Both the position numbers and the translations under genes were made by a program. DNA of 64,000 bases from an uncultured Acidobacteriia bacterium. GTDB lineage: Bacteria > Acidobacteriota > Terriglobia > Bryobacterales > Bryobacteraceae. Of the stretch, positions 1 to 64,000 are shown one piece after another. A model generated the notes under the pieces. The model did not search any database, was not told the DNA's origin, and worked only from the letters and a program-made list of their open reading frames with translations. The stretch spans positions 1-64,000 of the forward strand of contig CAIVPR010000078.1 in NCBI GenBank assembly GCA_903907865.1, written 5' to 3'. Numbering within the stretch: position 1 is the first letter of the stretch; each line of letters opens with the position of its first letter.

Positions 1-125
1 AAGGCATCAACAGCCTCATTCAAGCCGCCAAGGCCAAAGCGCGCGGCTACCGCTCCGACAAGAACCTCATCACCATGATCTACCTCATCGCCGGCAAGCT
101 CGACCTGAAGGTCCTACCCACATAA
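1..125 (+). CDS. Transposase, C-terminal fragment (ISL3-like), cut by window edge
   Basis: The first 41 codons are the end of a gene that begins outside the window; reading starts at base 3 and ends at TAA 123-125. The tail reads GINSLIQAAKAKARGYRS followed by a hydrophobic stretch and AGKLDL, which resembles the C-terminus of IS204/IS1001/IS1096/IS1165 (ISL3-group) DDE transposases. The family call is from memory of that tail and is tentative. The next gene starts only 20 bases downstream, so no clear right inverted repeat or target duplication can be assigned. Whether the element is intact cannot be judged here. Confidence 0.55.
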   Translation, partial: GINSLIQAAKAKARGYRSDKNLITMIYLIAGKLDLKVLPT

Positions 126-145
126 AACAGCGAAGAACCATCATT

Positions 146-894
146 TTGAATTGCACCAAGATTGCCGCACTCGTCGTGTGTCTGTTCACCGCTCCGCTCG
201 TTCCTGCAGCGAACGTTTCGTTTTCGGGCACTTTCACGTCGGACCTGCAGGTCCAGTTCTTCACCTTCACGGTTGCCGCAGACACGGCTGGCGTGGGATT
301 TGGAACGCTGAGCTACGCGGGCGGCCTCAACGCCAACGGTCAGACCATCGCGGAAGGCGGATTTGCGCCGCATTTGGACATTTGGGATCCGAGCGGGAAC
401 CCGATGAACCCTGGCCACAGTGGTTGCAACCCGTCGAACCCGGTGACGCTTTACAACCCGGCGCAAGACTCAGTGACCAGCACCTGTGGAGATGCCTACT
501 ACCCCACAACGCTTGCTTTCCCGAACGGCACATGGGTTGCGGGCACCTACACGGTCGCGCTCGAAGTCGACGGCAACCCCTCGACCGGCGCGATCACGGA
601 TCCGTTCCTGATCGCACAACAATACACCTCGAACAGTGAATCGGTTCCTCCGAACTTCAGTTGCATCATCGGTGCCCCGGCTACCAGGGCATCGGCGGCA
701 CCATAAGCCAGACCGCGCCCTTCTGCGACCAGTATTCCTCGACCGCCGCGCAGCGCACCGGCAACTGGGCACTGGACTTTGTCAACGTAACTTCGGCCTC
801 TGAGGTTGCTTCCACCCCCGAACCCGGAACCATCGGTCTCTGCCTGCTGGCGGGAGCCGCCCTCGTCGCCAAGCGGTCGCGCGAACGCGCCTAG
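146..894 (+). pseudogene. PEP-CTERM sorting-domain protein, frameshifted
   Basis: A secreted surface protein split over two frames. The first frame starts at TTG 146 with a signal peptide (MNCTKIAALVVCLFTAPLV) and runs to a stop at 706. The second frame is open from about 661 to 894 and holds the missing end: a linker, then PEP-CTERM signal TPEPGTIGLCLLAGAALVA and basic tail KRSRERA. One indel between about 661 and 706 would rejoin them into a protein of roughly 249 residues. In PEP-CTERM proteins the Pro-Glu-Pro, transmembrane segment and Arg-rich tail are recognised by an exosortase; without the second frame the product would be released. It directly follows a transposase end, so decay after insertion is possible, but a sequencing error is equally possible. 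Confidence 0.72.
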
Positions 895-996
895 CGCCGT
901 TCATGCATTTGAAATAGTTACACTTAAGCACGAGCGCCGCAATTTCGCGCGAAGTTGCAGCGCACGTCTCCGCCATGTAGAATTGCGAAGACGCCC

Positions 997-1326
997 GTGA
1001 AAAATCCAGTCCCCGCCAAACCCAGTCAGCCCGAGACGGAATGGGAGCGCATCGAGCGCCTTCCTGAGTTCCGTGAACTGATCGCAGCCAAGATGCGGTT
1101 CATCATCCCCGCCTGCATCTTCTTCTGCGCCTACTACTTCGCCCTGCCAATCTTGGTGGGGTGGTTTCCTGAGCTGATGAAAACCAAGGTGTTCGGGCCC
1201 GTGAATGTGGCCTACCTTTTCGCTCTTTCCCAATTCTTCATGGCATGGATCGTGGCGATCCTATACGTCCGCGCCGCCAACGGCTTTGACAAGACGGTGA
1301 AGAAGCTCCTGGAGCGTGCGAAATGA
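997..1326 (+). CDS. DUF485 family membrane protein, partner of ActP-type symporter
   Basis: Small inner-membrane protein of 109 residues from GTG 997 (an in-frame TTG at 955 would add 14 residues; neither has a clear ribosome site). It has a polar N-terminus ([17 protein letters not shown]) and two membrane segments at about residues 35-60 and 70-92, ending in a basic tail. This is the DUF485/YjcH pattern. The TGA overlaps the ATG of the downstream symporter (ATGA), the usual yjcH-actP arrangement, so it is probably a co-expressed accessory of the transporter. Its molecular role in the family is not established. Confidence 0.85.
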
Positions 1327-2897
1327 TCTCGACCCCGCTGCTGATGTTCCTCCTTTTCATCGCGATCACCCTCGTGGTCACGTACTGGGCGGCCCGGAAA
1401 TCGTCGGGCACGGCCAACTTCTTCGCCGCCGGACGCAACATTACCGGCTGGCAGAACGGCATCGCGGTCGCGGGCGACTACATGAGCGCCGCCTCGTTCC
1501 TCGGGATCGCCGGCATCATCGCCTTCCAGGGCTACGACGGCTTCATGTACTCCGTCGGCTGGCTGGTGGCTTATCTGACGGTTCTGCTGGTGGTTGCCGA
1601 ACCGCTACGCAACGCGGGCAAGTACACAATGGCCGACGTGCTGGCCTACCGGCTGAATCCACGCCCCGTCCGAGCCATGGCCGCTTTGAGCACGCTCACT
1701 GTTTCGACGTTCTACATGATCGCCCAGATGGTGGGCGCGGGAACGCTGGTGGCGCTGCTGCTGAAGGGGTCCGGGATCAGCTTCAACGGCGCGGTGGCCG
1801 GCGTAGGCGTCCTGATGGTCGCCTATGTCGTATTTGGCGGCATGCTGGCGACCACGTGGGTCCAAATCATCAAAGCCATCCTGCTGATCGCCGGGACCAT
1901 CCTGCTGAGCTTTCTCGTGATGGCGCACTTCGACTTCAGCCTTGCCGCCTTCTTCGACGCGATCGCGCATGTGAAATCGGGCGGCAAGGTCGTCAACTTC
2001 CTCGAACCCGGCCTGCGCTACAAGCCGCCGTATGGGGCCATCGACCTGATCTCGCTGGGTCTGGCGCTGATCTTCGGCACCGCCGGACTGCCCCACATCC
2101 TCGTCCGCTTCTACACCGTGCCGGACGCCAAGACCGCCCGAATCAGCGTCGTCTGGGCGATGTTCATCATCGGCACTTTCTACATCATGACCACCTTCCT
2201 GGGCTTCGGGGCCGCCACCATCCTCGGCAGCGACTTCATCAAAACCCACGGCGGCATTAACATGAGCGCGCCGTTGCTGGCCCAGCGTCTGGCGGGCGAC
2301 GTCTTCTTCGCCTTCATTTCTGCCATCGCCTTTGCGACGATCCTGGCTGTGGTCGCGGGCCTAACGATCAGCGCCTCCACCTCCTTCGCGCACGATTTCT
2401 ACACCAACGTGATCCACCATGGACGCGAACGCGCGCCGGGCGAGGAGGTGCGTGTGGCCCGGATCACAGCGTTTGTGGTCGGGGCGGTTTCCATCGCCGT
2501 GGCGATTCTGCTGGGCCCTACGTTCAACGTGGCGTTTCTGGTGGGATTGGCCTTCGCCGTCGCGGCCTCCGCGAACCTGCCCGTGATCGTGTTTTCGATC
2601 TTCTGGAAGCGCTTCAACACCTCCGGAGCGATTTGGGGATTGGGGACGGGCCTGCTGAGTTCGCTGGTTCTAATCGTGATCAGCCCGAGCATCATGGGTC
2701 TCGACCAAGCGCACTTGATCCACGGAGCACCGCTGTTCCCGTTGGAAAATCCTGGGATCGTGAGCATCCCTGTTGGATTCCTAGGTGCATGGCTGGGGAC
2801 GCTGGCCGGAAACGAGCCGGAGTCCGAGGCCAAGTTCGCGGAGATGGAAGTCCGGGCCAACACGGGGTTGGGGGCCGAGAAGGCCTCGGCCCACTAA
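1323..2897 (+). CDS. actP: Sodium/solute symporter, acetate permease-like (ActP)
   Basis: A 524-residue polytopic membrane protein, close to the length of E. coli ActP (549). The N-terminus shows the sodium:solute symporter signature [19 protein letters not shown], followed by [11 protein letters not shown] and about 13 hydrophobic segments; [12 protein letters not shown] near residue 260 is typical of the ActP branch. It should import a short monocarboxylate such as acetate together with Na+. It is translationally coupled to the DUF485 gene. Substrate identity is inferred from the family and the DUF485 partner; related members carry other monocarboxylates. It converges with the aldolase gene that follows. 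Confidence 0.85.
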
Positions 2898-2913
2898 CCC
2901 TCGGGGCTGCTAT

Positions 2914-3756
2914 TTAGACCAACGCCGAGTCGCGGCGCTTCCACGCCACGCCCTTGGCCTCGCCGATGCCCTCCATGTCCTTCACGTGGGCACCCGCCTG
3001 CGTGAGGACATGGTGCAGGTCGTTGCCGACCGAGATGAAGCGGAAGCCCTTCTCCAGGAACTCGCCCACGCGACCGGTCCCGAACAGGAAGATGCCGAGG
3101 ATGACGTTGTTCTCTTGCGCGTTCTCGATCAGCTTGTCGGTCGCCGCGCCCAACTCGGGCGACGTATACATGTTGGGGAACACGTACTTTTCGTAGAGGC
3201 CCATCGACATGCAGAGGTCGTTCTGGCCGAGGAACAGGATGTCGACGCCCGGAACCGCGGCAATCTCCTCGATGTTCTCGATGCACGCCGCCGTCTCCAC
3301 CTGCAGCGCCACAATGGTGTTCTTGTTGGCGTTGCCGACGTAGCCCAACAGGCCCGCTTTGTTGGTGCAGCGCTGCGGGAAATAAACCGAGCGCGTGCCT
3401 TCCATCGGATACTTGCAGCAGCTAACCGCCGCCCGCGCCTCTTCCGCCGTATTGATGTACGGAACGAGGACGCCGTCCGCACCCACGTCGAGCGCCTGTT
3501 GGATGCCGCCACGGTCGTGGTACCCCGCCACGCGCACCATCGACTTCGCGCCGCCGCTGCCAACCGCGCCGATCATGTTGGAAAGGGTCTCGAAGCCCAT
3601 CGGCCCGTGCTGCGAATCGATCAGCAACCAGTCATAGCCGCTGTGGGCCAATTGTTCGGCCACCGTCGGGCTGTGCGAGTTGACGAAGAGGCCCATCTTG
3701 GGGGTCCCTTCACGAAGTTGCTGCTTGAATTCTGCGCCGTTCAGTATTTCAGACAT
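2914..3756 (-). CDS. HpcH/HpaI family class II aldolase
   Basis: A 280-residue TIM-barrel aldolase of the HpaI type, which cleaves 2-keto-3-deoxy acids to pyruvate plus an aldehyde using a divalent metal. Expected active-site positions are visible: His50 (DSQHG), Arg75 (VRVAGY), metal ligands Glu154 (LQVET) and Asp180 (GQNDL). The family usually has GPxDLS at the last motif, so GQNDLC is a slight deviation. Length fits the family (about 250-280). It lies convergent to actP and is probably monocistronic. The physiological substrate (rhamnonate, aromatic-ring or other sugar-acid product) cannot be read from the sequence. Confidence 0.82.
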   Translation of the reverse strand: MSEILNGAEFKQQLREGTPKMGLFVNSHSPTVAEQLAHSGYDWLLIDSQHGPMGFETLSNMIGAVGSGGAKSMVRVAGYHDRGGIQQALDVGADGVLVPYINTAEEARAAVSCCKYPMEGTRSVYFPQRCTNKAGLLGYVGNANKNTIVALQVETAACIENIEEIAAVPGVDILFLGQNDLCMSMGLYEKYVFPNMYTSPELGAATDKLIENAQENNVILGIFLFGTGRVGEFLEKGFRFISVGNDLHHVLTQAGAHVKDMEGIGEAKGVAWKRRDSALV

Positions 3757-3848
3757 ACTTGGATACGTCTCCTTTTTCCATAGATATCACCCAAGGCGTC
3801 GCAGGCTGCGGCTCCGTTCCCCAGCCAGTCCACGCCCACGACACGCTC

Positions 3849-4934
3849 CTAGCCTTTCCACTCCATCCAGTCCGCCCTGGTCTTTTCCAGCATAAAGCGG
3901 GCCGATTCGAACAGCCAGTGGCGCGGGCGGCGATCCAAGTCCCGAAGGATGGCCCTCGGGCGCTTGGATCCCAAATGGATGTTGGCCGTCTCCCAGCCCA
4001 TGGCGTGCAGGAGCTTGCTCTTTTCCTTCTCCTTCGGGACATCGGCAAGGACAATTTTCATGCAATCGGGAGCGAGACGGCGGACGACCCAGCCATTCTT
4101 GGCGCGCACGAACGGGTCTGGGTCGCGGACGGCCGTGTCCAACACGAGTTGGTAGTGGTTGTCCGGATCGTGGCTATCCTGCCGGGCCCACCACCATGCT
4201 GAGGGTGCCAGTTCCTTCGCTTCACGGCATACATGGCCACCCGCATATTCCGCGATGGCAGCATAGCGTCGCCGACCCCGGCTGCCGAGGCCGGCGGCCC
4301 TATGGACCAGACGGTAGGGGAGACGGCTCGCGGGCAGCAAGCGTTCAATGCCCTTGGCGGCAACTCTCGGGATCTTGCCCTCAACCGAGGGGAGCGCTTG
4401 AATCTTCTCCCAGAAGTTGGCCGGACGCGCAGGACGCACCAATTCCAACAGCCAATTGTGCCGCTCGCCCAGCACAAACGGGCCGCCGCCCGCCTCCAAG
4501 CTTTCCCTGTAGCCGTTGCGGATCGCGTCACAGGCCTCTTGGTATCCGATGCGCATGTCCCCGGCGTCGGCCGCAAGGATAGTGCTTGCCGCAAGGCGGA
4601 CGAGGTCGATCGTGTAGGGCATCGGGCAGGCCTCGTCGAAATCGTTGATGCCCCACGCCAGACGCCCCTCGGCATCGCGCCAGGAACCGAAATTCTCAAC
4701 ATGGAGGTCGCCGACCGCGAGGACTTCGGGGGTGTCGGGCGAATCGAAACCGTGGTCGTGCAACAGCGGCCAGAGCTGGGCCCAGCGGTAGAAGGTCGCG
4801 CGGAGAAACGGGAACTCCGCGCTCTTCATGAACGCGTGCTTTTCGGCCAAGTCGACGGAGACAATGCCGACGCGACCGGCGAGCCACTTTTCATAGTCCG
4901 CAGTGGCGCTCAGGAAAGAGGGGAAGTCAGACAT
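3849..4934 (-). CDS. DUF2252 family protein (kinase-fold-like)
   Basis: A 361-residue protein with the DUF2252 hallmarks GDLHVEN (residues 75-81) and NDFD (97-100), which resemble the catalytic HxxN and metal-binding D motifs of aminoglycoside-phosphotransferase-like kinases. No substrate is established for the family. Its ATG at 4934 lies inside the end of the upstream sixA-like gene (8-base overlap), so the two are translated together. The pairing of a possible phosphotransferase with a histidine phosphatase is suggestive but not proof of a joint pathway. Confidence 0.8.
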   Translation of the reverse strand: MSDFPSFLSATADYEKWLAGRVGIVSVDLAEKHAFMKSAEFPFLRATFYRWAQLWPLLHDHGFDSPDTPEVLAVGDLHVENFGSWRDAEGRLAWGINDFDEACPMPYTIDLVRLAASTILAADAGDMRIGYQEACDAIRNGYRESLEAGGGPFVLGERHNWLLELVRPARPANFWEKIQALPSVEGKIPRVAAKGIERLLPASRLPYRLVHRAAGLGSRGRRRYAAIAEYAGGHVCREAKELAPSAWWWARQDSHDPDNHYQLVLDTAVRDPDPFVRAKNGWVVRRLAPDCMKIVLADVPKEKEKSKLLHAMGWETANIHLGSKRPRAILRDLDRRPRHWLFESARFMLEKTRADWMEWKG

Positions 4935-5424
4935 CGGACAGGGACCGGGCGAGCTTTGGCGCCACCATCCAACGGAGCACGCCGTGGGGATGGGCCTTCA
5001 CAACGTCGATGTCGATGCGGATCACCGCGGCCTTCTTCACATCAATCCGCAGAGACGGGGTGTTGAGCAGGAAACCAGCGAGCGTCCCGAGGAGCGGCTC
5101 GTGTCCGGCAAGCAGGACGGAGGGCTCGTGCGCGAAGTCGCGGATATCCGACCAGACTCTTTCCGGCGTCCCGTGGGGAACCAGCGAATCGAGCCGGTAG
5201 ACTTCGCCGTCGTAGTCGAATTCCTTGGCTGCGATCCCGGCTGTCTGCAGGGCGCGGATATAGGGGCTGGAGGCGATCACGGCGGGCTGGGTGCCGGCGC
5301 GCCGCACCAAGCGGATCACGTCGGCCACTTTTTCGCGGCCCTCGTCGGTCAACTCTCGGGCGGAGTCGGGCGAGCCCGAAGGGGCGTCCTCCGCAATGCC
5401 ATGGCGGAAAAGATAGAGTTCCAT
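4927..5424 (-). CDS. sixA: SixA-type histidine phosphatase
   Basis: A 165-residue single-domain histidine phosphatase (phosphoglycerate-mutase superfamily). It begins MELYLFRHG, with catalytic His8 in the RHG motif, Arg57 in SSPYIRALQTA, and the second His108 in LLAGHEP. Size and motif order match SixA, which removes phosphate from HPt histidines in E. coli. ATG 5424 is chosen because the RHG motif must lie at the N-terminus; the frame stays open upstream to 5526 without coding character. It overlaps the DUF2252 gene by 8 bases and is divergent from the MFS gene. Confidence 0.83.
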   Translation of the reverse strand: MELYLFRHGIAEDAPSGSPDSARELTDEGREKVADVIRLVRRAGTQPAVIASSPYIRALQTAGIAAKEFDYDGEVYRLDSLVPHGTPERVWSDIRDFAHEPSVLLAGHEPLLGTLAGFLLNTPSLRIDVKKAAVIRIDIDVVKAHPHGVLRWMVAPKLARSLSDV

Positions 5425-5536
5425 CGGGGGAGCTGTCCGCACACCAGTATAGACAACGGGTTGCACGAACGCCGGGGCGGGGTTGTTTCCCTTGGGGCGG
5501 TAGCATGGAAGGAGCGGCTCAACCACTCAATCGCCA

Positions 5537-6733
5537 GTGACCAAATCTCCCCTCCTGCCCATCTTTCTGATCGTTCTGGTCGATATCCTCGGCATGACCA
5601 TCATCTTGCCGTTGCTCCCTTTCTATGCCGAGCACCTGGGTGCCTCGGCCACTGTTGTCGGACTGCTCGTTTCATCCTTCGCCTTCTGCCAGTTGATTGC
5701 GGGGCCGATCCTGGGCAAGTTGTCGGATTCGATGGGTCGAAAACCGCTGCTAATCGTCAGCCAAGTGGGGACGCTCATCGGATTCCTGATCCTGGCAGCC
5801 TCCAACGCTCTCTGGATGGTGTTCCTCTCCCGCATCATTGATGGATTCACAGCTGGAAACCTGTCGTTGGCGCAGGCCTACATTGCCGACGTGACGACGC
5901 CGGAGAACCGGGCGAAATCGTTCGGGGTGATCGGAATCGCATTCGGCATCGGGTTCTTGATCGGACCCGGGGTGTCGGGCTACCTGTCGCAGTACGGTTA
6001 CGCGTACCCGATTCTGGCTGCCGCGGCCCTCTCCGCCACCAGCATCGTTTGCACGGCGACCCTTTTGCCCAAGGTGACGCCGCATGCCGACGATGTGGCG
6101 TCGGGGCCCGGCGGCAAACGGCTCGGCATCCTCGATTGGAGCGCCTACGGTGCCTATTTCCGGCGCGCGGACCTTGGTCCCCTGCTGTGGCAGTTCTTCT
6201 TTTTCGCCTTCTCGTTCTCATTCTCGGTGAGCGGTTTTGCCCTGTTCTGCCAGAGGCGTTTCGTCTACCAGGGGCGTCCTTTTGGGGCGCGCGAGGTGGG
6301 TTATGTCTTCACCTATATCGGCTTCATGGGGGTCATCATCCAAGGCGGGCTCATGGGAAAGCTAGTGAAATGGCTGGGGGAGAAGACTCTCGTCTGGACC
6401 GGGTTCTTCATCACCTCGACCAGTTCTGTCTGGCTGGCCTTCACGCAATCGATTCCAATGCTGGTCGCGAACAGCACGTACGGGTCCTGGGGTACGGGCG
6501 TTGTCAGGCCCGCGCTGACGGCTTTGATTTCGCGGCAGGCGGGCCGGCGGGAGCAGGGAGTCGTGCTCGGATTGACGCAGTCGCTGACGTCGATATCCTC
6601 GGTGGTGGCGCCGGTGATCGCGGGAGCGATGATCGAGCGGAACTATCTTGTGGGTTGGGCGATGGTCGTTGCCGCAGTGGCGGCTTTCGGCATGGTGGCG
6701 GGATTCCTCAACCGGGACGGGGCTACCGGGTAG
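5537..6733 (+). CDS. MFS transporter, TetA-like drug:H+ antiporter type
   Basis: A 398-residue, 12-segment major facilitator protein starting at GTG 5537. The loop between segments 2 and 3 carries motif A in the form GKLSDSMGRKPLL, as in tetracycline and DHA1 exporters, and GIGFLIGPGVSG is the motif C of antiporters. It probably exports a drug-like or amphipathic compound in exchange for protons. A short non-membrane stretch rich in Gly/Lys (about 185-200) forms the central loop. It stands alone, convergent with the DUF3106 gene; no adjacent TetR-type regulator is present. Confidence 0.82.
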   Translation: MTKSPLLPIFLIVLVDILGMTIILPLLPFYAEHLGASATVVGLLVSSFAFCQLIAGPILGKLSDSMGRKPLLIVSQVGTLIGFLILAASNALWMVFLSRIIDGFTAGNLSLAQAYIADVTTPENRAKSFGVIGIAFGIGFLIGPGVSGYLSQYGYAYPILAAAALSATSIVCTATLLPKVTPHADDVASGPGGKRLGILDWSAYGAYFRRADLGPLLWQFFFFAFSFSFSVSGFALFCQRRFVYQGRPFGAREVGYVFTYIGFMGVIIQGGLMGKLVKWLGEKTLVWTGFFITSTSSVWLAFTQSIPMLVANSTYGSWGTGVVRPALTALISRQAGRREQGVVLGLTQSLTSISSVVAPVIAGAMIERNYLVGWAMVVAAVAAFGMVAGFLNRDGATG

Positions 6734-6736
6734 GGA

Positions 6737-7273
6737 CTACTTCCCAGGCGGGGTCGGGGCCACTTCCACCAGATCGGCCAGCACGTGCCGATCGCTTTCG
6801 CTATATTTGTCGCGGAAGCCTTGCGACGCGGTGTAGCGTTCACGCGCGGCGGGTTCCATCGCAGCAAGTTTCCGCACCTCGCGGTTGAGCTGCTGCTTCC
6901 GCTCTTGGGGAAGGGCAGCGACCGTCTGGACCGAGCGGCGCACTTCGGCCCGGCGCTCGGGTGTCAGCGCGTTCAGCTTGTCCAAGCGTTCCCGCACGCG
7001 CGCCTGTTGCGCAGGGGACATCTTGTCGAAATCCTGCAGCCTCTTCTCGATGCTCTGCCTGCGCTGCGGGGGGAGTTGCGCAAGTGCCTTCTGCCGTTCC
7101 TCGGGAGAGAGGCGCGACAGCTTGTCGACGGTCTGGGGCCCCTTGAACGGCGGGTTCTTGGGGCTCTTGGGAGCCTTCGGGACGACATTCTTGGACGCAG
7201 GGGGGACCTTCGCCGCCTGGCCCTGGACCAGCAACGCGAAGACGAGCCCGGTGGCAATCGATCGGAGGATCAT
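6737..7273 (-). CDS. DUF3106 domain secreted protein
   Basis: A 178-residue protein with an N-terminal signal sequence (MILRSIATGLVFALLVQGQA), a Pro/Lys-rich linker (about 22-45), then repeated helices rich in LSPEERQKAL, LPPQRRQSIEKR and LTPERRAEVR: the DUF3106 pattern. It resembles periplasmic helical proteins of the CpxP/Spy style in composition, but no chaperone role is shown. ATG 7273 overlaps the anti-sigma stop codon (ATGA), so it is the third gene of the sigma/anti-sigma operon and may be an accessory sensor or target of that system. Confidence 0.72.
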   Translation of the reverse strand: MILRSIATGLVFALLVQGQAAKVPPASKNVVPKAPKSPKNPPFKGPQTVDKLSRLSPEERQKALAQLPPQRRQSIEKRLQDFDKMSPAQQARVRERLDKLNALTPERRAEVRRSVQTVAALPQERKQQLNREVRKLAAMEPAARERYTASQGFRDKYSESDRHVLADLVEVAPTPPGK

Positions 7274-7743
7274 TCGAGTAGCCGCAATAATTGTATGTCT
7301 TCGAGACTGCTCTCCACTTGGTCCGCCTCGATCACGGAGACCCCCCAGCCCGAGCCGGAGATGCTGGCAACTTGGACACTTGGGGCGCGGGTTCCATGGT
7401 CCAACACAAAGCCCACCGCGAAGAAGGCCAGGGCTGCGGCAACCGGCACAGCCGGCCTCCACGCACCGTACCGCAGGTTTTCCATGAGTTTGCGGTACCA
7501 AGGCGCACGGTCGGCCGCCTCGATCTTGCGCCAGAGCTCACGGTTGAAGTCGACCGAGACAGGAGCGGGCTCCCAAATATCCAACGCGTCCCAGACTTCA
7601 GACTGGGCCGAGAGGAACGCGGAGCAGTCGGGGCAGTTCTTGGCGTGCGCGGTCAAGGACTGCGCCCGGGCTGGGTCCAACCGTCCGGCGGACAATTCCA
7701 ATAACAGCTCCATATCGACTTTCGAACAAAATTGATCCTTCAC
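7270..7743 (-). CDS. Zinc-finger anti-sigma factor (ZAS type)
   Basis: A 157-residue membrane anti-sigma factor. Residues 33-40 carry the HxxxCxxC zinc motif (HAKNCPDC) of the anti-sigma domain, which holds the partner sigma factor; one hydrophobic segment at about 96-114 leads to a short outer domain of about 43 residues. GTG 7743 is chosen because it overlaps the sigma-factor TGA (GTGA), which implies translational coupling. The gene in turn overlaps DUF3106 by 4 bases. The stimulus would be an envelope signal; the small outer domain offers no recognisable ligand site. Confidence 0.82.
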   Translation of the reverse strand: MKDQFCSKVDMELLLELSAGRLDPARAQSLTAHAKNCPDCSAFLSAQSEVWDALDIWEPAPVSVDFNRELWRKIEAADRAPWYRKLMENLRYGAWRPAVPVAAALAFFAVGFVLDHGTRAPSVQVASISGSGWGVSVIEADQVESSLEDIQLLRLLE

Positions 7744-8390
7744 CGAGTGCCTCCCGCGGACATATGCGCCAACCGCGACCGCAGTGTCTCGTAAGCGCGG
7801 AAGAGCATGCTCTTGACTGCGGACTCCGAACATTCCAACACTGTCGCGATCTGCGAATACTCCATCTCTTCGTACTTGTGCATCAAGACCGCCACCCGCT
7901 GCTTTTCGGGCAACCGGCCAATCGCGTCCCGAACTTCCTTCAGTCTGGCCTGCTGGAGCATACGCTGCTCGGCGGTCGGACTCCGGTCCGGCACCTCCCT
8001 GGCGACGCCCTCGCTGTCGCGAGTATCTTCTGATCGGCGGCCAGCGAGTTCCGCTCTCCGGTCCCTGAGATTGTTCAGGGCGACGTGGGTCGCAATGCGG
8101 AACATCCAAGTGGTGAACTTGGCAGACACCTCATAGCTGCCCCGCGACCGGTAGATCCGCAAGAAAACTTCCTGGCCCAGCTCCTCTGCCACCGCCCGGT
8201 CCTGCACCATGCGGTGGAGAAAACTCACCACGGCATTGCGGTGCTTGTTCAGAAGAAGCCTGTAGCACTCCTCGTCGCCGTCGCGGACACGCAACATCAA
8301 CTGCGCGTCGAGATCCGACTCGGCGCCGCCATGTCCGGTTATTGGGTTACCTGCGACCGCTAAAACCGCGCCCGTCATGTTTTCCAACAC
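7740..8390 (-). CDS. ECF RNA polymerase sigma factor
   Basis: A 216-residue extracytoplasmic-function sigma factor. Region 2 covers about residues 40-110 (VSFLHRMVQDRAVAEELGQE, then FTTWMFRIATHVALNNLRDR) and region 4 about 160-210 (LPEKQRVAVLMHKYEEMEYS followed by helix-turn-helix QIATVLECSESAVKSMLFRA). Start ATG 8390; ATG 8378 is an alternative. It heads a three-gene operon with its zinc anti-sigma factor and a DUF3106 protein, the normal arrangement for ECF control. No autoregulatory promoter was recognised upstream. Confidence 0.9.
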   Translation of the reverse strand: MLENMTGAVLAVAGNPITGHGGAESDLDAQLMLRVRDGDEECYRLLLNKHRNAVVSFLHRMVQDRAVAEELGQEVFLRIYRSRGSYEVSAKFTTWMFRIATHVALNNLRDRRAELAGRRSEDTRDSEGVAREVPDRSPTAEQRMLQQARLKEVRDAIGRLPEKQRVAVLMHKYEEMEYSQIATVLECSESAVKSMLFRAYETLRSRLAHMSAGGTR

Positions 8391-8479
8391 TCATTGGAAC
8401 ACGACGGGCACGGGGAAGTTTCGCAGGAATTGTGTAGCCGCGCTCGGCGGGGGCAGCGACGGCCCGGAAGGGCGCAAGC

Positions 8480-9010
8480 CTAGGCGAGAAGACGGCGGCG
8501 CAACCAGATCAAACCAGCCAGCCCGCCACCCGAAAGCAGCACTGCCGCCGGCTCGGGTGCGGCGGAGCTTGTCGGAGCCTCCACTGTGCCGTATATACCC
8601 AGACTGACCGTACTATGGCCACTGCATGTGGAATCCTGGCAGACGTTCTCGATCACGGCCACCGCATCCGTTCCGCCGTCATTCGTCAGCGGATTGTCGA
8701 AGGCGAGCTCCGCGAACAACACTCCGTTGAGATCCGACGGAATCGTCGCATAGGCCGTGAAGTAGTAGTCTCCCTTCTCGGTGAAGATCGTATACGGCAC
8801 TCCCGATTGGCTGGTGGCGTTGGTCGAGAGGTGGATGTTGCTGTAGGTGTCCGTGTCGGCGTCGTAGTCGAAGGAACCGGTCATGCCGCCGTCACCGTAG
8901 ACATTGAATGGACCGTTGGTGATCGTCCAAGTCAACACCCCGGCGGAAGCGGCGGCGGAGGATAGCAGGAATGTGGTGACTGCGAGGAGACTGGTTCGGA
9001 GGGCTCTCAT
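8480..9010 (-). CDS. PEP-CTERM sorting-domain protein
   Basis: A 176-residue secreted protein. It has a signal peptide (MRALRTSLLAVTTFLLSSAAASA), a beta-rich middle with two cysteines (VCQDSTC), and a C-terminal sorting signal APEPAAVLLSGGGLAGLIWL followed by RRRLLA. PEP-CTERM signals are processed by exosortase and tie the protein to surface or matrix polysaccharide in other bacteria. ATG 9010 gives the best signal peptide; a TTG at 9025 adds five residues. It lies 90 bases upstream of the ECF operon on the same strand; whether the sigma factor controls it is unknown. Confidence 0.85.
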   Translation of the reverse strand: MRALRTSLLAVTTFLLSSAAASAGVLTWTITNGPFNVYGDGGMTGSFDYDADTDTYSNIHLSTNATSQSGVPYTIFTEKGDYYFTAYATIPSDLNGVLFAELAFDNPLTNDGGTDAVAVIENVCQDSTCSGHSTVSLGIYGTVEAPTSSAAPEPAAVLLSGGGLAGLIWLRRRLLA

Positions 9011-9097
9011 GGTTTTGGGTTTCAAATGTCATTCGAGAATAGCAAGCCGACACGGCCCGATGAACTTGCCCAACACGTCGCGGCCGGCTGGCGGGCC

Positions 9098-10096
9098 TCA
9101 GCCCAACTCGCTGCGCAGGCTCCGTCCCATCAGGCGGCGGATGGCTTCCTCGGGCGACCGCCCTTGGTTGAGCACGGCGTGCATCTCCGTGGTGATAGGC
9201 AAGTCGACGCCGTACTGCGCCGCCAACTCCATTGCCACGGAGGTCGTTTTGACCCCTTCCGCGACCATCGGCGTCGAAGAAACAATCTGGCCCAACTGCC
9301 CGCCGGCCGCAAGCTTGAGCCCAACCTGGCGATTCCGGCTCAGATCGCTGGTACAGGTGAGCACGAGATCCCCCAGACCGGCAAGTCCGGACATGGTTTC
9401 CTGACGGGCGCCGCCCGCAACGGCCAACCGTGTCAGTTCGGCCAAGCCGCGCGTGATCAGAGCTGCAAGGGCGTTGTGCCCGAGGCCAAGGCCGTCGCAG
9501 ATACCGGCACCGATGGCGATCACGTTTTTGAGCGCGCCCCCAATCTCCGCACCAGCGGGATCGGTTCCGGCGTACACGCGCAAGGAGGGGCCGGAGAAGG
9601 CGGTCTGGATCTCCATCGCCAGCGCCGCGTCCTCGGAGGCGGCGACGACCGCCGTCGGGCGACCGGCGGCGACCTCCCGGGCAAAGGTCGGGCCCGTCAG
9701 GACGCCGACTTTCGCCGAGGGGCCGGCGACGGACCGGATCACTTGGGACATTCGCAGCAGGGAGCCCGCTTCGAGCCCCTTGGTGGCACTAACGAGGCGG
9801 GTGTCGGGCCCGATCAACGGCAGGATGCGGGTGTAGACACCGCGCGCCACGTGCGAGGGCATGACGCCGAGCACAATTTCGGCACCGCTGAGCGCCGCCT
9901 CCAAGGAACTGGTGGCTTCCACATTGGCGGGCAGCTGGAAGCCGGGCAGGAAGACCTCGTTGACGCGGGTTGCGTTCGTGGCCGCGGCGATCTCCGGCTC
10001 GTTGAACCAGAGCCGGACGCTGTCGAATCTGGGGGCAAGAACGATGGCGAGGGCGGTCCCCCAACTGCCGCCGCCGACTACGGAGAGTGTCGGCAC
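9098..10096 (-). CDS. gpsA: NAD(P)-dependent glycerol-3-phosphate dehydrogenase
   Basis: Reduces dihydroxyacetone phosphate to sn-glycerol 3-phosphate for phospholipid synthesis. The 332-residue protein starts with the dinucleotide fold VVGGGSWGTALA (GxGxxG at 8-13), then SATKGLE (103-109), GPTFAREV (135-142) and the catalytic-lysine motif GALKNVIAIGAG with Lys190. Length and motif order are standard. It is the third gene of the thpR-plsY-gpsA cluster; plsY ends one base upstream. Its product is the direct substrate of PlsY, so the pair makes biological sense. Confidence 0.95.
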   Translation of the reverse strand: MPTLSVVGGGSWGTALAIVLAPRFDSVRLWFNEPEIAAATNATRVNEVFLPGFQLPANVEATSSLEAALSGAEIVLGVMPSHVARGVYTRILPLIGPDTRLVSATKGLEAGSLLRMSQVIRSVAGPSAKVGVLTGPTFAREVAAGRPTAVVAASEDAALAMEIQTAFSGPSLRVYAGTDPAGAEIGGALKNVIAIGAGICDGLGLGHNALAALITRGLAELTRLAVAGGARQETMSGLAGLGDLVLTCTSDLSRNRQVGLKLAAGGQLGQIVSSTPMVAEGVKTTSVAMELAAQYGVDLPITTEMHAVLNQGRSPEEAIRRLMGRSLRSELG

Positions 10097-10097
10097 G

Positions 10098-10700
10098 TCA
10101 AATGGTCCGTTTGAAGTGGAAAACGCGCTCGGTTCCCGCTCGAAGGCGCTCGATGTTGTCCTTGTGACGGACGATGATCAACGCAGCGGCGCCTACAGCG
10201 ACGAAAAGGACTGGCCAATCGGGATGCAGGATCATCCAACAGGCGACGGGGAAAAGTCCGGCCGCAATGATACTGCCGAGAGAAAGGTAGCGCGTGCGGG
10301 CCAGTACGATGACGAAAAGGATGGCCACGGCGAGGAGCGGGGCCGGGGTGAGGTAGGCGAAGGCTCCGATAAAGGTCGCCACGGCCTTGCCACCCTGGAA
10401 TTTCAGGAACATCGAGAAAGCGTGGCCCAACAGGGCGGCCAGCGCTGCCAGACTCATCCACTGGATTGAACCATGGGTGAGATAGTCGGCGATGTGGACA
10501 GCGAGAGAACCCTTGAGGGCGTCGAGAACCAACGTGAGGACTCCGGCGAGACGACCGGTCGTCCTCAGGACGTTGGTGGCACCGATGTTGCCGGATCCCG
10601 ATTGACGCACGTCCTGGCCTGTCATCACACGGACAATGATCAGGCCGAACGGAATGGAGCCCAGCAGATAAGCCAGCAGGACGCAAAGGGGACCCGTCAT
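10098..10700 (-). CDS. plsY: Glycerol-3-phosphate acyltransferase PlsY
   Basis: An inner-membrane acyltransferase of 200 residues that transfers an acyl group from acyl phosphate to glycerol 3-phosphate, making lysophosphatidate. The three PlsY loops are visible: LLGSIPFGL with the GSGNIGATN motif at 35-43, FQGGKAVATF near 102, and a third loop near residue 190 (KDNIERL). About five to six membrane segments. It overlaps thpR by 4 bases upstream and sits one base before gpsA, so it is expressed with them. Confidence 0.94.
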   Translation of the reverse strand: MTGPLCVLLAYLLGSIPFGLIIVRVMTGQDVRQSGSGNIGATNVLRTTGRLAGVLTLVLDALKGSLAVHIADYLTHGSIQWMSLAALAALLGHAFSMFLKFQGGKAVATFIGAFAYLTPAPLLAVAILFVIVLARTRYLSLGSIIAAGLFPVACWMILHPDWPVLFVAVGAAALIIVRHKDNIERLRAGTERVFHFKRTI

Positions 10701-11263
10701 GCAGCAACCTCCAAGGGGAAGCTGGCGAGCTTGGAATAGACGGAGGCCCTTGGACCGGGGGTGCTCTGGTAAAGGTGGAACGCGGTCGCTTCGAACGACC
10801 CGAATTGGATGTCAGTCATATGGGCCAAATGTTCCGGCAGCTTTCGTTCCGGAGCGCAGCGGTTGTGATCGTGGATTCTGGCGAGCGTCACGTGGGGCAC
10901 GTAGGGGTGGTCCTCAGCGGCCACGCCAAGAGGACGCAAGGCCTCGTCGGTAGCGCGGGCGAGTGCCGCCAATGCCGCACTGCCATGGACGGCGGCATAC
11001 AGGCTCTTGGGCCGGGCGGCGTCCGGGAACCAGCCGAATCCGGCGACTGCAATTGTGATGGGGCTCCGTCCCCCCAAGTCCGCCAAGGCGGCAGTGAGCT
11101 CGGGAAGCCTCGACTCGGGCCATTCGCCGATGAACTTGGTGGTGATGTGCAGATTTTGCCGCGGGGACCACTTCCAGTCGGCGAGCGGTTTCAGCGTGTC
11201 CATCATGGAGGCAAGTTTTTCTTCGACCGGCGGGTCGAGCGAGATCCCCGTATACAACCGCAT
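10697..11263 (-). CDS. thpR: RNA 2',3'-cyclic phosphodiesterase (2H family)
   Basis: A 188-residue 2H phosphoesterase. Both catalytic HxT motifs are present: His39-Ile-Thr41 (LHITTKFIG) and His124-Val-Thr126 (HVTLARIH), with the spacing typical of ThpR/LigT. The family hydrolyses RNA 2',3'-cyclic phosphates and shows 2'-5' ligase activity in vitro. It is the first gene of an operon with plsY and gpsA (ATGA overlap with plsY), although no functional link to lipid synthesis is known. The frame stops at MRLYTG, which fits the family start. Confidence 0.88.
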   Translation of the reverse strand: MRLYTGISLDPPVEEKLASMMDTLKPLADWKWSPRQNLHITTKFIGEWPESRLPELTAALADLGGRSPITIAVAGFGWFPDAARPKSLYAAVHGSAALAALARATDEALRPLGVAAEDHPYVPHVTLARIHDHNRCAPERKLPEHLAHMTDIQFGSFEATAFHLYQSTPGPRASVYSKLASFPLEVAA

Positions 11264-11388
11264 TCGCGTGAAGACTCATTCTACAGCACACGGGCCGCAG
11301 CACCACCGGTCCATAAGGATCACAAACTACCCGACCGCTGCGGCTGGCCGCGTGCTGTTTCGGCAAACGCGGAGCTTTGCGCGGATGC

Positions 11389-11418
11389 TTTACCGTCGCC
11401 TTACCCCAGCTTTACAAT
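11389..11418 (+). promoter_or_regulatory. Candidate sigma70-type promoter
   Basis: TTTACC (11389-11394) and TACAAT (11413-11418) are separated by 18 bases. They match four and five of six bases of the -35 and -10 consensus and lie about 95 bases before the start of the small secreted protein at 11514. In a GC-rich genome with its own sigma preferences this remains a guess. Confidence 0.3.
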
Positions 11419-11513
11419 CGGGTCGAAACCCTATCCGGGGCTTGGAGCGTCGACATAGATAGTAGCAGCGCGTGCCGGCCGCATGCTTCCAAACCATTCA
11501 GGAGAAAGAACAT

Positions 11514-12005
11514 ATGTCCAGTCGTCAGACCGTTCTGGCACTCTGTGCCGGAGCGATGCTGGCCTTGTCCGCCCATGGGCAAGCAGCCACGACAACCACA
11601 ACAGTCACCCGGTCGGAGAGCCTTCCGCCGGTTGGCTTGGCGGTTACCGACACCATCCAGGTGAACGTGACCAACATCGCCACGGCAACAACCAACGGCA
11701 CCGCAGCCTCGTGCACCGGATCGGTCGCTTTCTACAACGCTTCCGGCGCGATCATCGGGACGGCGACCGCGTTCACGTTGGGCTCGGGGCAGATCAGTTC
11801 GATCAAGCTGCCATACGCGTCGGCCGGGGCGTCGGGCTCGCGCGCTGTTGTGCGGCCCGTGATCAACGCGACGGGGACGCAGCCCTCCGCAACACCGTGC
11901 TCCCTGCAGTACTCCGTCGAGACCTACGACTCCGCGACCGGTGTAACCCATGTGTTCGCGGCCGGAGCAGGTCCGGCGGTTCCGCAAGGCGGCTTCGGCC
12001 GTTAG
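11514..12005 (+). CDS. Small secreted protein, unknown function
   Basis: A 163-residue protein with a clear signal peptide (MSSRQTVLALCAGAMLALSA, then HGQA). The mature part is rich in Thr, Ser, Ala and Val (TTTTTVTRSESLPP, AVTDTIQVNVTNIATATTNG), has two cysteines, and looks like a single beta-sandwich. The start is set by AGGAGAAAG seven to eight bases before ATG 11514, one of the best ribosome sites in the window. I do not recognise the family. It stands alone between the divergent thpR operon and a DUF3052-like gene. Confidence 0.7.
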   Translation: MSSRQTVLALCAGAMLALSAHGQAATTTTTVTRSESLPPVGLAVTDTIQVNVTNIATATTNGTAASCTGSVAFYNASGAIIGTATAFTLGSGQISSIKLPYASAGASGSRAVVRPVINATGTQPSATPCSLQYSVETYDSATGVTHVFAAGAGPAVPQGGFGR

Positions 12006-12081
12006 CGCAAGTAGGGGACGCGCCGCTGGATCGACGCGCTTGGGATCCAAGGCGTGTCCCCGATCGACTAACCTAACGGGT

Positions 12082-12855
12082 ATGCGGCGTGTCCGGATCA
12101 TCCATTGGAAAGCCGTCTCGGCGGGACCGCTTGTAGATGCCGTGCGCGTCGCCGGTTTTCAGGCGGACTACGAGCCCGATCTTCGGCCTACTCATATTGG
12201 GCGCGCCATCCGCGAGTCCGCTCCGGTGGCAATCATCATCGACCTGAATTTCCGCCCGGCGATGGGACGCGACGTTGGGGCACATTTGCGGGGCATCAAG
12301 CACTGCCGCAACACGCCGCTGGTCTTTGTCGACGGGGAGGCCGAAAAGGTGGAGGAAGTCCGTCGGCTTCTGCCGGACGCGGTCTTCGCACGCGTGGACA
12401 CAGTCGGAGCGGCCTTGCAATCGTTGGCTGGAGACACGCTGGAGAATCCCGTCGTTCCACCGCCCTTTATGGAGCGCTACAAGGGCCGGACGGTGGCCCA
12501 GAAACTCGGGATCGAGCCGGGTTCCGCGGTCGCGCTTGTCGATCCTCCACCGAACTACCCGGCAGTCCTCGGGGAATTGCCGGAAGACGTCGAACTCGAC
12601 GAGGAGCCGGAGACGGCGCGTCCTGTCACGCTACTGTTCGTCCACGACGGGGTAGGGTTGCTGGAAGGGGCCCGTCGGTTACGCAAACTGGCGTTGAACT
12701 CCAAGTCCTGGCTGGCATGGCGCAAGGACGCGAAAAACGGGGTGAACCAGAACTCCATTCGGCAGACCTGCGCCGAGTTCGGACTGGTGGACTACAAGAT
12801 CTGCGCGCTCGATGGCAAGTGGAGCGCCATGCTGTTTGCACGCAGGAAGGAGTAA
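12082..12855 (+). CDS. DUF3052-like protein with N-terminal receiver-like segment
   Basis: A 257-residue cytoplasmic protein. Residues about 1-115 look like an alpha/beta receiver-type fold: RIIHWKAV, AIIIDLNFRP at the position of the phospho-acceptor strand, TPLVFVDGEAEKV, then ARVDTVGAAL. Residues about 125-257 begin YKGRTVAQKLGIEPGSAVAL and carry PPNYPAVLGELPEDVEL and the Trp-rich end SKSWLAWRKDAKNGVNQNS, which resembles DUF3052. No helix-turn-helix is present. The function of DUF3052 proteins is unknown, and the receiver comparison is by pattern only. ATG 12082 is chosen; the frame extends upstream without coding character. Confidence 0.62.
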   Translation: MRRVRIIHWKAVSAGPLVDAVRVAGFQADYEPDLRPTHIGRAIRESAPVAIIIDLNFRPAMGRDVGAHLRGIKHCRNTPLVFVDGEAEKVEEVRRLLPDAVFARVDTVGAALQSLAGDTLENPVVPPPFMERYKGRTVAQKLGIEPGSAVALVDPPPNYPAVLGELPEDVELDEEPETARPVTLLFVHDGVGLLEGARRLRKLALNSKSWLAWRKDAKNGVNQNSIRQTCAEFGLVDYKICALDGKWSAMLFARRKE

Positions 12856-12947
12856 CCTCCAGAACTGAAGGACGGCATGGACAGCGGCGTCTCCTTTAAG
12901 AGACAATCGCGATTGTTGCCCGGGACATACCGCACGACACTGATGAC

Positions 12948-13532
12948 ATGACCGACAGTTTCGGACCCGTTTTGCCAAGGGGATTCTACGCGCGCCCGAC
13001 AACTGTGGTCGCGCGGGAGTTGCTCGGCAAGATCCTCGTGCACGGCGCAGTCGCAGGTCGCATCGTCGAAACCGAGGCGTATCTCGACCGCGACGAACAA
13101 GGCAGGATCGACCTTGCAGCACACTCCGCCGCCGGAATCACCAGCCGCACCCGCGTCATCTTCGGCCCGCCCGGCCACGCCTACGTATACCTGGCCTACG
13201 GCATCCACGAGTGCCTGAACATTGTGGCGGAGCAGGACGGCCTGCCTGGCTGCGTTCTGATCCGGGCCTTGGAACCGGTGGCGGGGCTGGAACTAATGCG
13301 CGCGCGGCGGCCATCGGCGAAGAACGACGGCGAACTGGCCAACGGGCCGGGAAAACTAACCCGCGCGATGGGAATCACCCGCCGAGACTACGGAGCCGAC
13401 GTGACCTCGGGCGAGTTGACGGTGCGGGACGCGGCCGCCTTTGCATCTGAAATGGTCCTTGAGACAGCCCGGATCGGAATTACCAAATGTGTGGATTGGC
13501 AGTTGCGATACCTCCTTCAAGAAACCTTGTAA
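12948..13532 (+). CDS. 3-methyladenine DNA glycosylase, AAG/MPG type
   Basis: A 194-residue base-excision enzyme of the mammalian-type (MPG) fold, which removes alkylated purines such as 3-methyladenine. Diagnostic stretches are LPRGFYARPTTVVARELLGK (residues 9-28), the catalytic region RIVETEAYLDRDEQ, GPPGHAYVYLAYGIHECLN and NGPGKLTRAMGI. Bacterial members are usually 180-210 residues, so it is full length. It is flanked by unrelated genes on the same strand and is probably monocistronic. Confidence 0.92.
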   Translation: MTDSFGPVLPRGFYARPTTVVARELLGKILVHGAVAGRIVETEAYLDRDEQGRIDLAAHSAAGITSRTRVIFGPPGHAYVYLAYGIHECLNIVAEQDGLPGCVLIRALEPVAGLELMRARRPSAKNDGELANGPGKLTRAMGITRRDYGADVTSGELTVRDAAAFASEMVLETARIGITKCVDWQLRYLLQETL

Positions 13533-13564
13533 GCTAGGCCGCAGCTAGGATAAACTTTGATCCT

Positions 13565-15343
13565 ATGAGCAGCTTCTTCTCCAACCTCAAAGCCAACGTG
13601 GAGAGTCTTTTTTCCTTCCGCACGGATACCCCGGGCATCCACCCCTGCCCTGCCAACCAGTACATCTGGGACTATCCCACCTCAATCAACCCGCTGGCCG
13701 TCGCAAAGATCGTGCCTCCATGCGATCTTCCCACGCTGGACTGGACCCTCAAGGTTGCCGAGACGCTCCTCGTTTCCATTGGCAACGATATTCAAATCGA
13801 GGCCTCGGCTGCCAAAAAGGCGGAACTCCAGGGCAAGCTGGACACGCTGAAGACCGCCGTCGCGAGTCGGACCGTCACGGTGGAATTGATGGAGAGCATT
13901 GCCACCGACGTGACCGACCACGGCGTGGTGGCCGGCGCGAACGACCATCCCAATAGCCTCGACGACTACAACGATCTTTTCAAGCGGATCGCCCTGCCGG
14001 CGATCGCGACGGACTTCCAGGACGACGAGGTTTTCGCGTGGCTCCGTGTCGGTGGTGCCAACCCGCTGATGATCACCCGCTGCTCCGCCATACCGGACAA
14101 GCTGCCCAAGGATCTGGCGCAACGGGTCCAGCGCCCGCTCGGAGCCGATTCGCTGGAGGCCGCGCGCAAAGAGGGCCGCCTCTATATCGTCGACTTCGCG
14201 CCACTGGCCGACCTCCATGTCGATCCGGCCGGCAAGTATCCCCAGAAGTATCTCTACGCGCCGATCGCCCTTTTCGTGGAGCAACCGGCTACCGGCAAGC
14301 TGCTCCCGATTGGAATTCAGACGCAGCAGACCTTCGAGGGCAACAACTTCTTTGTTCCCGACGGCACCCCCAGCTGGTTGATCGCCAAGACAATCGTCCA
14401 GATGGCGGACGTCAACTTCCATGAAGCGGTCAGCCACCTCGGTCGGACCCACTTCCTGGTGGAACCCTTCGTCATCGCCACCGCCAGAATCCTGGGCCGC
14501 GAGCATTCCGTAAGCCGCTTGCTCTGGCCGCACTTCGAGGGCACGCTGCTGATCAACTGGGCCGCGACCCGGACCCTGGTCGCCCCCGGCGGCGGGGTCG
14601 AGCAGATCCTGATGCCGAAGCTCTCAGACACCTTGAAGCTGACGGCGGCCAACCTGCAGAACTCTCCCATCAACGACCAGTTCCTGCCCAAAACCTTCGC
14701 CCAGCGCGGCGTCGAGGATCTCAAGAACTACCCCTATCGGGACGACTCCAAGCTTTATTGGAGCGCCATCGGGGCATGGGTCAAGGAGTACGTCGAACTG
14801 TTCTACTCGGGCGACGAAAACCAGGGCAACACCAAGGTGCAGGCCGACAAGCTGCTGCAGGCGTGGTGCCGGGAGGTAATCGAGTCGGGACACGTCGTCG
14901 GCTTCGGCGAGGGCGGGCAGATCAAGACCCGCATGTACCTGATCGACGCGCTGACTATGATCATCTTCACGGCCAGCACGCAGCACGCGGCGGTCAACTT
15001 CCCGCAGTTGAACTTCTTCACGTACTCCCCCGCCTCACCCGGCGCCCTCTACGCGAAGTTCCCCAAGGACACGCCGGCCACCGAGCAGGACTACTTCGAC
15101 ATGCTGCCGAACAGGACGCAGGCGATTGCCCAGATCAAGCTGGCGTTCCTACTGGGATCCGTGCACTACACGGAACTGGGCCAGTACCCGTCGAATTACT
15201 TCAGCGGGGTGGGTGTGCAGATGGTGCAGCGCTTCCAGGCGAACATCGCCGCAGCCGGCAAAACCATCGACTCGCGCAACGTGACACGCCGACCCTACAC
15301 GACGCTGCTGCCAAGGGCGATTCCGCAGAGCATCAACATCTAG
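13565..15343 (+). CDS. Lipoxygenase
   Basis: A 592-residue non-heme iron dioxygenase that should add O2 to polyunsaturated fatty acids. The full lipoxygenase signature is present: His286-x4-His291-x4-His296-x17-His314-x8-His323, then His474-x3-Asn478 (STQHAAVNFP) and the C-terminal isoleucine, Ile592 (SINI). By comparison with soybean LOX-1 the iron ligands would be His291, His296, His474, Asn478 and Ile592. There is no N-terminal PLAT domain and no evident signal peptide, so it looks like a cytosolic mini-LOX. Lipoxygenases are scarce and patchy in bacteria. It is followed at 65 bases by a cupin gene. Confidence 0.95.
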   Translation: MSSFFSNLKANVESLFSFRTDTPGIHPCPANQYIWDYPTSINPLAVAKIVPPCDLPTLDWTLKVAETLLVSIGNDIQIEASAAKKAELQGKLDTLKTAVASRTVTVELMESIATDVTDHGVVAGANDHPNSLDDYNDLFKRIALPAIATDFQDDEVFAWLRVGGANPLMITRCSAIPDKLPKDLAQRVQRPLGADSLEAARKEGRLYIVDFAPLADLHVDPAGKYPQKYLYAPIALFVEQPATGKLLPIGIQTQQTFEGNNFFVPDGTPSWLIAKTIVQMADVNFHEAVSHLGRTHFLVEPFVIATARILGREHSVSRLLWPHFEGTLLINWAATRTLVAPGGGVEQILMPKLSDTLKLTAANLQNSPINDQFLPKTFAQRGVEDLKNYPYRDDSKLYWSAIGAWVKEYVELFYSGDENQGNTKVQADKLLQAWCREVIESGHVVGFGEGGQIKTRMYLIDALTMIIFTASTQHAAVNFPQLNFFTYSPASPGALYAKFPKDTPATEQDYFDMLPNRTQAIAQIKLAFLLGSVHYTELGQYPSNYFSGVGVQMVQRFQANIAAAGKTIDSRNVTRRPYTTLLPRAIPQSINI

Positions 15344-15408
15344 CGCCGCGCCCAAAACAAGGGGGGATACGGGATTCGTGTCCCTCCGCTATAATTCCGG
15401 GACGGACC

Positions 15409-15756
15409 ATGTTCATCCCCAAAGTTGCCGATCTCGCCCAGTATTCGCCCGCCAAGATGGGTAAGAGCACCCTCGCGGCGGGCGAATTTCTTTTTGCCGG
15501 ACTGAACGCCTTCGAGCCAGGCCAGGAGCACGCCCTGCATTCCCATGAAGGCCAGGACAAGCTGTACTACGTCCTCGAAGGGTCGGCCGAGGCAACCGTC
15601 GGGGAGAGCACAAGCAACCTCGAAGCGGGCGACGCGGCCTTCGCGCCCTCCGGCGTGCCGCACTCCATCCGCAACACGGGCACAGGACGCCTACTCGTCA
15701 TGGCAGTACTCGGGCCCGCGCCGGGTATGCTGAAGCATGCCTCTCGGACAACATAA
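15409..15756 (+). CDS. Small cupin-domain protein
   Basis: A 115-residue single-domain cupin. Motif 1 is HSHEGQDKLYYVLEG (residues 44-58) and motif 2 is LEAGDAAFAPSGVPHSIRN, giving His/Glu/His metal ligands. The reaction cannot be told from sequence; such cupins serve as dioxygenases, isomerases or sugar-binding proteins. A TATAAT box lies at 15390-15395, only 13 bases before the ATG, with no good -35 and no Shine-Dalgarno, so a leaderless transcript is possible. The 3' end overlaps the next gene by 20 bases, and the lipoxygenase lies just upstream. Confidence 0.75.
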   Translation: MFIPKVADLAQYSPAKMGKSTLAAGEFLFAGLNAFEPGQEHALHSHEGQDKLYYVLEGSAEATVGESTSNLEAGDAAFAPSGVPHSIRNTGTGRLLVMAVLGPAPGMLKHASRTT

Positions 15757-16432
15757 GGAACAGCACTTCCAATCGACCGAGACCGTCCGCGACGTCGTGA
15801 TCGGCATGTCGGACGGCTTGACGGTGCCGTTCGCGCTGGCAGCCGGACTTTCCGGCGCGCACGTCGGCACCCAGGTGGTGGTTCTTGCCGGCTTGGCGGA
15901 AATCGCGGCGGGCTGCATCGCGATGGGTCTCGGCGGCTACCTCGCCGCCCGCACCGACGCCGAACACTATGAGAACGAGTTGCGCCGTGAGGTCGAGGAA
16001 ACCCGCACCATGCCGGAGGAAGAGGCCGACGAGGTCTGCAAGATCTTCGAGGGGTGGGGACTGACCGACGAGCAGGTCCGGCCCATCGTGGCCGCAATTT
16101 CGTCAGACGAGAAGCGCTGGGTGGACTTCATGATGCGCTTCGAGCTCAATCTGGAGCCGCCGGATCCGAAACGGGCCGTTACGAGCGCGGTGACCATCGG
16201 CGCCTCCTACGTGGCTGGCGGGCTGATTCCGCTGGCACCGTACATGGTCGCGCCGACAATGGAGGAGGGCCTGATGGCATCGGTAAGCCTGACCATCGCG
16301 GCCCTGGCGGCGTTCGGAGGCGTGAAGGCGAAGTTTACCGGGATCCCGGTTTGGAGGGGTGCCGCGCAGACCGCGCTGATCGGCGGACTCGCCGCTGCGG
16401 CGGCATTTCTGATCGCGAGGATTTTCCGCTAG
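15737..16432 (+). CDS. VIT1/CCC1 family metal transporter
   Basis: A 231-residue membrane protein of the vacuolar iron transporter family. It begins ETVRDVVIGMSDGLTVPFAL, the conserved first-helix motif, then GLGGYLAARTDAEHYENELR, a cytoplasmic acidic helical domain (about 75-135, with EEEADEVCKIFEGWGLTDEQ) and the last three membrane helices. Relatives move Fe2+ or Mn2+ out of the cytosol. Its start lies inside the end of the cupin gene, which implies coupling; lipoxygenase (iron enzyme), cupin (metal fold) and iron transporter are thus neighbours. Confidence 0.85.
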   Translation: MPLGQHKEQHFQSTETVRDVVIGMSDGLTVPFALAAGLSGAHVGTQVVVLAGLAEIAAGCIAMGLGGYLAARTDAEHYENELRREVEETRTMPEEEADEVCKIFEGWGLTDEQVRPIVAAISSDEKRWVDFMMRFELNLEPPDPKRAVTSAVTIGASYVAGGLIPLAPYMVAPTMEEGLMASVSLTIAALAAFGGVKAKFTGIPVWRGAAQTALIGGLAAAAAFLIARIFR

Positions 16433-16510
16433 ACCGATGGACACACGTTGGTTAGACTGGAAGATGAACTTGTCCCTTTATCAAAATCATCCCCGGAGGT
16501 CGTTCATCAA

Positions 16511-17140
16511 GTGAGTATTTGGAGCAGGAAAGAAGATCCACCGGCCCCGCGACCCACCAGTCCGACGCCGACCCCGTCCGTCACCCCGAGCTACTCGGCA
16601 CCCGGCTATTCGCAGCCAGCCCAGGAATTTCGCCCCGCACAGGAACCACGAAAGGAAACCGCACCCATGTCACCCACGCCATTTCGAGCAGCGGACAGCA
16701 CGTCCATCAACAACATCGGCAAGGCGGTCCGCGTGGAAGGCCGCATCATCTCCCGTGAAGACATCTTCGTCGACGGCCAGGTGGAAGGCTCGATCGAGTC
16801 GCCCGAATCCAAGGTGACCATCGGCCCGAATGGCCGCGTGAAGGCAACGCTGAGCGCCCGCGAAGTCGTGATCATCGGGGCAGTCCAAGGCGACGTCACG
16901 GCGAGCGACAAGGTCGATATCCGCAAGGACGCCCAACTGGAGGGCAATATCGCGTCGGCCCGTATCAGCATTGAAGACGGGGCGATTTTCAAGGGCAGCA
17001 TCGACATCCGGAAGCCCGAGCCCAAGCCCTCCCCGGTCGCACCGCCGCAGCCGGTGGCCGCCAGCGCCCCGGTGGCCGCGCCCGCGCCGCCGATCGTCGT
17101 GAATCCGCCAGCCGCCGCTGCCCCGGCCATCAAGCGGTAA
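16511..17140 (+). CDS. Bactofilin-family polymer-forming protein
   Basis: A 209-residue protein with a Pro/Ser/Thr-rich N-terminus (about 1-60), a right-handed beta-helix bactofilin core (about 62-165: INNIGKAVRVEGRIISREDI, VDGQVEGSIE, ATLSAREVVIIGAVQGDV, AQLEGNIASARISIEDG), and a Pro/Ala-rich tail. Bactofilins polymerise into membrane-linked filaments that place cell-wall and polysaccharide enzymes. GTG 16511 is preferred because GGAGG lies 11 bases upstream; a TTG at 16448 is an alternative. A methyltransferase gene follows at 33 bases. Confidence 0.87.
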   Translation: MSIWSRKEDPPAPRPTSPTPTPSVTPSYSAPGYSQPAQEFRPAQEPRKETAPMSPTPFRAADSTSINNIGKAVRVEGRIISREDIFVDGQVEGSIESPESKVTIGPNGRVKATLSAREVVIIGAVQGDVTASDKVDIRKDAQLEGNIASARISIEDGAIFKGSIDIRKPEPKPSPVAPPQPVAASAPVAAPAPPIVVNPPAAAAPAIKR

Positions 17141-17173
17141 GGCGGACTGAGAGATAGCCCCAATCGAGGTCCA

Positions 17174-17881
17174 GTGCGCCTCCCGGATCGAATCCGAGCC
17201 TTTTTCGGCAACCAGAGTACCCCGCCACCATCGGCGGGGTCTTCGGGCTCGTCCGCGCAGCCGGTTCGAGCGGCGCAGCCACGTCGAAGCCAACACATGA
17301 CAACGCCAACCATTCGGAACAGCCGGGGTTTGGAGCAGTTCTTCGGCAACATCCGGGATGTTGTCGGTCTGAACATCCTGGACATGGCAGGGGCCAACCA
17401 GGAAAACATCAACTTCCTGACCAACCTGGGCCACAAGCTGTATGCGTCGGATTTGGTGCGCAGCATCGACGACACTTTCGGGTCGGATCTGGCCGAGCAG
17501 AACAGCGCTCCGCGCATCGAACATTTCCTCCAAGCCAATTTCAACTACCTGCCCGACAGCTTCGACGGCGCGATTCTATGGGACGGCCTGCAGTTCATGA
17601 CGCCCGCCCTGCTTGCCGCAACGGTCGACCGCCTCCACATGATCATGCGCCCTGGAGGCTACATCCTGGCGTTCTTCTCGGCCAACGAGAAGATGTCGGA
17701 GGTGCCAGCCTATACCTTCCGGTTGGTGGACGCCAAGTCGATTTCTGTGACCGAACGGGGCGTGCGTCCCGCTGGCCAAGTGTTTAATAACCGGAACTTG
17801 GAGAAGACGTTCGCCCGTTTCGAGTCGATCAAGTTCTTCCTTACCCGCGAGAATCTCCGGGAAGTGATTGTCCGAAGATAG
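17174..17881 (+). CDS. SAM-dependent methyltransferase-like protein
   Basis: A 235-residue protein with a class I methyltransferase fold: NILDMAGANQEN is the motif I strand and loop, with an Ala-Gly instead of the usual GxGxG; FDGAILWDGLQFM is motif IV/V; MRPGGYILAFF is the post-motif strand. The first 45 residues are a Pro/Ser-rich linker. GTG 17174 has GAGGT just upstream. The degenerate glycine loop leaves catalytic activity open. The substrate is unknown; it follows the bactofilin gene and precedes the tannase-like gene, both in the same direction. Confidence 0.68.
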   Translation: MRLPDRIRAFFGNQSTPPPSAGSSGSSAQPVRAAQPRRSQHMTTPTIRNSRGLEQFFGNIRDVVGLNILDMAGANQENINFLTNLGHKLYASDLVRSIDDTFGSDLAEQNSAPRIEHFLQANFNYLPDSFDGAILWDGLQFMTPALLAATVDRLHMIMRPGGYILAFFSANEKMSEVPAYTFRLVDAKSISVTERGVRPAGQVFNNRNLEKTFARFESIKFFLTRENLREVIVRR

Positions 17882-17896
17882 TCCTTGGAGGTTTCG

Positions 17897-19384
17897 ATGA
17901 GGTTTGCGGTCCTTGTTGGATTGTCGGCGCTCCCGTTGTGCGCCGCGACGTGCGAGAGTTTGGCGTCCAGCCTGGCGTCGCCGACAGTGGCGGTTACTTT
18001 GGCAACCCCGGTCGAGGCGGGAAAGTTCACGGTACCGGGTCCGGCTCCTGCACAGGGCCCCGGACCGTACGGGCGGCTCCCGGCATTCTGCCGAGTAGCC
18101 GCGACGTTGACCCCGTCCGCGGATTCCGACATCAGAGTCGAGATTTGGCTGCCGTTGGCCGGGTGGAACGGCAAATTGCAGGCGGTCGGGAATGGGGGCT
18201 GGGCCGGGACAATCACCTACGCCGCACTGGCGGGTGCGGTCGCCAAAGGGTATGCCGGGGTTTCCACCGACACAGGCCACTCGACGCCCGGCGGCGAGTT
18301 CGCCATGGGACATCCGGAAAAGCTGGTGGATTTCGGCTACCGGTCGGTGCATGAAATGACGGTGCTCGCGAAGGCAGCCGCGAAAGCGTTCTACGACGCC
18401 GATCCAAAACGGTCATACTGGAACGGCTGCTCCACCGGCGGTCGGCAGGGACTGATGGCGGCGCAGCGCTTCCCGGCGGATTTCGACGGAATCTTGGCGG
18501 GGGCTCCGGCGAACTACATGTCGCACTTGCAACCGTGGTCATTGTGGGTGCCGAAGGCGGTCCACGAAACGGAAGCTTCGTACATTCCTCCCGCCAAGTA
18601 TCCACTGATCCACAAGGCTGTGCTGGAAGCCTGCGACGCGCTGGACGGCGTGAAGGACGGGGTCCTTGAAAACCCGATGCGCTGCCACTTCGACCCGAAG
18701 GTATTGGAGTGCGCTGGCCCGGACACTTCGGCCTGCCTGACGACGGCACAGGTGAAGGCGGCGCGGACACTCTACGGCCCGGCCACCAACCCGCGGACGG
18801 GCGCGAAGATCTTCCCCGGCTTGGAGCCCGGCGGCGAGATGGGCTGGACAGGCTTGGCCGGTCCTCAGCCGATGGGAATCCCGGTGGACACTTTCAAGTT
18901 CGTGGTCCACAATGACAGCAACTGGGACTGGAAGACCATCGACTTCGACCGTGACGTGACGGCACTGGAGAAGAAGTTCGCGGGAGTGGTGGACGCGGTC
19001 CAGCCGGATCTGTCGCCATTCACCGGACATGGCGGGAAGCTGATCATGTACCACGGGTGGAACGACCAGTTGATCGCGCCGCGGAACAGCATCGACTACT
19101 TCAACGCGGTTTCGTACTCGTTGGGTACGGCGCGGACGGAAGCGTCGGTTAGGCTCTACATGGTGCCCGGCATGGCGCATTGCCGGGGCGGCGACGGGAC
19201 GTTCAACTTCGACATGTTGGACCAACTCGACGAATGGGTGGAGAAGGGCGTCGCGCCAGACGCGGTGGTGGCGACGAGGACGAATCCAACCCGGTCACGA
19301 CCGTTGTGCCCGTTCCCGCAAGAAGCCGTGTACAAGGGTAGCGGCTCGACCGACGACGCGACGAATTTCAGTTGCAAACCGTAG
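17897..19384 (+). CDS. Tannase/feruloyl esterase family hydrolase
   Basis: A 495-residue secreted serine esterase. A signal peptide (MRFAVLVGLSALPLCAA) precedes an alpha/beta hydrolase with the family CS-D-HC arrangement: Cys178-Ser179 (NGCSTGGRQG), the Asp in YHGWNDQLI, and His-Cys in PGMAHCRGGDG, where the two cysteines next to Ser and His form a disulfide. Relatives cleave aromatic esters of plant polymers (feruloyl, galloyl, mono-hydroxyethyl terephthalate). GGAGG five bases before ATG 17897 fixes the start. The exact ester substrate cannot be told. Confidence 0.9.
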   Translation: MRFAVLVGLSALPLCAATCESLASSLASPTVAVTLATPVEAGKFTVPGPAPAQGPGPYGRLPAFCRVAATLTPSADSDIRVEIWLPLAGWNGKLQAVGNGGWAGTITYAALAGAVAKGYAGVSTDTGHSTPGGEFAMGHPEKLVDFGYRSVHEMTVLAKAAAKAFYDADPKRSYWNGCSTGGRQGLMAAQRFPADFDGILAGAPANYMSHLQPWSLWVPKAVHETEASYIPPAKYPLIHKAVLEACDALDGVKDGVLENPMRCHFDPKVLECAGPDTSACLTTAQVKAARTLYGPATNPRTGAKIFPGLEPGGEMGWTGLAGPQPMGIPVDTFKFVVHNDSNWDWKTIDFDRDVTALEKKFAGVVDAVQPDLSPFTGHGGKLIMYHGWNDQLIAPRNSIDYFNAVSYSLGTARTEASVRLYMVPGMAHCRGGDGTFNFDMLDQLDEWVEKGVAPDAVVATRTNPTRSRPLCPFPQEAVYKGSGSTDDATNFSCKP

Positions 19385-19443
19385 TTCCCCGGATTGACGC
19401 CCCACAAACGAGCGATCGGCGAATGGCAACTGCCGTCTCTAGG

Positions 19444-21873
19444 TCACTTGCTGATGAGAAAGTAGCCTGCCCAAGCTACGGGACCACCGGCTCTTGCATT
19501 CGATGGCGACGCCCCGCGCCGTATAGCAAGCAGCTGGGCTTTTTGGAGCGCGAATGCCGAGCCCTTTCCCGGCGCGGCTCGAAGCGCCGCATAGAAATCC
19601 AGCATGAAGTTCTTCGCGCCCTCGTCGGCGATGTCCCATTGGGTAGCAAGGACACCTCCGGCCCCGGCTCCGATCCACGCCCGCGTGAGCCCCATCAACC
19701 CGGCGCTCGGGAGCGAGTCGCCTTGAGCCGAATGGCAGCCATCCAGTACGATCAAGCTGGCACTAACGGGCCGCGCCACAATTTCCTTCGGGCCCAGCAG
19801 ACCAATGCCACCGCTGGAATCAAGGCTTAGGGCAAGCATGCCCGACCGGAAATCCCCTGGAGCGCTCACCACGTGGGTGGCGAAATGCACGATGGCAGGT
19901 TTGTTCCGCATGGCATCCCGGACTCCATCCAGCGTGGCGGCGGTGCCGGTCAGAAGCCGCGACTTGCCGGCACCCCAGTTGGAAGTACATGCCTGGACCT
20001 CGTCGGCTGTGCCGGGAAGCCTGGGCAGGACGAGACCCGCCGCGCGGGAAGGTCCTTGGTAACGCTTGTCCGCCGGATTGTAGACGGGATCTCCCACGGC
20101 CAGAATACCGCCATCCAAGGGAACCGTACGACCTTGCAGCAAGAGGGCGCTTGGGATCGTCTGGATGGCCGCGCGCTCGACAAGATGTATGGCCCGCCCT
20201 TTTTCCCGGTCGGCCACCAAGGCCGCGAACGGCAGTTCGTACAGCGGCCCGTCCAGTTCCAGGAGCCAGTGCTCCTTCGCCAGGAGAGACGCGGGAACCT
20301 GCCCAAACAATTCGCCATATAGGGTGGAGGCTAAGTCGTCGGACGGATTCCCGGCTGTGATCTGTTTGCGGAATTCCGCAATCTCGGCCTTGAGATGGCC
20401 CAAGTCGGGCAGCGGCCAAGTCGCAACATGTTGCCGGTCAACGGCCCATAGCCAGGAACTGGTGGCTGTCACATGGAAACTGAACAAAACGCTGTCGGGT
20501 GCCAGCACCTTTTGAATATGGTCCAGCGGGGATTCCGCGGACGCCCCCGCCTGCGCCTCAGGGGTGGTGTCCGCCGCTTGCACCTCGATCTGCTGCAGTT
20601 GCTTTCCCACCGCGTCGGCATCCAACGCAGGTGAAGAGCCAGCAGCTGATGTGCCGGACTGGCCCAGTGCGGTCCGTTGCAGGGCCTGGTAGCGGGAAAG
20701 GAGGGTCCAGTAGTGCGGAGGAAGGCGGCTGCGCCAATCGTTCGGACTCGGGACGAGCGCACGGAGACTCCACAGCCGGTCTTGCTCGGCCACATCGAAG
20801 GTTTCGCGCAGCAGGTTGCCGTCCCCGGATCGTCGCGCGATGCGGTTGCCTGCCTCCACAAATCCTTCGTAGACGAGGTTGAGGCCGTTGGACTCGAGGG
20901 CCACCCGATCCTGGTCGGCTGGAATGATGTCGGCGCGCATGGCGTTGGCCACGCGTCGGCCTTCGCGGAAGTCCGCGAGGGCACCGGCAAAGTCTCCTTG
21001 TGATGTGCGGAACCGGCCGCGCTCCAGATATATCCCCCATCGCGGGTTGACACCCGGGGGAGCCGCGAGTGCGGCGGCGAAGAGCGCGGTGGCAGCCGCC
21101 GAGTCACCCTGACGGGCCCGCAACCTAGCCAACTGTTCCAGAATGGCGGCCACGTCGCCAATATTGTGCAGGCGTGCGATTCGCAGGGACTCGCCCAGCG
21201 CCCATTCCGCCAAGCCCGGCCTATTGGCGTCGAGACTGTGGAGGCCCAGGGTTGCCAGCGCGATCATGGCGAGTTGGAACTTGCCCTGGTCGACAAAGTC
21301 ATTGATTCCCTCGTGATAGGCCTGCTCGGAATCGTCAAACCGGTTCTGCTTTGCCAGAGCGTCCGCCAATTGGCAGCGGAGCGCGGCGCGTGTGGGAGGG
21401 TAGGCGTTGATCTCGGGGCGCGCCAAGGATTGCAACGCGATTTGAATGCTATTTGTTGGCTGGCCGATCTGGAGATAGGTGCTTGCCAGATTGTTCGCGG
21501 CACCGAAGGCCGGGCCCATTTCTCCCGACGCCTCTGCCAAGGCTTTAGACTTCTGGAAGTCGGCTACGGCGGCGCGGTATTGCCTTAGAACGAGGGAGCA
21601 GGCGCCCGTGTTGTTCCAGTACCATGCGGCCTCGCGCCTCAAGCCGCGTTTTTCAGCCAGAACCGCGACCGACCGGAAGGCTTCGCGAGCCTCGAAGTAT
21701 TTTGCGCCGCCGTAAAGCTTGACTCCAACATCGCCAAGACGACGCACTTCGGCGACCGCCCCGGTTGTTGCTGTCACGCGGCTTCCGGCGGCTCCTTTGG
21801 AGCCCGTCAGAAGGACTGCGCCGACCGACAACACGGCAAGCGTACAAATTGTTCTCGTTCGAACAGAACCCAT
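19444..21873 (-). CDS. TPR-CHAT domain putative cysteine protease, secreted
   Basis: An 809-residue protein. The N-terminus is a signal or anchor sequence (TICTLAVLSVGAVLLTG, with Cys11), followed by about eight TPR-like helix pairs (50-340; for example YFEAREAFRSVAVLAEKRGL and YRAAVADFQKSKALAEASGE), a linker, and a C-terminal CHAT (caspase-HetF-associated) domain from about 465. The catalytic dyad is visible: His667 (IVHFATHVV) and Cys713 (VLDGCHSA). CHAT proteins cleave protein targets, and TPRs usually bind the partner. A signal-like N-terminus suggests it acts in the periplasm. A separate small transcription unit with a terminator lies directly upstream. The target is unknown. Confidence 0.85.
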   Translation of the reverse strand: MGSVRTRTICTLAVLSVGAVLLTGSKGAAGSRVTATTGAVAEVRRLGDVGVKLYGGAKYFEAREAFRSVAVLAEKRGLRREAAWYWNNTGACSLVLRQYRAAVADFQKSKALAEASGEMGPAFGAANNLASTYLQIGQPTNSIQIALQSLARPEINAYPPTRAALRCQLADALAKQNRFDDSEQAYHEGINDFVDQGKFQLAMIALATLGLHSLDANRPGLAEWALGESLRIARLHNIGDVAAILEQLARLRARQGDSAAATALFAAALAAPPGVNPRWGIYLERGRFRTSQGDFAGALADFREGRRVANAMRADIIPADQDRVALESNGLNLVYEGFVEAGNRIARRSGDGNLLRETFDVAEQDRLWSLRALVPSPNDWRSRLPPHYWTLLSRYQALQRTALGQSGTSAAGSSPALDADAVGKQLQQIEVQAADTTPEAQAGASAESPLDHIQKVLAPDSVLFSFHVTATSSWLWAVDRQHVATWPLPDLGHLKAEIAEFRKQITAGNPSDDLASTLYGELFGQVPASLLAKEHWLLELDGPLYELPFAALVADREKGRAIHLVERAAIQTIPSALLLQGRTVPLDGGILAVGDPVYNPADKRYQGPSRAAGLVLPRLPGTADEVQACTSNWGAGKSRLLTGTAATLDGVRDAMRNKPAIVHFATHVVSAPGDFRSGMLALSLDSSGGIGLLGPKEIVARPVSASLIVLDGCHSAQGDSLPSAGLMGLTRAWIGAGAGGVLATQWDIADEGAKNFMLDFYAALRAAPGKGSAFALQKAQLLAIRRGASPSNARAGGPVAWAGYFLISK

Positions 21874-21914
21874 GCAAGTCTTAGAGGCCGGGAAGGTGGC
21901 GGAAGCCGTCGGAC

Positions 21915-21929
21915 GTTACCTTATGTAAC
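21915..21929. promoter_or_regulatory. Short inverted repeat upstream of CHAT gene
   Basis: GTTAC-CTTAT-GTAAC, a perfect 5-base palindrome with a 5-base spacer, 42 bases before the CHAT start codon and downstream of the micro-ORF terminator. Position fits an operator for the CHAT promoter, but the arms are short enough to occur by chance. Confidence 0.25.
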
Positions 21930-21964
21930 TTAGTCTACTACCGATTTGAGGTGCCTACAGAGAC

Positions 21965-22011
21965 AAAAAGGCGCCCGTCGCCACCGGAAAAACCCGGAGA
22001 TGACGGGCACC
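21965..22011 (-). terminator. Strong rho-independent terminator
   Basis: On the minus strand GGTGCCCGTC (22011-22002) pairs with GACGGGCGCC (21979-21970), ten base pairs with one G-T wobble, and is followed by TTTTT. The 22-base loop contains its own CCGG/CCGG hairpin around a T5. It would end a transcript from about 22.1 kb before it reaches the CHAT gene, so it either closes the micro-ORF unit or acts as an attenuator for CHAT. Confidence 0.75.
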
Positions 22012-22058
22012 TTTGCAGAACTTACCGCTCGGACTGGGAGGCCTTGTCCGGACTTGCC

Positions 22059-22112
22059 TCAGAAGCAGAGGAATCCGAAGAACTGGCCAATGATGATGAT
22101 AGGATCTGACAT
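22059..22112 (-). CDS. Putative 17-residue hydrophobic peptide
   Basis: A micro-ORF, ATG 22112 to TGA 22059, encoding MSDPIIIIGQFFGFLCF. After a polar start it is almost wholly hydrophobic, with a penultimate cysteine. GAAAGAGAG lies about 10 bases before the ATG, a usable ribosome site. The stop is followed by 47 bases and a strong terminator, so the peptide fits a self-contained short transcript. It lies immediately upstream of the CHAT protease gene. A chance ORF of 17 codons is quite possible; the terminator is what makes it worth listing. I recognise no relative. Confidence 0.35.
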   Translation of the reverse strand: MSDPIIIIGQFFGFLCF

Positions 22113-22559
22113 GTTGTTTTTGCTCTCTTTCTTCCCCCGGCCTTCTGCCGGATTTCGTGACACCAAAGTAGCGGACGAGGGTGCCATTTCCGAACCATCG
22201 TTTTCGCAACGTGTTGATTCTAAAGAGAAAAAAGAGTGAAAAAACTTGTGACTGGACTTTTGGCCAGCCCCTGGCATAGCTGTGGAGTTATATCCGCGTT
22301 GGTTCGGATAGGGCGATGGTGGCGAAACGTAGTGCGGAAGACCGGGATTGCGAGTGCTTTCGGGCCTGTTTCGAGGCCCTTACTCTCCGCCAGCAGCGCG
22401 CGGCCAGCCGCCGAGGCTGGACCCGGTAACAAGGTCGACTTCCCCGCAACTTGGTGTCGCGGGGGAGTGGGAGGAATTCAAGGGGGAAGGGAACCGTTGG
22501 AAGAAGAGCGGCGGATTGAAGCGCTGGAAGACCTTCGGATGGCCGTCCAGTGAATTCGC

Positions 22560-23336
22560 CTACGCCAAGGTCCAAGTCACCACGGTACGGCCGTCACCCT
22601 TGGAGGAAGTGAAATCCGCCGGCCGTGCTTGCCCGGCTGCGGCCACCGACAGTTTCAAGGTGTTTCCGGTACGTTCGTAGATGCCGTGTTGTAGCTTCCC
22701 GGCGTTTGGCCCTTCGGAATTGTAGATGTCGATCGCCGGGGGAAACTGCGAGCGGTCCACCGAGTATTTGGCCCGCGAGTGCACGTAGTCGCCGAACGTG
22801 ACACTCATATCGCTCCCGACGACCTTGCGTCGTGCCATCTTGAGCATCCGTTTTTCGACCGGGCGACCGTCCAAGGTGCCGGACACCATCTTCCATTCAC
22901 CCACCAACTCGAGGGCGGGCTCGAAGTCGATTGCCTTCACATCGACGGTCGGTGCCACCACGGGCGTCGTAAGATCCCCCCGGCGGAGTACTTCAAGCGC
23001 CATACCCGTGCCGGATTTCGTCTCGAACGCGGTCGGACGGGTGCTTCCACGCGTCGCCAGGCAGATGCGCCATTCGTCATCGGCCAGTTCGTAGATCCCC
23101 ACGTTGCGGTTGCCCTTTTCGGGCCCGACCGTAAAGACCAAATCGAAGGATTTCGGCGTGGCTGACGGGTCCAACTCCAGTGTGCCGTCGAAGGCCGCCC
23201 CCATACCGGTGGTGGTGAATCTGTCGCCTTGGACGTGGATCCGCCCCGACGCGAATGCGCCCGCCGGGAGTGCGCTCCCGTCCAATTCGAGTGCAACCAC
23301 GCTCCAGATGCCTTGAAGTCTCTCGATGTCGCCCAT
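22560..23336 (-). CDS. TIGR03067 domain protein, two repeats
   Basis: A 258-residue protein made of two copies of the TIGR03067 lipocalin-like domain: residues about 3-125 (RLQGIWSVVALELDGSALP ... LDPSATPKSFDLVFTVGPEKG) and about 140-258 (LVGEWKMVSGTLDGRPVEKR). The family is expanded in planctomycetes and found in Acidobacteriota; its function is not known. No signal peptide is seen. It is divergent from the oxidoreductase gene, with only about 30 bases between the two starts. Confidence 0.8.
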   Translation of the reverse strand: MGDIERLQGIWSVVALELDGSALPAGAFASGRIHVQGDRFTTTGMGAAFDGTLELDPSATPKSFDLVFTVGPEKGNRNVGIYELADDEWRICLATRGSTRPTAFETKSGTGMALEVLRRGDLTTPVVAPTVDVKAIDFEPALELVGEWKMVSGTLDGRPVEKRMLKMARRKVVGSDMSVTFGDYVHSRAKYSVDRSQFPPAIDIYNSEGPNAGKLQHGIYERTGNTLKLSVAAAGQARPADFTSSKGDGRTVVTWTLA

Positions 23337-23367
23337 GCTAGTACATTATCCATTGGAGACGACGAGT

Positions 23368-24654
23368 ATGCAAAGACGAAGCTTCCTCATCGCGGCGGCC
23401 GGGGCGACCGCCATGCGCTCATTCGGCGCGGAAAGCAAAGTACCCGTAACCGTGATCGGCCTGGGCGGTCGCGGCAACGACCACATGAACTTCCTCGCCA
23501 AAGCCCCCGAGGCCAACATCGTCGGCGTCTGCGACGTCAACCAAGCCGCGCGCGAGAAAGCGGTCGCCCTCGTGGAGCGGCTAACGGGCTCCAAGCCGAA
23601 AGCCTACAACGATATGCGGCGCGTCTTCGAAGACCGTGACGTGGCCGCCGTCACCATGGCGACCCCCAACCACTGGCACGCGCTGGGCGCGATCTGGGGC
23701 TGCCAAGCGGGGAAGGACGTCTACGTCGAGAAGCCTGCCTGCCACAACGTCTTCGAGGGGCGCAAGATGATCGAGGCTGCGGCAAAGTACAACCGGATCG
23801 TCCAAGTCGGCTCCCAGGGGCGGAGCCTCGAATTCCGGCGTCAGGCGATTGCCGAACTGCATGGCGGTGTCCTCGGCAAGCTCTACATGGCGAAGGGTCT
23901 CTGCTTCAAGCGCCGTGTGTCGATTGGCAAGGCGGCCACGGAGCCGGTGCCGCTGGGTATCGACTGGGACACATTCCTCGGACCAGCCCCGATGCGCCCG
24001 TTCACTTGGAACCGCTTCCGCTACAACTGGCACTGGTTCTGGGACACAGGCAACGGCGACATCGGCAACCAAGGCGCGCACGAGATGGATTTTGCGCGCT
24101 GGGCGATGGGAAAGGACCTGCCGACAACAGTCGTCTCGACCGGCGGCAAGTATGCCTACGACGACGAACAGGAGACTCCGAACACGCAGCTCGCAACCTA
24201 CAGCTACGGCGATTCGGAGATCGTGTTCGAGGTGCGGGGCCTGCCGACGCAGCCCGAGGAGAACGTGATGGTCGGCGACCTGGTTTACGGGGTGGACGGG
24301 ATGATGGCGGTGGACGCGACCGGCTACCGGATCTACCGACCGGACGCAAATGCGCCGGGCAAGATGGTGCTGGAGAAGACCGTCGCGGCCCCGCCGTCCG
24401 GCGGAGGCGACACGGTCCCGCATTTTTCGAATTTCCTGCAGGCGGTGCAGTCGCGGCGCAAGGAGGATCTCCACGTTCCGGTGGAGGAAGGCGTGAAGTC
24501 GGCCACGCTGTGCCATCTGGCGAACGCGAGCTACCGGGTCGGACGGAGTTTGAAGTTTGATCCGGCGGCTTGGACGCATCCGGGTGACGCCGAAGCGAAT
24601 GCCTTGCTAACCCGGAAATATCGCGTGCCCTATGTGGTGCCGCAAAAGGTGTAG
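23368..24654 (+). CDS. Gfo/Idh/MocA family oxidoreductase, exported
   Basis: A 428-residue NAD(P)-dependent sugar oxidoreductase. The N-terminus MQRRSFLIAAAGATAMRSFG is a short twin-arginine-like or lipoprotein-like export signal common to this family in Acidobacteriota. It is followed by VPVTVIGLGGRGNDH (dinucleotide loop), TPNHWHALGA and VEKPACHN (catalytic Lys in EKP). GNQGAHEMDFARWAMG is the substrate-side GxxxHxxD motif. The specific sugar is unknown. ATG 23368 follows the divergent TIGR03067 gene. Confidence 0.88.
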   Translation: MQRRSFLIAAAGATAMRSFGAESKVPVTVIGLGGRGNDHMNFLAKAPEANIVGVCDVNQAAREKAVALVERLTGSKPKAYNDMRRVFEDRDVAAVTMATPNHWHALGAIWGCQAGKDVYVEKPACHNVFEGRKMIEAAAKYNRIVQVGSQGRSLEFRRQAIAELHGGVLGKLYMAKGLCFKRRVSIGKAATEPVPLGIDWDTFLGPAPMRPFTWNRFRYNWHWFWDTGNGDIGNQGAHEMDFARWAMGKDLPTTVVSTGGKYAYDDEQETPNTQLATYSYGDSEIVFEVRGLPTQPEENVMVGDLVYGVDGMMAVDATGYRIYRPDANAPGKMVLEKTVAAPPSGGGDTVPHFSNFLQAVQSRRKEDLHVPVEEGVKSATLCHLANASYRVGRSLKFDPAAWTHPGDAEANALLTRKYRVPYVVPQKV

Positions 24655-24691
24655 CCGCCCGCTACAATTGTGTTTCGCATGACGGGTGAAT

Positions 24692-25534
24692 ATGAGGGTT
24701 GAGATCGACGGAATCACGCTGCACTTGGCGCATCCGGATGTCCTGCCGACCAGATGGGTCGGACAGGAGGATTTGATGCGGCAATTGCTGGCCGCCTGGA
24801 TGGTGGTCGGCGCGGCCGATGTACCCATGAGTCCGCGATTGGTGGGCAAGCCGGGTGTCGGCAAGACGACACTGGCCTATGCGGCGGCCACCCGGCTCGG
24901 CCAAGAGGTCTTCATCATGCAGGCGACGCTGGACACTCGTCCGGAAGACCTGCTGGTGACGCCGGTGCTGGAAGGCGCAGGGAAGCTTCGGTACGTGGCG
25001 TCCCCTCTGGTGAGCGCCATGATCCGGGGCGGCATCGCGATCCTCGACGAAGGCAACCGCATGAGCGAAAAAAGCTGGGCCAGCCTCGCTCCGCTGCTCG
25101 ACAACCGCCGCTACGTGGAGAGCATCGTGGCGGGCGTCAAGATCCACGCCCACCCGCAGTTCCGGCTCGTCACAACGATGAATGACGACGCCTCGACGTT
25201 CGAACTGCCCGAATACATCCACTCGCGGCTCCAGCCGCAGATCCTGATCGACTTCCCCGAGAAGGAGGAGGAGTACCGGATTCTCAAGGAAAACCTGCCC
25301 TTCGCCGAGGAGCATGTCCTAAAGTACGTGGCCGATTTCCTCGAGCAGGCCCACGCCGCCGACGAGCGCTACAGCGTGCGCGACGGCATCAACATCGCCC
25401 GCTACGCCACCAAGCTTTCGGCCTTCGCCACCGAGCCGGTGCACGAACGGCTGGCGCTGGAGACGGCGGTGCTGCAGACCCTGGGCGCGGAGGCGATCCG
25501 GTATGCCCGGAGACACCGGCACGTCATTTCCTGA
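24692..25534 (+). CDS. MoxR-type AAA+ ATPase
   Basis: A 280-residue AAA+ ATPase. Walker A is GKPGVGKTT (52-60), Walker B AILDEGNR (116-123) with Asp119-Glu120, sensor 1 is TTMND (161-165), and the arginine-finger candidate is Arg179 in IHSRLQP. The order and lack of extra domains fit MoxR-group ATPases, which remodel or insert cofactors into partner proteins. The classic partner is a von Willebrand A protein, which is absent here. The 3' end overlaps the next gene by 32 bases, so the two are one unit. An in-frame GTG at 24686 is an alternative start. Confidence 0.85.
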   Translation: MRVEIDGITLHLAHPDVLPTRWVGQEDLMRQLLAAWMVVGAADVPMSPRLVGKPGVGKTTLAYAAATRLGQEVFIMQATLDTRPEDLLVTPVLEGAGKLRYVASPLVSAMIRGGIAILDEGNRMSEKSWASLAPLLDNRRYVESIVAGVKIHAHPQFRLVTTMNDDASTFELPEYIHSRLQPQILIDFPEKEEEYRILKENLPFAEEHVLKYVADFLEQAHAADERYSVRDGINIARYATKLSAFATEPVHERLALETAVLQTLGAEAIRYARRHRHVIS

Positions 25535-27392
25535 TTTCGCACTGCCCGATTTCTCCAGCCTGCAGCGCGGGCCGTACACCTATGTCCCGGTGGTCCCCGG
25601 GCGGATGGAGTTCGCCATCGAGGTGCGTCGTCGGATTCTGGCAGAGCGTCCCCAAGTGGTCGCCCTGGAATTGCCCGAGACGCTGGCCCGCGCCTATCGG
25701 GAAGCGATCAAGCGGCTGCCCGCCATTTCCGTGATCTTCTACGGCGACGCGATGGCGCGGGTCGGAGCCTACCGCGACGAGGACGAGATGGACGGCGCGG
25801 TCTACGTGCCCGTGGAACCCTGCGATCCGTTCGTCGAGGCGCTCCGGAGCGCGGCGGAAATCGGTGCCGAGATCGTCTTCGCGGACCCCGATTCCACGGA
25901 GCGCCCCCACATTCCCGACACCTACCCGGATACCTACGCGCTCAACACCATTCCGGCGGCGAAGTACATCGAGGCCTACCGGCTGCAGCCGCAGGCGCGG
26001 ACGCCCGAGATCGAGGAATTCGCGCAGGGTGTGGCATGGAAGCTTCAGGGCGTGGACCCTTTCGCCCGCGTGATGGTGGTGGTGTCGTTGAACATGCTGG
26101 ACCCGGTGCTGGACGCGATGGAAATGCCGCAGTCGGAGCCGGTGCGGAGGCGTCGGCAGGATCTGCAACTGGTGAACCCGCACCCCGATTGTCTAGGGGA
26201 AATCACGTCCGAATATCCATTCCTGCAGGAGCGCTACGAGGGTTGGCGGGTGGAGATGGCCGACCCGGGAGCCATGGACCGCAGGCTGGTGCAATTCGCG
26301 CTGCTTCAGGAGGCCGGAGTTTCGTACCAGTTGAATACCGGAGAGACGCTGCAATTGTGGCAGCGCCGGTTGCTGGCGCGTTACAGCCGGAGTCTGGCTG
26401 CGGTGCACGGGGACCTGGCGGCGTCGCTGCACGAGATCGTAGTGGCGGCACGGTCCATCGTGGACGAGAATTTCGCGTGGGATGTCTGGGAGACAGCGTC
26501 GAAGTATTCGGCGCAGGAATCTTCGGGTCCGCTGGAGACCGTGCATATTTCGGGTGACGAGGTGTGGCTGAACACGCGGCGTATCCGGTTGCGGCGGCGT
26601 CTGCCCAGCATGAAACGGCGGATGACGATCCCCGGCTTGAAGCCGCGCAAGAAGGAGAAAAAGCCCGGCGAGTGGGCGGCCGCCAACAACGGGGCCAGCA
26701 TCTGCTCGTTCCCTCCAGAGGATCTGGTGATCGAGAACTTCGGCCGCTACCTCAAGAAGAAGGGGAAGGGCATGCTGAGCGAGGAGCGGGCGACGGTGGA
26801 GCCGTTCACTTCGTCCATCCTCGACGGCATCGATCTGCGCGAGACCATGCGCAACTGGCATGAAGGCCAAGATCATCAGAAAAAGATCTTTGTCCGCAAC
26901 ATGCAGAAAATCCATGGCGACGTCGGGTCCATCATCGTGATCTTCGACGACGACCGCGACGGGCGCTACACCTACCAGACCACTTGGCTGGGCGAGCACC
27001 AGAACGAGTCCGACATGGCCTTCTATTCCACGCCGCCGTTCGAGCACATGGTGGGACCGGGAATCGGGCGCGCCGAGTACGGCGGTTTCCTGATGAGCCT
27101 TCCGGCGCGCAGGATGTATGACGTTTGGGCCGACAGCGACTACGACATGGCGGAATCGAAGGCCGAGCGGCTGTTGTTGGCGGGCCTGGATTACTCCATC
27201 GAGAAATACGTCGTCTATGCGGCCGCGAAACCCCCGCGCTCCGTATTCCGCAACGTGGCGGCGAGGTTCGGGCGGACGATTGTGTATGTGCCGATCGGGC
27301 AGCTTTCGCCGGTAACGCTGAAGAAGCTGCGGGTAGTGCATGTGCTCGACGGGTACGAGCGGCGCGAGGGGGCCAAAGAGTACATCTGGTAG
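25503..27392 (+). CDS. Unrecognised 629-residue partner of MoxR ATPase
   Basis: I cannot assign a family. The first 150 residues (VVPGRMEFAIEVRRRILAER, then VVALELPET, VYVPVEPCDPFVEALRSAAE, AEIVFADPD) loosely resemble the TIKI/ChaN/EreA-like fold, in which a Glu-Leu-Pro strand and a later PxxP-like strand recur; the expected early His is not seen, so this is weak. A basic segment (365-395: RIRLRRRLPSMKRR, KPRKKEKK) separates a C-terminal domain with VGSIIVIFDDDRDG and GIGRAEYGGFLMSLPARRM. No signal peptide, membrane helix or MIDAS motif is present. It begins inside the MoxR gene with GAGGCG upstream of the ATG, and ends 5 bases from the convergent pstS-like gene. Confidence 0.8.
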   Translation: MPGDTGTSFPDFALPDFSSLQRGPYTYVPVVPGRMEFAIEVRRRILAERPQVVALELPETLARAYREAIKRLPAISVIFYGDAMARVGAYRDEDEMDGAVYVPVEPCDPFVEALRSAAEIGAEIVFADPDSTERPHIPDTYPDTYALNTIPAAKYIEAYRLQPQARTPEIEEFAQGVAWKLQGVDPFARVMVVVSLNMLDPVLDAMEMPQSEPVRRRRQDLQLVNPHPDCLGEITSEYPFLQERYEGWRVEMADPGAMDRRLVQFALLQEAGVSYQLNTGETLQLWQRRLLARYSRSLAAVHGDLAASLHEIVVAARSIVDENFAWDVWETASKYSAQESSGPLETVHISGDEVWLNTRRIRLRRRLPSMKRRMTIPGLKPRKKEKKPGEWAAANNGASICSFPPEDLVIENFGRYLKKKGKGMLSEERATVEPFTSSILDGIDLRETMRNWHEGQDHQKKIFVRNMQKIHGDVGSIIVIFDDDRDGRYTYQTTWLGEHQNESDMAFYSTPPFEHMVGPGIGRAEYGGFLMSLPARRMYDVWADSDYDMAESKAERLLLAGLDYSIEKYVVYAAAKPPRSVFRNVAARFGRTIVYVPIGQLSPVTLKKLRVVHVLDGYERREGAKEYIW

Positions 27393-27397
27393 GGGGC

Positions 27398-28867
27398 CTA
27401 CTCCAAGCGGGCGATGTCGGCTTCTACCTTGGCGACCACTTCCTTCGGCAACGCTAGGTAGCCCAGTGCCGCCGCTTGCCGCTGTCCAGGTCCCGTGGCC
27501 CAGCGCAGGAATGCCGCCATCGCTCGGCGTTTGGCGGGTTCCGCCGGATGCGCCGGGACGACGAGCCAAGTGAACGACGAGATGGGGTAGGCACCGGGTC
27601 CGGGAGCATTGACGATGGACGCCGTCATTACGCCGTTAGGTCCGACTGCTCGGCGCGCGGCCGCAGCGATGCTGTCCAGGCTGGCACCCACGAATTCGCC
27701 CTCCTGATTGCGAACTTTGCCGAAGTTGAGATGGTTCTGCACCGCGTAGGTGAACTCGACGTATCCGATGGCACCGCCGAACTCCTTCACCTCCGTCGCG
27801 ACACCTTCATTGCCAACTCCCGAACGCCCGACAGGCCAGGCCGGATTCATTCCGGTACCAACCTTGGCTTTCCACTCCGCGCTGGTCTGCGCAAGGAAGT
27901 CGGTCCAGACGTAGCTGGTCCCGCTACCATCGCGGCGGTGGATGACCGTGATGTCGAGGTCCGGTAGGTGCAGCTTGGGGTTGGCGGCGCGGAGGGCCGG
28001 GTCGTTCCACTTCTTGATCTTGCCGAGGTAGATGCCGACGAGGATGGCGGGGGTGAAGTCGATGTCGCCGCTGACGCCCGGCAGGTTCATGATCGGCACC
28101 ACGGCCCCGACGGCGGACGGGAAGAGGACGAATTTGTCTTCTTGCCCCGGTGCGAGCAGGTGGATCGCGTCGGGACTGTCAGAAGCCCCGAAATCCACCT
28201 CGCCAGCGAGGAGTCTGCGGATTCCGGCCTCCGATCCCACCGGCTCGTAAATAAGCTCAACGTCCGGATTCGTGCGGTGGTAGTTGGCGAACCACTTGGT
28301 GTAGAGCGGGTAGGGGAAGGTGGCTCCCGCGCCCTTGAGTTCGACGGTGCCGTGTCCGGGGGCCGCTACGGGCCTCGACGGCTTCGGGAAGCCTTGCTGG
28401 ACCGCCTTTGCAACCTGCTTCGAGATCTGCTTGGAGAGGTTGCCGTAGATGTCGTCAGTCGCGGTATTCGGCGTCACGAGGTACGACCAAAGGGTTTCGC
28501 CCTGTTTATCACGCAGTTCGACGGAGAGGAAACCGCCGTAGACGGGCTTTCCGTTGCGCGGATAGCGGGGGGCGCGTGGATTGAGGGTGCTGTAGCCGCG
28601 CACCCAAACTTCGCCGCCGCCGCCGAGGACGAGGTCTGCTGCGGATTCCTTCAGCGCCAGTTGGACCGAGCCAAGTTTGCGGAGTTCGGCGACGACCCCG
28701 GATCGGAGTTCCTCCGAGCCCTGTCTCGTGGTGAACGGTTCCACGAAGAGTCTCGTTGAGGTCGCCGGGGACTGGGCCTCGGCAAGCGGACAAACGAGCG
28801 CGATGCAGAAGAGGAGCGCTGGACGGAGCGTCCTCCCAAGTGTTCGCCGGGGCGTCCGGGCGGTCAT
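27398..28867 (-). CDS. PstS-like phosphate-binding protein with extra N-terminal domain
   Basis: A 489-residue exported protein. After a signal peptide (LRPALLFCIALVCPLAEA) comes an unassigned domain of about 140 residues (RLFVEPFTTRQGSEELRSGV, LVLGGGGEVWVRGYS), then a PstS-type solute-binding domain from about residue 170: LKGAGATFPYPLYTKWF, GEVDFGASDSPD, RRDGSGTSYVWTDFL, with the phosphate-loop residues Thr/Ser and Asp in place. PstS normally delivers phosphate to PstCAB, but no pst permease genes are in the window. The extra domain roughly lengthens it by half over usual PstS. It is divergent from a porin gene. Confidence 0.83.
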   Translation of the reverse strand: MTARTPRRTLGRTLRPALLFCIALVCPLAEAQSPATSTRLFVEPFTTRQGSEELRSGVVAELRKLGSVQLALKESAADLVLGGGGEVWVRGYSTLNPRAPRYPRNGKPVYGGFLSVELRDKQGETLWSYLVTPNTATDDIYGNLSKQISKQVAKAVQQGFPKPSRPVAAPGHGTVELKGAGATFPYPLYTKWFANYHRTNPDVELIYEPVGSEAGIRRLLAGEVDFGASDSPDAIHLLAPGQEDKFVLFPSAVGAVVPIMNLPGVSGDIDFTPAILVGIYLGKIKKWNDPALRAANPKLHLPDLDITVIHRRDGSGTSYVWTDFLAQTSAEWKAKVGTGMNPAWPVGRSGVGNEGVATEVKEFGGAIGYVEFTYAVQNHLNFGKVRNQEGEFVGASLDSIAAAARRAVGPNGVMTASIVNAPGPGAYPISSFTWLVVPAHPAEPAKRRAMAAFLRWATGPGQRQAAALGYLALPKEVVAKVEADIARLE

Positions 28868-28930
28868 GGTGTCGTTGGGTGATGCCGTGGGCAATTCTTC
28901 ATCCTTGCATCCACCGGAGCTCTATAAGTT

Positions 28931-28951
28931 ACTGGACGGTGACAGTCCAGT
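28931..28951. promoter_or_regulatory. Inverted repeat between pstS-like and porin genes
   Basis: ACTGGAC-GGTGACA-GTCCAGT, a perfect 7-base palindrome around a 7-base spacer, in the divergent gap. It is placed to act as an operator for one or both genes. It does not match the E. coli Pho box direct repeats, so phosphate control is only inferred from the neighbours. Confidence 0.45.
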
Positions 28952-30392
28952 GAATTGTTCTCAAGAGGTTGCCGGATCGGTTGACACTCCCCCGCCGCGT
29001 GCCCAACGATGGGAGAGTCTGCGTATACTTCTCGCACTTCTGATGCTGTTGCCATGGCCGGCGTGTGCCCAGGAGACGGTACCCCTGCAGGCGACGGATC
29101 CGGAGACATTGTGGGATCGGCTCTGGGTCTCCGGCCAAGTGAATGTCATCCGCCAGCAGCACGGGGCGTTTCCAGCCAAATACAGCGGAGACAACAGCCT
29201 TCAACCGGAGAAGGAGCAGGCGACGTCCCGCGTGATGACGCTGTACACCGGGTTCCAGATCTCGAAGCACTTGGAAATCCTCGCGGATTTCGAGACTGCG
29301 GGTGGTGGCGGTATTAGCAACGCGTTGGGGGCTGCCGGGTTCACCAATGTCGACGTGGTGCGGAATCCCACCTTGGGCACGGCACCGTACGTGTCCCGGA
29401 TCATGCTCCACTACACGGTGCCGCTGGGCCGGGAAACGACGGAAAGCACGCGGAGCCCGATGGCGCTGGCTTCAACGGTTCCGGTCCGGCGGTTGGAATT
29501 GCGCTACGGGAAGATCAGCACGGTTGATTTCTTCGACCTGAACTCGGTGGGCAGCGACAGCCACCTGCAGTTCATGAATTGGGGCCTGGTCAATAACGGT
29601 GCCTTCGACTATGCCGCCGACACACGCGGCTACACCTACGGCTTGGTGGCGGAACTCTACGATAAAAACTGGACCGCACGCTACGCCAACCTCCTGATGC
29701 CCACGGTGGCCAACGGGATCCAACTCGACTGGAACATCGCACGGGCACGCGCCGATAATTTCGAGTTCGAGTACCGGCCCGGGTTGCTCCCGAAACGCGC
29801 CACCGTCTTGCGGGCGCTATATTTCATCAACCACGCCAACATGGGCCGCTACCGCGACGCGGTCAACGGATACCTTGCCGGCAAGGACTTGGTGCCTGAC
29901 ATCACCGCCTACCGCAAGCAGGGGCGCGTAAAGTATGGATTCGGGTTGAACGTGGAGCAGGAGATGACGCCGCTGCTGCGGGTCTTCGGCCGGTTGGGGT
30001 GGAACGACGGGGTCAATGAGTCATACGCCTACACGGAGATCGACCGGACGGGCCAAATCGGTGCCGACCTCCGGGGCAAGCCATGGCGGCGGTCGGAGGA
30101 CAAGCTCGGTGCCGCGTTCGTGACGAATGGGATTTCCGGCGACCACCGGCGCTATCTGTCGTTGGGCGGCGTCGGGTTCATCATTGGCGACGGCGGGTTG
30201 CGCTACGGACTGGAGCAGGTCTTCGAAACCTACTACACGGCGCACCTGTGGCGCGGCATATCGATCGCGGGAGACTACCAGCACGTGTCGAACCCAGGCT
30301 ACAACCGGGACCGTGGACCTGTTTCGGTCTGGAGCCTTCGCCTCCATTTGGAGGATGCGGTGCCGTTCGAGAGGCTGGGGCGCCGGAAGTAG
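28950..30392 (+). CDS. OprB-like carbohydrate porin
   Basis: An outer-membrane barrel of about 480 residues. A signal peptide (LRILLALLMLLPWPACAQ) is followed by many alternating strands, and the C-terminus NPGYNRDRGPVSVWSLRLH is the OprB-family end motif. Internal motifs such as RRLELRYGKISTVDFFDLNS also fit. The start is uncertain: GTG 28950 gives a long n-region, ATG 28866 would overlap the divergent gene, and a start nearer 29020 would suit the signal peptide but needs a rare codon. Being opposite a PstS-like gene it could be a phosphate or sugar channel. Confidence 0.75.
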   Translation: MNCSQEVAGSVDTPPPRAQRWESLRILLALLMLLPWPACAQETVPLQATDPETLWDRLWVSGQVNVIRQQHGAFPAKYSGDNSLQPEKEQATSRVMTLYTGFQISKHLEILADFETAGGGGISNALGAAGFTNVDVVRNPTLGTAPYVSRIMLHYTVPLGRETTESTRSPMALASTVPVRRLELRYGKISTVDFFDLNSVGSDSHLQFMNWGLVNNGAFDYAADTRGYTYGLVAELYDKNWTARYANLLMPTVANGIQLDWNIARARADNFEFEYRPGLLPKRATVLRALYFINHANMGRYRDAVNGYLAGKDLVPDITAYRKQGRVKYGFGLNVEQEMTPLLRVFGRLGWNDGVNESYAYTEIDRTGQIGADLRGKPWRRSEDKLGAAFVTNGISGDHRRYLSLGGVGFIIGDGGLRYGLEQVFETYYTAHLWRGISIAGDYQHVSNPGYNRDRGPVSVWSLRLHLEDAVPFERLGRRK

Positions 30393-30410
30393 GTTCGCGG
30401 AAGTGCCGGT

Positions 30411-31067
30411 TTATCGTTCTGGAACCGCAGCCGGAACCGGGGTTCCAGCGTTCAGCCGCGCGGTCGTCTCCATGTCGATCAAGGAAAGCGATGCTTGGTT
30501 GTGCGCGTTCGGGGCCGTCACGTAGTGCAACGTGTTGCCTTCCACCCAATAGGCCAAGGCTTGGCGCACCGTGCGGTCGCGGAACTGGATCAGATAATAC
30601 GTGGGTGCCGGCGCAGGTTCGACGTTGGGCTGGGAGGCAGCTTCCTCGGCACGGTCGGAAGGGCGGGCGGAACCGAAATACTGGTTGATCACGACGGACG
30701 GGGGAGCCGCGGTTTGCGGGACCTCGGCGGCCTGCATCGGCGGCTGCCACGCGGTCTGCACCGGCGTGTACTGCTGCTGTGCCGTCGAAGCGTAATCGTA
30801 GGCGTTGGGCACGTAGTAAACCGGCCCCACATACCGGTAGCCAGTCGTGGTCGCGGGCTTGGCGGGGGGGTGGGAACCAGGCAGCGCGATTCCACCAAGA
30901 GGACGGCTGATACCCACCGACGCATAGGGTCCGCCGAGCGCCCCCACGGTCGGCAACGGTGCAGGCGAAGTCGCTTTGACCGGCCGGGCCGGGGCGGGCG
31001 GCTTGGCTGGTGCCTGGCACCAAGAGATCGCGGATATGAGGAGTAGACCGAACGCGGCCTGTTTCAT
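30411..31067 (-). CDS. Secreted Pro/Ala-rich protein, unknown
   Basis: A 218-residue exported protein: signal peptide MKQAAFGLLLISAISWCQA, then a Pro/Ala-rich and Tyr-rich segment (YRYVGPVYYVPNAYDYAS), a linker, and a C-terminal domain of about 60 residues (PTYYLIQFRDRTVRQALAYW, LHYVTAPNAHNQASLSLIDM) that resembles a common short module at the end of acidobacterial secreted proteins. ATG 31067 is chosen for the signal peptide. It is downstream of, and separated by a terminator from, the bamA-skp operon, so it is transcribed alone. Confidence 0.68.
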   Translation of the reverse strand: MKQAAFGLLLISAISWCQAPAKPPAPARPVKATSPAPLPTVGALGGPYASVGISRPLGGIALPGSHPPAKPATTTGYRYVGPVYYVPNAYDYASTAQQQYTPVQTAWQPPMQAAEVPQTAAPPSVVINQYFGSARPSDRAEEAASQPNVEPAPAPTYYLIQFRDRTVRQALAYWVEGNTLHYVTAPNAHNQASLSLIDMETTARLNAGTPVPAAVPER

Positions 31068-31121
31068 TTGGAAATACCCGTCTGCTCTTATACTACCCCC
31101 TCGGCACGCCGTTTGGCTTGG

Positions 31122-31181
31122 GGAAAAAGAAAACGGCCCTGCCGGTTGTCCGGGCGCGATGCCGGACACCCCGCAGGGCCG
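31122..31181 (-). terminator. Rho-independent terminator of the bamA-skp operon
   Basis: A 20-base arm (31181-31162) pairs with 31153-31134 at 18 of 20 positions plus one wobble, around an 8-base loop, followed on the minus strand by TTTTCTTTTT. It lies 24 bases after the last Skp/OmpH gene and closes that operon ahead of the separate secreted-protein gene. Confidence 0.85.
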
Positions 31182-31204
31182 CTCGGGTACTACAGTAACG
31201 GCAA

Positions 31205-31780
31205 CTACGGCTTCTTCGGAGCCGGAGGAGCTGCCGGTGCGGTCGGAGGAGCCTTCGGCGTCACCGCTGCTGCCTTGTCGTAGAGCGCAACGACGTCGCG
31301 GGTGATCTCGATGGCATTCGAGGCGTACAGGATGTTGTTCGGCTGGCCGCTGTCGTCGAAGATGATCGAGAACTTGTTGTCAACCGCGTACTGGTTGATC
31401 ACCTGCATCATCTTCGCGCCCAGTTCCTGGATCATGCGCTGTTGGTCGGCTTCCATGTCCTGCTTGGCGTCGTCGGAATCGCGCTGGAGCGTGCGGCTCA
31501 GGGCGTCGATGTCGCGTTCGAGGCTCGCGCGGGCAGCCTCGGCCATGGTGTTCTGGGTCTTGCGGTACTGTTCCTGCTTGGCCGTCAGTTCCTGGGACCG
31601 TTTTTGGATATCCTGGTCCTTGGGACCGAACTTGGCGCGCAAGTCGGCTACCGCCTTGGCCCCGTCCTTGGTGGAAATCAGGGCCTGCTGCATGTCGAGC
31701 ACGCCGATTTTCTGCTGGGCATGGGCGCAGAGGACCGAGGCTGCGGCCAGCGCCATCAATTGGATTGCAATGCGTTTCAC
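31205..31780 (-). CDS. OmpH/Skp family periplasmic chaperone (copy 2)
   Basis: A 191-residue exported protein: signal peptide MKRIAIQLMALAAASVLCAHA, then the Skp start IGVLDMQQALISTKDG, long charged helices forming the coiled tentacles (about 45-125, for example QELTAKQEQYRKTQNTMAEA), a closing strand FSIIFDDSGQPNNILYAS, and a Pro/Ala-rich tail. Skp holds unfolded outer-membrane proteins on their way to BamA. It is the third gene of bamA-ompH-ompH, 27 bases after its paralogue, and is followed by a terminator. Confidence 0.88.
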   Translation of the reverse strand: MKRIAIQLMALAAASVLCAHAQQKIGVLDMQQALISTKDGAKAVADLRAKFGPKDQDIQKRSQELTAKQEQYRKTQNTMAEAARASLERDIDALSRTLQRDSDDAKQDMEADQQRMIQELGAKMMQVINQYAVDNKFSIIFDDSGQPNNILYASNAIEITRDVVALYDKAAAVTPKAPPTAPAAPPAPKKP

Positions 31781-31807
31781 GTGGTTGATCCTTGTGGGTC
31801 GGCGCGG

Positions 31808-32425
31808 TTACGGCTTCTTCACCGGAGCGGGCGCTGGAGCCATGGGCCTTGGTGCGGGGGCAGCCGACTTCGGGGCGGCGGGAGCTGCGGGGGCTGCGGC
31901 CGGGGCGGCACCGGCGGTCGCGTCGTAGGCGGCCACCACCTGGGCTGTGATGTTCGAAGCCTGGTCGGCGAACAGCAGGTTGTTTGGCTGGCTGGACATG
32001 TCGATGATCATCGACAGCTTGTTGTCGGCGGCGTACTTGTTCATCACGGCCTGCATTTTCTGCATGATGCCGCCGAGGAGGCGGTTCTCTTCGGCCTGGA
32101 AGTCGGTCTTGGCGTCGTCCGCGTCCCGCTGCAGGATGCGCTGCATGTTCTGGATGTCACGGTCCGCCGCGGCCTTGGCCTCGTCGCTCATGGTGTTGGC
32201 GGCCTTGCGGGACTGCTCCTGCTTGGCGGCCAGCTGCTGTTGGCGCTTGTTGAACTCGTCTTCCTTGGGCTTGAACTTGGCCTGGAGTTCCGCGGCCGCG
32301 GCTGCGCCATCCTTGGTCCCGAGGAGGGCACCCTGCATGTCGATGACGGCAATTTTCTGGGCCTGGGCGGCCACGAAGAGGCCTGCGAGCAGCCCCAGCG
32401 CCGGTAGCGTGATTATTCTTTTCAA
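31808..32425 (-). CDS. OmpH/Skp family periplasmic chaperone (copy 1)
   Basis: A 205-residue paralogue of the neighbouring Skp protein: IAVIDMQGALLGTKDG, coiled helices (FNKRQQQLAAKQEQSRKAAN), LSMIIDMSSQPNNLLFADQA, and a long Ala/Pro-rich tail. Start TTG 32425 is chosen because GGAG lies about 11 bases upstream and it gives a signal peptide (LKRIITLPALGLLAGLFVAA). Spacing to bamA is 82 bases and to copy 2 is 27. The two copies have clearly diverged in the middle but keep the same ends, so the duplication is old. Confidence 0.86.
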   Translation of the reverse strand: MKRIITLPALGLLAGLFVAAQAQKIAVIDMQGALLGTKDGAAAAAELQAKFKPKEDEFNKRQQQLAAKQEQSRKAANTMSDEAKAAADRDIQNMQRILQRDADDAKTDFQAEENRLLGGIMQKMQAVMNKYAADNKLSMIIDMSSQPNNLLFADQASNITAQVVAAYDATAGAAPAAAPAAPAAPKSAAPAPRPMAPAPAPVKKP

Positions 32426-32507
32426 CTCTTTTGCTCCTTGCGGGGTCCGGCCACCGGCGGCGACGCAGTCCCCCGTGAAATTGTACCGCCCTCGGGCGGC
32501 TAGCTTG

Positions 32508-35500
32508 TTAGAACGTCCGTCCGATGGTGAATCGGAAGGTGCTCTTCTTCTCGTAGTACGGGTAAGCCGGCGAATACGTTTGGATCGCATTCACGAACGT
32601 GGTCTGGTTGGGGAACATCGACCGGTCCATGACCACGGGCGGCTGCAGGTACTGCTGCAGGACGACCGGGTTGTAGGCCCAGTAGATGCGGAACGGGGCT
32701 TGCACGATCGGCAGGATTACCTGCATCTCGACACCCGTGGACATGCGGACCGCTTGTGTTCCCGGAGCGATCTTCACGCGGTTGGAGAAGGCGGCCTGCG
32801 GGTAGCTGCTATTCAGCAGATCGATCTGACCTTGGTTGACGCGGAGCTGGCCGGGGTACAGCACCTTGTTCAGGCCCGCGTCGAAGAAGGGTGCCAACGT
32901 AACGGGTCCGAAAACCGGAATCCGGTATTCGAAGTTGAAGATACCCTGCGTGTCGCCGCCCGGCGTGTTGATCTGGTAAATCGGAGTGCTCTGGGCGACG
33001 GGAGTCGATACCAGCGAGCCGTTGATGAGCGTCTTCTGGCTGCGCTGGCTGCCGTCCGGATTGAGCACGTTGATGTTGGCGCTCGTGGGCAGGTACGCCA
33101 CGGGGGTGATCGAGTAGAACTGGAACCCGCGCACGTCGTTTTCGCCGCCCATGAAGGTACGGGAGAACGGCGGAACCACCTTGCCGCCGTAACCGAACAT
33201 GGTGGACGCGGTCAAGTGGAAGGCAAGAACGTTCTTGTGCCACTTCGGGCTGACGTGGTAGTACTGGCCGTCGAAAGTAGGCCGGACCATGTTCACGTTG
33301 GCCCCGAGGATGCTGCCAGACGCCTGCAGGCTGAAGAAGATGCTCTTGCCGCCCGTTGGATTCTGGTAGTTGTTCTTCGAGTTGAAGGTGTAGGACGGCG
33401 TGATGCTGAACGTCTTGATGCCGTTGAGCGAGTTCGGGCCTTCAACGCCCCGGTAATTCAGGTACGTGAAGTAGTTTGCCGCGCCGGTGGACTTGGTGAT
33501 GATGCTGGAATCGTCGTATCCGATCGAGAGCCCGAGGCGCGCGAAGCTCCGCTTGATCGGATAGCTGGCGGAGAACGCGATGCCCTTCGAGTTTTGGATG
33601 TAGTTCAGGACGTTGGCGCTGCCGAGGGCGTTGTAGAAGCCTGTCACGTTGACGCCCGAAAGCAGCGACACCTGGCGGCCCTGGTTGTAGTTGAAACGAC
33701 GGAGGTAGACCGAGATGCCCGCCTGCAGGGGCCGGTCGAACACGTACGGCTCGGTGAACCCGATGTTCACGTCGTCGGTGAGCGTTCCAACCTGGCCGCC
33801 CAGGCTCAGCGTCTCGCCGAGGCCGAGGAAGTTGTTGGTCGAGTAGTTCATACCGACGAACGTGCCCGAAATACCGGAGACGCCGCCGTTGAGGCTGATC
33901 GAGTTCTTGCCCCGCTCCTTCACCTTCAGGTTGATGTCGACCGTGTTGGTTCCCGGATTGCGGTTCAGGGTGTACGCCTCGTTCTCCTTCAGCGTTTCGA
34001 AGTAGCCGAGCTGGTTCAGGCGCAGGATGCTGGCGTCCCAGAGGATGGAGTTGTAGACGTCGCCTTCGTCGATCTGGAGTTCGCGGCGGATGACCTTGTC
34101 GCGGGTCGTCGTATTGCCTGTGAACTCGATGCGGCGCACAAAGAACTGCTTGCCCTCGTCCACGTTGACGGTGAGGTCGATCTTGTTGGTGCCGGGCTCG
34201 ATGTCGATCTGGGGCTCGCCGACGTAGTCGATGTAGCCGAACTGGCTGTACACCTTGGTCAGGTTCTTGATGCCGTTGCGCAGCTTCTCGGTGGAGAACA
34301 CGCCGCCCTGCGGCATCTGGAACAGGCGCGCCAGGAATTCGGTGGAGCGGAACAGTTTCACGCCCTGGAAGTCAAGCTTCGCCAGATAGTAGCGCTGACC
34401 CTCCTCGACCGGCAGGTTGATGTCCTGCGCGTTGCCCACCTTGTTTTCCTTGATGAGCGGAATGTGCCACTGGCCGAGCGCACCGCCGGTCTTGTGGAGC
34501 TTGACCGACTGCTCCAGCGCCTTGGCGGTGAAGTAGCCTTCCTTCTGGTAGGCGTCGCGGATGCGCTCCTTGTCCTCTTCCAGCTTCTCGGAGTCGTACG
34601 TCTTGGAGAAAAGTTCCTCGAAATAGATAGAGTACGGGATGCCGATCGGCTTCAAGTTCTTCATGGCGCGCACGACTTGGCGGCGGCTGAAGGCCTCGTT
34701 GCCCAAAATGGTAATCTGCCCGACCTTGACCTTGGGGCCCTCGTCCACCTGGAATATGATTTCGAGCGACGCGGGCGGAATGCGGCGCAGGTCCGGGTTT
34801 ACGGTGGCGAACTGGTGGCCGCGCTCGGAGAGGAGTTCCTTGAGGACCACGGCGGCGTGGTTGATGACGTTGGGGTCGTACTGCGACTCCACGACCAAGC
34901 CGACCTTGCGCTCCTTGAAGCGGTCAAGCACGTCGGAGGTCGAGGCCGACTTCAGGCCTTCGTACTTGATGTCGCGGATGACAGGCCGCTCGACAACGAC
35001 GAAGGTCAGGATAATCCCGCCCTTGTCGCCCTTCTCGCTTTCGAGGCGGATGTCGTCGAAGCGGTTCGAGTTCCAGAGCAGCATGAAGTCGCGGCGCATG
35101 GCGTCGTCGTTGTAGACGTCCCCTGTGCGGGTGAGGATCATGGCGCGGAGGGTGTCCTGGGGTACGCGTCGGGACCCGCGGAACTGGATCGACTCGATGA
35201 CATTCGCGGCCACCGTCGCCGGTCCCTGCGCGGCGGTCTCGCCGGGCGTTACGGTCTTCGGGGCCTCGAATTGGGGCTGCGCGGGCGCGCCCGGCTCGGC
35301 GGGTTTCGCAGGCGCGGCCTGCTGCACCGTTTCAAACGGATTGGCGGGCTGGGCCGGCTGCGGGGTTTGGGGACGGGCCTGCGCGGGGGGGGGAGGCGCT
35401 TGCGGGACGGGGGATGCCTGCGGCGCGGCTTGCTGGGCGTACGCCGCCTGGGGCGCGCACAGGGCACCGGATAGCAGCAACGAAAGGCCGCCGAACAAAA

Positions 35501-35540
35501 CGAGAGCGCGGTTCAGGCGCAGTGGCCTGATTGAAATCAT
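32508..35540 (-). CDS. bamA: Outer-membrane protein assembly factor BamA
   Basis: A 1010-residue Omp85 protein that inserts beta-barrel proteins into the outer membrane. A signal peptide (LVLFGGLSLLLSGALCA) is followed by an unusual linker of about 80 residues made largely of Pro, Ala and Gln (31-112). The POTRA domains begin near 114 (VIESIQFRGSRRVPQDTLRA), and the barrel starts near 515 (NSISLNGGVSGISGTFVGMN) and carries FMGGENDVRGF, the conserved VRGF loop. The protein ends in TIGRTF, with a terminal Phe. E. coli BamA is 810 residues. AAGGAAACAGG before ATG 35540 fixes the start. It is first in an operon with two skp genes. Confidence 0.95.
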   Translation of the reverse strand: MISIRPLRLNRALVLFGGLSLLLSGALCAPQAAYAQQAAPQASPVPQAPPPPAQARPQTPQPAQPANPFETVQQAAPAKPAEPGAPAQPQFEAPKTVTPGETAAQGPATVAANVIESIQFRGSRRVPQDTLRAMILTRTGDVYNDDAMRRDFMLLWNSNRFDDIRLESEKGDKGGIILTFVVVERPVIRDIKYEGLKSASTSDVLDRFKERKVGLVVESQYDPNVINHAAVVLKELLSERGHQFATVNPDLRRIPPASLEIIFQVDEGPKVKVGQITILGNEAFSRRQVVRAMKNLKPIGIPYSIYFEELFSKTYDSEKLEEDKERIRDAYQKEGYFTAKALEQSVKLHKTGGALGQWHIPLIKENKVGNAQDINLPVEEGQRYYLAKLDFQGVKLFRSTEFLARLFQMPQGGVFSTEKLRNGIKNLTKVYSQFGYIDYVGEPQIDIEPGTNKIDLTVNVDEGKQFFVRRIEFTGNTTTRDKVIRRELQIDEGDVYNSILWDASILRLNQLGYFETLKENEAYTLNRNPGTNTVDINLKVKERGKNSISLNGGVSGISGTFVGMNYSTNNFLGLGETLSLGGQVGTLTDDVNIGFTEPYVFDRPLQAGISVYLRRFNYNQGRQVSLLSGVNVTGFYNALGSANVLNYIQNSKGIAFSASYPIKRSFARLGLSIGYDDSSIITKSTGAANYFTYLNYRGVEGPNSLNGIKTFSITPSYTFNSKNNYQNPTGGKSIFFSLQASGSILGANVNMVRPTFDGQYYHVSPKWHKNVLAFHLTASTMFGYGGKVVPPFSRTFMGGENDVRGFQFYSITPVAYLPTSANINVLNPDGSQRSQKTLINGSLVSTPVAQSTPIYQINTPGGDTQGIFNFEYRIPVFGPVTLAPFFDAGLNKVLYPGQLRVNQGQIDLLNSSYPQAAFSNRVKIAPGTQAVRMSTGVEMQVILPIVQAPFRIYWAYNPVVLQQYLQPPVVMDRSMFPNQTTFVNAIQTYSPAYPYYEKKSTFRFTIGRTF

Positions 35541-35572
35541 GAAAACCTGTTTCCTTTCCACCGGTCGGCCGG

Positions 35573-35590
35573 CCGGGAAAAAATTCCCGG
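35573..35590. promoter_or_regulatory. Perfect palindrome upstream of bamA
   Basis: CCGGGAA-AAAA-TTCCCGG: 7-base arms around a 4-base spacer, 33 bases before the bamA start codon. It could be an operator for envelope-stress control of bamA-skp or a hairpin in the leader. No known box matches it with certainty. Confidence 0.45.
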
Positions 35591-35696
35591 TCCCGCTACA
35601 TTCCCTTTGCACGCACGGGCGCACTCCGATGAATCCTTCATTCTAGCGGACTTGCATCGTTTCCTCAATGTGCGGCGCTCTCACAGGTGTATGCCG

Positions 35697-35716
35697 GGCG
35701 GGTCGGAAAGCCCGCC
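35697..35716. repeat. Dispersed hairpin repeat, copy A
   Basis: GGCGGG-TCGGAAAG-CCCGCC: 6-base arms with loop TCGGAAAG (CTTTCCGA on the other strand). A second hairpin containing CTTTCC lies at 62968-62985. Such short intergenic hairpins with a CTTTCC loop look like a REP-type element of this genome; with two copies in the window this is tentative. Confidence 0.4.
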
Positions 35717-35879
35717 GGCCCGCCTCCACGCCACAAGGTGTTAGTACGGCAACCGTTTCCCGACGTCCCCTTCCGGCCCCGAAACCTGTACGATGGAATA
35801 GAACGGGCGGACGCGCGGCGATCTCCCGCCATATGCGCGGTCTGTAAAGCTAGTCGAGCGGAACCAGTCGAGAAAACAA

Positions 35880-36854
35880 ATGCCTGGCCAAGTCATTTCA
35901 ATGCCGTCCAGTTCGGGGCTGCCTCCGCAGTGGCGGGTGGCACCGCGCGGTGGCTCTGCCCGTCCTGCGGAGTGGTCGCTGCTCGAGGTGGCGCTGCCCG
36001 GCTTTCCTCCGTTGCCGCTCGGCGTGATGCTGGCGGACAAGTCCGACGACCGGCTGTTCCTGAGGCTGCGCTCGGCGTCGGAAGTCGAAGAGGCGCTCGA
36101 TTGCGGGCTGGAGGAGCAGGAGCGGGACGTTCTGGACCTGCTGGGGGCCGACTTGGCCGCAAAGGCCGAGGAGGGGGGCGCTTCCGCCGTCTTCGCGGCG
36201 CTGGAGGACGCAGCTTCGCACTTCCTGAGGGTGGGCGACAGGACCGGAGTTCTTTGCGCCGCGAGCCCCGGCCGGGAGGCCGACCGTTTGTTCGACCTGC
36301 ACGTGGACACCCGCGTCGGACGCTTCACGACACACCTGCCGCTATACGAGTTGGAGGCCGCCGCGACCAAGTTCGGGGAGTCGTTCGGCAACGCGCCTTC
36401 CGCCAGCCTTGGCCATCAGGGCGGACCGGGCGACGACGGCGGCGCGGAATGGATCCGGGTTCCGGAGGGCACCCGCACCTCGCAGGACATGTTTGTGGCG
36501 CGCGTGGTGGGCCGGTCGATGGAGCCCCGGATTCCGGACGGCAGCCTCTGCGTCTTCCGCCATGGGGTTGCCGGGAGCAGGCAGGGGCTGCTGCTGCTCG
36601 TGGAACTCTTCGACGAGACCGATTTCGCCAGCCGCTACACGGTAAAACGGTACGCCAGCCGGAAGACGGTACGCATGCCGCAAACCGCGGAATTCGGGTA
36701 TGACGCCGGGGACGGAGGCGGCGGGGAAGACATGGCCGAATGGGCCCACGCGTCCATCCGCCTGGAGCCCCTGAACCGCGAATTCGAGGCGTTCGAACTG
36801 GCACCCGACCGCTTCCGCGTTGTGGCCGAGTTCATCTCGGTGCTCGGGGACTAG
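35880..36854 (+). CDS. S24 (LexA-type) peptidase-domain protein without DNA-binding domain
   Basis: A 324-residue protein. The C-terminal half carries an S24 signal-peptidase-like domain: MFVARVVGRSMEPRIPDGSL with nucleophile Ser213, and YTVKRY with catalytic Lys256. In LexA/UmuD-type proteins this dyad performs self-cleavage, usually at Ala-Gly or Cys-Gly, on RecA activation. The first 190 residues show no helix-turn-helix; they are acidic and helical (SEVEEALDCGLEEQERDVLD). A similar S24 domain is found at the end of some helicase proteins. Its TAG shares a base with the GTG of mutY (TAGTG), coupling it to DNA repair. Confidence 0.78.
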   Translation: MPGQVISMPSSSGLPPQWRVAPRGGSARPAEWSLLEVALPGFPPLPLGVMLADKSDDRLFLRLRSASEVEEALDCGLEEQERDVLDLLGADLAAKAEEGGASAVFAALEDAASHFLRVGDRTGVLCAASPGREADRLFDLHVDTRVGRFTTHLPLYELEAAATKFGESFGNAPSASLGHQGGPGDDGGAEWIRVPEGTRTSQDMFVARVVGRSMEPRIPDGSLCVFRHGVAGSRQGLLLLVELFDETDFASRYTVKRYASRKTVRMPQTAEFGYDAGDGGGGEDMAEWAHASIRLEPLNREFEAFELAPDRFRVVAEFISVLGD

Positions 36855-37906
36855 TGCCCGAATACGCCGAACGCTTTCGGGCCGAACGTTTCAGGGAATG
36901 CCTCCTCGCTTGGTACGACGCCAACCGCCGGGACCTCCCCTGGCGGGAATCGTCGGACTTCTACCGGGTCTGGATCTCCGAGGTGATGCTGCAGCAGACG
37001 CGCGTCGAGGCGGCGATCCCCCACTACCTGCGCTTTCTGGAACGGTTTCCTGCCGTGGGAGTGCTCGCCGCGGCCTCCGAGTCCGACGTGCTGGCCGCCT
37101 GGAGCGGACTCGGGTACTACAGCAGGGCGCGCAACCTGCACCGGGCGGCGCGGATAGTAGCAGCCTCCGGGACCCCGGATTCGTTCGACGCCATGCGCGC
37201 GCTGCCCGGTGCGGGACCGTACACGGCCGCCGCAGTCGCCAGCATCGCGCTGGGTCTGCCTTGCGCCGCCGTGGACGGCAATGTGGTCCGCGTCGCCAGC
37301 CGTCTCTCCAACGATGCCTCGCCATCCGAATCGCCCGCCGTGCGCCGCCGTTTCGCGGAATTGGCGGAGCGTCTGCTGGACCGGTCCCGTCCCGGCGACT
37401 TCAACCAAGCCATGATGGAGCTCGGCGCAACCGTCTGCCTGCCGGCTGGCCCCAGGTGCGCCGCATGCCCGGTGGAGGCGTTCTGCGCGGCCCGGGCGGC
37501 CGGAACGCAGGAGACGCTGCCGGCGCGAAAGCCGCGCGCCGAAGTCCGGCAAGTGGCGCTGAACCTCCTTCTGCGCGTGCGGATCGCGCCTGGCGGCTCC
37601 CGCGAAGTATTCCTTGTCCGGCGCGGCGGCGGCGAAAGCCGGCTTGCCGGGTTCTGGGAGCCCCCCTCCGTGGAAATACCGCCTGACGGTGCACGCCGCA
37701 TCGGGGTCTTCAAGCATCAGATTGTGAACGACCGCTTCCAAGTCGCCGTCTGGCTCCACCCCGACCCGCTGGTGGAGCCCCTCCCGGACGGCCGGTGGTT
37801 CGCCGCCCCCGAGCTCTCCGCGGTGCCGCTGGGCGGGATTGCCCGCAAGGCAGTCGCCTCCCTGGAAAAAGCGGGGGATACCCCTCTTTTCGACATTGGG
37901 CAATAG
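36854..37906 (+). CDS. mutY: A/G-specific adenine glycosylase MutY
   Basis: Removes adenine mispaired with 8-oxoguanine. The 350-residue protein shows LPWRESSDFYRVWISEVMLQ, the helix-hairpin-helix LPGAGPYTAAAVASIALG with the catalytic Asp in AAVDGNVVRV, and the iron-sulfur ligands Cys-x6-Cys-x2-Cys-x5-Cys (CLPAGPRCAACPVEAFC). A C-terminal NUDIX-like domain begins near residue 240 (QVALNLLLRV ... SRLAGFWEPP) and recognises 8-oxoG. It starts at GTG 36854, overlapping the S24 stop by one base. Confidence 0.95.
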   Translation: MPEYAERFRAERFRECLLAWYDANRRDLPWRESSDFYRVWISEVMLQQTRVEAAIPHYLRFLERFPAVGVLAAASESDVLAAWSGLGYYSRARNLHRAARIVAASGTPDSFDAMRALPGAGPYTAAAVASIALGLPCAAVDGNVVRVASRLSNDASPSESPAVRRRFAELAERLLDRSRPGDFNQAMMELGATVCLPAGPRCAACPVEAFCAARAAGTQETLPARKPRAEVRQVALNLLLRVRIAPGGSREVFLVRRGGGESRLAGFWEPPSVEIPPDGARRIGVFKHQIVNDRFQVAVWLHPDPLVEPLPDGRWFAAPELSAVPLGGIARKAVASLEKAGDTPLFDIGQ

Positions 37907-37939
37907 CATTCGGGTCCCTCCAAGCGGCAAAATATTGTC

Positions 37940-38770
37940 ATGGGGTTTCGGCGCGCCGCCATTGTCGTCAGTTGGATTATCCTCGCCTCGGCACCTGTCC
38001 GCGCGGCGAACCCGAACTATTCGGTCGACACGATCATCAATCCCGCCACCCAGACTCCCGGCTACTTCGCGCCCAACGGGCTCGGCACGATCTACGGCAC
38101 CGATCTGTCGTTCAATACGTCCTCTGTCCCGGCGTACAACCTGAATGCTGCGACGCTGCCGCTGTCCATGGGAGGCGTGTCCGTCGTGGTGGGAGGATTG
38201 ATCGCTGGTCTGATCTATGTTTCGCCGACCCAAATCAATTTCGTGGTGCCTTATCTGCTCACGCAGGGCACAGCCACGCTCTTCGTCGCGCGCAATTCGT
38301 TGTCGGGGCCTGTCATAAAAATCCAGATCTACACCGCCGCGCCCGCCTTCTTCACGTGGAAGGGAAACTATGCCATCGCGGTGCATCTGGACGGATCGCT
38401 GATTGCCGTCGAGAAACCCGCCCAGCCGGGCGAGCTGGTGGTGCTGTTCGTGTCCGGGCTGGGGAGGGTCTGGCCGGACATCGATTCAGGCCGCATCGCC
38501 TCCGCCGCCGATTCGCTCTATCCGACCTCCAACCTGCAGGTGTTCCTCGGAGGCACCGTGCTGCCCCCGCAAAATATCCTCTACGCGGGCCTTGCGCCCG
38601 GCTATGCGGGGCTCTACCAGATCAACGCCCGCCTGCCGAACCCGTTGCCACCTTCCGCCGAGATCCGCGTAGTCGCCTACGGCCAGAGCAGTCCGGGGCC
38701 CGTGGTGCTCGCGCTCCCCGTTCCAGCGCAACCCATTCCCGTTGCCGCCCTGCCCGTTGAGCTGAAATAG
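37940..38770 (+). CDS. TIGR03437 family secreted protein
   Basis: A 276-residue exported protein typical of Solibacter and relatives. A signal peptide (AAIVVSWIILASAPVRA) is followed by FAPNGLGTIYGTDLS, IYVSPTQINFVVPYLL, PGELVVLFVSGLGRV and the diagnostic APGYAGLYQINARLP. TIGR03437 domains usually form the C-terminus of longer repeat proteins; here nearly the whole protein is the domain. Function is unknown. It lies 33 bases after mutY on the same strand. Confidence 0.9.
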   Translation: MGFRRAAIVVSWIILASAPVRAANPNYSVDTIINPATQTPGYFAPNGLGTIYGTDLSFNTSSVPAYNLNAATLPLSMGGVSVVVGGLIAGLIYVSPTQINFVVPYLLTQGTATLFVARNSLSGPVIKIQIYTAAPAFFTWKGNYAIAVHLDGSLIAVEKPAQPGELVVLFVSGLGRVWPDIDSGRIASAADSLYPTSNLQVFLGGTVLPPQNILYAGLAPGYAGLYQINARLPNPLPPSAEIRVVAYGQSSPGPVVLALPVPAQPIPVAALPVELK

Positions 38771-38829
38771 TACTGAAACCTGCCGCAACTCTGACGGGTC
38801 CATTCGTCTTGGCCTTAGAATTGAAGGTA

Positions 38830-39618
38830 ATGCCGACACGCTTGTCGTTCCTCGCCATCCTGCTTTGCGTCTGCCTCCCCGGTGTGGCCGCTGCACAGGA
38901 GGCGCCTCCGCCCGCCGCCGCTGCGGCCGTTCCGACTTCGTACACGGTGCAGGCCGGTACCAAGATCGCGATGGGCCTGATCAACAGCGTCAGTACCAAG
39001 CATTCGGCGGTTGGCGACCGCATCTACCTGGAGACGGTCTTCCCTGTCGTGGTGCGGGGACGAATCGTGATCCCGCAAGGGAGTTCCATTTCCGGCAGCG
39101 TGACCGAGATCAAGCGTCCAGGCAGGCTCAAAGGCAAGGCCGAACTCTTCGTGCGCTTCGACGTCCTGATCCTGCCCAACGGAGTGACCCGCGACTTCCG
39201 TTCGCGCCTCGGCAACATCGACGCCCGTGGTTCCGAGCACCTCGACCAGAAGGAGGGTGTCGTCAAGGGCGATTCGAACAAAGGCGGCGACGCCAAGGTC
39301 GTGGCCGAGGGTGGCATGGCTGGTGCCTCCATCGGGGCGATCGCGGGCTCGGCTGCCGGGCACGCCGGAGCCGGCGCTGGAATCGGGGCAGCCGCCGGGG
39401 TCGCCACGGGTTTGGCAACGGTGCTACTGACGCGCGGACCGGAAGCGGTGCTCGCCAAGGGCAGCACGCTGGAGATGATTTTGGACCGGCCCCTGGTGTT
39501 CGAGGCGGACGAGGTGCCCGGCCCCAATACCGTTGGCGGACATTTTTCAGACGGACCGGGCCCGGCGGCACCTTCCAACAAAAGTGGGGTCGTTGGTGTG
39601 GGCCGCCGGATACCGTAG
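38830..39618 (+). CDS. Secreted protein with VirB10-like beta segment and glycine-zipper stretch
   Basis: A 262-residue exported protein: signal peptide LSFLAILLCVCLPGVAAA, then a beta domain (about 38-130) with VQAGTKIAMGLINSVSTKHS and IPQGSSISGSVTEIKRPGRL, a pattern seen in TrbI/VirB10-like folds and in many acidobacterial hypotheticals. It is followed by a Gly/Ala-rich helix (GGMAGASIGAIAGSAAGHAG, about 155-195) like glycine-zipper membrane segments, and GSTLEMILDRPL. No type IV secretion genes are nearby, so a VirB10 role is unlikely. ATG 38830 is chosen over 38809 for the signal peptide. Confidence 0.68.
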   Translation: MPTRLSFLAILLCVCLPGVAAAQEAPPPAAAAAVPTSYTVQAGTKIAMGLINSVSTKHSAVGDRIYLETVFPVVVRGRIVIPQGSSISGSVTEIKRPGRLKGKAELFVRFDVLILPNGVTRDFRSRLGNIDARGSEHLDQKEGVVKGDSNKGGDAKVVAEGGMAGASIGAIAGSAAGHAGAGAGIGAAAGVATGLATVLLTRGPEAVLAKGSTLEMILDRPLVFEADEVPGPNTVGGHFSDGPGPAAPSNKSGVVGVGRRIP

Positions 39619-39625
39619 TTAGCGG

Positions 39626-40807
39626 CTACGAACGCAGGAAGTGGCCGATGGCCCGCGTGGCTTGGCGGATGCGGTGCTCGTTCTCCACCAGCGCGAAACG
39701 CACGTGGCCCTCGCCCATCGGGCCGAAACCGACGCCGGGCGACACCGCGACGAGCGCCTTCTCCATCACCAATTTCGCGAATTCCAGCGAGCCGAGGTCC
39801 TTGAACCGTTCCGGGATCGGAGCCCACAGGAACATCGAGCCCTTGGGCGGCTCCACCGGCCAGCCAGCCTTGCAAAGGCCGTCCACCAAGACATCCCGGC
39901 GCTTCTTGTAGGTCTCGCAGATCCGCACCGTGTCGGCGTCGCATTCGCGCAGCGCCACGATAGCCGCGATCTGGATCGGCTGGAACATGCCGTAGTCGAG
40001 GTAGCTCTTGATACGCGCGAGCGCCGCGATCATCTTGGCATTGCCGAGGCAGAACCCGACCCGCCAGCCAGGCATGTCGTAGCTTTTCGACATCGAGAAG
40101 ATCTCGACCGCGATTTCCTTTGCGCCCGGAACCTCCAGAATGCTGGGCGGCATGTAGCCGTCGAACCCGAAATCCGCGTAGGCGAAGTCGTGGACGATCA
40201 ATGTCCCGTGCTTGCGGCACAGTTCCACGATCTCGGTCATGAAAGGCAGGTCCACGCACGTGGTTGTCGGGTTGTGCGGGAACGAGATGAGCAACATCTT
40301 CGGCGGCTTGGGGGACTCGCGGAAGAGGTCCTTCAAGCGTTCGAGAAAGGTGGCCGCGTCGGGCATCGGCAGCATGTGCGCGTAGCCCTCGGACATGATC
40401 ACGCCGTACTGGTGGATCGGGTAGGCCGGATTTGGCGCGGCGACCACGTCGCCGGGGCCTACCGTCGCGAAGAGCAGGTGCGCAAGGGCGTCCTTGGCCC
40501 CCATCGTGACAATGGCTTCTTTTTCCGGATCGAGATCAACGTTGTGGCGGCGCTTGTAGCGCTTCACGATCTCCTCCCGGAGATGCGGGATGCCGCGCGA
40601 CAACGAGTAGCGGTGGTTCCGCGGATTGCGGGCCGCCTCGATCAGCTTGTCGACGACGATCTGCGGCGTGGCACCGTCCGGATTTCCCATTCCGAGGTCG
40701 ACCACGTCCATCTGTGCTGCCCGTGCCTTTGCCTTCATCTCGTTGATGACGGCAAAAACATAGGGGGGTAGCTTCTGGATGCGGTAAAACTCGTCTGTTC
40801 CTGACAT
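39626..40807 (-). CDS. alaC: AlaC-like pyridoxal-phosphate aminotransferase
   Basis: A 393-residue class I aminotransferase. The PLP lysine is Lys241 in SMSKSYDMPGWRVGF, with Arg249 downstream; NPAYPIHQYG and SFPHNPTTT carry the cofactor Tyr and Asn. Close resemblance to AlaC (YfdZ), which makes alanine from pyruvate and glutamate, is suggested by the start FYRIQKLPPYVFAVINEMK. It is convergent with the preceding secreted-protein gene and divergent from the tRNA. The exact amino-acid specificity is inferred. Confidence 0.85.
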   Translation of the reverse strand: MSGTDEFYRIQKLPPYVFAVINEMKAKARAAQMDVVDLGMGNPDGATPQIVVDKLIEAARNPRNHRYSLSRGIPHLREEIVKRYKRRHNVDLDPEKEAIVTMGAKDALAHLLFATVGPGDVVAAPNPAYPIHQYGVIMSEGYAHMLPMPDAATFLERLKDLFRESPKPPKMLLISFPHNPTTTCVDLPFMTEIVELCRKHGTLIVHDFAYADFGFDGYMPPSILEVPGAKEIAVEIFSMSKSYDMPGWRVGFCLGNAKMIAALARIKSYLDYGMFQPIQIAAIVALRECDADTVRICETYKKRRDVLVDGLCKAGWPVEPPKGSMFLWAPIPERFKDLGSLEFAKLVMEKALVAVSPGVGFGPMGEGHVRFALVENEHRIRQATRAIGHFLRS

Positions 40808-40921
40808 GGAAGCTTCATTTTAGCTCACGGGAAGCGACGGACCCGCCAAAACGGACGGAATGGGAGCTCCGTCGACCGAACGCAGTGCCGTGTTACTATG
40901 AAGTTTCCGCCCGCCCTGTAC

Positions 40922-40997
40922 GTCCCCATCGTCTAGAGGCCTAGGACATCGCCCTTTCACGGCGGTAACGAGGGTTCGAACCCCTCTGGGGACGCCA
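40922..40997 (+). tRNA. tRNA-Glu (anticodon TTC), CCA encoded
   Basis: A 76-base cloverleaf: acceptor GTCCCCA pairs with TGGGGAC, the anticodon arm is TCGCC-CTTTCAC-GGCGG with TTC at the anticodon position, and the T-arm has GTTCGAAC. Discriminator G is followed by an encoded CCA (40995-40997). No integrase or att-like repeat is near it. Confidence 0.95.
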
Positions 40998-41047
40998 ATT
41001 TCCTTTCATCTGAAACTTCCGGACCTGTTCGGCACACAGAGTTGCGT

Positions 41048-41076
41048 GTTCCGGTGTGTCTGGAACGTGAGATAAT
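41048..41076 (+). promoter_or_regulatory. Possible promoter/operator of the export gene
   Basis: GTTCC-N9-GGAAC (41048-41066) is a short palindrome, followed by GATAAT (41071-41076) as a -10-like box, 33 bases before the Wza-like start codon. No matching -35 is visible at standard spacing, so an activator-dependent promoter is one reading. Confidence 0.25.
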
Positions 41077-41108
41077 GGTCCCAGCCCGGTTGCGGGAAGC
41101 AGGAAGCA

Positions 41109-42065
41109 ATGAAATTCACTCAAAACGTCCGACTCGCCATGGTCGCCGCCACCGCGATGCTGGTAGTTGTAGGCCCCGTCACGGGCCAGACGAAGACATC
41201 GACGATTGATCTGGCCAACCTCCCGGCCCAGCCTGTCGGAGCGGAGGACCTGATCAGCATCCAAGTCTACGATTCGCCTGAGTTGACACGCTCGGCGCGC
41301 GTGGCGGCCGACGGAACCATCCGGATCCCGATGTTGAAGAGGCCCATCCAAGTGAAAGGGATGCTGCCGCAGGACATTGAATCGGCTGTTTCGGACGAGA
41401 TCAAGAAAGAGCAACTGCTTGTCGAGCCTTTTGTAACCGTGTCGGTGATGGAATACCACAGCCGTCCGGTCAGCGTCAGCGGGGCCGTGAAATCTCCGGT
41501 TGTGTTCCAAATCGTCGGTACCGTAAACCTGTTGGAGGCGATCGCCCGTGCAGGCGGCATGGCTCCGGAAGCTGGCGGCGACATCATCGTCACCAAGCCC
41601 AACGCGGATTCGGCGGCACAAACTGTGCGCCACGTTCCAGTGCGTGCCCTCATTGAGGGTACAGATCCAACGCTGAACATCAAACTTACCGGGGGCGAGG
41701 AAGTTCGCGTCCCTGTTGCGGGGACCGTGGTTGTTTCCGGCAACGTACGCGAATCGGGTGTCTTCCCGGTCCAGGAAAGCGGTCAAACAACGGTTTTGAC
41801 TGCTATCGCGCAGGCCAAGGGCGTGGGCGAATTCCAGCCGAAGATGGTGTATATTTTCCGTCCCGACGACAAGGGCGTGCGCCACGAGATCGTAGTGGAC
41901 TTCAAGAAGCTCAAGGAGCGGAAGACCGAGGACGTGGCCATGTTCCCGAAGGACCTGCTCTACGTTCCCGATAACAACCGCGCCAAGATCACAGCTCAGA
42001 CGGTGCAGGCGCTGCTCGGGATGAGCACCCAAATCACCACCGGAGTGATTGTTTACAAGCGTTGA
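41109..42065 (+). CDS. Wza-like polysaccharide export protein
   Basis: A 318-residue exported protein. A signal sequence (LAMVAATAMLVVVGPVTG) precedes a polysaccharide-export domain (VGAEDLISIQVYDSPELTRS, VAADGTIRIPML) and two SLBB beta-grasp modules (PVSVSGAVKSPVVFQIVGTV, NLLEAIARAGGMAPEAGGD; GTVVVSGNVRESGVFPV). It would form the outer-membrane or periplasmic part of a capsule or exopolysaccharide exporter. No lipobox cysteine is seen at the signal end. Heptose genes follow within 5 bases, so this begins the surface-sugar block. Confidence 0.88.
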   Translation: MKFTQNVRLAMVAATAMLVVVGPVTGQTKTSTIDLANLPAQPVGAEDLISIQVYDSPELTRSARVAADGTIRIPMLKRPIQVKGMLPQDIESAVSDEIKKEQLLVEPFVTVSVMEYHSRPVSVSGAVKSPVVFQIVGTVNLLEAIARAGGMAPEAGGDIIVTKPNADSAAQTVRHVPVRALIEGTDPTLNIKLTGGEEVRVPVAGTVVVSGNVRESGVFPVQESGQTTVLTAIAQAKGVGEFQPKMVYIFRPDDKGVRHEIVVDFKKLKERKTEDVAMFPKDLLYVPDNNRAKITAQTVQALLGMSTQITTGVIVYKR

Positions 42066-42069
42066 TTCC

Positions 42070-42582
42070 GTGTCGCGTATCCCCGTGGAAAAGGTTCTGC
42101 CGCTTGACGATTTGATGGCACTGCGGGCTGGCTGGGCGGTGGCGGGCAAACGCGTAGTGTGGACCAACGGCTGCTTCGACCTCCTGCATGTCGGCCATAT
42201 CCGTAGCTTCCAAGAAGCGAAATCGCTGGGCGACATCCTCGTGGTCGGCCTGAACAGCGACCGCAGCGTGAGCTCCATCAAGGGCCCCCTCCGTCCCGTC
42301 GTTTGCGAGGAGGACCGTGCCGAACTGGTAGCCGCCCTCCAAGCCGTTGACTACGTGACGATTTTCGACGAGCCCGATCCGGTGCGCGTCATTTCCCTGC
42401 TCCGTCCCGACGTCCATTGCAAGGGTGCCGACTACGCGGACGGTCGGCGCCCGGTGCCTGAGCGCGAGGTCGTCGAAGGCTACGGGGGGGAAATCCGCTT
42501 CCTGCCCCTGCATGAAGGCCGCTCCACGACCGGTCTGATCGGGCGCATCGCCGCAGCCTACGTGGGGGACGTGTGCAAGTAG
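42070..42582 (+). CDS. rfaE2: Heptose 1-phosphate adenylyltransferase (HldE C-domain type)
   Basis: A 170-residue nucleotidyltransferase that makes ADP-D-glycero-beta-D-manno-heptose. The cytidylyltransferase-fold motif GCFDLLHVGHIRSF (HxGH) is at about 34-47, with VGLNSDRSV downstream and EGRSTTGLIGRI at the end. It corresponds to the C-terminal half of E. coli HldE, here as a separate gene. GTG 42070 is chosen because it falls five bases after the export gene stop. It overlaps the kinase gene by 10 bases. Confidence 0.9.
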   Translation: MSRIPVEKVLPLDDLMALRAGWAVAGKRVVWTNGCFDLLHVGHIRSFQEAKSLGDILVVGLNSDRSVSSIKGPLRPVVCEEDRAELVAALQAVDYVTIFDEPDPVRVISLLRPDVHCKGADYADGRRPVPEREVVEGYGGEIRFLPLHEGRSTTGLIGRIAAAYVGDVCK

Positions 42583-43538
42583 ACTCCGCCGTCCGGCACT
42601 TTGTTGACAAGGCGCGGTCCGTCCGGGTGCTGGTCGTTGGGGACTGCATGCTCGATGCCTATGTCGCCGGCACAGCCACCCGCATTTCCCCCGAGGCCCC
42701 CGTCCCCGTGGTCCACGTGCGCCGTCGCAGCTATGTACCGGGTGGTGCCGGCAATGTGGCGGCCAATGCGGCAGCACTGGGAGCAGTGGTCTCGCTCGCC
42801 GGGATCACGGGAAACGACGAAACCGGCGCCAAGCTGCGCGCCGCGCTCGTCGGGAGCAACTTGGACATCCGGCCTTTGGTAGCCGATGCGTCGAGGGTGA
42901 CGACAACCAAAACCCGGGTGACGGTCGGCGGCCACCAAGTCGTCCGCTTCGACGACGAGGACACGTCGCCCCCCTCCGACGCCATTTTTGCCGAACTGCG
43001 CGCCGCCTGCGCGTCGGCCTTGGATTCCACGGACGCCTGCGTGGTCTCCGACTACGCCAAGGGCGTCCTCGGAGTGGACTTCTGCCGATGGCTGGTACGG
43101 GAGGCCCGCGAGCGTGGTTTGCCGGTCGTGGTGGATCCCAAGCAGCGGGATTTCTCCCGCTACGCGGGGGCCACCGTCGTCACCCCCAATCTGAAAGAGG
43201 TTTCCGAGGCCGTCGGCGGCGTGTCCGCCGGGCCGTTGGACGAGGCTGCGACCGCGCTGCTCCAAGTGATTTCGCCATCCGCCCTTTTGGTGACGCGCGG
43301 AGGCGACGGCATGTCGCTTTTTGCCCCCGCCCAGCCCGAGCGGCACCTGCCAGCGATGGTCAACGAAGTGGCCGACGTCACTGGCGCGGGCGACACTGTG
43401 GTCGCGGCATTGGCCGTGGCCCTCGGAATCGGCTTTGAATTGTTCGAGGCCGCGCGAATCGCGAATCTGGCGGCCGGTGTCGCCGTCAGCCACCACGGGA
43501 CGTGGGCGGTGCGGGCGGAGGAACTCCTCGCTTGCTGA
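42573..43538 (+). CDS. rfaE1: D-glycero-beta-D-manno-heptose-7-phosphate kinase
   Basis: A 321-residue PfkB-family sugar kinase that phosphorylates heptose 7-phosphate at C1. It shows VLVVGDCMLDAYVAGTATRI, PGGAGNVAANAAALGA, SDYAKGVL, VVDPKQRDFSRYAGATVVTP, and the catalytic base motif DVTGAGDTVVAALA. It equals the N-terminal half of HldE. Start GTG 42573 lies inside the adenylyltransferase gene, and its stop overlaps the next gene, so three heptose genes are translated as one unit. Confidence 0.92.
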   Translation: MQVDSAVRHFVDKARSVRVLVVGDCMLDAYVAGTATRISPEAPVPVVHVRRRSYVPGGAGNVAANAAALGAVVSLAGITGNDETGAKLRAALVGSNLDIRPLVADASRVTTTKTRVTVGGHQVVRFDDEDTSPPSDAIFAELRAACASALDSTDACVVSDYAKGVLGVDFCRWLVREARERGLPVVVDPKQRDFSRYAGATVVTPNLKEVSEAVGGVSAGPLDEAATALLQVISPSALLVTRGGDGMSLFAPAQPERHLPAMVNEVADVTGAGDTVVAALAVALGIGFELFEAARIANLAAGVAVSHHGTWAVRAEELLAC

Positions 43539-44056
43539 GGCGCGCGCTGTTTCTCGACCGCGACGGCACCATCATCCACGACCGCGGCTACGCGCGCGAC
43601 CCTGAAACAGTAGAACTACTCCCGGGCGCGGGCACGGCTCTGCGGCACCTGGCCGATGCCGGCTGGACCTTCATCGTCATCAGCAACCAATCGGGCGTCG
43701 GTCGCGGCATCATCACGCCCGAAGAGATGGACGCGGTGCAGAACCGTTTCTTGGCGTTGTTGGCCGAACACGGGGTCGAAATCGCCGCTTCCTATCTCTG
43801 CGTTCACGCGCCGGAGGAAGCCTGCGACTGCCGCAAGCCCTCTCCCGGCTGCCTCCTTCGCGCCGCCGACGAACACGGGCTGGACATCGGCGTGTCTTGG
43901 ATGGTCGGCGACCGGGAAGGCGATATCCTCTGCGGGAAAAGCGCCGGTTGTTCCACCATTTGGATCTGCAACGACGAGCACCCTGTGGACCCCGCCCTGC
44001 CCGACCACTCCGCCGCCGACTGGAACGACATCCTGCGCCTGCTCGGCGAATCCTGA
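43532..44056 (+). CDS. gmhB: D,D-heptose 1,7-bisphosphate phosphatase
   Basis: A 174-residue HAD phosphatase that removes the C7 phosphate in the ADP-heptose route. Motif I is FLDRDGTIIHDRGYARDPE, with VISNQSGVGRG (motif II) and SWMVGDREGDI (motif IV). The zinc-binding cysteines are in CVHAPEEACDCRKPSPGC, typical of GmhB. TTG 43532 overlaps the kinase stop by 7 bases and has GGAGGAACTCC upstream. GmhA (isomerase) and HldD (epimerase) are not in the window. Confidence 0.92.
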   Translation: MLRRALFLDRDGTIIHDRGYARDPETVELLPGAGTALRHLADAGWTFIVISNQSGVGRGIITPEEMDAVQNRFLALLAEHGVEIAASYLCVHAPEEACDCRKPSPGCLLRAADEHGLDIGVSWMVGDREGDILCGKSAGCSTIWICNDEHPVDPALPDHSAADWNDILRLLGES

Positions 44057-44095
44057 CCGGGAACTTTCGCCCGCCGCGCGCCGTCCAGACCCAAC

Positions 44096-44863
44096 ATGCT
44101 CGAAGTTTGCGGCCTCACCAAGCGGTTCCGCAGCATTACAGTGGTGGACGGCGTCGATTTCGTGCTGCGCCCCGGCGAAATCACCGGTTACCTCGGCCCG
44201 AACGGCTCAGGGAAGTCCACCACCGTCAAGATGTTGGCCGGGTTGCTCCACCCCACGTCCGGCAGTATCCGACTCGACGGCCGCGACATCCGCGAGGACC
44301 CGGTTGCCTTCAAGCGCCGCCTTGGCTACGTGCCCGAGGAACCCAACCTCTACTCCTACCTCACCGGGCTGGAATACCTCCAACTTGCAGGACGACTCCG
44401 CGGCATGGAGGAAGCGGATGTCAACCGCAAGGCCAACGAATTGCTGGACCTCCTGTCGCTTTCCGAGGCCCGCTGGGTTCCCATCTCCGCGTATTCGAAG
44501 GGGATGAAGCAGCGGGTGCTGATCGCGGCGGCGTTGCTGCACGATCCGGACATCTTGATCTTCGACGAGGCGCAATCCGGCCTCGACATAGCCAACGCCC
44601 TCCTGTTCCGCCACTTGCTGGAAGCACTGGCCGCGCGGGGGAAGACCATCCTCTACATCTCGCACGTGCTGGAGCTGGTGGAAAAGATCTGCCGCCGCGT
44701 GATTGTGATTTACAAGGGACGGATCGTGGCCGACGACGCCGTCGAGCACATGCGTGGCCTCATGGAACTGCCGAGTCTTGAGGAGATCTTCACCCAATTG
44801 GTCCGGCAGGACGACATGGCGGCGCGCGCGCAGGGCATCAGTACACTGATCGGGGCCAGATGA
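44096..44863 (+). CDS. ABC transporter ATP-binding protein
   Basis: A 255-residue nucleotide-binding subunit. Walker A is GPNGSGKST (34-42), Walker B ILIFDEAQSGLD, and the switch His is in LYISHVLELVEK. The signature is YSKGMKQR rather than LSGGQ, a form common in ABC-2 exporters of the CcmA/bacitracin group. A C-terminal extension follows (EEIFTQLVRQDDMAARAQGI). It overlaps its membrane partner by 4 bases (ATGA). Substrate unknown; the location after heptose genes hints at an envelope component. Confidence 0.88.
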   Translation: MLEVCGLTKRFRSITVVDGVDFVLRPGEITGYLGPNGSGKSTTVKMLAGLLHPTSGSIRLDGRDIREDPVAFKRRLGYVPEEPNLYSYLTGLEYLQLAGRLRGMEEADVNRKANELLDLLSLSEARWVPISAYSKGMKQRVLIAAALLHDPDILIFDEAQSGLDIANALLFRHLLEALAARGKTILYISHVLELVEKICRRVIVIYKGRIVADDAVEHMRGLMELPSLEEIFTQLVRQDDMAARAQGISTLIGAR

Positions 44864-46524
44864 ACCGCAAAGCTTTCAACGAGTTGCGGCGGCTGTTCGT
44901 ATCGAGGTTCTTTGCCGTTGACGCCGGATCGGCGGACGGAGGCGAACTGGAGGCCAAGTTCTACCAAGTGCTGCGCTTCCTTGCAACACCCGGCATCCTG
45001 TTGACCCTCAGCCTGATGCCAACGTACTTCGCCCTTTCCCACCACGCCCGGCCGGGGTACGAATGGGAACTGAGGACCAACCGGCTCTTCTTCGCCGCGT
45101 GGTCGTTTTCGGCGACCGGCTTCGCCACCGTCTTCGAATGGGACACCCTGTTCCCCGACCGGCTGGATTTCCTTGTGCTCACCCAGTTCCCGATCCGCAT
45201 GCGGGACATCTTCTTGGCGAAGCTAGCCGCCCTCGGACTGTTCCTGTCGACCGTCGTGATCGCGCTGAACCTGCCTTCGACCGTGTTGCTACCGTTGATT
45301 TCAATGGGCCTGCCCGGCGCGCGCGCTGCCGGATTCCTCCATGTGTTCTGTGCCCACATCGCAAGCACATGCGGGGCCGCCGTGTTCGGGTTTCTGCTGG
45401 TGGCGGGCGTACAGGGCGTCCTCGTGAACCTGGCGAATCCGCGCCTGTTCCGACGGGTCTCGCCGTACGTCCAGATGGTCGGCATGGGCACGATGATCCT
45501 CTCGCTGCTGCTGTTTCCCCTTTACTCGATGATGATGCGGGTCCTCGCAGCGGAGCATCCGGGCTGGCTGGCCTACTTCCCGCCGTATTGGTTTGCGGGT
45601 GTGTACGAAATCTTCGTGCCGGGTCCGGGAAGGCTATTGCAAGAGCTGGGCTTCCTCGGTCTCAAGGCGATCCTGGTCGCGGCGTCGGTGTTCGCTGCCT
45701 CGTGGGCTGTCGGTTACCGGCGACACTACCGCCGAACGCTCGAATCCGAGGACACCTCGTCGCGCCGACCCTCCCAATTGCGCCTTTTTGACCGCCTGCC
45801 AAGGTCACCCGAGGAGCGGGCGGTCTTCCATTTCATCCTCCGTACCTTGGCCCGCAGCGCCAAACACCGGTTATTCCTCGCAAGCTACCTGAGCGTAGGT
45901 CTGTCGTTTGGAATCCTGTCCTTGGTATCCCTGTCGCACGGTGTACTCGGGATCTCGCGCTTCGGTGCAAGGGCGTTTCCGCTGCTGGTAACTTTCTTCG
46001 TGGTATCCGGCTACCGCGCGGCGTTCCAGTTTCCGGCGGAGCTTTCTGCGAATTGGGTGTTCCAATTGGCTGAGACGGGCTGGGCCGGCGCGGCGCGGTC
46101 CGCCACCCGGAAATCCGTACTCGCGGTGGGAATCGCCCCGGTGCTGATTCTCCTCCTGCCCTTCGAGATCCGGTTCTGGGGTGCTCCAGTGGGCCTGTTC
46201 CACGCGCTCTTCGGATTCCTCTGCGCGGCGCTGCTGGTCGAGTTGCTGTTCTGGAGGTTCGAATACGTCCCGTTCACCTGCGCCTACTTCCCGGGCGCTT
46301 TCAACTTGGCGGTCCTTGCCGCCGTCTATCTATACGGCTTCACGAACTACGGTTTCCGACTAGCCGAGGTGGAGACATCCTTCGAAGCCTCCCCTGGCAA
46401 GGCCGCGGTTTTCGTCGTCGGCGCGGTGGTTGCGCTCGGATTGTCATGGTACCGCCGGCGGGGAATCCAACCACTGAAGTTCGACGCGTCCGTCCCCGAC
46501 CTCCAAGTCCTCGACCTCTCATAG
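44860..46524 (+). CDS. ABC transporter membrane subunit, large
   Basis: A 554-residue polytopic protein with about 12 to 14 hydrophobic segments (for example LATPGILLTLSLMPTYFAL, VVIALNLPSTVLLPLISMGL, LFGFLCAALLVELLFW). I do not recognise a named family; size and arrangement suit a two-half ABC-2 type permease. ATGA overlap with the ATPase gene makes it the obvious partner. A D-aminoacylase gene begins 3 to 21 bases after its stop, so the three may form an operon. Confidence 0.78.
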   Translation: MNRKAFNELRRLFVSRFFAVDAGSADGGELEAKFYQVLRFLATPGILLTLSLMPTYFALSHHARPGYEWELRTNRLFFAAWSFSATGFATVFEWDTLFPDRLDFLVLTQFPIRMRDIFLAKLAALGLFLSTVVIALNLPSTVLLPLISMGLPGARAAGFLHVFCAHIASTCGAAVFGFLLVAGVQGVLVNLANPRLFRRVSPYVQMVGMGTMILSLLLFPLYSMMMRVLAAEHPGWLAYFPPYWFAGVYEIFVPGPGRLLQELGFLGLKAILVAASVFAASWAVGYRRHYRRTLESEDTSSRRPSQLRLFDRLPRSPEERAVFHFILRTLARSAKHRLFLASYLSVGLSFGILSLVSLSHGVLGISRFGARAFPLLVTFFVVSGYRAAFQFPAELSANWVFQLAETGWAGAARSATRKSVLAVGIAPVLILLLPFEIRFWGAPVGLFHALFGFLCAALLVELLFWRFEYVPFTCAYFPGAFNLAVLAAVYLYGFTNYGFRLAEVETSFEASPGKAAVFVVGAVVALGLSWYRRRGIQPLKFDASVPDLQVLDLS

Positions 46525-46545
46525 CACGTGAGAAAATCGCGTTTA

Positions 46546-48162
46546 ATGAAACGGGCTCTGTTTTTTCTCATCGCGGCGACGGCGTTCGGCCAACAGTACG
46601 ACGTCCTGATCCGTAACGGCTGGATCGTCGACGGCACAGGCAATGCCGGGTTCCTCGGCGATGTCGCGCTCAGCGGCGGGCGCATCGCCGCCATGGGCAA
46701 CCTGCTGAAGGCCACGGGCAAGCGCACCATCGACGCGAAGGGCCTCGTCATTTCCCCCGGTTTCATCGATCTCCACAACCACTCCGACTACACCATCGTC
46801 GCCGACGGCAACGGGCAGAGCATGATCCGGCAGGGCGTCACATCGATGATCTTCGGCGAAGGCGGGTCCGCCGCGCCCGACAACGGCTCCCGCGGCTGGA
46901 CCGACTTCAAGGGCTACTTCGCAGTTCTGATGAAGCAGGGAATTTCCACCAACATCGGCACCTACGTCGGGTCGAGCCAGATTTGGACCAACGTTCGGGG
47001 CGAAAAGCCCGGTCCGCCGACCGCTGCGGAACTGGCGAAGATGCAGCAGATCGTGCGCGAGTCGATGGAGCAGGGGGCGTTGGGAGTGGCGAGTTCGCTC
47101 AGCGGACCTCCGGGATCGTGGATCGACACCGCGACGCTGGTTACTTTGTGCAAGGCGGCGGCCCCGTACGGCGGCATCTATTCGACCCACATGCGCACCG
47201 AGGGTCAGGGCGTTTTCGAATCGGTGGCGGAGGCGATCCGCATCGGGCGCGAAGCGGGCGTGCCCGTCGACATCATCCACTTGAAACTGGCCGACCGCAA
47301 GCTGTGGGGACAGATGCCGGAACTAGTGTCCCTGATCCGGCAGGCTCGCGACAACGGGCAGGACGTCACCGTGAACGTCTACCCCTACCGCGCCGGACAG
47401 AACAATCTGGCCACCATCATCCCGCCATGGGCGCACGAGGGCGGGGCCAAGGCCTTGATCGCGCGCCTGCAGGACCCGGCGCTGCGCGGGCGGCTGCGCG
47501 ACGAGATCGAGCACGGCATCCCCGGAACCGGGACCACCGGGGTCACCTGGTACAACCACTACACTGCGACCGGGAGTTGGGAGGGCATGCTGCTGGTGTC
47601 GATGTCGAACCCGGCGTACAAGAAATTTGAAGGCAAGCGGATGAGCGAAGTGATTCAGACTCTGGGCGGTGATCCGCTGGATGTCCTGTTCAAGGTGCTC
47701 GTCGACAACGGCGGCTCGATCCCCACGGTCTACTTCCACCACGACGAGAACGATATGAGGTACGCCCTCACACAGCCTTTCGCGTCGATCGGATCCGACG
47801 GCAGCGCGATTTCGGAGGACGATCTCTCGGGCGGTCAGCCGCACCCGCGTTATTTCGGAACCTTCCCCCGGATTCTGGGCCGCTACGTGCGCGACGAGAA
47901 GGTGCTGGGGCTGGAGGACGCTGTACGCAAGATGACGTCGGCGAACGCTGGAAAGCTCCGACTGTGGGACCGGGGGATACTGCGACCGGGGATGGCGGCG
48001 GACGTAACCGTGTTCGATCCGAAGACGATCATCGACAAGGCGACGTACGAGAAACCGCGGCAGTATGCGGTCGGGGTGGAGTATGTGTTCGTGAATGGGG
48101 TGCTGGTGTTGGAGAAGGGTCGGCACACAGGGGCGCGACCTGGGCAGATTTTGCGGCGGTGA
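46546..48162 (+). CDS. N-acyl-D-amino-acid deacylase family amidohydrolase, exported
   Basis: A 538-residue metal-dependent hydrolase (amidohydrolase family 3). Motifs: YDVLIRNGWIVDGTGNAGFL, the HxH metal site in GFIDLHNHSDYT, and further His residues in IYSTHMRTEG, IIHLKLA and YFHHDENDM. The end is ADVTVFDPKTIIDKATYE. Relatives deacylate D-amino acids or related dipeptides. A short signal sequence (MKRALFFLIAATAFGQ) starts at ATG 46546, with GTG 46528 as an alternative. It may act in the periplasm on peptidoglycan or D-amino-acid derivatives. Confidence 0.87.
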   Translation: MKRALFFLIAATAFGQQYDVLIRNGWIVDGTGNAGFLGDVALSGGRIAAMGNLLKATGKRTIDAKGLVISPGFIDLHNHSDYTIVADGNGQSMIRQGVTSMIFGEGGSAAPDNGSRGWTDFKGYFAVLMKQGISTNIGTYVGSSQIWTNVRGEKPGPPTAAELAKMQQIVRESMEQGALGVASSLSGPPGSWIDTATLVTLCKAAAPYGGIYSTHMRTEGQGVFESVAEAIRIGREAGVPVDIIHLKLADRKLWGQMPELVSLIRQARDNGQDVTVNVYPYRAGQNNLATIIPPWAHEGGAKALIARLQDPALRGRLRDEIEHGIPGTGTTGVTWYNHYTATGSWEGMLLVSMSNPAYKKFEGKRMSEVIQTLGGDPLDVLFKVLVDNGGSIPTVYFHHDENDMRYALTQPFASIGSDGSAISEDDLSGGQPHPRYFGTFPRILGRYVRDEKVLGLEDAVRKMTSANAGKLRLWDRGILRPGMAADVTVFDPKTIIDKATYEKPRQYAVGVEYVFVNGVLVLEKGRHTGARPGQILRR

Positions 48163-48176
48163 AAACGGGCTGGTGC

Positions 48177-48692
48177 TCAAGCCGCCGAAGCCGTAAGGAG
48201 CGGCATCTCGGCGGGCAACTGCTCCAGCCACTTCAGTTGACCCGGCGTTTCGGGAATAGTCACACCGCGCGCTGTGCCCACTAGTTGGAGGGCGCGGTCA
48301 AGCTGCACCCCGGAGGCCACGAGGGTTCCCGCCGCGACGATCCCAGACCGCCCAACCCCTTGGCGACAGTGAACCGCGACGTTCTTCCCGCGCTCCAGAA
48401 GTCGTACCAAGGCTTCGAATAGGCGAAGCGCATCGGGCAGCGAGTTGGGGGTGCTGCGGTCCGGTATCGGAAACGAGATGAACGCAATGCCGTTCGACTC
48501 GGCGGCGAACCGTTCCCGTTCCAAGTCCAGGGAAGCGGCCTCGTCAGCCTCCAAAAGGGACACTACGACATCCAAGCCGGCAGCGCGCCACCCGGCGGCT
48601 TCGTCGACAAGCCAATCTCCTCCCCTTGGCCGCGCGACAACCGCCAAGCTGCCTTGCCACGGACCCCGTATCCAATACAAGTCGGGTTTCAT
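48177..48692 (-). CDS. Dual-specificity/tyrosine phosphatase-like protein
   Basis: A 171-residue protein with the cysteine-phosphatase loop HCRQGVGRSG (HCxxGxxR) near residue 110 and a preceding DxS-type acid loop (FPIPDRSTPNS). This matches small protein-tyrosine or dual-specificity phosphatases (cyclin-dependent kinase inhibitor 3-like fold). No signal peptide. Its ATG 48692 overlaps the stop of the upstream ParB-like gene (ATGA), so the two are a unit. The substrate is unknown. Confidence 0.83.
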   Translation of the reverse strand: MKPDLYWIRGPWQGSLAVVARPRGGDWLVDEAAGWRAAGLDVVVSLLEADEAASLDLERERFAAESNGIAFISFPIPDRSTPNSLPDALRLFEALVRLLERGKNVAVHCRQGVGRSGIVAAGTLVASGVQLDRALQLVGTARGVTIPETPGQLKWLEQLPAEMPLLTASAA

Positions 48693-48937
48693 TCGTCTCG
48701 CTCCATTATCTCGCGGGGAAGCAGCTCGATGTTTTCACCTCGTTCGGCGAGCACATGGAGTCGATGGTGTCCGTCGAGCAATACGCCGTCCGGTCGCGCC
48801 TTGAGGGCACCCGGCTGGCCCGGCAGAAGTGAGACTTTAAGCTCCGCGCTGGACAGTCGGCGAAAGTGCTCCAGTTTCCAGCGGTTCATCGTGGAGTCCG
48901 AATGGAGGAATCGTAGGGGTGGTACGGGTTCGGTCAT
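48689..48937 (-). CDS. Small ParB/sulfiredoxin-fold-like protein
   Basis: An 82-residue protein. The core is GVLLDGHHRLHVLAERG, which matches the ParB/Srx nucleotide-binding loop (xxDGHHRL, as in VDGHHRY), and the rest is helical and charged. ParB-N-like domains bind or hydrolyse CTP/ATP or cleave DNA in other contexts. Here the fold is minimal, without the HTH or dimer domain. It is translated just before the phosphatase gene. ATG 48937 is preferred; 48979 is the longest open start. Confidence 0.62.
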   Translation of the reverse strand: MTEPVPPLRFLHSDSTMNRWKLEHFRRLSSAELKVSLLPGQPGALKARPDGVLLDGHHRLHVLAERGENIELLPREIMERDE

Positions 48938-49127
48938 GGAATGGCTCGCTCTATGTGGATAGTGCGTCCATGACCGCATTTTTCTCTTTGGAAATTGCGG
49001 ATTATTGCTCCGTCCAGGTTCGGAGCCAATGGTGGCGGGGAACTGTCGGATCAGACTAAGGACTGAATGGGAGAGGGGACAAACGGCAATGTCTCCAGCA
49101 AGCCAAAACGGGTGGATGGAAACAGTT

Positions 49128-49201
49128 GGTAGCGCTAACGGGAATCGAACCCGTATTTAAGCCTTGAGAGGGCTCCGTCCTAACCGTTAGACGATAGCGC
49201 C
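49128..49201 (-). tRNA. tRNA-Glu (anticodon CTC), CCA encoded
   Basis: Minus strand: acceptor GGCGCTA pairs with TAGCGCT, the anticodon arm is AGCC-CTCTCAA-GGCT with CTC at the anticodon position, and the T-arm carries GGTTCGATTCC. Discriminator A is followed by encoded CCA (49130-49128). With the TTC isoacceptor at 40.9 kb it covers both glutamate codons. Confidence 0.93.
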
Positions 49202-49216
49202 ACGCGTTCTTTCAGT

Positions 49217-49906
49217 CTAGCAGACTCTGGCCCCGTTCGAAAGGCCCAATAACCGATGCCCCCGGCTCCCGACCATCGATTCCGTCAACGTGGCCACCCC
49301 GCGCTCCCCGCAGTGCTTCTCCAGCCTCAGCCGAAGCTCCGCCCGCGCCCGCAGCAAGCGGCTCTTGGCCGCCGCGATCGAAATCCCGAGCCTGTCCGCC
49401 ACTTCCGGCATCGGCAGTTCGTCCACATCCCGCAGCGTGAAAACGTGGCGCAGCAGCGGGGGGATTCTACCGATTTCTCGCGACAGGACCGCGGCAACCT
49501 CGCTGGTGCCAAACTGCGACTCCGGCGTCGCCTCCCCGTCGGCCAGTTCCAACACCATGCGGTCCTCGCCGACACGGACCTCGTCCAAATAGAGGAACTG
49601 CGCGCGGCGTTGTCGGCGCAACCGCATCAGGCACTGGTTCACCACGATCCGCGTCACCCAAGTGGAGAATTTCGCCGTGACGTGAAACTGCCCGATGTGC
49701 TCGAAGGCCTTCCACCAGGCGTTCTGCACCTCGTCCTCGGCCGATTCCTTGTCCCGCAGAATCGACATCGCCATCTTCATCGACATCCGGTAATTGCGCC
49801 GGGTGAGCTCCGAAAACGCGTCCCTGCGGCCCTGCTGGGCCAACCCCACCAACTCGATCTCGTCCATTTGGGCAAGCGGCGTCTCGAAACTCTTTTGCAT
49901 CGGCAT
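49217..49906 (-). CDS. ECF RNA polymerase sigma factor
   Basis: A 229-residue sigma factor. Region 2 is about 30-100 (MAMSILRDKESAEDEVQNAW, FSTWVTRIVVNQCLMRLRRQ) and region 4 about 145-200 (IPPLLRHVFTLRDVDELPMP, VADRLGISIAAAKSRLLRAR), followed by a short tail of about 30 residues. It is monocistronic and has no anti-sigma gene beside it, so control must be elsewhere or by the C-terminal tail. It is divergent from the XRE-cupin regulator. Confidence 0.88.
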   Translation of the reverse strand: MPMQKSFETPLAQMDEIELVGLAQQGRRDAFSELTRRNYRMSMKMAMSILRDKESAEDEVQNAWWKAFEHIGQFHVTAKFSTWVTRIVVNQCLMRLRRQRRAQFLYLDEVRVGEDRMVLELADGEATPESQFGTSEVAAVLSREIGRIPPLLRHVFTLRDVDELPMPEVADRLGISIAAAKSRLLRARAELRLRLEKHCGERGVATLTESMVGSRGHRLLGLSNGARVC

Positions 49907-50017
49907 ACTGGTTTTTCAGTCCTATGAAATGTTCCTGATCCGAGGATAACGCGATCCAGACCCAAACATTCACTCAGGATGAAAGTCCTTTCATCCTGAG
50001 AGACAATTCAACGCCAC

Positions 50018-50653
50018 ATGTTCAGTCCTGCTAATATCGATTTCGAAATGGGGGAGACGAGCGAGCAGACCATCCAACGGATGCTCTCGACCTACGGGAT
50101 TGGGAGCAAGCTTCGGCGGCTGCGGCTGCGCAAGAAGATAGCCCTGGTGGACTTGGGCAAACACACGGGGCTTTCAGCCTCGATGCTGTCGCAGCTCGAA
50201 ACCGGCAAGATGGTGCCGACTCTGCCCACGTTGGCACGCATCGCGATGGTCTTCGACGTGGGCCTCGACTTCTTCTTCGACGACGAAAGCCGCCGCCGGG
50301 CCTTCACCGTCGTTCGTCAAGGGGAGCGGATTCAATTCCCGGACCGCCCGGACTCGCCCTTGCCGTCGTGGTATTTCGAATGCCTAGCCTTCTCAGCCCA
50401 GCAAAAGAACCTTCAGGCCTACCTCGCTGTGTTTCCGCTCCGGACGGCTGCGGAAACCCAGCCCCACACGCACGAAGGCTTCGAGTTCCTCTACGTGACG
50501 CGGGGCGAAATGGTGATCCAGTGCCATGGCCAGGACCACGAACTAGTCAAAGGGGACAGTGTCTTCTTCGATTCGTCGGAACCGCACAGTTACCGAGGTG
50601 TCGGGGAGGCGGGGGCGGAGGCCGTGGTGATCACCACGCCGGGACGCCCGTAA
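50018..50653 (+). CDS. XRE-family regulator with C-terminal cupin domain
   Basis: A 211-residue transcription regulator. The helix-turn-helix is at about 28-80 (IGSKLRRLRLRKKIALVDLG, TGLSASMLSQLETGKMVPTL) and the cupin sensor domain at about 120-205 (FPLRTAAETQPHTHEGFEFL and VKGDSVFFDSSEPHSYRGVG) with metal-site His and Glu residues. Such regulators sense small ligands and control amino-acid or sugar metabolism. ATG 50018 gives the longest form; ATG 50048 is possible. It is divergent from the ECF sigma factor. Confidence 0.87.
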   Translation: MFSPANIDFEMGETSEQTIQRMLSTYGIGSKLRRLRLRKKIALVDLGKHTGLSASMLSQLETGKMVPTLPTLARIAMVFDVGLDFFFDDESRRRAFTVVRQGERIQFPDRPDSPLPSWYFECLAFSAQQKNLQAYLAVFPLRTAAETQPHTHEGFEFLYVTRGEMVIQCHGQDHELVKGDSVFFDSSEPHSYRGVGEAGAEAVVITTPGRP

Positions 50654-50660
50654 CCGCCAG

Positions 50661-52529
50661 CTACCAGAGCTTGCCCTCGCCCGGTCCCCAGGTGACGCCG
50701 TATGTCACCCGGAATTGGGTGGTGGAGACCGCGGTGCCGGGCAACAACAGCCATCTGTAGTCGACGCCGAAGGTGGAACCGACGCCGTGCCTGAAGTTGC
50801 GCGTCACGGAGCTTCCGATAAACTTGCTGCTGTTCGACAGGTTGTTCTGTACCCCGGCAGTGACGGCGTCTATGGAGTTCCACCCCGCGTCCAATGAGAG
50901 GTTGTAGCTCCGGAACACGCTCGCCGTGTAGCTGCCAACCATGGCCTTCATTGTCGAGGTCGTGCCGTTGTTGGTACCCGGCACCACACCTTCGGTGAAA
51001 GCGATACGCATGGTGCGTCCCCTCGCGAAGCGACGGCTGACTTGGGCCGAAACATCCGGTATGGCGGTAACCCGGTAGAAGTCAGAGATTCCCGAACCTC
51101 TTCCGATCAGTATCGCGAAGGCTGGATTCACCACAACCAGTTGCAGGGACTCGCTCTGGGAAACCGTGATACCCCCGCGCAGCGAGACCTCCAAGGACTT
51201 CGACGGCGCCCAGGAGAATATCCCCCCTGCGGTATTGTTGTCCGACACGTTCAACCGATGGGAATACATGTACCCCGAATGCGAGTAGTACGCCCCAACG
51301 GTAGTGGTTCTGTCCATGCGGTAATTCAAATCGAACTGCTGGGTCAGGCCCGAAATGCCGAGGGACGTCAAGCCCGTGTTCCGGATGCCGACGTACGCAC
51401 TTCCTATGCTCAACGACAGCCTGGAGGATTGGCGCCAGGAGAGGTTGGTCTGAATACTGATCAAATGGGTGCCCTGGTCGCCGAGCTGGGTAACCGGGCT
51501 GATCGCTAGATTGAGGTCCGCAATGGAGGTAGTTGAATGCGCCAAGGCATTGTCGAGGGAACTCGAGCGCGACACGATCTGGGCCGAGCTGTCGACGCCC
51601 AACGAGAGTCGGCTCGACAGGATCCTTGCATACTTCGAACTCAGACCCTGGTTGGTGCCGCTGTAGCTGCTGGCAGCCGAGTAGTTGGTGTTGGACCCGT
51701 TGTAGTTGACAGAGAGCAGGTCGCGCTTCCAGCGATGCATGGTACTGACGGTCCAGGTAAGCGTTCGTCCCTGGGAGCCTCCTGTCGCGGCAGGGGTCGT
51801 TGGAGCCCCGGTCGGCGGTGTTGCGGTACCAGCCACGAGCGGGTTCGGAACCGTGTTTCCGTTTGCCGCTGTGTCGAAGATTTCCGTGTACCCTACGCTC
51901 CAATGCCACTTGATCGCCTGGGGGCCGACGTTTCGGGACAAGGTGTAGTTCCGGGTCAGGACGGCCGGCCCCGTGTAGTCCGCCGCGGCAGGCAATTCGG
52001 CGTCACCCGACACAACTTTGGGGCCTTCGTCAGTCCCCGTTTGGGCACCTTGGGCCTGGGGGCGGGTGGTTCCGGTCGTCGGCGCACCCGCGCCTGGCAC
52101 CGGTTCTGGAAACCGCAGCGTTGGAGCGGGGGCGGGTGGCGGCTTTCCCGTTCCGTCCTGACGGTCCGCCGGTGTCCGGAAGCGCGGGTCGGCACGGTCT
52201 TTCAGGTCGAGCATCCGGATCTGCCGCTCACGCTCTTCCAAGGGTGAAAGTTGGCGCTCCACCGGCAGTTTCCGTTCTGTCCGGGTTCGGGGGTCGGTCG
52301 GCGTGCCCTCGTCCTGAGGCGTGCTTGTCGGCGATGCCGCAGCGCTGCCCGGGGCCGCTGCCGGAGGCGGCTGCTGGACCACGGGTTGTTGCGCCAGGAT
52401 GCATGTGGATGCGAGAAGCGCTACGGCCACCGCAATCCTTGCCGGGCCACGTTTGTCGACACCGGCAATCTGGAAACACAAGCCCACACTCCAATGTCCC
52501 CCGTGGCGGGCCGCCCTGTCAAGCCGCAT
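50661..52529 (-). CDS. Large secreted beta-rich (barrel-like) protein, unknown
   Basis: About 622 residues. A signal-type hydrophobic segment (ARIAVAVALLASTCILAQ) is followed by a Pro/Ala/Thr-rich region (40-170) with a charged helix (LSPLEERERQIRMLDLKDR), then alternating strands rich in Ser, Thr and Tyr to the end (SRLSLGVDSSAQIVSRSSSL, RLSLSIGSAYVGIRNTGLTS, FRVTYGVTW). The pattern of about 20 amphipathic strands suggests an outer-membrane barrel, but no family was recognised. The start is uncertain: ATG 52529, the open frame to 52598, or a start nearer the signal. Confidence 0.65.
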   Translation of the reverse strand: MRLDRAARHGGHWSVGLCFQIAGVDKRGPARIAVAVALLASTCILAQQPVVQQPPPAAAPGSAAASPTSTPQDEGTPTDPRTRTERKLPVERQLSPLEERERQIRMLDLKDRADPRFRTPADRQDGTGKPPPAPAPTLRFPEPVPGAGAPTTGTTRPQAQGAQTGTDEGPKVVSGDAELPAAADYTGPAVLTRNYTLSRNVGPQAIKWHWSVGYTEIFDTAANGNTVPNPLVAGTATPPTGAPTTPAATGGSQGRTLTWTVSTMHRWKRDLLSVNYNGSNTNYSAASSYSGTNQGLSSKYARILSSRLSLGVDSSAQIVSRSSSLDNALAHSTTSIADLNLAISPVTQLGDQGTHLISIQTNLSWRQSSRLSLSIGSAYVGIRNTGLTSLGISGLTQQFDLNYRMDRTTTVGAYYSHSGYMYSHRLNVSDNNTAGGIFSWAPSKSLEVSLRGGITVSQSESLQLVVVNPAFAILIGRGSGISDFYRVTAIPDVSAQVSRRFARGRTMRIAFTEGVVPGTNNGTTSTMKAMVGSYTASVFRSYNLSLDAGWNSIDAVTAGVQNNLSNSSKFIGSSVTRNFRHGVGSTFGVDYRWLLLPGTAVSTTQFRVTYGVTWGPGEGKLW

Positions 52530-52634
52530 TGGCCCGGACCCGGTCCCTAGGGGCCGAAAGTGCGAATCCTCACCATAAAGTTTTTTTGTCATACCCACGA
52601 TAAGTAGATGTAGGAAAATAGGTTAGCCCCCCGG

Positions 52635-54020
52635 ATGCAAAAATACGACCTCATCGTCATCGGTTCCGGCCCCGCCGGACAGAGAGCCGCGATCCAAGCC
52701 GCCAAGGCCGGAAAGCACGTTGCCCTAGTGGAACGAAGGGAAGTGATCGGAGGTGCCTGCATCAACACCGGCACCATCCCCAGTAAGACCATGCGCGAGG
52801 CGGTTCTGCACCTTTCGGGGTACATGTACCAGTCCGTCTATGGCATGAACTATCGTGTCAAGGACAAGATCTCGATGGCGGACCTCTCGTTCCGGGTCCA
52901 GCACGTCATCAAGACGGAGATTGACGTCACCCAAGCCCAGCTGTCGCGCAACAACATCGACATGCTGTCCGGCGTCGCCAGCTTCATTGACCCCACCCAC
53001 GTCGCGGTCGAGAACTCGCGCGGCCGCACCGAGATCGAGGCCCCGTTCGTCATCATCGGCACCGGCACCAAGCCCGCCGCCTCTGCCCGCGTACCAATCA
53101 ACGGCACCACCATCATCAACAGCGACCAGATCCTGTCGATGCCCAACATCCCCCGCACCCTGATCGTGGTCGGCGGCGGCGTCATCGGCGTCGAGTATAC
53201 GTGCATGTTCGCGACCCTCGGCGTGCGCGTCATCCTCGTCGAGAAACGCCCCCGGCTCTTGGAGTTCGCCGACGCCGAGATGGTCGAAGCGCTTTCCTAC
53301 CACCTGCGCGACAGCCGCGTCACGCTCCGCCTCAACGAAGAAGTGGAGAGCGTGGAGGAATCGGGCGGCTCGGTCGTGGCCAACCTGATGAGCAAGAAGA
53401 AAATTTCGGGCGACGCCCTGCTCTACGCCGTTGGCCGCTCCGGCAACGTGGACGAATTGAACCTCGCTGCCGCCGGAATCGAGGCCGACAACCGCGGCCG
53501 CATCACGGTGGATGCCGACTTCCGCACCAAGCAGCCCAACATCTTCGCCGTCGGCGACGTCATCGGCTTCCCCAGCCTCGCCTCCGTCTCCATGGAGCAG
53601 GGCCGGATCGCCGCCGGGCGCGCCTTCGGCATCCCGCTGCATTCCAATCCCGAAAACTATCCCTACGGCATCTACACGATCCCCGAAATCTCCTTCATCG
53701 GCAAGACCGAGGAACAGCTGACCGAGGACGATGTCCCCTACGAAGTCGGCGTCGCCTACTACCGCGAAATCGCGCGCGGGCAGATCCGCGGCGACACTAC
53801 CGGCCGCCTGAAACTGATCTTCCACCGCGAAACCCACAAGATCCTCGGTGTGCATATCATTGGGGAAGGTGCCAGCGAACTGCTCCACATCGGCCAAGCT
53901 GTCATGATCCTGGGCGGTCCGGTCGATTATTTCGTCGACACCGTATTCAACTACCCGACGCTGGCGGAGTGCTACAAGGCCGCCGCGTTCAACGGGCTCA
54001 ACAAACTCAGTCGTTTCTAG
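52635..54020 (+). CDS. sthA: Soluble pyridine nucleotide transhydrogenase SthA
   Basis: A 461-residue flavoprotein that exchanges hydride between NADPH and NAD+. FAD motif IVIGSGPAGQRAAI starts at residue 8, NAD motif IVVGGGVIGVEYTCMFATLG at about 177, and the FAD motif AVGDVIGFPSLASVS at about 305. The lipoamide-dehydrogenase disulfide CxxxxC is replaced by Cys42-Ile-Asn-Thr-Gly-Thr47, the loss of the second Cys that defines SthA. GTIPSKTMREA follows. It is followed at 19 bases by a ROK-like gene. Confidence 0.9.
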   Translation: MQKYDLIVIGSGPAGQRAAIQAAKAGKHVALVERREVIGGACINTGTIPSKTMREAVLHLSGYMYQSVYGMNYRVKDKISMADLSFRVQHVIKTEIDVTQAQLSRNNIDMLSGVASFIDPTHVAVENSRGRTEIEAPFVIIGTGTKPAASARVPINGTTIINSDQILSMPNIPRTLIVVGGGVIGVEYTCMFATLGVRVILVEKRPRLLEFADAEMVEALSYHLRDSRVTLRLNEEVESVEESGGSVVANLMSKKKISGDALLYAVGRSGNVDELNLAAAGIEADNRGRITVDADFRTKQPNIFAVGDVIGFPSLASVSMEQGRIAAGRAFGIPLHSNPENYPYGIYTIPEISFIGKTEEQLTEDDVPYEVGVAYYREIARGQIRGDTTGRLKLIFHRETHKILGVHIIGEGASELLHIGQAVMILGGPVDYFVDTVFNYPTLAECYKAAAFNGLNKLSRF

Positions 54021-54039
54021 CACCCCAGTGGGAGGAAAT

Positions 54040-54972
54040 ATGAGTCAAGACATCGTCGGCGTCGTAGCAGCCGGCAACATCGTGGCAGGATTTGTTCAGG
54101 ACAGCCGCTTGGCTTCCACCATCCGCGTCTTCCCGCCGTCGGACGCTGAGACCGAGGTCAGCGAGGACGGCATCCTCCCGCTGGGCCTGCCCACCATGCC
54201 CGTGGAGGCCATCGCCGAGACCATCGCCGCAATGGTCGCCGAACTTTGCCACGAAACCGGGCGCGATCCGATGGGCTTGGGCCTCGGTTTCCCCGGCATC
54301 ATCCGCAACGGCATCGTCGAGGATTCGCCCAACCTCAAGCAAGTGAAGGGGGCGCACATCGCCAACGCGGTGGCTTCCGCCCTTGCAGGCATCGGGCTGC
54401 GGATTCCGGTGCGCGTGTGCAATGACGCTGACGCCGTCGCAGCCGGCCTCGCCACCACGCGGGGACGTACCGAGCGGGTCACCCGCGTCTGGACGCTGGG
54501 CAACGGCGTCGGTTTCGGCCGCTACCCCATGGGGGACGGCATTTGGGAAGGCGGACACACCACCGTTTCGCTCGACCCCAAGGAGAGCTTCTGCGGCTGC
54601 GGCGGCAAGGGGCATTTGGAGGGCATCGTCGGCAACCGCTCCATGCGCCTCCGTTTTCTGGACTTGGAGCCCGACGAGGTGTTCGCCAACGCCGCCGAAG
54701 GCAACCAGCGCTGCGCCGATTTTGAAAAGCTCTGGCACCGCGCGATTGCCGCCGCGTCGGCTACCAGCATCCACCTCGACGGCGCGGGGCGGTTCTTCCT
54801 TTCGGGTCCGAACTCGCGCTTTGTGAAGATCGGCCTCCTAAACCAATATCTGCACGAGATGGTGACGATGTCGCCGCTACAGGGCAGCATTTTCGAGGTG
54901 GTGCCGGCGAGCCCGGAAATCGAGATTGTTGGCGCAGCCGCGAACGTGCTGCGTTACATGGGCGCGGCGTAG
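54040..54972 (+). CDS. ROK-family protein with degenerate ATP loop
   Basis: A 310-residue ROK-fold protein. It retains the catalytic-type Asp region (RVCNDADAVAAGLA, about 126-139), GLGLGFPGIIRNGIV and the zinc loop FCGCGGKGHLEGIVG. The third zinc Cys is His, and the N-terminal phosphate loop is IVGVVAAGNIVAG in place of the usual DxGGTK, so ATP binding may be lost or altered. It could be a glucokinase relative or a non-catalytic sensor. GGAGG six bases before ATG 54040 fixes the start. It follows sthA closely. Confidence 0.7.
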   Translation: MSQDIVGVVAAGNIVAGFVQDSRLASTIRVFPPSDAETEVSEDGILPLGLPTMPVEAIAETIAAMVAELCHETGRDPMGLGLGFPGIIRNGIVEDSPNLKQVKGAHIANAVASALAGIGLRIPVRVCNDADAVAAGLATTRGRTERVTRVWTLGNGVGFGRYPMGDGIWEGGHTTVSLDPKESFCGCGGKGHLEGIVGNRSMRLRFLDLEPDEVFANAAEGNQRCADFEKLWHRAIAAASATSIHLDGAGRFFLSGPNSRFVKIGLLNQYLHEMVTMSPLQGSIFEVVPASPEIEIVGAAANVLRYMGAA

Positions 54973-54982
54973 CAGGGGCACG

Positions 54983-55534
54983 TTGTCGATTCCCCGCGTC
55001 GCACACTTGCCGGTCGAGGCCCAAGCACTGCTGATTCTGCTGTGCGGCTTGGCCGTGGTGTGGGACCTCCGCTCGCGCCGGATCCCGAATTGGCTATGTC
55101 TTTGCGCAGCCCTCGCGGGCCTCTTGTGGAACGCCTTGGCACCGGAGGGCGCGGGTTGGCTGGCGGGCCTGGAAGGCCTTGGCACCGGCTTCGCCCTGTA
55201 CCTACCGCTCTACATTCTCCGCGCGCGCGGTGCCGGGGACGTCAAGCTTCTAGCCGCAGCGGGAGCCATTGTCGGTCCAGCCAACTGTTTCTGGCTGTTC
55301 CTGTATGCGTCGGTCGCGGGGGGTGTGGTGGGCCTCGGATTGGTCGCGGTGAAGGGCCGAGTAGGAAAGACGCTGTTCAACGTGGCGTGGATTGTGCGCG
55401 AGCTGGCCCACTTCCGGGCCCCGCACAAATCCAGCCCCGAGTTGGACGTCCGCGCCACGGAAGGACTGCGCCTCCCTCACGCCATTCCTGTGGCGCTCGG
55501 GGCAATTGCCTTGATGGTGGCGGAAGCCCGCTAG
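54983..55534 (+). CDS. Type IV prepilin peptidase, CpaA/TadV-like (A24)
   Basis: A 183-residue membrane protease. The two aspartate motifs of A24 peptidases are present: WDLRSRRIPNW (Asp with basic loop) and GAGDVKLLAAAG (GxGD). It lacks the N-terminal methylase domain of PilD, so it is the short TadV/CpaA form that processes Flp/Tad-type prepilins. TTG 54983, with AGGGG upstream, is a tentative start. No tad or flp genes are beside it in the window, and purF is convergent. Confidence 0.83.
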   Translation: MSIPRVAHLPVEAQALLILLCGLAVVWDLRSRRIPNWLCLCAALAGLLWNALAPEGAGWLAGLEGLGTGFALYLPLYILRARGAGDVKLLAAAGAIVGPANCFWLFLYASVAGGVVGLGLVAVKGRVGKTLFNVAWIVRELAHFRAPHKSSPELDVRATEGLRLPHAIPVALGAIALMVAEAR

Positions 55535-56979
55535 ACGCCGGCTTTTTTTCCAGCCCTTACCAATTGGTCGATGTTGACGAAGTCGGTCGGATAGTCGCCG
55601 GTGTAACACGCGTAGCAGTATTCGCCCTTGGTGTCGGAAACCGCGCGGTTCAGCCCGGGCATCGACAGGTACGCCAGCGAATCGGCCTCGATGAACCGGC
55701 GGATCTCCTCGATCCCGCTGTTCGCCGCGATCAACTCGCTCTTGTTCGGCGTGTCCACCCCGTAGAAGCACGGCGAGATGGTCGGCGGACACGAAATCCG
55801 CAGGTGAACTTCCCGCGCCCCCGCGTTCCTCACCATGCGCACGATCTTGCGGCTAGTGGTCCCGCGCACGATGGAATCGTCCACCAGCACCACCTTCTTG
55901 CCTTCCAATAGCGCGCGGATCGGGTTCAGCTTGAGCTTAACCCCGAAGTCGCGGATCGCCTGCGAGGGCTCGATAAACGTCCGGCCCACGTAGTGGTTGC
56001 GGATCAGCGCCTGGCGATACGGCAAGCCCGATTCCGCCGAATACCCCAACGCCGCGGTGTTGCCCGAATCCGGCACCGGAACCACGATGTCTGCGTCCGC
56101 CGGGGCTTCCCGCGCCAGCAGCACGCCCATCATCTCCCGCGACGTCTGCACAGGCCGCCCAAACACCAGCGAGTCCGGCCGCGCGAAGTACACATGCTCG
56201 AAGACGCACTGTGACCTGGGTTTTTCGGTGGTGTAGCGCTCGCGTGTCACGCCCTCGGGACCCACGATCACCATCTCGCCCGGCTGCACGTCGTTCAAAT
56301 ACACCGCGCCCAGCAGGTCGAACGCGCAGGTTTCGGACGCGAACACGTAGGCCGACGGCTTGCCCGGCACTTCCAGCCAACCCATCGCGAGCGGACGGAA
56401 CCCGTACGGGTCTCGGGCCACGATGATGCGGTCCTGGGCCAAGAACACTAAGGAAAACGCGCCTTCCAACTGCAGGAGCGCCTCGCGCAAGGCACCGGCA
56501 AGAGTCTTTTCCCGCGAATTTGCCACCAAGTGCAGGACGACTTCGGTGTCGCTGGACGCTTGGAAGATCGAGCCGCGGTCCTCCAGCTCTTTCCGGAGCT
56601 CTGTCGCGTTGGTGATGTTGCCGTTGTGCGCGACCGCAATCAGGCCCTTGTTGCAGTGGACCGAGAACGGCTGCGCGTTGAGCGCCACCGTGTCGCCTGT
56701 GGTGGAATACCGGGTGTGCCCGATCGCCAAAGACCCGGGCAGCTTGCCGATTACCTCCGGCGTGAAGATGTCCGAAACATGGCCCATCTTCTTCTGGGTG
56801 TGGATGGTCTTCCCGTCCCAGGTGGATACGCCCGCGCTCTCTTGGCCGCGGTGCTGTAGCGTATAGAGCGAATAGTAGGCCAGCTTGGAAGCTTCCGGGT
56901 GGCCGTGGATGGCAACTACGCCGCACTCCTCGTGCAGTTTGTCGAACACGTCTTCCGCGTCTAGCAGGGCATCATGCAT
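55531..56979 (-). CDS. purF: Amidophosphoribosyltransferase PurF
   Basis: First committed enzyme of purine synthesis (PRPP + glutamine to phosphoribosylamine). The 482-residue protein starts with an 18-residue propeptide, then Cys19 ([10 protein letters not shown]), the N-terminal nucleophile after cleavage, and TLQHRGQES. The PRTase motif is [13 protein letters not shown]. The Cys ligands of a B. subtilis-type 4Fe-4S cluster are visible ([27 protein letters not shown]). ATG 56979 overlaps purL by 8 bases; order purQ-purL-purF. Confidence 0.95.
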
Positions 56980-59179
56980 GGTTGGTGGTGTGGATGAGGT
57001 TCGGCAGGGCACTCTCGAAGGTATTCGAGAGATCGGCGACGGGGATGTCGATCAAACTGCGCATTCCGTTTTGGATTTGTAGCCGAGCCTTCATTGTAGC
57101 GCCAATCACGACCGCCTCCACGCCGTTTTCGCGGGCCAGTTCCAGCACGCGCTCCGGGACCTTCGTCGAAACCAAGATCCGCGAGGGACCTTCATGGAAG
57201 AGTGAGAAATCGGCGCGCCCGTCGGGAATCGCCACCGCCGCGCCGATGCCGCCGTAGCTGCATTCCGCGAGCGCAACCGCCAGCCCGCCGTCGCCCAAAT
57301 CGTGTGCCGACCCGGCCAAGCCTTCCGCCGCAACCGCCCGCATCGCGTTGTGCACGCTCAACTCGTAGTCCATGTCGAGGGCTGGAGGTAGTCCCCAAGT
57401 CTGTCCCAGTAGGACCTTGGCGTATTCGGTGGACCCGAAACGCGTCGCGTCAGTCGTCCCAAAACCGCCCAGCAGAACGACGCTCAGGCCTTCTTCCCGG
57501 AATGCCGACGGCACCGGGGCCGCTGTCTTCATCAGTCCGACGATGCCGAGGACAGGGGTCGGCAGGATCGCCTCGCCCAAAGTTTCGTTGTACAGGCTGA
57601 CGTTGCCGCCTGTGATGGGCGATTCGAAATGCCGGCAGGCCTCGGCCATGCCTTCGATCGACTCCACCAGCTGCGCCATAATTTCCGGGCGTTCGGGATT
57701 GCCGAAATTCAGGTTGTTCGTCGCCGCCACCGGAACCGCCCCCGTGGTCGCCAAGTTCCGGCAGCATTCGGCCACCATCAGCTTGGTGCCTTCGCGCGGA
57801 TCGAGCGCGCAGTAGCGCCCGTTGCCGTCCAGCGACATGGCAATCGAGGTGTCCGTGCCCTTCACCCGCACAACCGCCGCGTCGGAACCCGGTCCGGCCA
57901 GCGTGTTGGTGCGGACTTGGTAATCGTACTGCTCCCAAATCCAGCGCTTCGAGCAAAGATCGGGCGACCCCACCAGTTTCAACAAGGCCGCATTGCAATC
58001 CACCTCCACGATCTCCGCCGGACCCTCCATGGGAAATTTCCGGTACGGTGCCGCGTTGTGCGGACGGTCGTACTTCGGAGCCTCGTCGGCCAGTGCGGGA
58101 TTCGGGATCTCCGCCTCGATCCGCCCTTGGTGCCGGATCCGCAGGATGCCGTCCTCGGTGACGACGCCGATGGTCACCGCATCCAGCCCCCACTTGCGGA
58201 AAACGTGGAAGACTTCCTCCTCGCGCCCTTTTTCGGCCACCAGCAGCATGCGCTCCTGGGATTCCGAAAGCAGCATCTCGTAGGCGGTCATGCCTTTTTC
58301 GCGCTGCGGAACCTTGTCGAGGTCAATGTCGATGCCCACCCCGCCGCGGCTGCCCATCTCGCATGACGACGAAGTCAGACCCGCCGCGCCCATGTCCTGG
58401 ATCGCGACGATGGCACCTGTCTGCATGGCCTCGATGCAGGCTTCCAGCAGCAGCTTTTCCATGAACGGGTCGCCGACTTGGACGTTCGGCCGCTTCTCCA
58501 TGGACTTCTCATCGAACTCGGCCGAGGCCATCGACGCGCCGTGGATCCCGTCTCGCCCGGTCTTCGCCCCGACGTAAATCACCGGATTGCCGATGCCGCT
58601 CGCCTTGGCGTAGAAAATCTCGTCCTTCTTGCAGACGCCGAGCGCGAACACGTTCACCAGCGGGTTTCCGGCGTAGGAATCGTCGAACTTGCACTCGCCG
58701 CCGACCGTCGGCACGCCGAAGCAGTTGCCGTAGTGGGAAATGCCGGAGACCACGCCGGCCAGAATCCGCATGTTTTTCGGATTCGGCTCGCCGAAGCGCA
58801 GCGAATCGAGCACCGCGATGGGCCGCGCGCCCATCGTGAAGATGTCGCGCAGGATGCCGCCAACGCCCGTGGCCGCTCCTTGGAACGGCTCGATGTAGCT
58901 GGGATGGTTATGGGATTCGATCTTGAACGCCACCACCCAATCACCGCCGATGCCGATCACGCCGGCGTTCTCGCCCGGCCCTTGCACGACGTATTTGCCC
59001 TCGTTGGGCAGCTTGCGCAGATGGATGCGGGAGCTCTTGTAGGAGCAGTGTTCGCTCCACATGACACTGAACACGCCGAGCTCGGTGTAGCTGGGCTCGC
59101 GCCCGAGCAGCGAGACGATCTTGTCGAACTCGCCCTGTGTGAGCTGGTGCTTTTTGATCAGCTCCGGGGTGATTTTCAT
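56972..59179 (-). CDS. purL: FGAM synthase, large subunit (small-type PurL)
   Basis: Converts FGAR to FGAM with ammonia from PurQ. The 735-residue protein is the small bacterial form: [38 protein letters not shown] and [52 protein letters not shown] and [14 protein letters not shown] in the second half. This form works with PurQ and the small PurS; purS is not seen beside purQ. The 4-base overlap with purQ implies coupling. ATG 59179 suits the family start [11 protein letters not shown]. Confidence 0.96.
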
Positions 59180-59850
59180 TTGGAGAGTACCGGGATGTTT
59201 GCCAGAATGGACTGGAAGATGCCGAGTCCGTCGGTGGAGCCCATCAGCGGGTCGCAAGCGCGCTCCGGGTGCGGCATCATGCCGAGCACGTTGCGCTCCT
59301 TGTTCAAGATGCCCGCGATGTCTCGCTTGGAGCCATTCGGATTGTCGAGGTAGCGGAACGCGACGCGGTCTTCGGCCTCGAGTTCGTCCAGGGTGCGGTC
59401 GTCGGCAAAGTAGCAGCCGTCGCCGTGCGCGATCGGAATCCTCAGAATGGAGCCTTGGGGGACCAGCGAAGTGAACGGGGAATTCGAGGTTTCCGTCCGC
59501 AGCCGCACTTCCTTGCAGATGAAGCGGAGGTCCTGGTTACGCAGCAGCGCCCCAGGAAGAAGGCCGGCTTCAACAAGGATTTGGAAGCCGTTGCACACGC
59601 CGATGACGAGGCCGCCGTCGGCCGCGAACTTCTTTACCGCCGCCATGACGGGCGAGAAGCGGGCGATGGCACCGCAGCGCAGGTAGTCGCCGTAGGAGAA
59701 GCCGCCGGGGAGGATGACGGCGTCAACATCGCCCAAGTCGGGCGAGTCGTGCCAGATGAATTTGGCGTTTCCCTTCAGGTTCTCGTTGATTGCGAACCAT
59801 GCATCATGGTCGCAATTACTGCCGGGGAAAACGACGACGCCAGCTTTCAT
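59176..59850 (-). CDS. purQ: FGAM synthase, glutaminase subunit PurQ
   Basis: A 224-residue class I glutamine amidotransferase feeding ammonia to PurL. The start is [16 protein letters not shown]; the oxyanion strand is [20 protein letters not shown]; the nucleophile Cys is in [20 protein letters not shown]; and [10 protein letters not shown] with PHPERACD provides the catalytic His-Glu. First gene of the purQ-purL-purF operon on this strand. The next 100 bases upstream show no purS reading frame. Confidence 0.96.
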
Positions 59851-59979
59851 TGGGGAAACCCTATTTTAGCAGTGCGGCGACCACTGAAGCCGCCTGCGAT
59901 CCGGTTCAATCCGTCGGGAGCTGCCGGGACAGCGTTTTGCTGCGAACGAACAGCGTCTGCAGACGTATTCCAAGAGCAG

Positions 59980-60729
59980 ATGCACCGAAAACGATCGCCC
60001 GTGATTGCCGTCCTTTTGACCTTGGCGTTCGCCTCACAGCCGGTCGTCGTTCATGCCCAGGCAGCGCAGGCATTCATCATCGTCTCCATCAAACCACATC
60101 GCGGGAGTGGCGATAGCTCAGACCGCAAGATTCTCCCGGGCGGTCGGTTTGTCGGCAGCAATGTGAATGTCCGCACCATGATGCGGATTGCCTTCAGCCC
60201 CGCGGATCACACCGGTGGTGATTCCTGGGTCGATTCGGAAACATACGATATCGACGCCAAAGTCGAAGGCGTGGATGGAATCCTGCCCGAACAATTGCCT
60301 CAACTCATGCTCTCCCTGCTCCGAGACCGATTCCGGCTGCGGTTTCACCGCGTGACGAAGGATGCGCCGGTGTACTAGCTGGACGTCGCCAAGAGCGGGC
60401 CCAAACTGAAGGCTTCCCAAACCGTCGGCCAACCTTCCATGAGCACCAACTTCCTAGGGGCTGACGGCACTCTGACGGCGTCGCGAGTCACAATGTCCGG
60501 ACTGGCGGGCGCGCTGCAACGGCAAACGGGACGCCCCGTGCTGGATCGCACCGGGCTAAGCGGCGAGTACGAGTTGGCTCTGAGATGGTCGCGCGACGAG
60601 ACAGCTGATTCCGCCACCCCCTCCATCTTCACGGCAGTGCAGGACCAACTCGGGCTGAAACTGACCGTAGGCAAAGGCCAGATAGAGAGTGTCGTGGTCG
60701 ACCACGTCGAAAGACCGTCCGAAAACTAG
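59980..60729 (+). pseudogene. TIGR03435 family protein, nonsense mutation
   Basis: A secreted protein of the TIGR03435 soil-associated family. ATG 59980 begins a signal peptide (VIAVLLTLAFASQPVVVHA), followed by FIIVSIKPHRGSGDSSDRKI, FVGSNVNVRTMMRIAF and LMLSLLRDRFRLRFHRVTKD. At 60376-60378 the frame meets TAG, where relatives read VYxLxVAKxGPKLK; the same frame continues through LDVAKSGPKLKAS, LQRQTGRPVLDRTGLSGEYE and LGLKLTVGKGQIESVVVDHV to the stop at 60729. A single change (for example GAG or CAG to TAG) explains it. Intact length would be 249 residues. The family is expanded in Acidobacteriota, so loss of one copy is tolerable. Confidence 0.88.
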
Positions 60730-60731
60730 CG

Positions 60732-61958
60732 TCAAACCGCCCGCAAGACCGTAATCGTAATGTCGTCCGACTGCGGGGCCCCGTTCGCGAACCTGTCGAC
60801 CGCCTCGATTACCTTCAGAGTGACTTCGTTCGCAGAGAGCGCTGCGTGGTCCCGAACCAGTTGTTCCACGGCCTCGCCGTCCAGCATCTCCTCGTCGGGA
60901 TTCATCGCCTCGGTCACCCCGTCTGAACAAATCAGGATCACATCGCCGACACCCAACTCCACTTCGCCCTGTTCATACTTCGCGAACGGCACGAGCCCGA
61001 CGGGCATCCCGCCAATACTCAACGACTCCACGGAGCCATTCGCGCGCAGCAGCACAGGCGGCTCCTGGCCTGCGGTGACATACCGCACCTTTCGTCCCGT
61101 GGAATCCACCTGGGCCACGAACAAAGTCGAATACTTGTCCGAAGTCGAGAACGAGTAGATCGCCTTGTTGAAACCATCGATGAGGTTCGCTAGCGACGCC
61201 GGAGGCTCCACCACCTTGGCCCGGATCGACGCTTGGATGCTCGCCATAAGCACGGCAGCCGCGATGCCCTTGCCCGAAACATCACCCAGGGTGAGGATCA
61301 TGCCACCGTCCGGCATCGCGATGAAGTCGTAATAGTCCCCGCCAACGCCCTTCGCCGGCCGGCAGAACGCCGCGTAGTCGAGGCCGTCAACCTTCGGCAA
61401 GACCTGCGGAAACAGCTTCCTCTGCACGTTCGACGCGATGTCGATTTCCTTCTGCAGCAGCCGGGCCCCCTCCGCAGCCTCGCGGTTGCGCTGGGCTTCC
61501 AGCGAATTGGCCGCGTACGCCGCCGCCAGACCCAGCAATTCCGAGTCTTCCGGCAGGAACCCGTCCGGCTTGTTGAGTGCCTGCAGGACCCCGATCACCA
61601 CCCCGTCCGACCCCCGCAGCGGAATCGAAAGCAGAGATTTCGTCTGGTACCCGCCAGCCGCGTTCTTCATGAAACGCGGATCGTTTTCGGTGTCGTTGAC
61701 CAAGATCGTCTCGTCACCGGAAACGGTCGCCCCGACGATGCCAGTCCCCATCGGAATCCGAATCTCGTCGACGCCATGCGCGACAGTCGTCCAGAGCTGT
61801 TCGCGCTTCCGATCGACAAGCCAGACGCTGCACCGGTCAGCCCCGACGAGGTCGCGCGCCATGTCGGCGTTGAGCTTCAAGAAGTCGTGGGTGTCGCGGG
61901 CCGCGCCAATGCGGCCCGCGTATTCGAAAACAACTCGGGAAATATGGTCGGCCTGCAT
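60732..61958 (-). CDS. GAF-SpoIIE (RsbU-type) protein phosphatase
   Basis: A 408-residue PP2C-family phosphatase. An N-terminal GAF sensor (about 20-165: GADRCSVWLVDRKREQLWTT, MGTGIVGATVSGDETILVND) is joined by a helical linker (LLQKEIDIASNVQRKLFP) to a SpoIIE domain (about 195-408: GVGGDYYDFIAMPDGGMILT, LGDVSGKGIAAAVLMA, ICSDGVTEAMN, SDDITITVL), with metal-binding Asp residues in DVSGKG and SDGVTE. Such enzymes dephosphorylate anti-anti-sigma proteins in partner-switching. No rsbV/rsbW pair is next to it. Confidence 0.9.
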   Translation of the reverse strand: MQADHISRVVFEYAGRIGAARDTHDFLKLNADMARDLVGADRCSVWLVDRKREQLWTTVAHGVDEIRIPMGTGIVGATVSGDETILVNDTENDPRFMKNAAGGYQTKSLLSIPLRGSDGVVIGVLQALNKPDGFLPEDSELLGLAAAYAANSLEAQRNREAAEGARLLQKEIDIASNVQRKLFPQVLPKVDGLDYAAFCRPAKGVGGDYYDFIAMPDGGMILTLGDVSGKGIAAAVLMASIQASIRAKVVEPPASLANLIDGFNKAIYSFSTSDKYSTLFVAQVDSTGRKVRYVTAGQEPPVLLRANGSVESLSIGGMPVGLVPFAKYEQGEVELGVGDVILICSDGVTEAMNPDEEMLDGEAVEQLVRDHAALSANEVTLKVIEAVDRFANGAPQSDDITITVLRAV

Positions 61959-62130
61959 GAATGGATTAGTTTACCGCCCGCTGGTGTCTGCGCGACCGGG
62001 ACCGGTCGCCCCCGCGTAGCGAGTCGCGTCCGCGCCCAAATCCGACATCGATCCAGAAATGTGCGCGGCGTCGGCCGTCGTGGAACATTGGCTGGAACAG
62101 GCCATGTCAGGGCGCACCCTGTCGGCGGAA

Positions 62131-62158
62131 TCGACAAGTCTGTCTGGTTTGGTATCCT
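62131..62158 (+). promoter_or_regulatory. Candidate promoter upstream of yebC
   Basis: TCGACA (62131-62136) and TATCCT (62153-62158) with 16-base spacing, about 44 bases before the yebC start. Five and four matches to the -35/-10 consensus. Plausible but unproven. Confidence 0.3.
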
Positions 62159-62201
62159 GTGGGATCGAGTATCTCGTAGGAAAAGAGTCTGAACCAGAAC
62201 C

Positions 62202-62939
62202 ATGTCAGGGCACTCAAAGTGGGCGACGATCAAGCATAAGAAGGCCGCAACCGACGCCAAGCGCGGCAAGATCTTCACCCGGCTCATCAAAGAAATCCAG
62301 ATCGCGGCCCGTTCCGGCGGCGATCCCGACGGCAACCCCCGCCTCCGCACCGCCATCGTAGCCGCCAAAGGCGTTTCGATGCCCGCCGACAACATCAAGA
62401 AGGCGATCATGCGCGGCACCGGTGAACTCGAGGGCGGCCAGATCGACGAAATCATGTTTGAAGGCTACGGTCCGGGCGGCGCTTCCGTCCTCGTGATGGT
62501 GGCTACCGACAACCGCAACCGCACGGTGGCCGAAATCCGGCACATGTTCGGCAAGCAGGGCGGCAACCTCGGCGAACAGGGCAGCGTGGCGTGGAAGTTC
62601 GACCGCCGCAGCCAGATTGTCATCGACAAGGAACTGATCGACGAAGACAAGCTGATGGGCATCGTGCTCGACGCCGGTGCCGAGGACATGAAGGATTCCG
62701 GCGACAGCTGGGAAGTTCTCTCTGACGTCAGCGCCCACGACGCGGTGCTGGCAGCAATCAAGCAGGCCGGTCTTGAGACCCTTGCCGCCGAGGCGATGGC
62801 CATGGTCCCGAAGAACCTCGTGCCCCTCGAAGGCAAGAACGCGGCGGGCATGCTCCGTTTGAACGACGCTCTCGAAGATCACGACGACGTGCAGAGCGTC
62901 TACTCCGACTACGAAATCACCGACGACACCGAGTCCTAA
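62202..62939 (+). CDS. yebC: YebC/PmpR/TACO1 family protein
   Basis: A 245-residue conserved protein that binds DNA or, as recent work on the family suggests, the ribosome to relieve stalling. Start MSGHSKWATIKHKKAATDAK, then FTRLIKEIQIAARSGGDPDG, MPADNIKKAIMRGTGELEGG, and NRTVAEIRHMFGKQGGNLGE are all canonical. Length is standard. A ruvC gene follows at 68 bases, the usual yebC-ruvC neighbourhood; the gap holds two small hairpins. Confidence 0.95.
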   Translation: MSGHSKWATIKHKKAATDAKRGKIFTRLIKEIQIAARSGGDPDGNPRLRTAIVAAKGVSMPADNIKKAIMRGTGELEGGQIDEIMFEGYGPGGASVLVMVATDNRNRTVAEIRHMFGKQGGNLGEQGSVAWKFDRRSQIVIDKELIDEDKLMGIVLDAGAEDMKDSGDSWEVLSDVSAHDAVLAAIKQAGLETLAAEAMAMVPKNLVPLEGKNAAGMLRLNDALEDHDDVQSVYSDYEITDDTES

Positions 62940-62947
62940 CTTGTAGG

Positions 62948-62985
62948 GCAGCCATTCTTGGCTGCAAGCCGACTTTCCAAGCGGC
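62948..62985. repeat. Twin-hairpin repeat, copy B (REP-like)
   Basis: First hairpin GCAGCC-ATTCTT-GGCTGC (62948-62965, perfect), then GCCG-a-CTT-TCC-AAG-CGGC (62968-62985, 7 pairs with one bulge). The second carries the same CTTTCC core as the hairpin at 35697-35716. It sits in the yebC-ruvC gap and could act as a processing site or weak terminator, but there is no T-tract. Confidence 0.45.
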
Positions 62986-63007
62986 GTTGTATTGAAGGCG
63001 CTAACAA

Positions 63008-63520
63008 ATGGACCCCAAGCGCGTCCTAGGAATCGATTGCGGGACGGAACGCACTGGCTACGGGGTGATCGACTCCGACGGTCGGTCCCACCGCCTCGTA
63101 ACCCACGGTTGCATCACGTCGTCCACGAAGGATCCGCTGGAAAAGCGCCTTCTGAACATTGCGGGCGGACTCCGGACCCTTTTCTTGGACTACCGCCCGG
63201 ACTTCGCGGCCGTCGAGGAGGTCTTCTTCTCCGTCAACGCCCGCAGCGCCCTGAAGTTGTCGCATGTTCGCGGCGTGGCGCTGTTGACCGTCGCGGAAGC
63301 GGCGGTTGGATTCGCCGAGTACTCGCCGCTGGAGGTGAAAATGAGCGTCGTCGGTTACGGTCGCGCTGAAAAATCGCAGGTGCAGCAAATGGTCGCGTCC
63401 ATCTTGAAGCTCTCGGAGCCGGTCAAGTCCGAGGACGCCAGCGATGCCCTAGCCATCGCCATCTGCCACGCCACGCATTTGCCCATGCTCGCCCTGCAAC
63501 AGCGGAAGGCGAACGCATGA
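63008..63520 (+). CDS. ruvC: Holliday junction resolvase RuvC
   Basis: A 170-residue endonuclease that cuts Holliday junctions with RuvAB. The four acidic residues fit: Asp10 ([13 protein letters not shown]), Glu in AAVEEVFF, and the pair in [31 protein letters not shown] is the family's basic region. Start ATG 63008. Its stop overlaps the next ATG (ATGA). ruvA and ruvB are not in the window. Confidence 0.95.
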
Positions 63521-64000
63521 AAACAGCCCTCGCCTTCATCCTGTTTGCCGCTACAGCCTCCGCCGAAGGCCCACGCATCACCTTCACCAAGGTTTTCCCG
63601 AACAGCGTTCCCGCCTACGTCGAGATTGCGGTCGACAAGGATGGCGACGCGTATTACAACGACGAGCCCAAGGGCGAGAACCCCGTCAAATTCAAGATCG
63701 GTGCTGCAGACACCGCGGCCATATTTGAACTCGCCGACAAGCTCGAACACTTCGTCAAGCCCCTCGAATCCGGTCTCAAGGTCGCCTTCATGGGCAAGAA
63801 AACCTTCAAGTACGAAGACAAGGGCGCTTCGCACGAGGCGACCTTCAACTACTCGGAAGACCTCGAAGCCAAGGCCCTGCTCGACTGGTTCGAACGCATT
63901 TCCGAAACCGAGCGCTACCTTTTCGACCTGGAGCGCGCCGTCCGTTTCGACAAACTCGGGGTCAACGACGCCATCCTGCGCATGGAGGCCGCCCGCGACC
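63517..64000 (+). CDS. Secreted protein, 5' part (cut by window edge)
   Basis: The first 161 residues of an exported protein. Signal peptide [16 protein letters not shown], then a beta/alpha domain ([55 protein letters not shown]) and a helical part ([20 protein letters not shown]). I do not recognise the family. Translationally coupled to ruvC by ATGA overlap. The end lies beyond the window. Confidence 0.75.

Follow-up and report, generated by a model that had tools for sequence, protein, structure and literature searches.

MoxR-type AAA+ ATPases have the gene of a VWA cofactor generally near their own, a tendency that PMC3893208 gives as general, not universal, and MoxR proteins are there divided into seven subfamilies. 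The window analysed here, a stretch of 64,000 nucleotides from the 7.5 Mb genome of an uncultured Acidobacteriia bacterium, contains a MoxR gene overlapped by the gene of a 629-aa protein, and raises the question of what kind of machine such a pair encodes. An initial annotation had described the two as a self-contained unit with an unrecognised partner. Because the pair proves to be co-inherited and the usual VWA helper is absent beside the genes, it seems to represent a branch, not described before, of a machine type that is already known.

A co-inherited pair of genes

The MoxR-type gene (24692..25534, + strand) encodes 280 aa, or 282 aa if a possible alternative GTG start at 24686 is used, and the partner gene (25503..27392, also +) encodes 629 aa. 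Both ORFs are present as first annotated, with an overlap of 32 bases. The ATPase matches Pfam AAA_5 (E 4e-21). Both genes are under purifying selection relative to the nearest relative (G015), with dN 0.035, dS 0.924 and dN/dS ~0.04 for MoxR and dN 0.082, dS 1.224 and dN/dS ~0.07 for the partner; two further genome pairs gave dN/dS of 0.07–0.12. Since 31 homologues align with the 629-aa protein at 50–88% identity, this ORF has not arisen by chance. One partner match among those in relatives (G027) contains an internal stop.

The two genes were searched for with identical settings in 396 phylum genomes. The partner was found in 23 and the MoxR subtype (>400 bits) in 22, all of them among those 23; in the only partner-bearing genome without MoxR (G347) the contig with the partner is 4,566 bases long and breaks off ~300 bases upstream of the gene. 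Among 61 genomes (the window's own and 60 relatives) the partner and the MoxR subtype were each detected in 41, with 40 in common. In one mismatch (G039) all that is present is a fragment of the partner at the edge of a contig. The other (G053) lacks the partner, and its MoxR gene is interrupted by a stop in frame; it looks like a decayed relic, a draft-assembly error being possible. Within the window’s family (f1) the partner occurs in 36 of 37 genomes, in one copy each and in some as fragments at contig ends, and the one family genome lacking a match is 62% complete. Pairwise distances of MoxR and partner are correlated (r 0.84, n=31, 0 of 2000 permutations as high), a value to which the genomes’ shared ancestry contributes. 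MoxR and its partner form a single co-inherited unit.

Gene neighbourhoods were compared at 43 loci, comprising 19 from the family, four from family f3 and 20 distant ones (including a plasmid and one contig of a viral collection). They consist of the window itself, the plasmid, the viral-collection contig, 20 regions taken from the 40 further genomes with a match among relatives, and another 20 from 19 of the 22 other matched phylum genomes (G339, G347 and G376 left out). MoxR was present within 39 of the loci, adjoining the partner in 38 and lying at 2 kb in one (L095, from G290), where opposite-strand ORFs occupy the space between the genes. The remaining four genomes keep the same MoxR elsewhere (462–522 bits, next best MoxR ≤30 bits). 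No further neighbour gene was found in more than five of the 43 loci, a count that omits two clusters (39 and 8 loci) of antisense or other-frame ORFs inside the pair, judged from the coordinates of part of their members. Simple regular expressions located a VWA-like motif at four of 43 loci, in a different gene each time and with no recurring VWA neighbour, and a SWIM-like motif at none. The pair thus stands as the self-contained MoxR–partner unit first proposed. The window’s genome has three CoxE-like VWA matches away from the locus, one of them above cut-off, so a VWA partner encoded apart from the pair is possible.

Shared operons with the two flanking genes were considered and rejected. 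A Gfo/Idh/MocA-type gene lies 31–37 bases upstream of the pair in the window; of 26 related loci it adjoins the pair in one, in the closest relative, and a single weak match lies elsewhere. The early statement that the pair has no metabolic neighbours is upheld across relatives. The PstS-like gene downstream adjoins it in none of the 26.

The ATPase and the domains of its partner

The Walker A (GKPGVGKTT) and Walker B (ILDEGNR) motifs of the MoxR protein are invariant in 17 aligned MoxR homologues. The same is true of TMN, in the sensor-1 region, and of IHSRLQP, the probable arginine finger, so the ATPase motifs are intact as had been claimed. A profile search of PDB returned Midasin as the nearest solved structure, followed by NorQ and CbbQ, and the MoxR profile scored 34–38 bits against NorQ and 28 bits against the CbbQ type. 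The NCBIfam GvpN equivalog, from the CGN subfamily, gave 30.6 bits, below its cut-off of 266.8, the comparison being with single CGN members only. Scores were 25.8 bits against E. coli YehL and 25–35 bits against five YehL types, and 123–150 bits (34–36% identity) against MoxR-like proteins of two genomes in the phylum sample (G310 and G122). A quick tree, with long-branch warnings, separates MoxR and YehL into different clades. In sequence, the pair’s MoxR is distant from the YehL types and from the single CGN members compared. The protein also matches a PHROGs phage family labelled porphyrin biosynthesis (E 1e-24) and, weakly, PADLOC models (TRIP13, E 1e-5), as AAA proteins may.

Database searches with the partner returned no match in Pfam (E≤1), NCBIfam or PADLOC (E≤5) or PHROGs (E≤0.1), and PDB sequence searches with three partner queries gave best E-values of 0.77 (for the 629-aa protein itself), 0.99 and 0.12. 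Comparison of profiles was more informative for its N-terminal domain (residues ~24–250; 25572..26252, +). In hhalign the broad partner family matched eight YehM-type proteins at 98.2% (E 5e-14) over 279 columns, the alignment extending to about residue 320; the first 32-row partner alignment reached 85.9% and the window’s clade alone 89.1% (E 2e-6), whereas the same N-terminal profiles scored 0.1–0.3% against MoxR and VWA controls. E. coli YehM is itself a DUF5682 protein (331 bits). Single-sequence Pfam scans found a weak DUF5682 match in five of 32 closer members (best E 0.0013) and nine of 31 broader ones (best E 3.4e-6), against a noise scale set by the unrelated Mor family in four of the 32 closer members (best E 0.0045). 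One member, the best, attains the Pfam cut-off (26.1 vs 26), its match covering 46 positions of the full-length, 727-position DUF5682 model. Profile comparison shows the N-terminal ~250 residues to be a divergent domain of the DUF5682 family, to which YehM belongs. The partner is accordingly not unrecognised throughout: a described MoxR-partner family is matched, DUF5682 with YehM beside the MoxR protein YehL, but through distant homologues and for one domain only.

In E. coli, yehL is followed directly by yehM and then by the VWA gene yehP and the SWIM gene yehQ. A family search for DUF5682 in Acidobacteriota was positive in nine of 297 phylum genomes and none of 21 relatives. At eight Acidobacteriota DUF5682 loci, judged by motif, a Walker-A ORF is near in five, a MIDAS-motif ORF is near in four and fused in one, and a SWIM-like ORF is near in three; one protein (L114, 1224 aa) is a DUF5682–VWA_CoxE fusion. 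Our literature search found no paper naming DUF5682, alone or with MoxR.

Three motifs of the domain, H (as in LPVLH), RE and GxxH, are retained in 19 distant partner members and all absent in the 12 of 12 members of the window’s clade, a loss that maps to one change on the tree (branch SH-aLRT 100%). The domain in the window’s lineage is probably now without any catalysis. The TIKI motif layout is GxxH with RE/RN..M, and TraB/PrgY/GumN proteins align with the RE..M–GxxH stretch of H-bearing members at 56% (E 1e-4). The TraB/PrgY/GumN profile scored 34.5% against the whole partner family, 9.8% against the YehM types and 0.2% against the window’s clade, with reversed decoys at 0.1–1.5%; TIGR00261 (TraB) matched one of 31 members at E 0.002, while an unrelated model reached E 0.001 in one member. 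These scores are weaker than the DUF5682 link, so a TIKI-like origin of the N-terminal domain is plausible, not proven. Of the TIKI/ChaN/EreA-like fold suspected initially, a TIKI-like resemblance survives weakly in the H-bearing members and fades in the window’s own clade.

Beyond this domain lie a middle region and a basic linker (residues ~255–394; 26265..26684, +). Mean pairwise identity is 35.9% in the middle region (255–345) and 31.0% in the linker (346–394), the least conserved stretch of the partner. The C-terminal region (residues 395–629; 26685..27389, +), which ends in YIW, is the most conserved part, at 55.5% mean pairwise identity compared with 35.5% for residues 24–250, indicating that it bears the main constraint. 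Residues invariant in 31 diverse members include W495, E498, E502, S503, D504, Y508, Y526, D544, D563, R610 and H613. Tails of the 31 members read [YF][ILV]W in 24, IF in one, IP in one, IPT or IPE in two and something more different in three; this end is missing in five members (two sub-clades) and altered in two more.

In Pfam, NCBIfam and PDB the C-terminal region gave nothing that rises above noise. It was compared with a VWA test set of six YehP-type and four CoxE-type sequences, with decoys and a positive control. VWA profiles gave 0.1–1.6%, decoys 0.1–0.2% and the YehP versus CoxE control 95.9%. A Pfam scan of the 31 members contained no VWA family among its matches, and the partner has no VWA profile match with a DxSxS MIDAS. 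Within the libraries and profiles searched, the statements that the partner lacks a MIDAS and that its last ~240 residues match nothing known are supported. AlphaFold2 models of the full length and of a C-terminal crop, with seven sequences each, had mean pLDDT of 37 and 39 and were unusable, which makes the fold and docking of this region guesses.

Spread of the pair and related units

The whole-genome searches covered Acidobacteriota, and the named records that carry the partner are bins of uncultured Acidobacteriia, Terriglobia and Bryobacterales. In Neochlamydia sp. S13, plasmid pS13 carries a partner copy, 35.6% identical, that follows the gene of an AAA ATPase; it is the only match among 72,556 plasmid records. 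In a quick tree with a composition warning for the plasmid row, this copy falls within Acidobacteriota, adjacent to the two copies of one genome (G271), and its place points to transfer. The partner was also found on two contigs of the viral collection and matched none of 50,697 phage records. One of the two contigs carries genes that, judged by eye, are phage-tail-like and lie on the opposite strand to the partner.

More distant relatives occur in the phylum sample in G122 and G310, whose related MoxR proteins score 141–163 bits. Near these MoxR-like genes are large proteins whose N-terminal domain is covered by the profile of the 31-member partner family alignment (A5) in three cases (37–54 bits); the three full-length ones that were scanned have no Pfam match. 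The Walker A of these MoxR-like proteins reads GKN, the C-terminal region of the large proteins has diverged, and a TPR gene adjoins both G310 copies. A DGID/GLD-like stretch is retained in the large proteins and a GEHxxESDM stretch is not. The likeness of the MoxR proteins together with the N-terminal profile matches suggests that a wider set of such units exists.

Possible mechanism and comparison with known systems

We hypothesize that the two genes encode a MoxR remodelling machine: the partner's C-terminal domain docks in the place of the VWA co-chaperone and its N-terminal domain holds the client. We judge this reading reasonably likely. In this machine the ATPase would form a hexamer, and the conserved 395–629 region with its YIW end would dock on it where the VWA co-chaperone sits in NorQD or RavA–ViaA. 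The N-terminal domain would hold the client, a role for which its presumed catalytic residues may no longer be needed in the window’s lineage, and ATP-driven movement would remodel or mature a client protein encoded elsewhere than nearby. The NorQD system, as described in PMC13036017, offers a model. There the VWA domain inserts a finger into the ring pore, and NorD docks on a NorQ loop through its last residues, so that docking by a C-terminal tail has a precedent; the proposed effect of ATP use is a twisting and stretching of a linker. A bolder proposal, which we put forward tentatively and would not yet back, is that a new co-chaperone domain, formed by the C-terminal 235 residues, replaces VWA on the MoxR ring; this would make the pair an undescribed, VWA-independent MoxR subfamily, fixed in one bacterial family and moved laterally as a two-gene cassette, even to the plasmid of a chlamydial symbiont.

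The C-terminal region might instead be a VWA domain without MIDAS, the pair being a YehL–YehM–YehP system in which YehM and YehP have fused and degenerated. A DUF5682–VWA fusion is known in the same phylum (the 1224-aa L114), and the best hhalign alignment of A5 with the YehP-type VWA, non-significant in itself, pairs DGIDxRET with the IDxxxTI lead-in and IFDED with the DxSGS strand, with the DGID/GLD-like stretch retained in the related G310 and G122 proteins. A VWA origin, suggested by eye and by this register, is however unsupported by the profile tests with controls; the register is lost with the wider family, and the Pfam matches of the 31 members include no VWA family, leaving this explanation somewhat unlikely. 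An enzymatic C-terminal region, with the invariant E, S, D, Y, H and R as its active site and MoxR as activase or regulator, would account for residues unchanged across 31 diverse members and for a degree of conservation that clearly exceeds the N-terminal domain's. We regard it as unlikely, given that no significant enzyme-family match was obtained for the region and that the related proteins of G310 and G122 have not kept GEHxxESDM, an absence that speaks against catalysis as a universal property.

Defence or conflict is a third role, by analogy with MoxR–VWA ternary systems. The partner’s patchiness outside its home family (20 of the 23 matched genomes, 396 searched), its copies on the Neochlamydia plasmid and on two viral-collection contigs, one beside phage-tail-like genes, and the weak PADLOC matches of MoxR, possible for any AAA protein, would fit such a role. 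Single copies in 36 of 37 family genomes, some just fragments at contig ends, the lack of a recurring neighbour, a partner with no PADLOC match and its absence from the phage records all speak against it, and we consider it improbable.

Recent NorQD structures account for the motor by a VWA finger and tail; a MoxR pair apparently without a VWA partner would test which of these features are essential. DUF5682 gains a relative in which it is joined to a region of much higher conservation, and the window’s lineage offers a natural case of a system maintained after the loss of the presumed active-site motifs of DUF5682. Nearly all genomes sampled from one family have the pair, which is small and lacks constant neighbours and should therefore be easy to express and test.

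Among known systems, TraB/PrgY/GumN (TIKI-like) proteins share the RE/RN..M ... GxxH stretch that aligns in distant partner members; unlike them, the window’s protein lacks those residues, scores weakly against their profile and has an extra C-terminal region. MoxR–VWA ternary conflict systems, described in PMC7159879 with VMAP, iSTAND, FtsH and beta-propeller components, have a MoxR core in common with the pair, which differs in having no VWA or third component common beside it at the 43 loci. RavA/ViaA is likewise a two-gene unit of MoxR and partner (PMC3893208), but ViaA has a VWA domain. The CGN-type MoxR–VWA pairs NorQ/NorD and CbbQ/CbbO differ from ours in that our partner has no recognisable VWA domain and no client gene lies nearby, and resemble it in their single dedicated partner gene, NorQ and CbbQ being the nearest solved MoxR types after Midasin. 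Compared with E. coli yehLMPQ (MoxR, DUF5682, VWA_CoxE, SWIM) and the Acidobacteriota DUF5682 systems, the pair has no VWA or SWIM gene recurring beside it, its MoxR comes from a branch distant from YehL, and its partner differs in the C-terminal half and, in the window’s lineage, lacks H, RE and GxxH. What it shares with them is the order of a MoxR gene followed by a DUF5682-type gene and an N-terminal domain homologous to that part of YehM.

Other genes of the window

A TPR protein with a CHAT (caspase-like) domain at its C-terminus is encoded at 19444-21873 on the minus strand, and no counterpart of this gene was found around the pair in 26 related loci. The window also encodes a PstS-like binding protein (27398-28894, minus strand) and an OprB-type porin (28677-30392, plus strand), the listed ORFs of which overlap at their start ends.

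Interrupted and viral-collection copies

In genome G053, an in-frame stop cuts a MoxR gene of the window's subtype (L158:7586-8155). The partner was not found in this genome, and the interrupted gene is possibly a relic. A contig from a viral collection (L141) carries the partner at 42% identity close to the contig edge, with phage-tail-like genes adjoining it on the opposite strand; this locus is perhaps a prophage boundary.

Related units and domain families

MoxR-like ATPases akin to that of the window were observed in G310 (loci L160 and L195) and G122 (L161 and L196). All four bear GKN rather than GKT/S in Walker A and are adjoined by large proteins resembling the partner, and in both G310 copies a TPR-repeat gene adjoins the unit.

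A single reading frame in another genome (G208:C1:5046234-5046941) is matched by the TraB_PrgY_gumN model at 122 bits and by the DUF5682 model at 23 bits, under the DUF5682 cut-off. This double match is a hint of kinship between the two families. In G109 (L114 / L132), DUF5682 and a VWA_CoxE domain that keeps DISGSM are joined in one 1224-aa protein.
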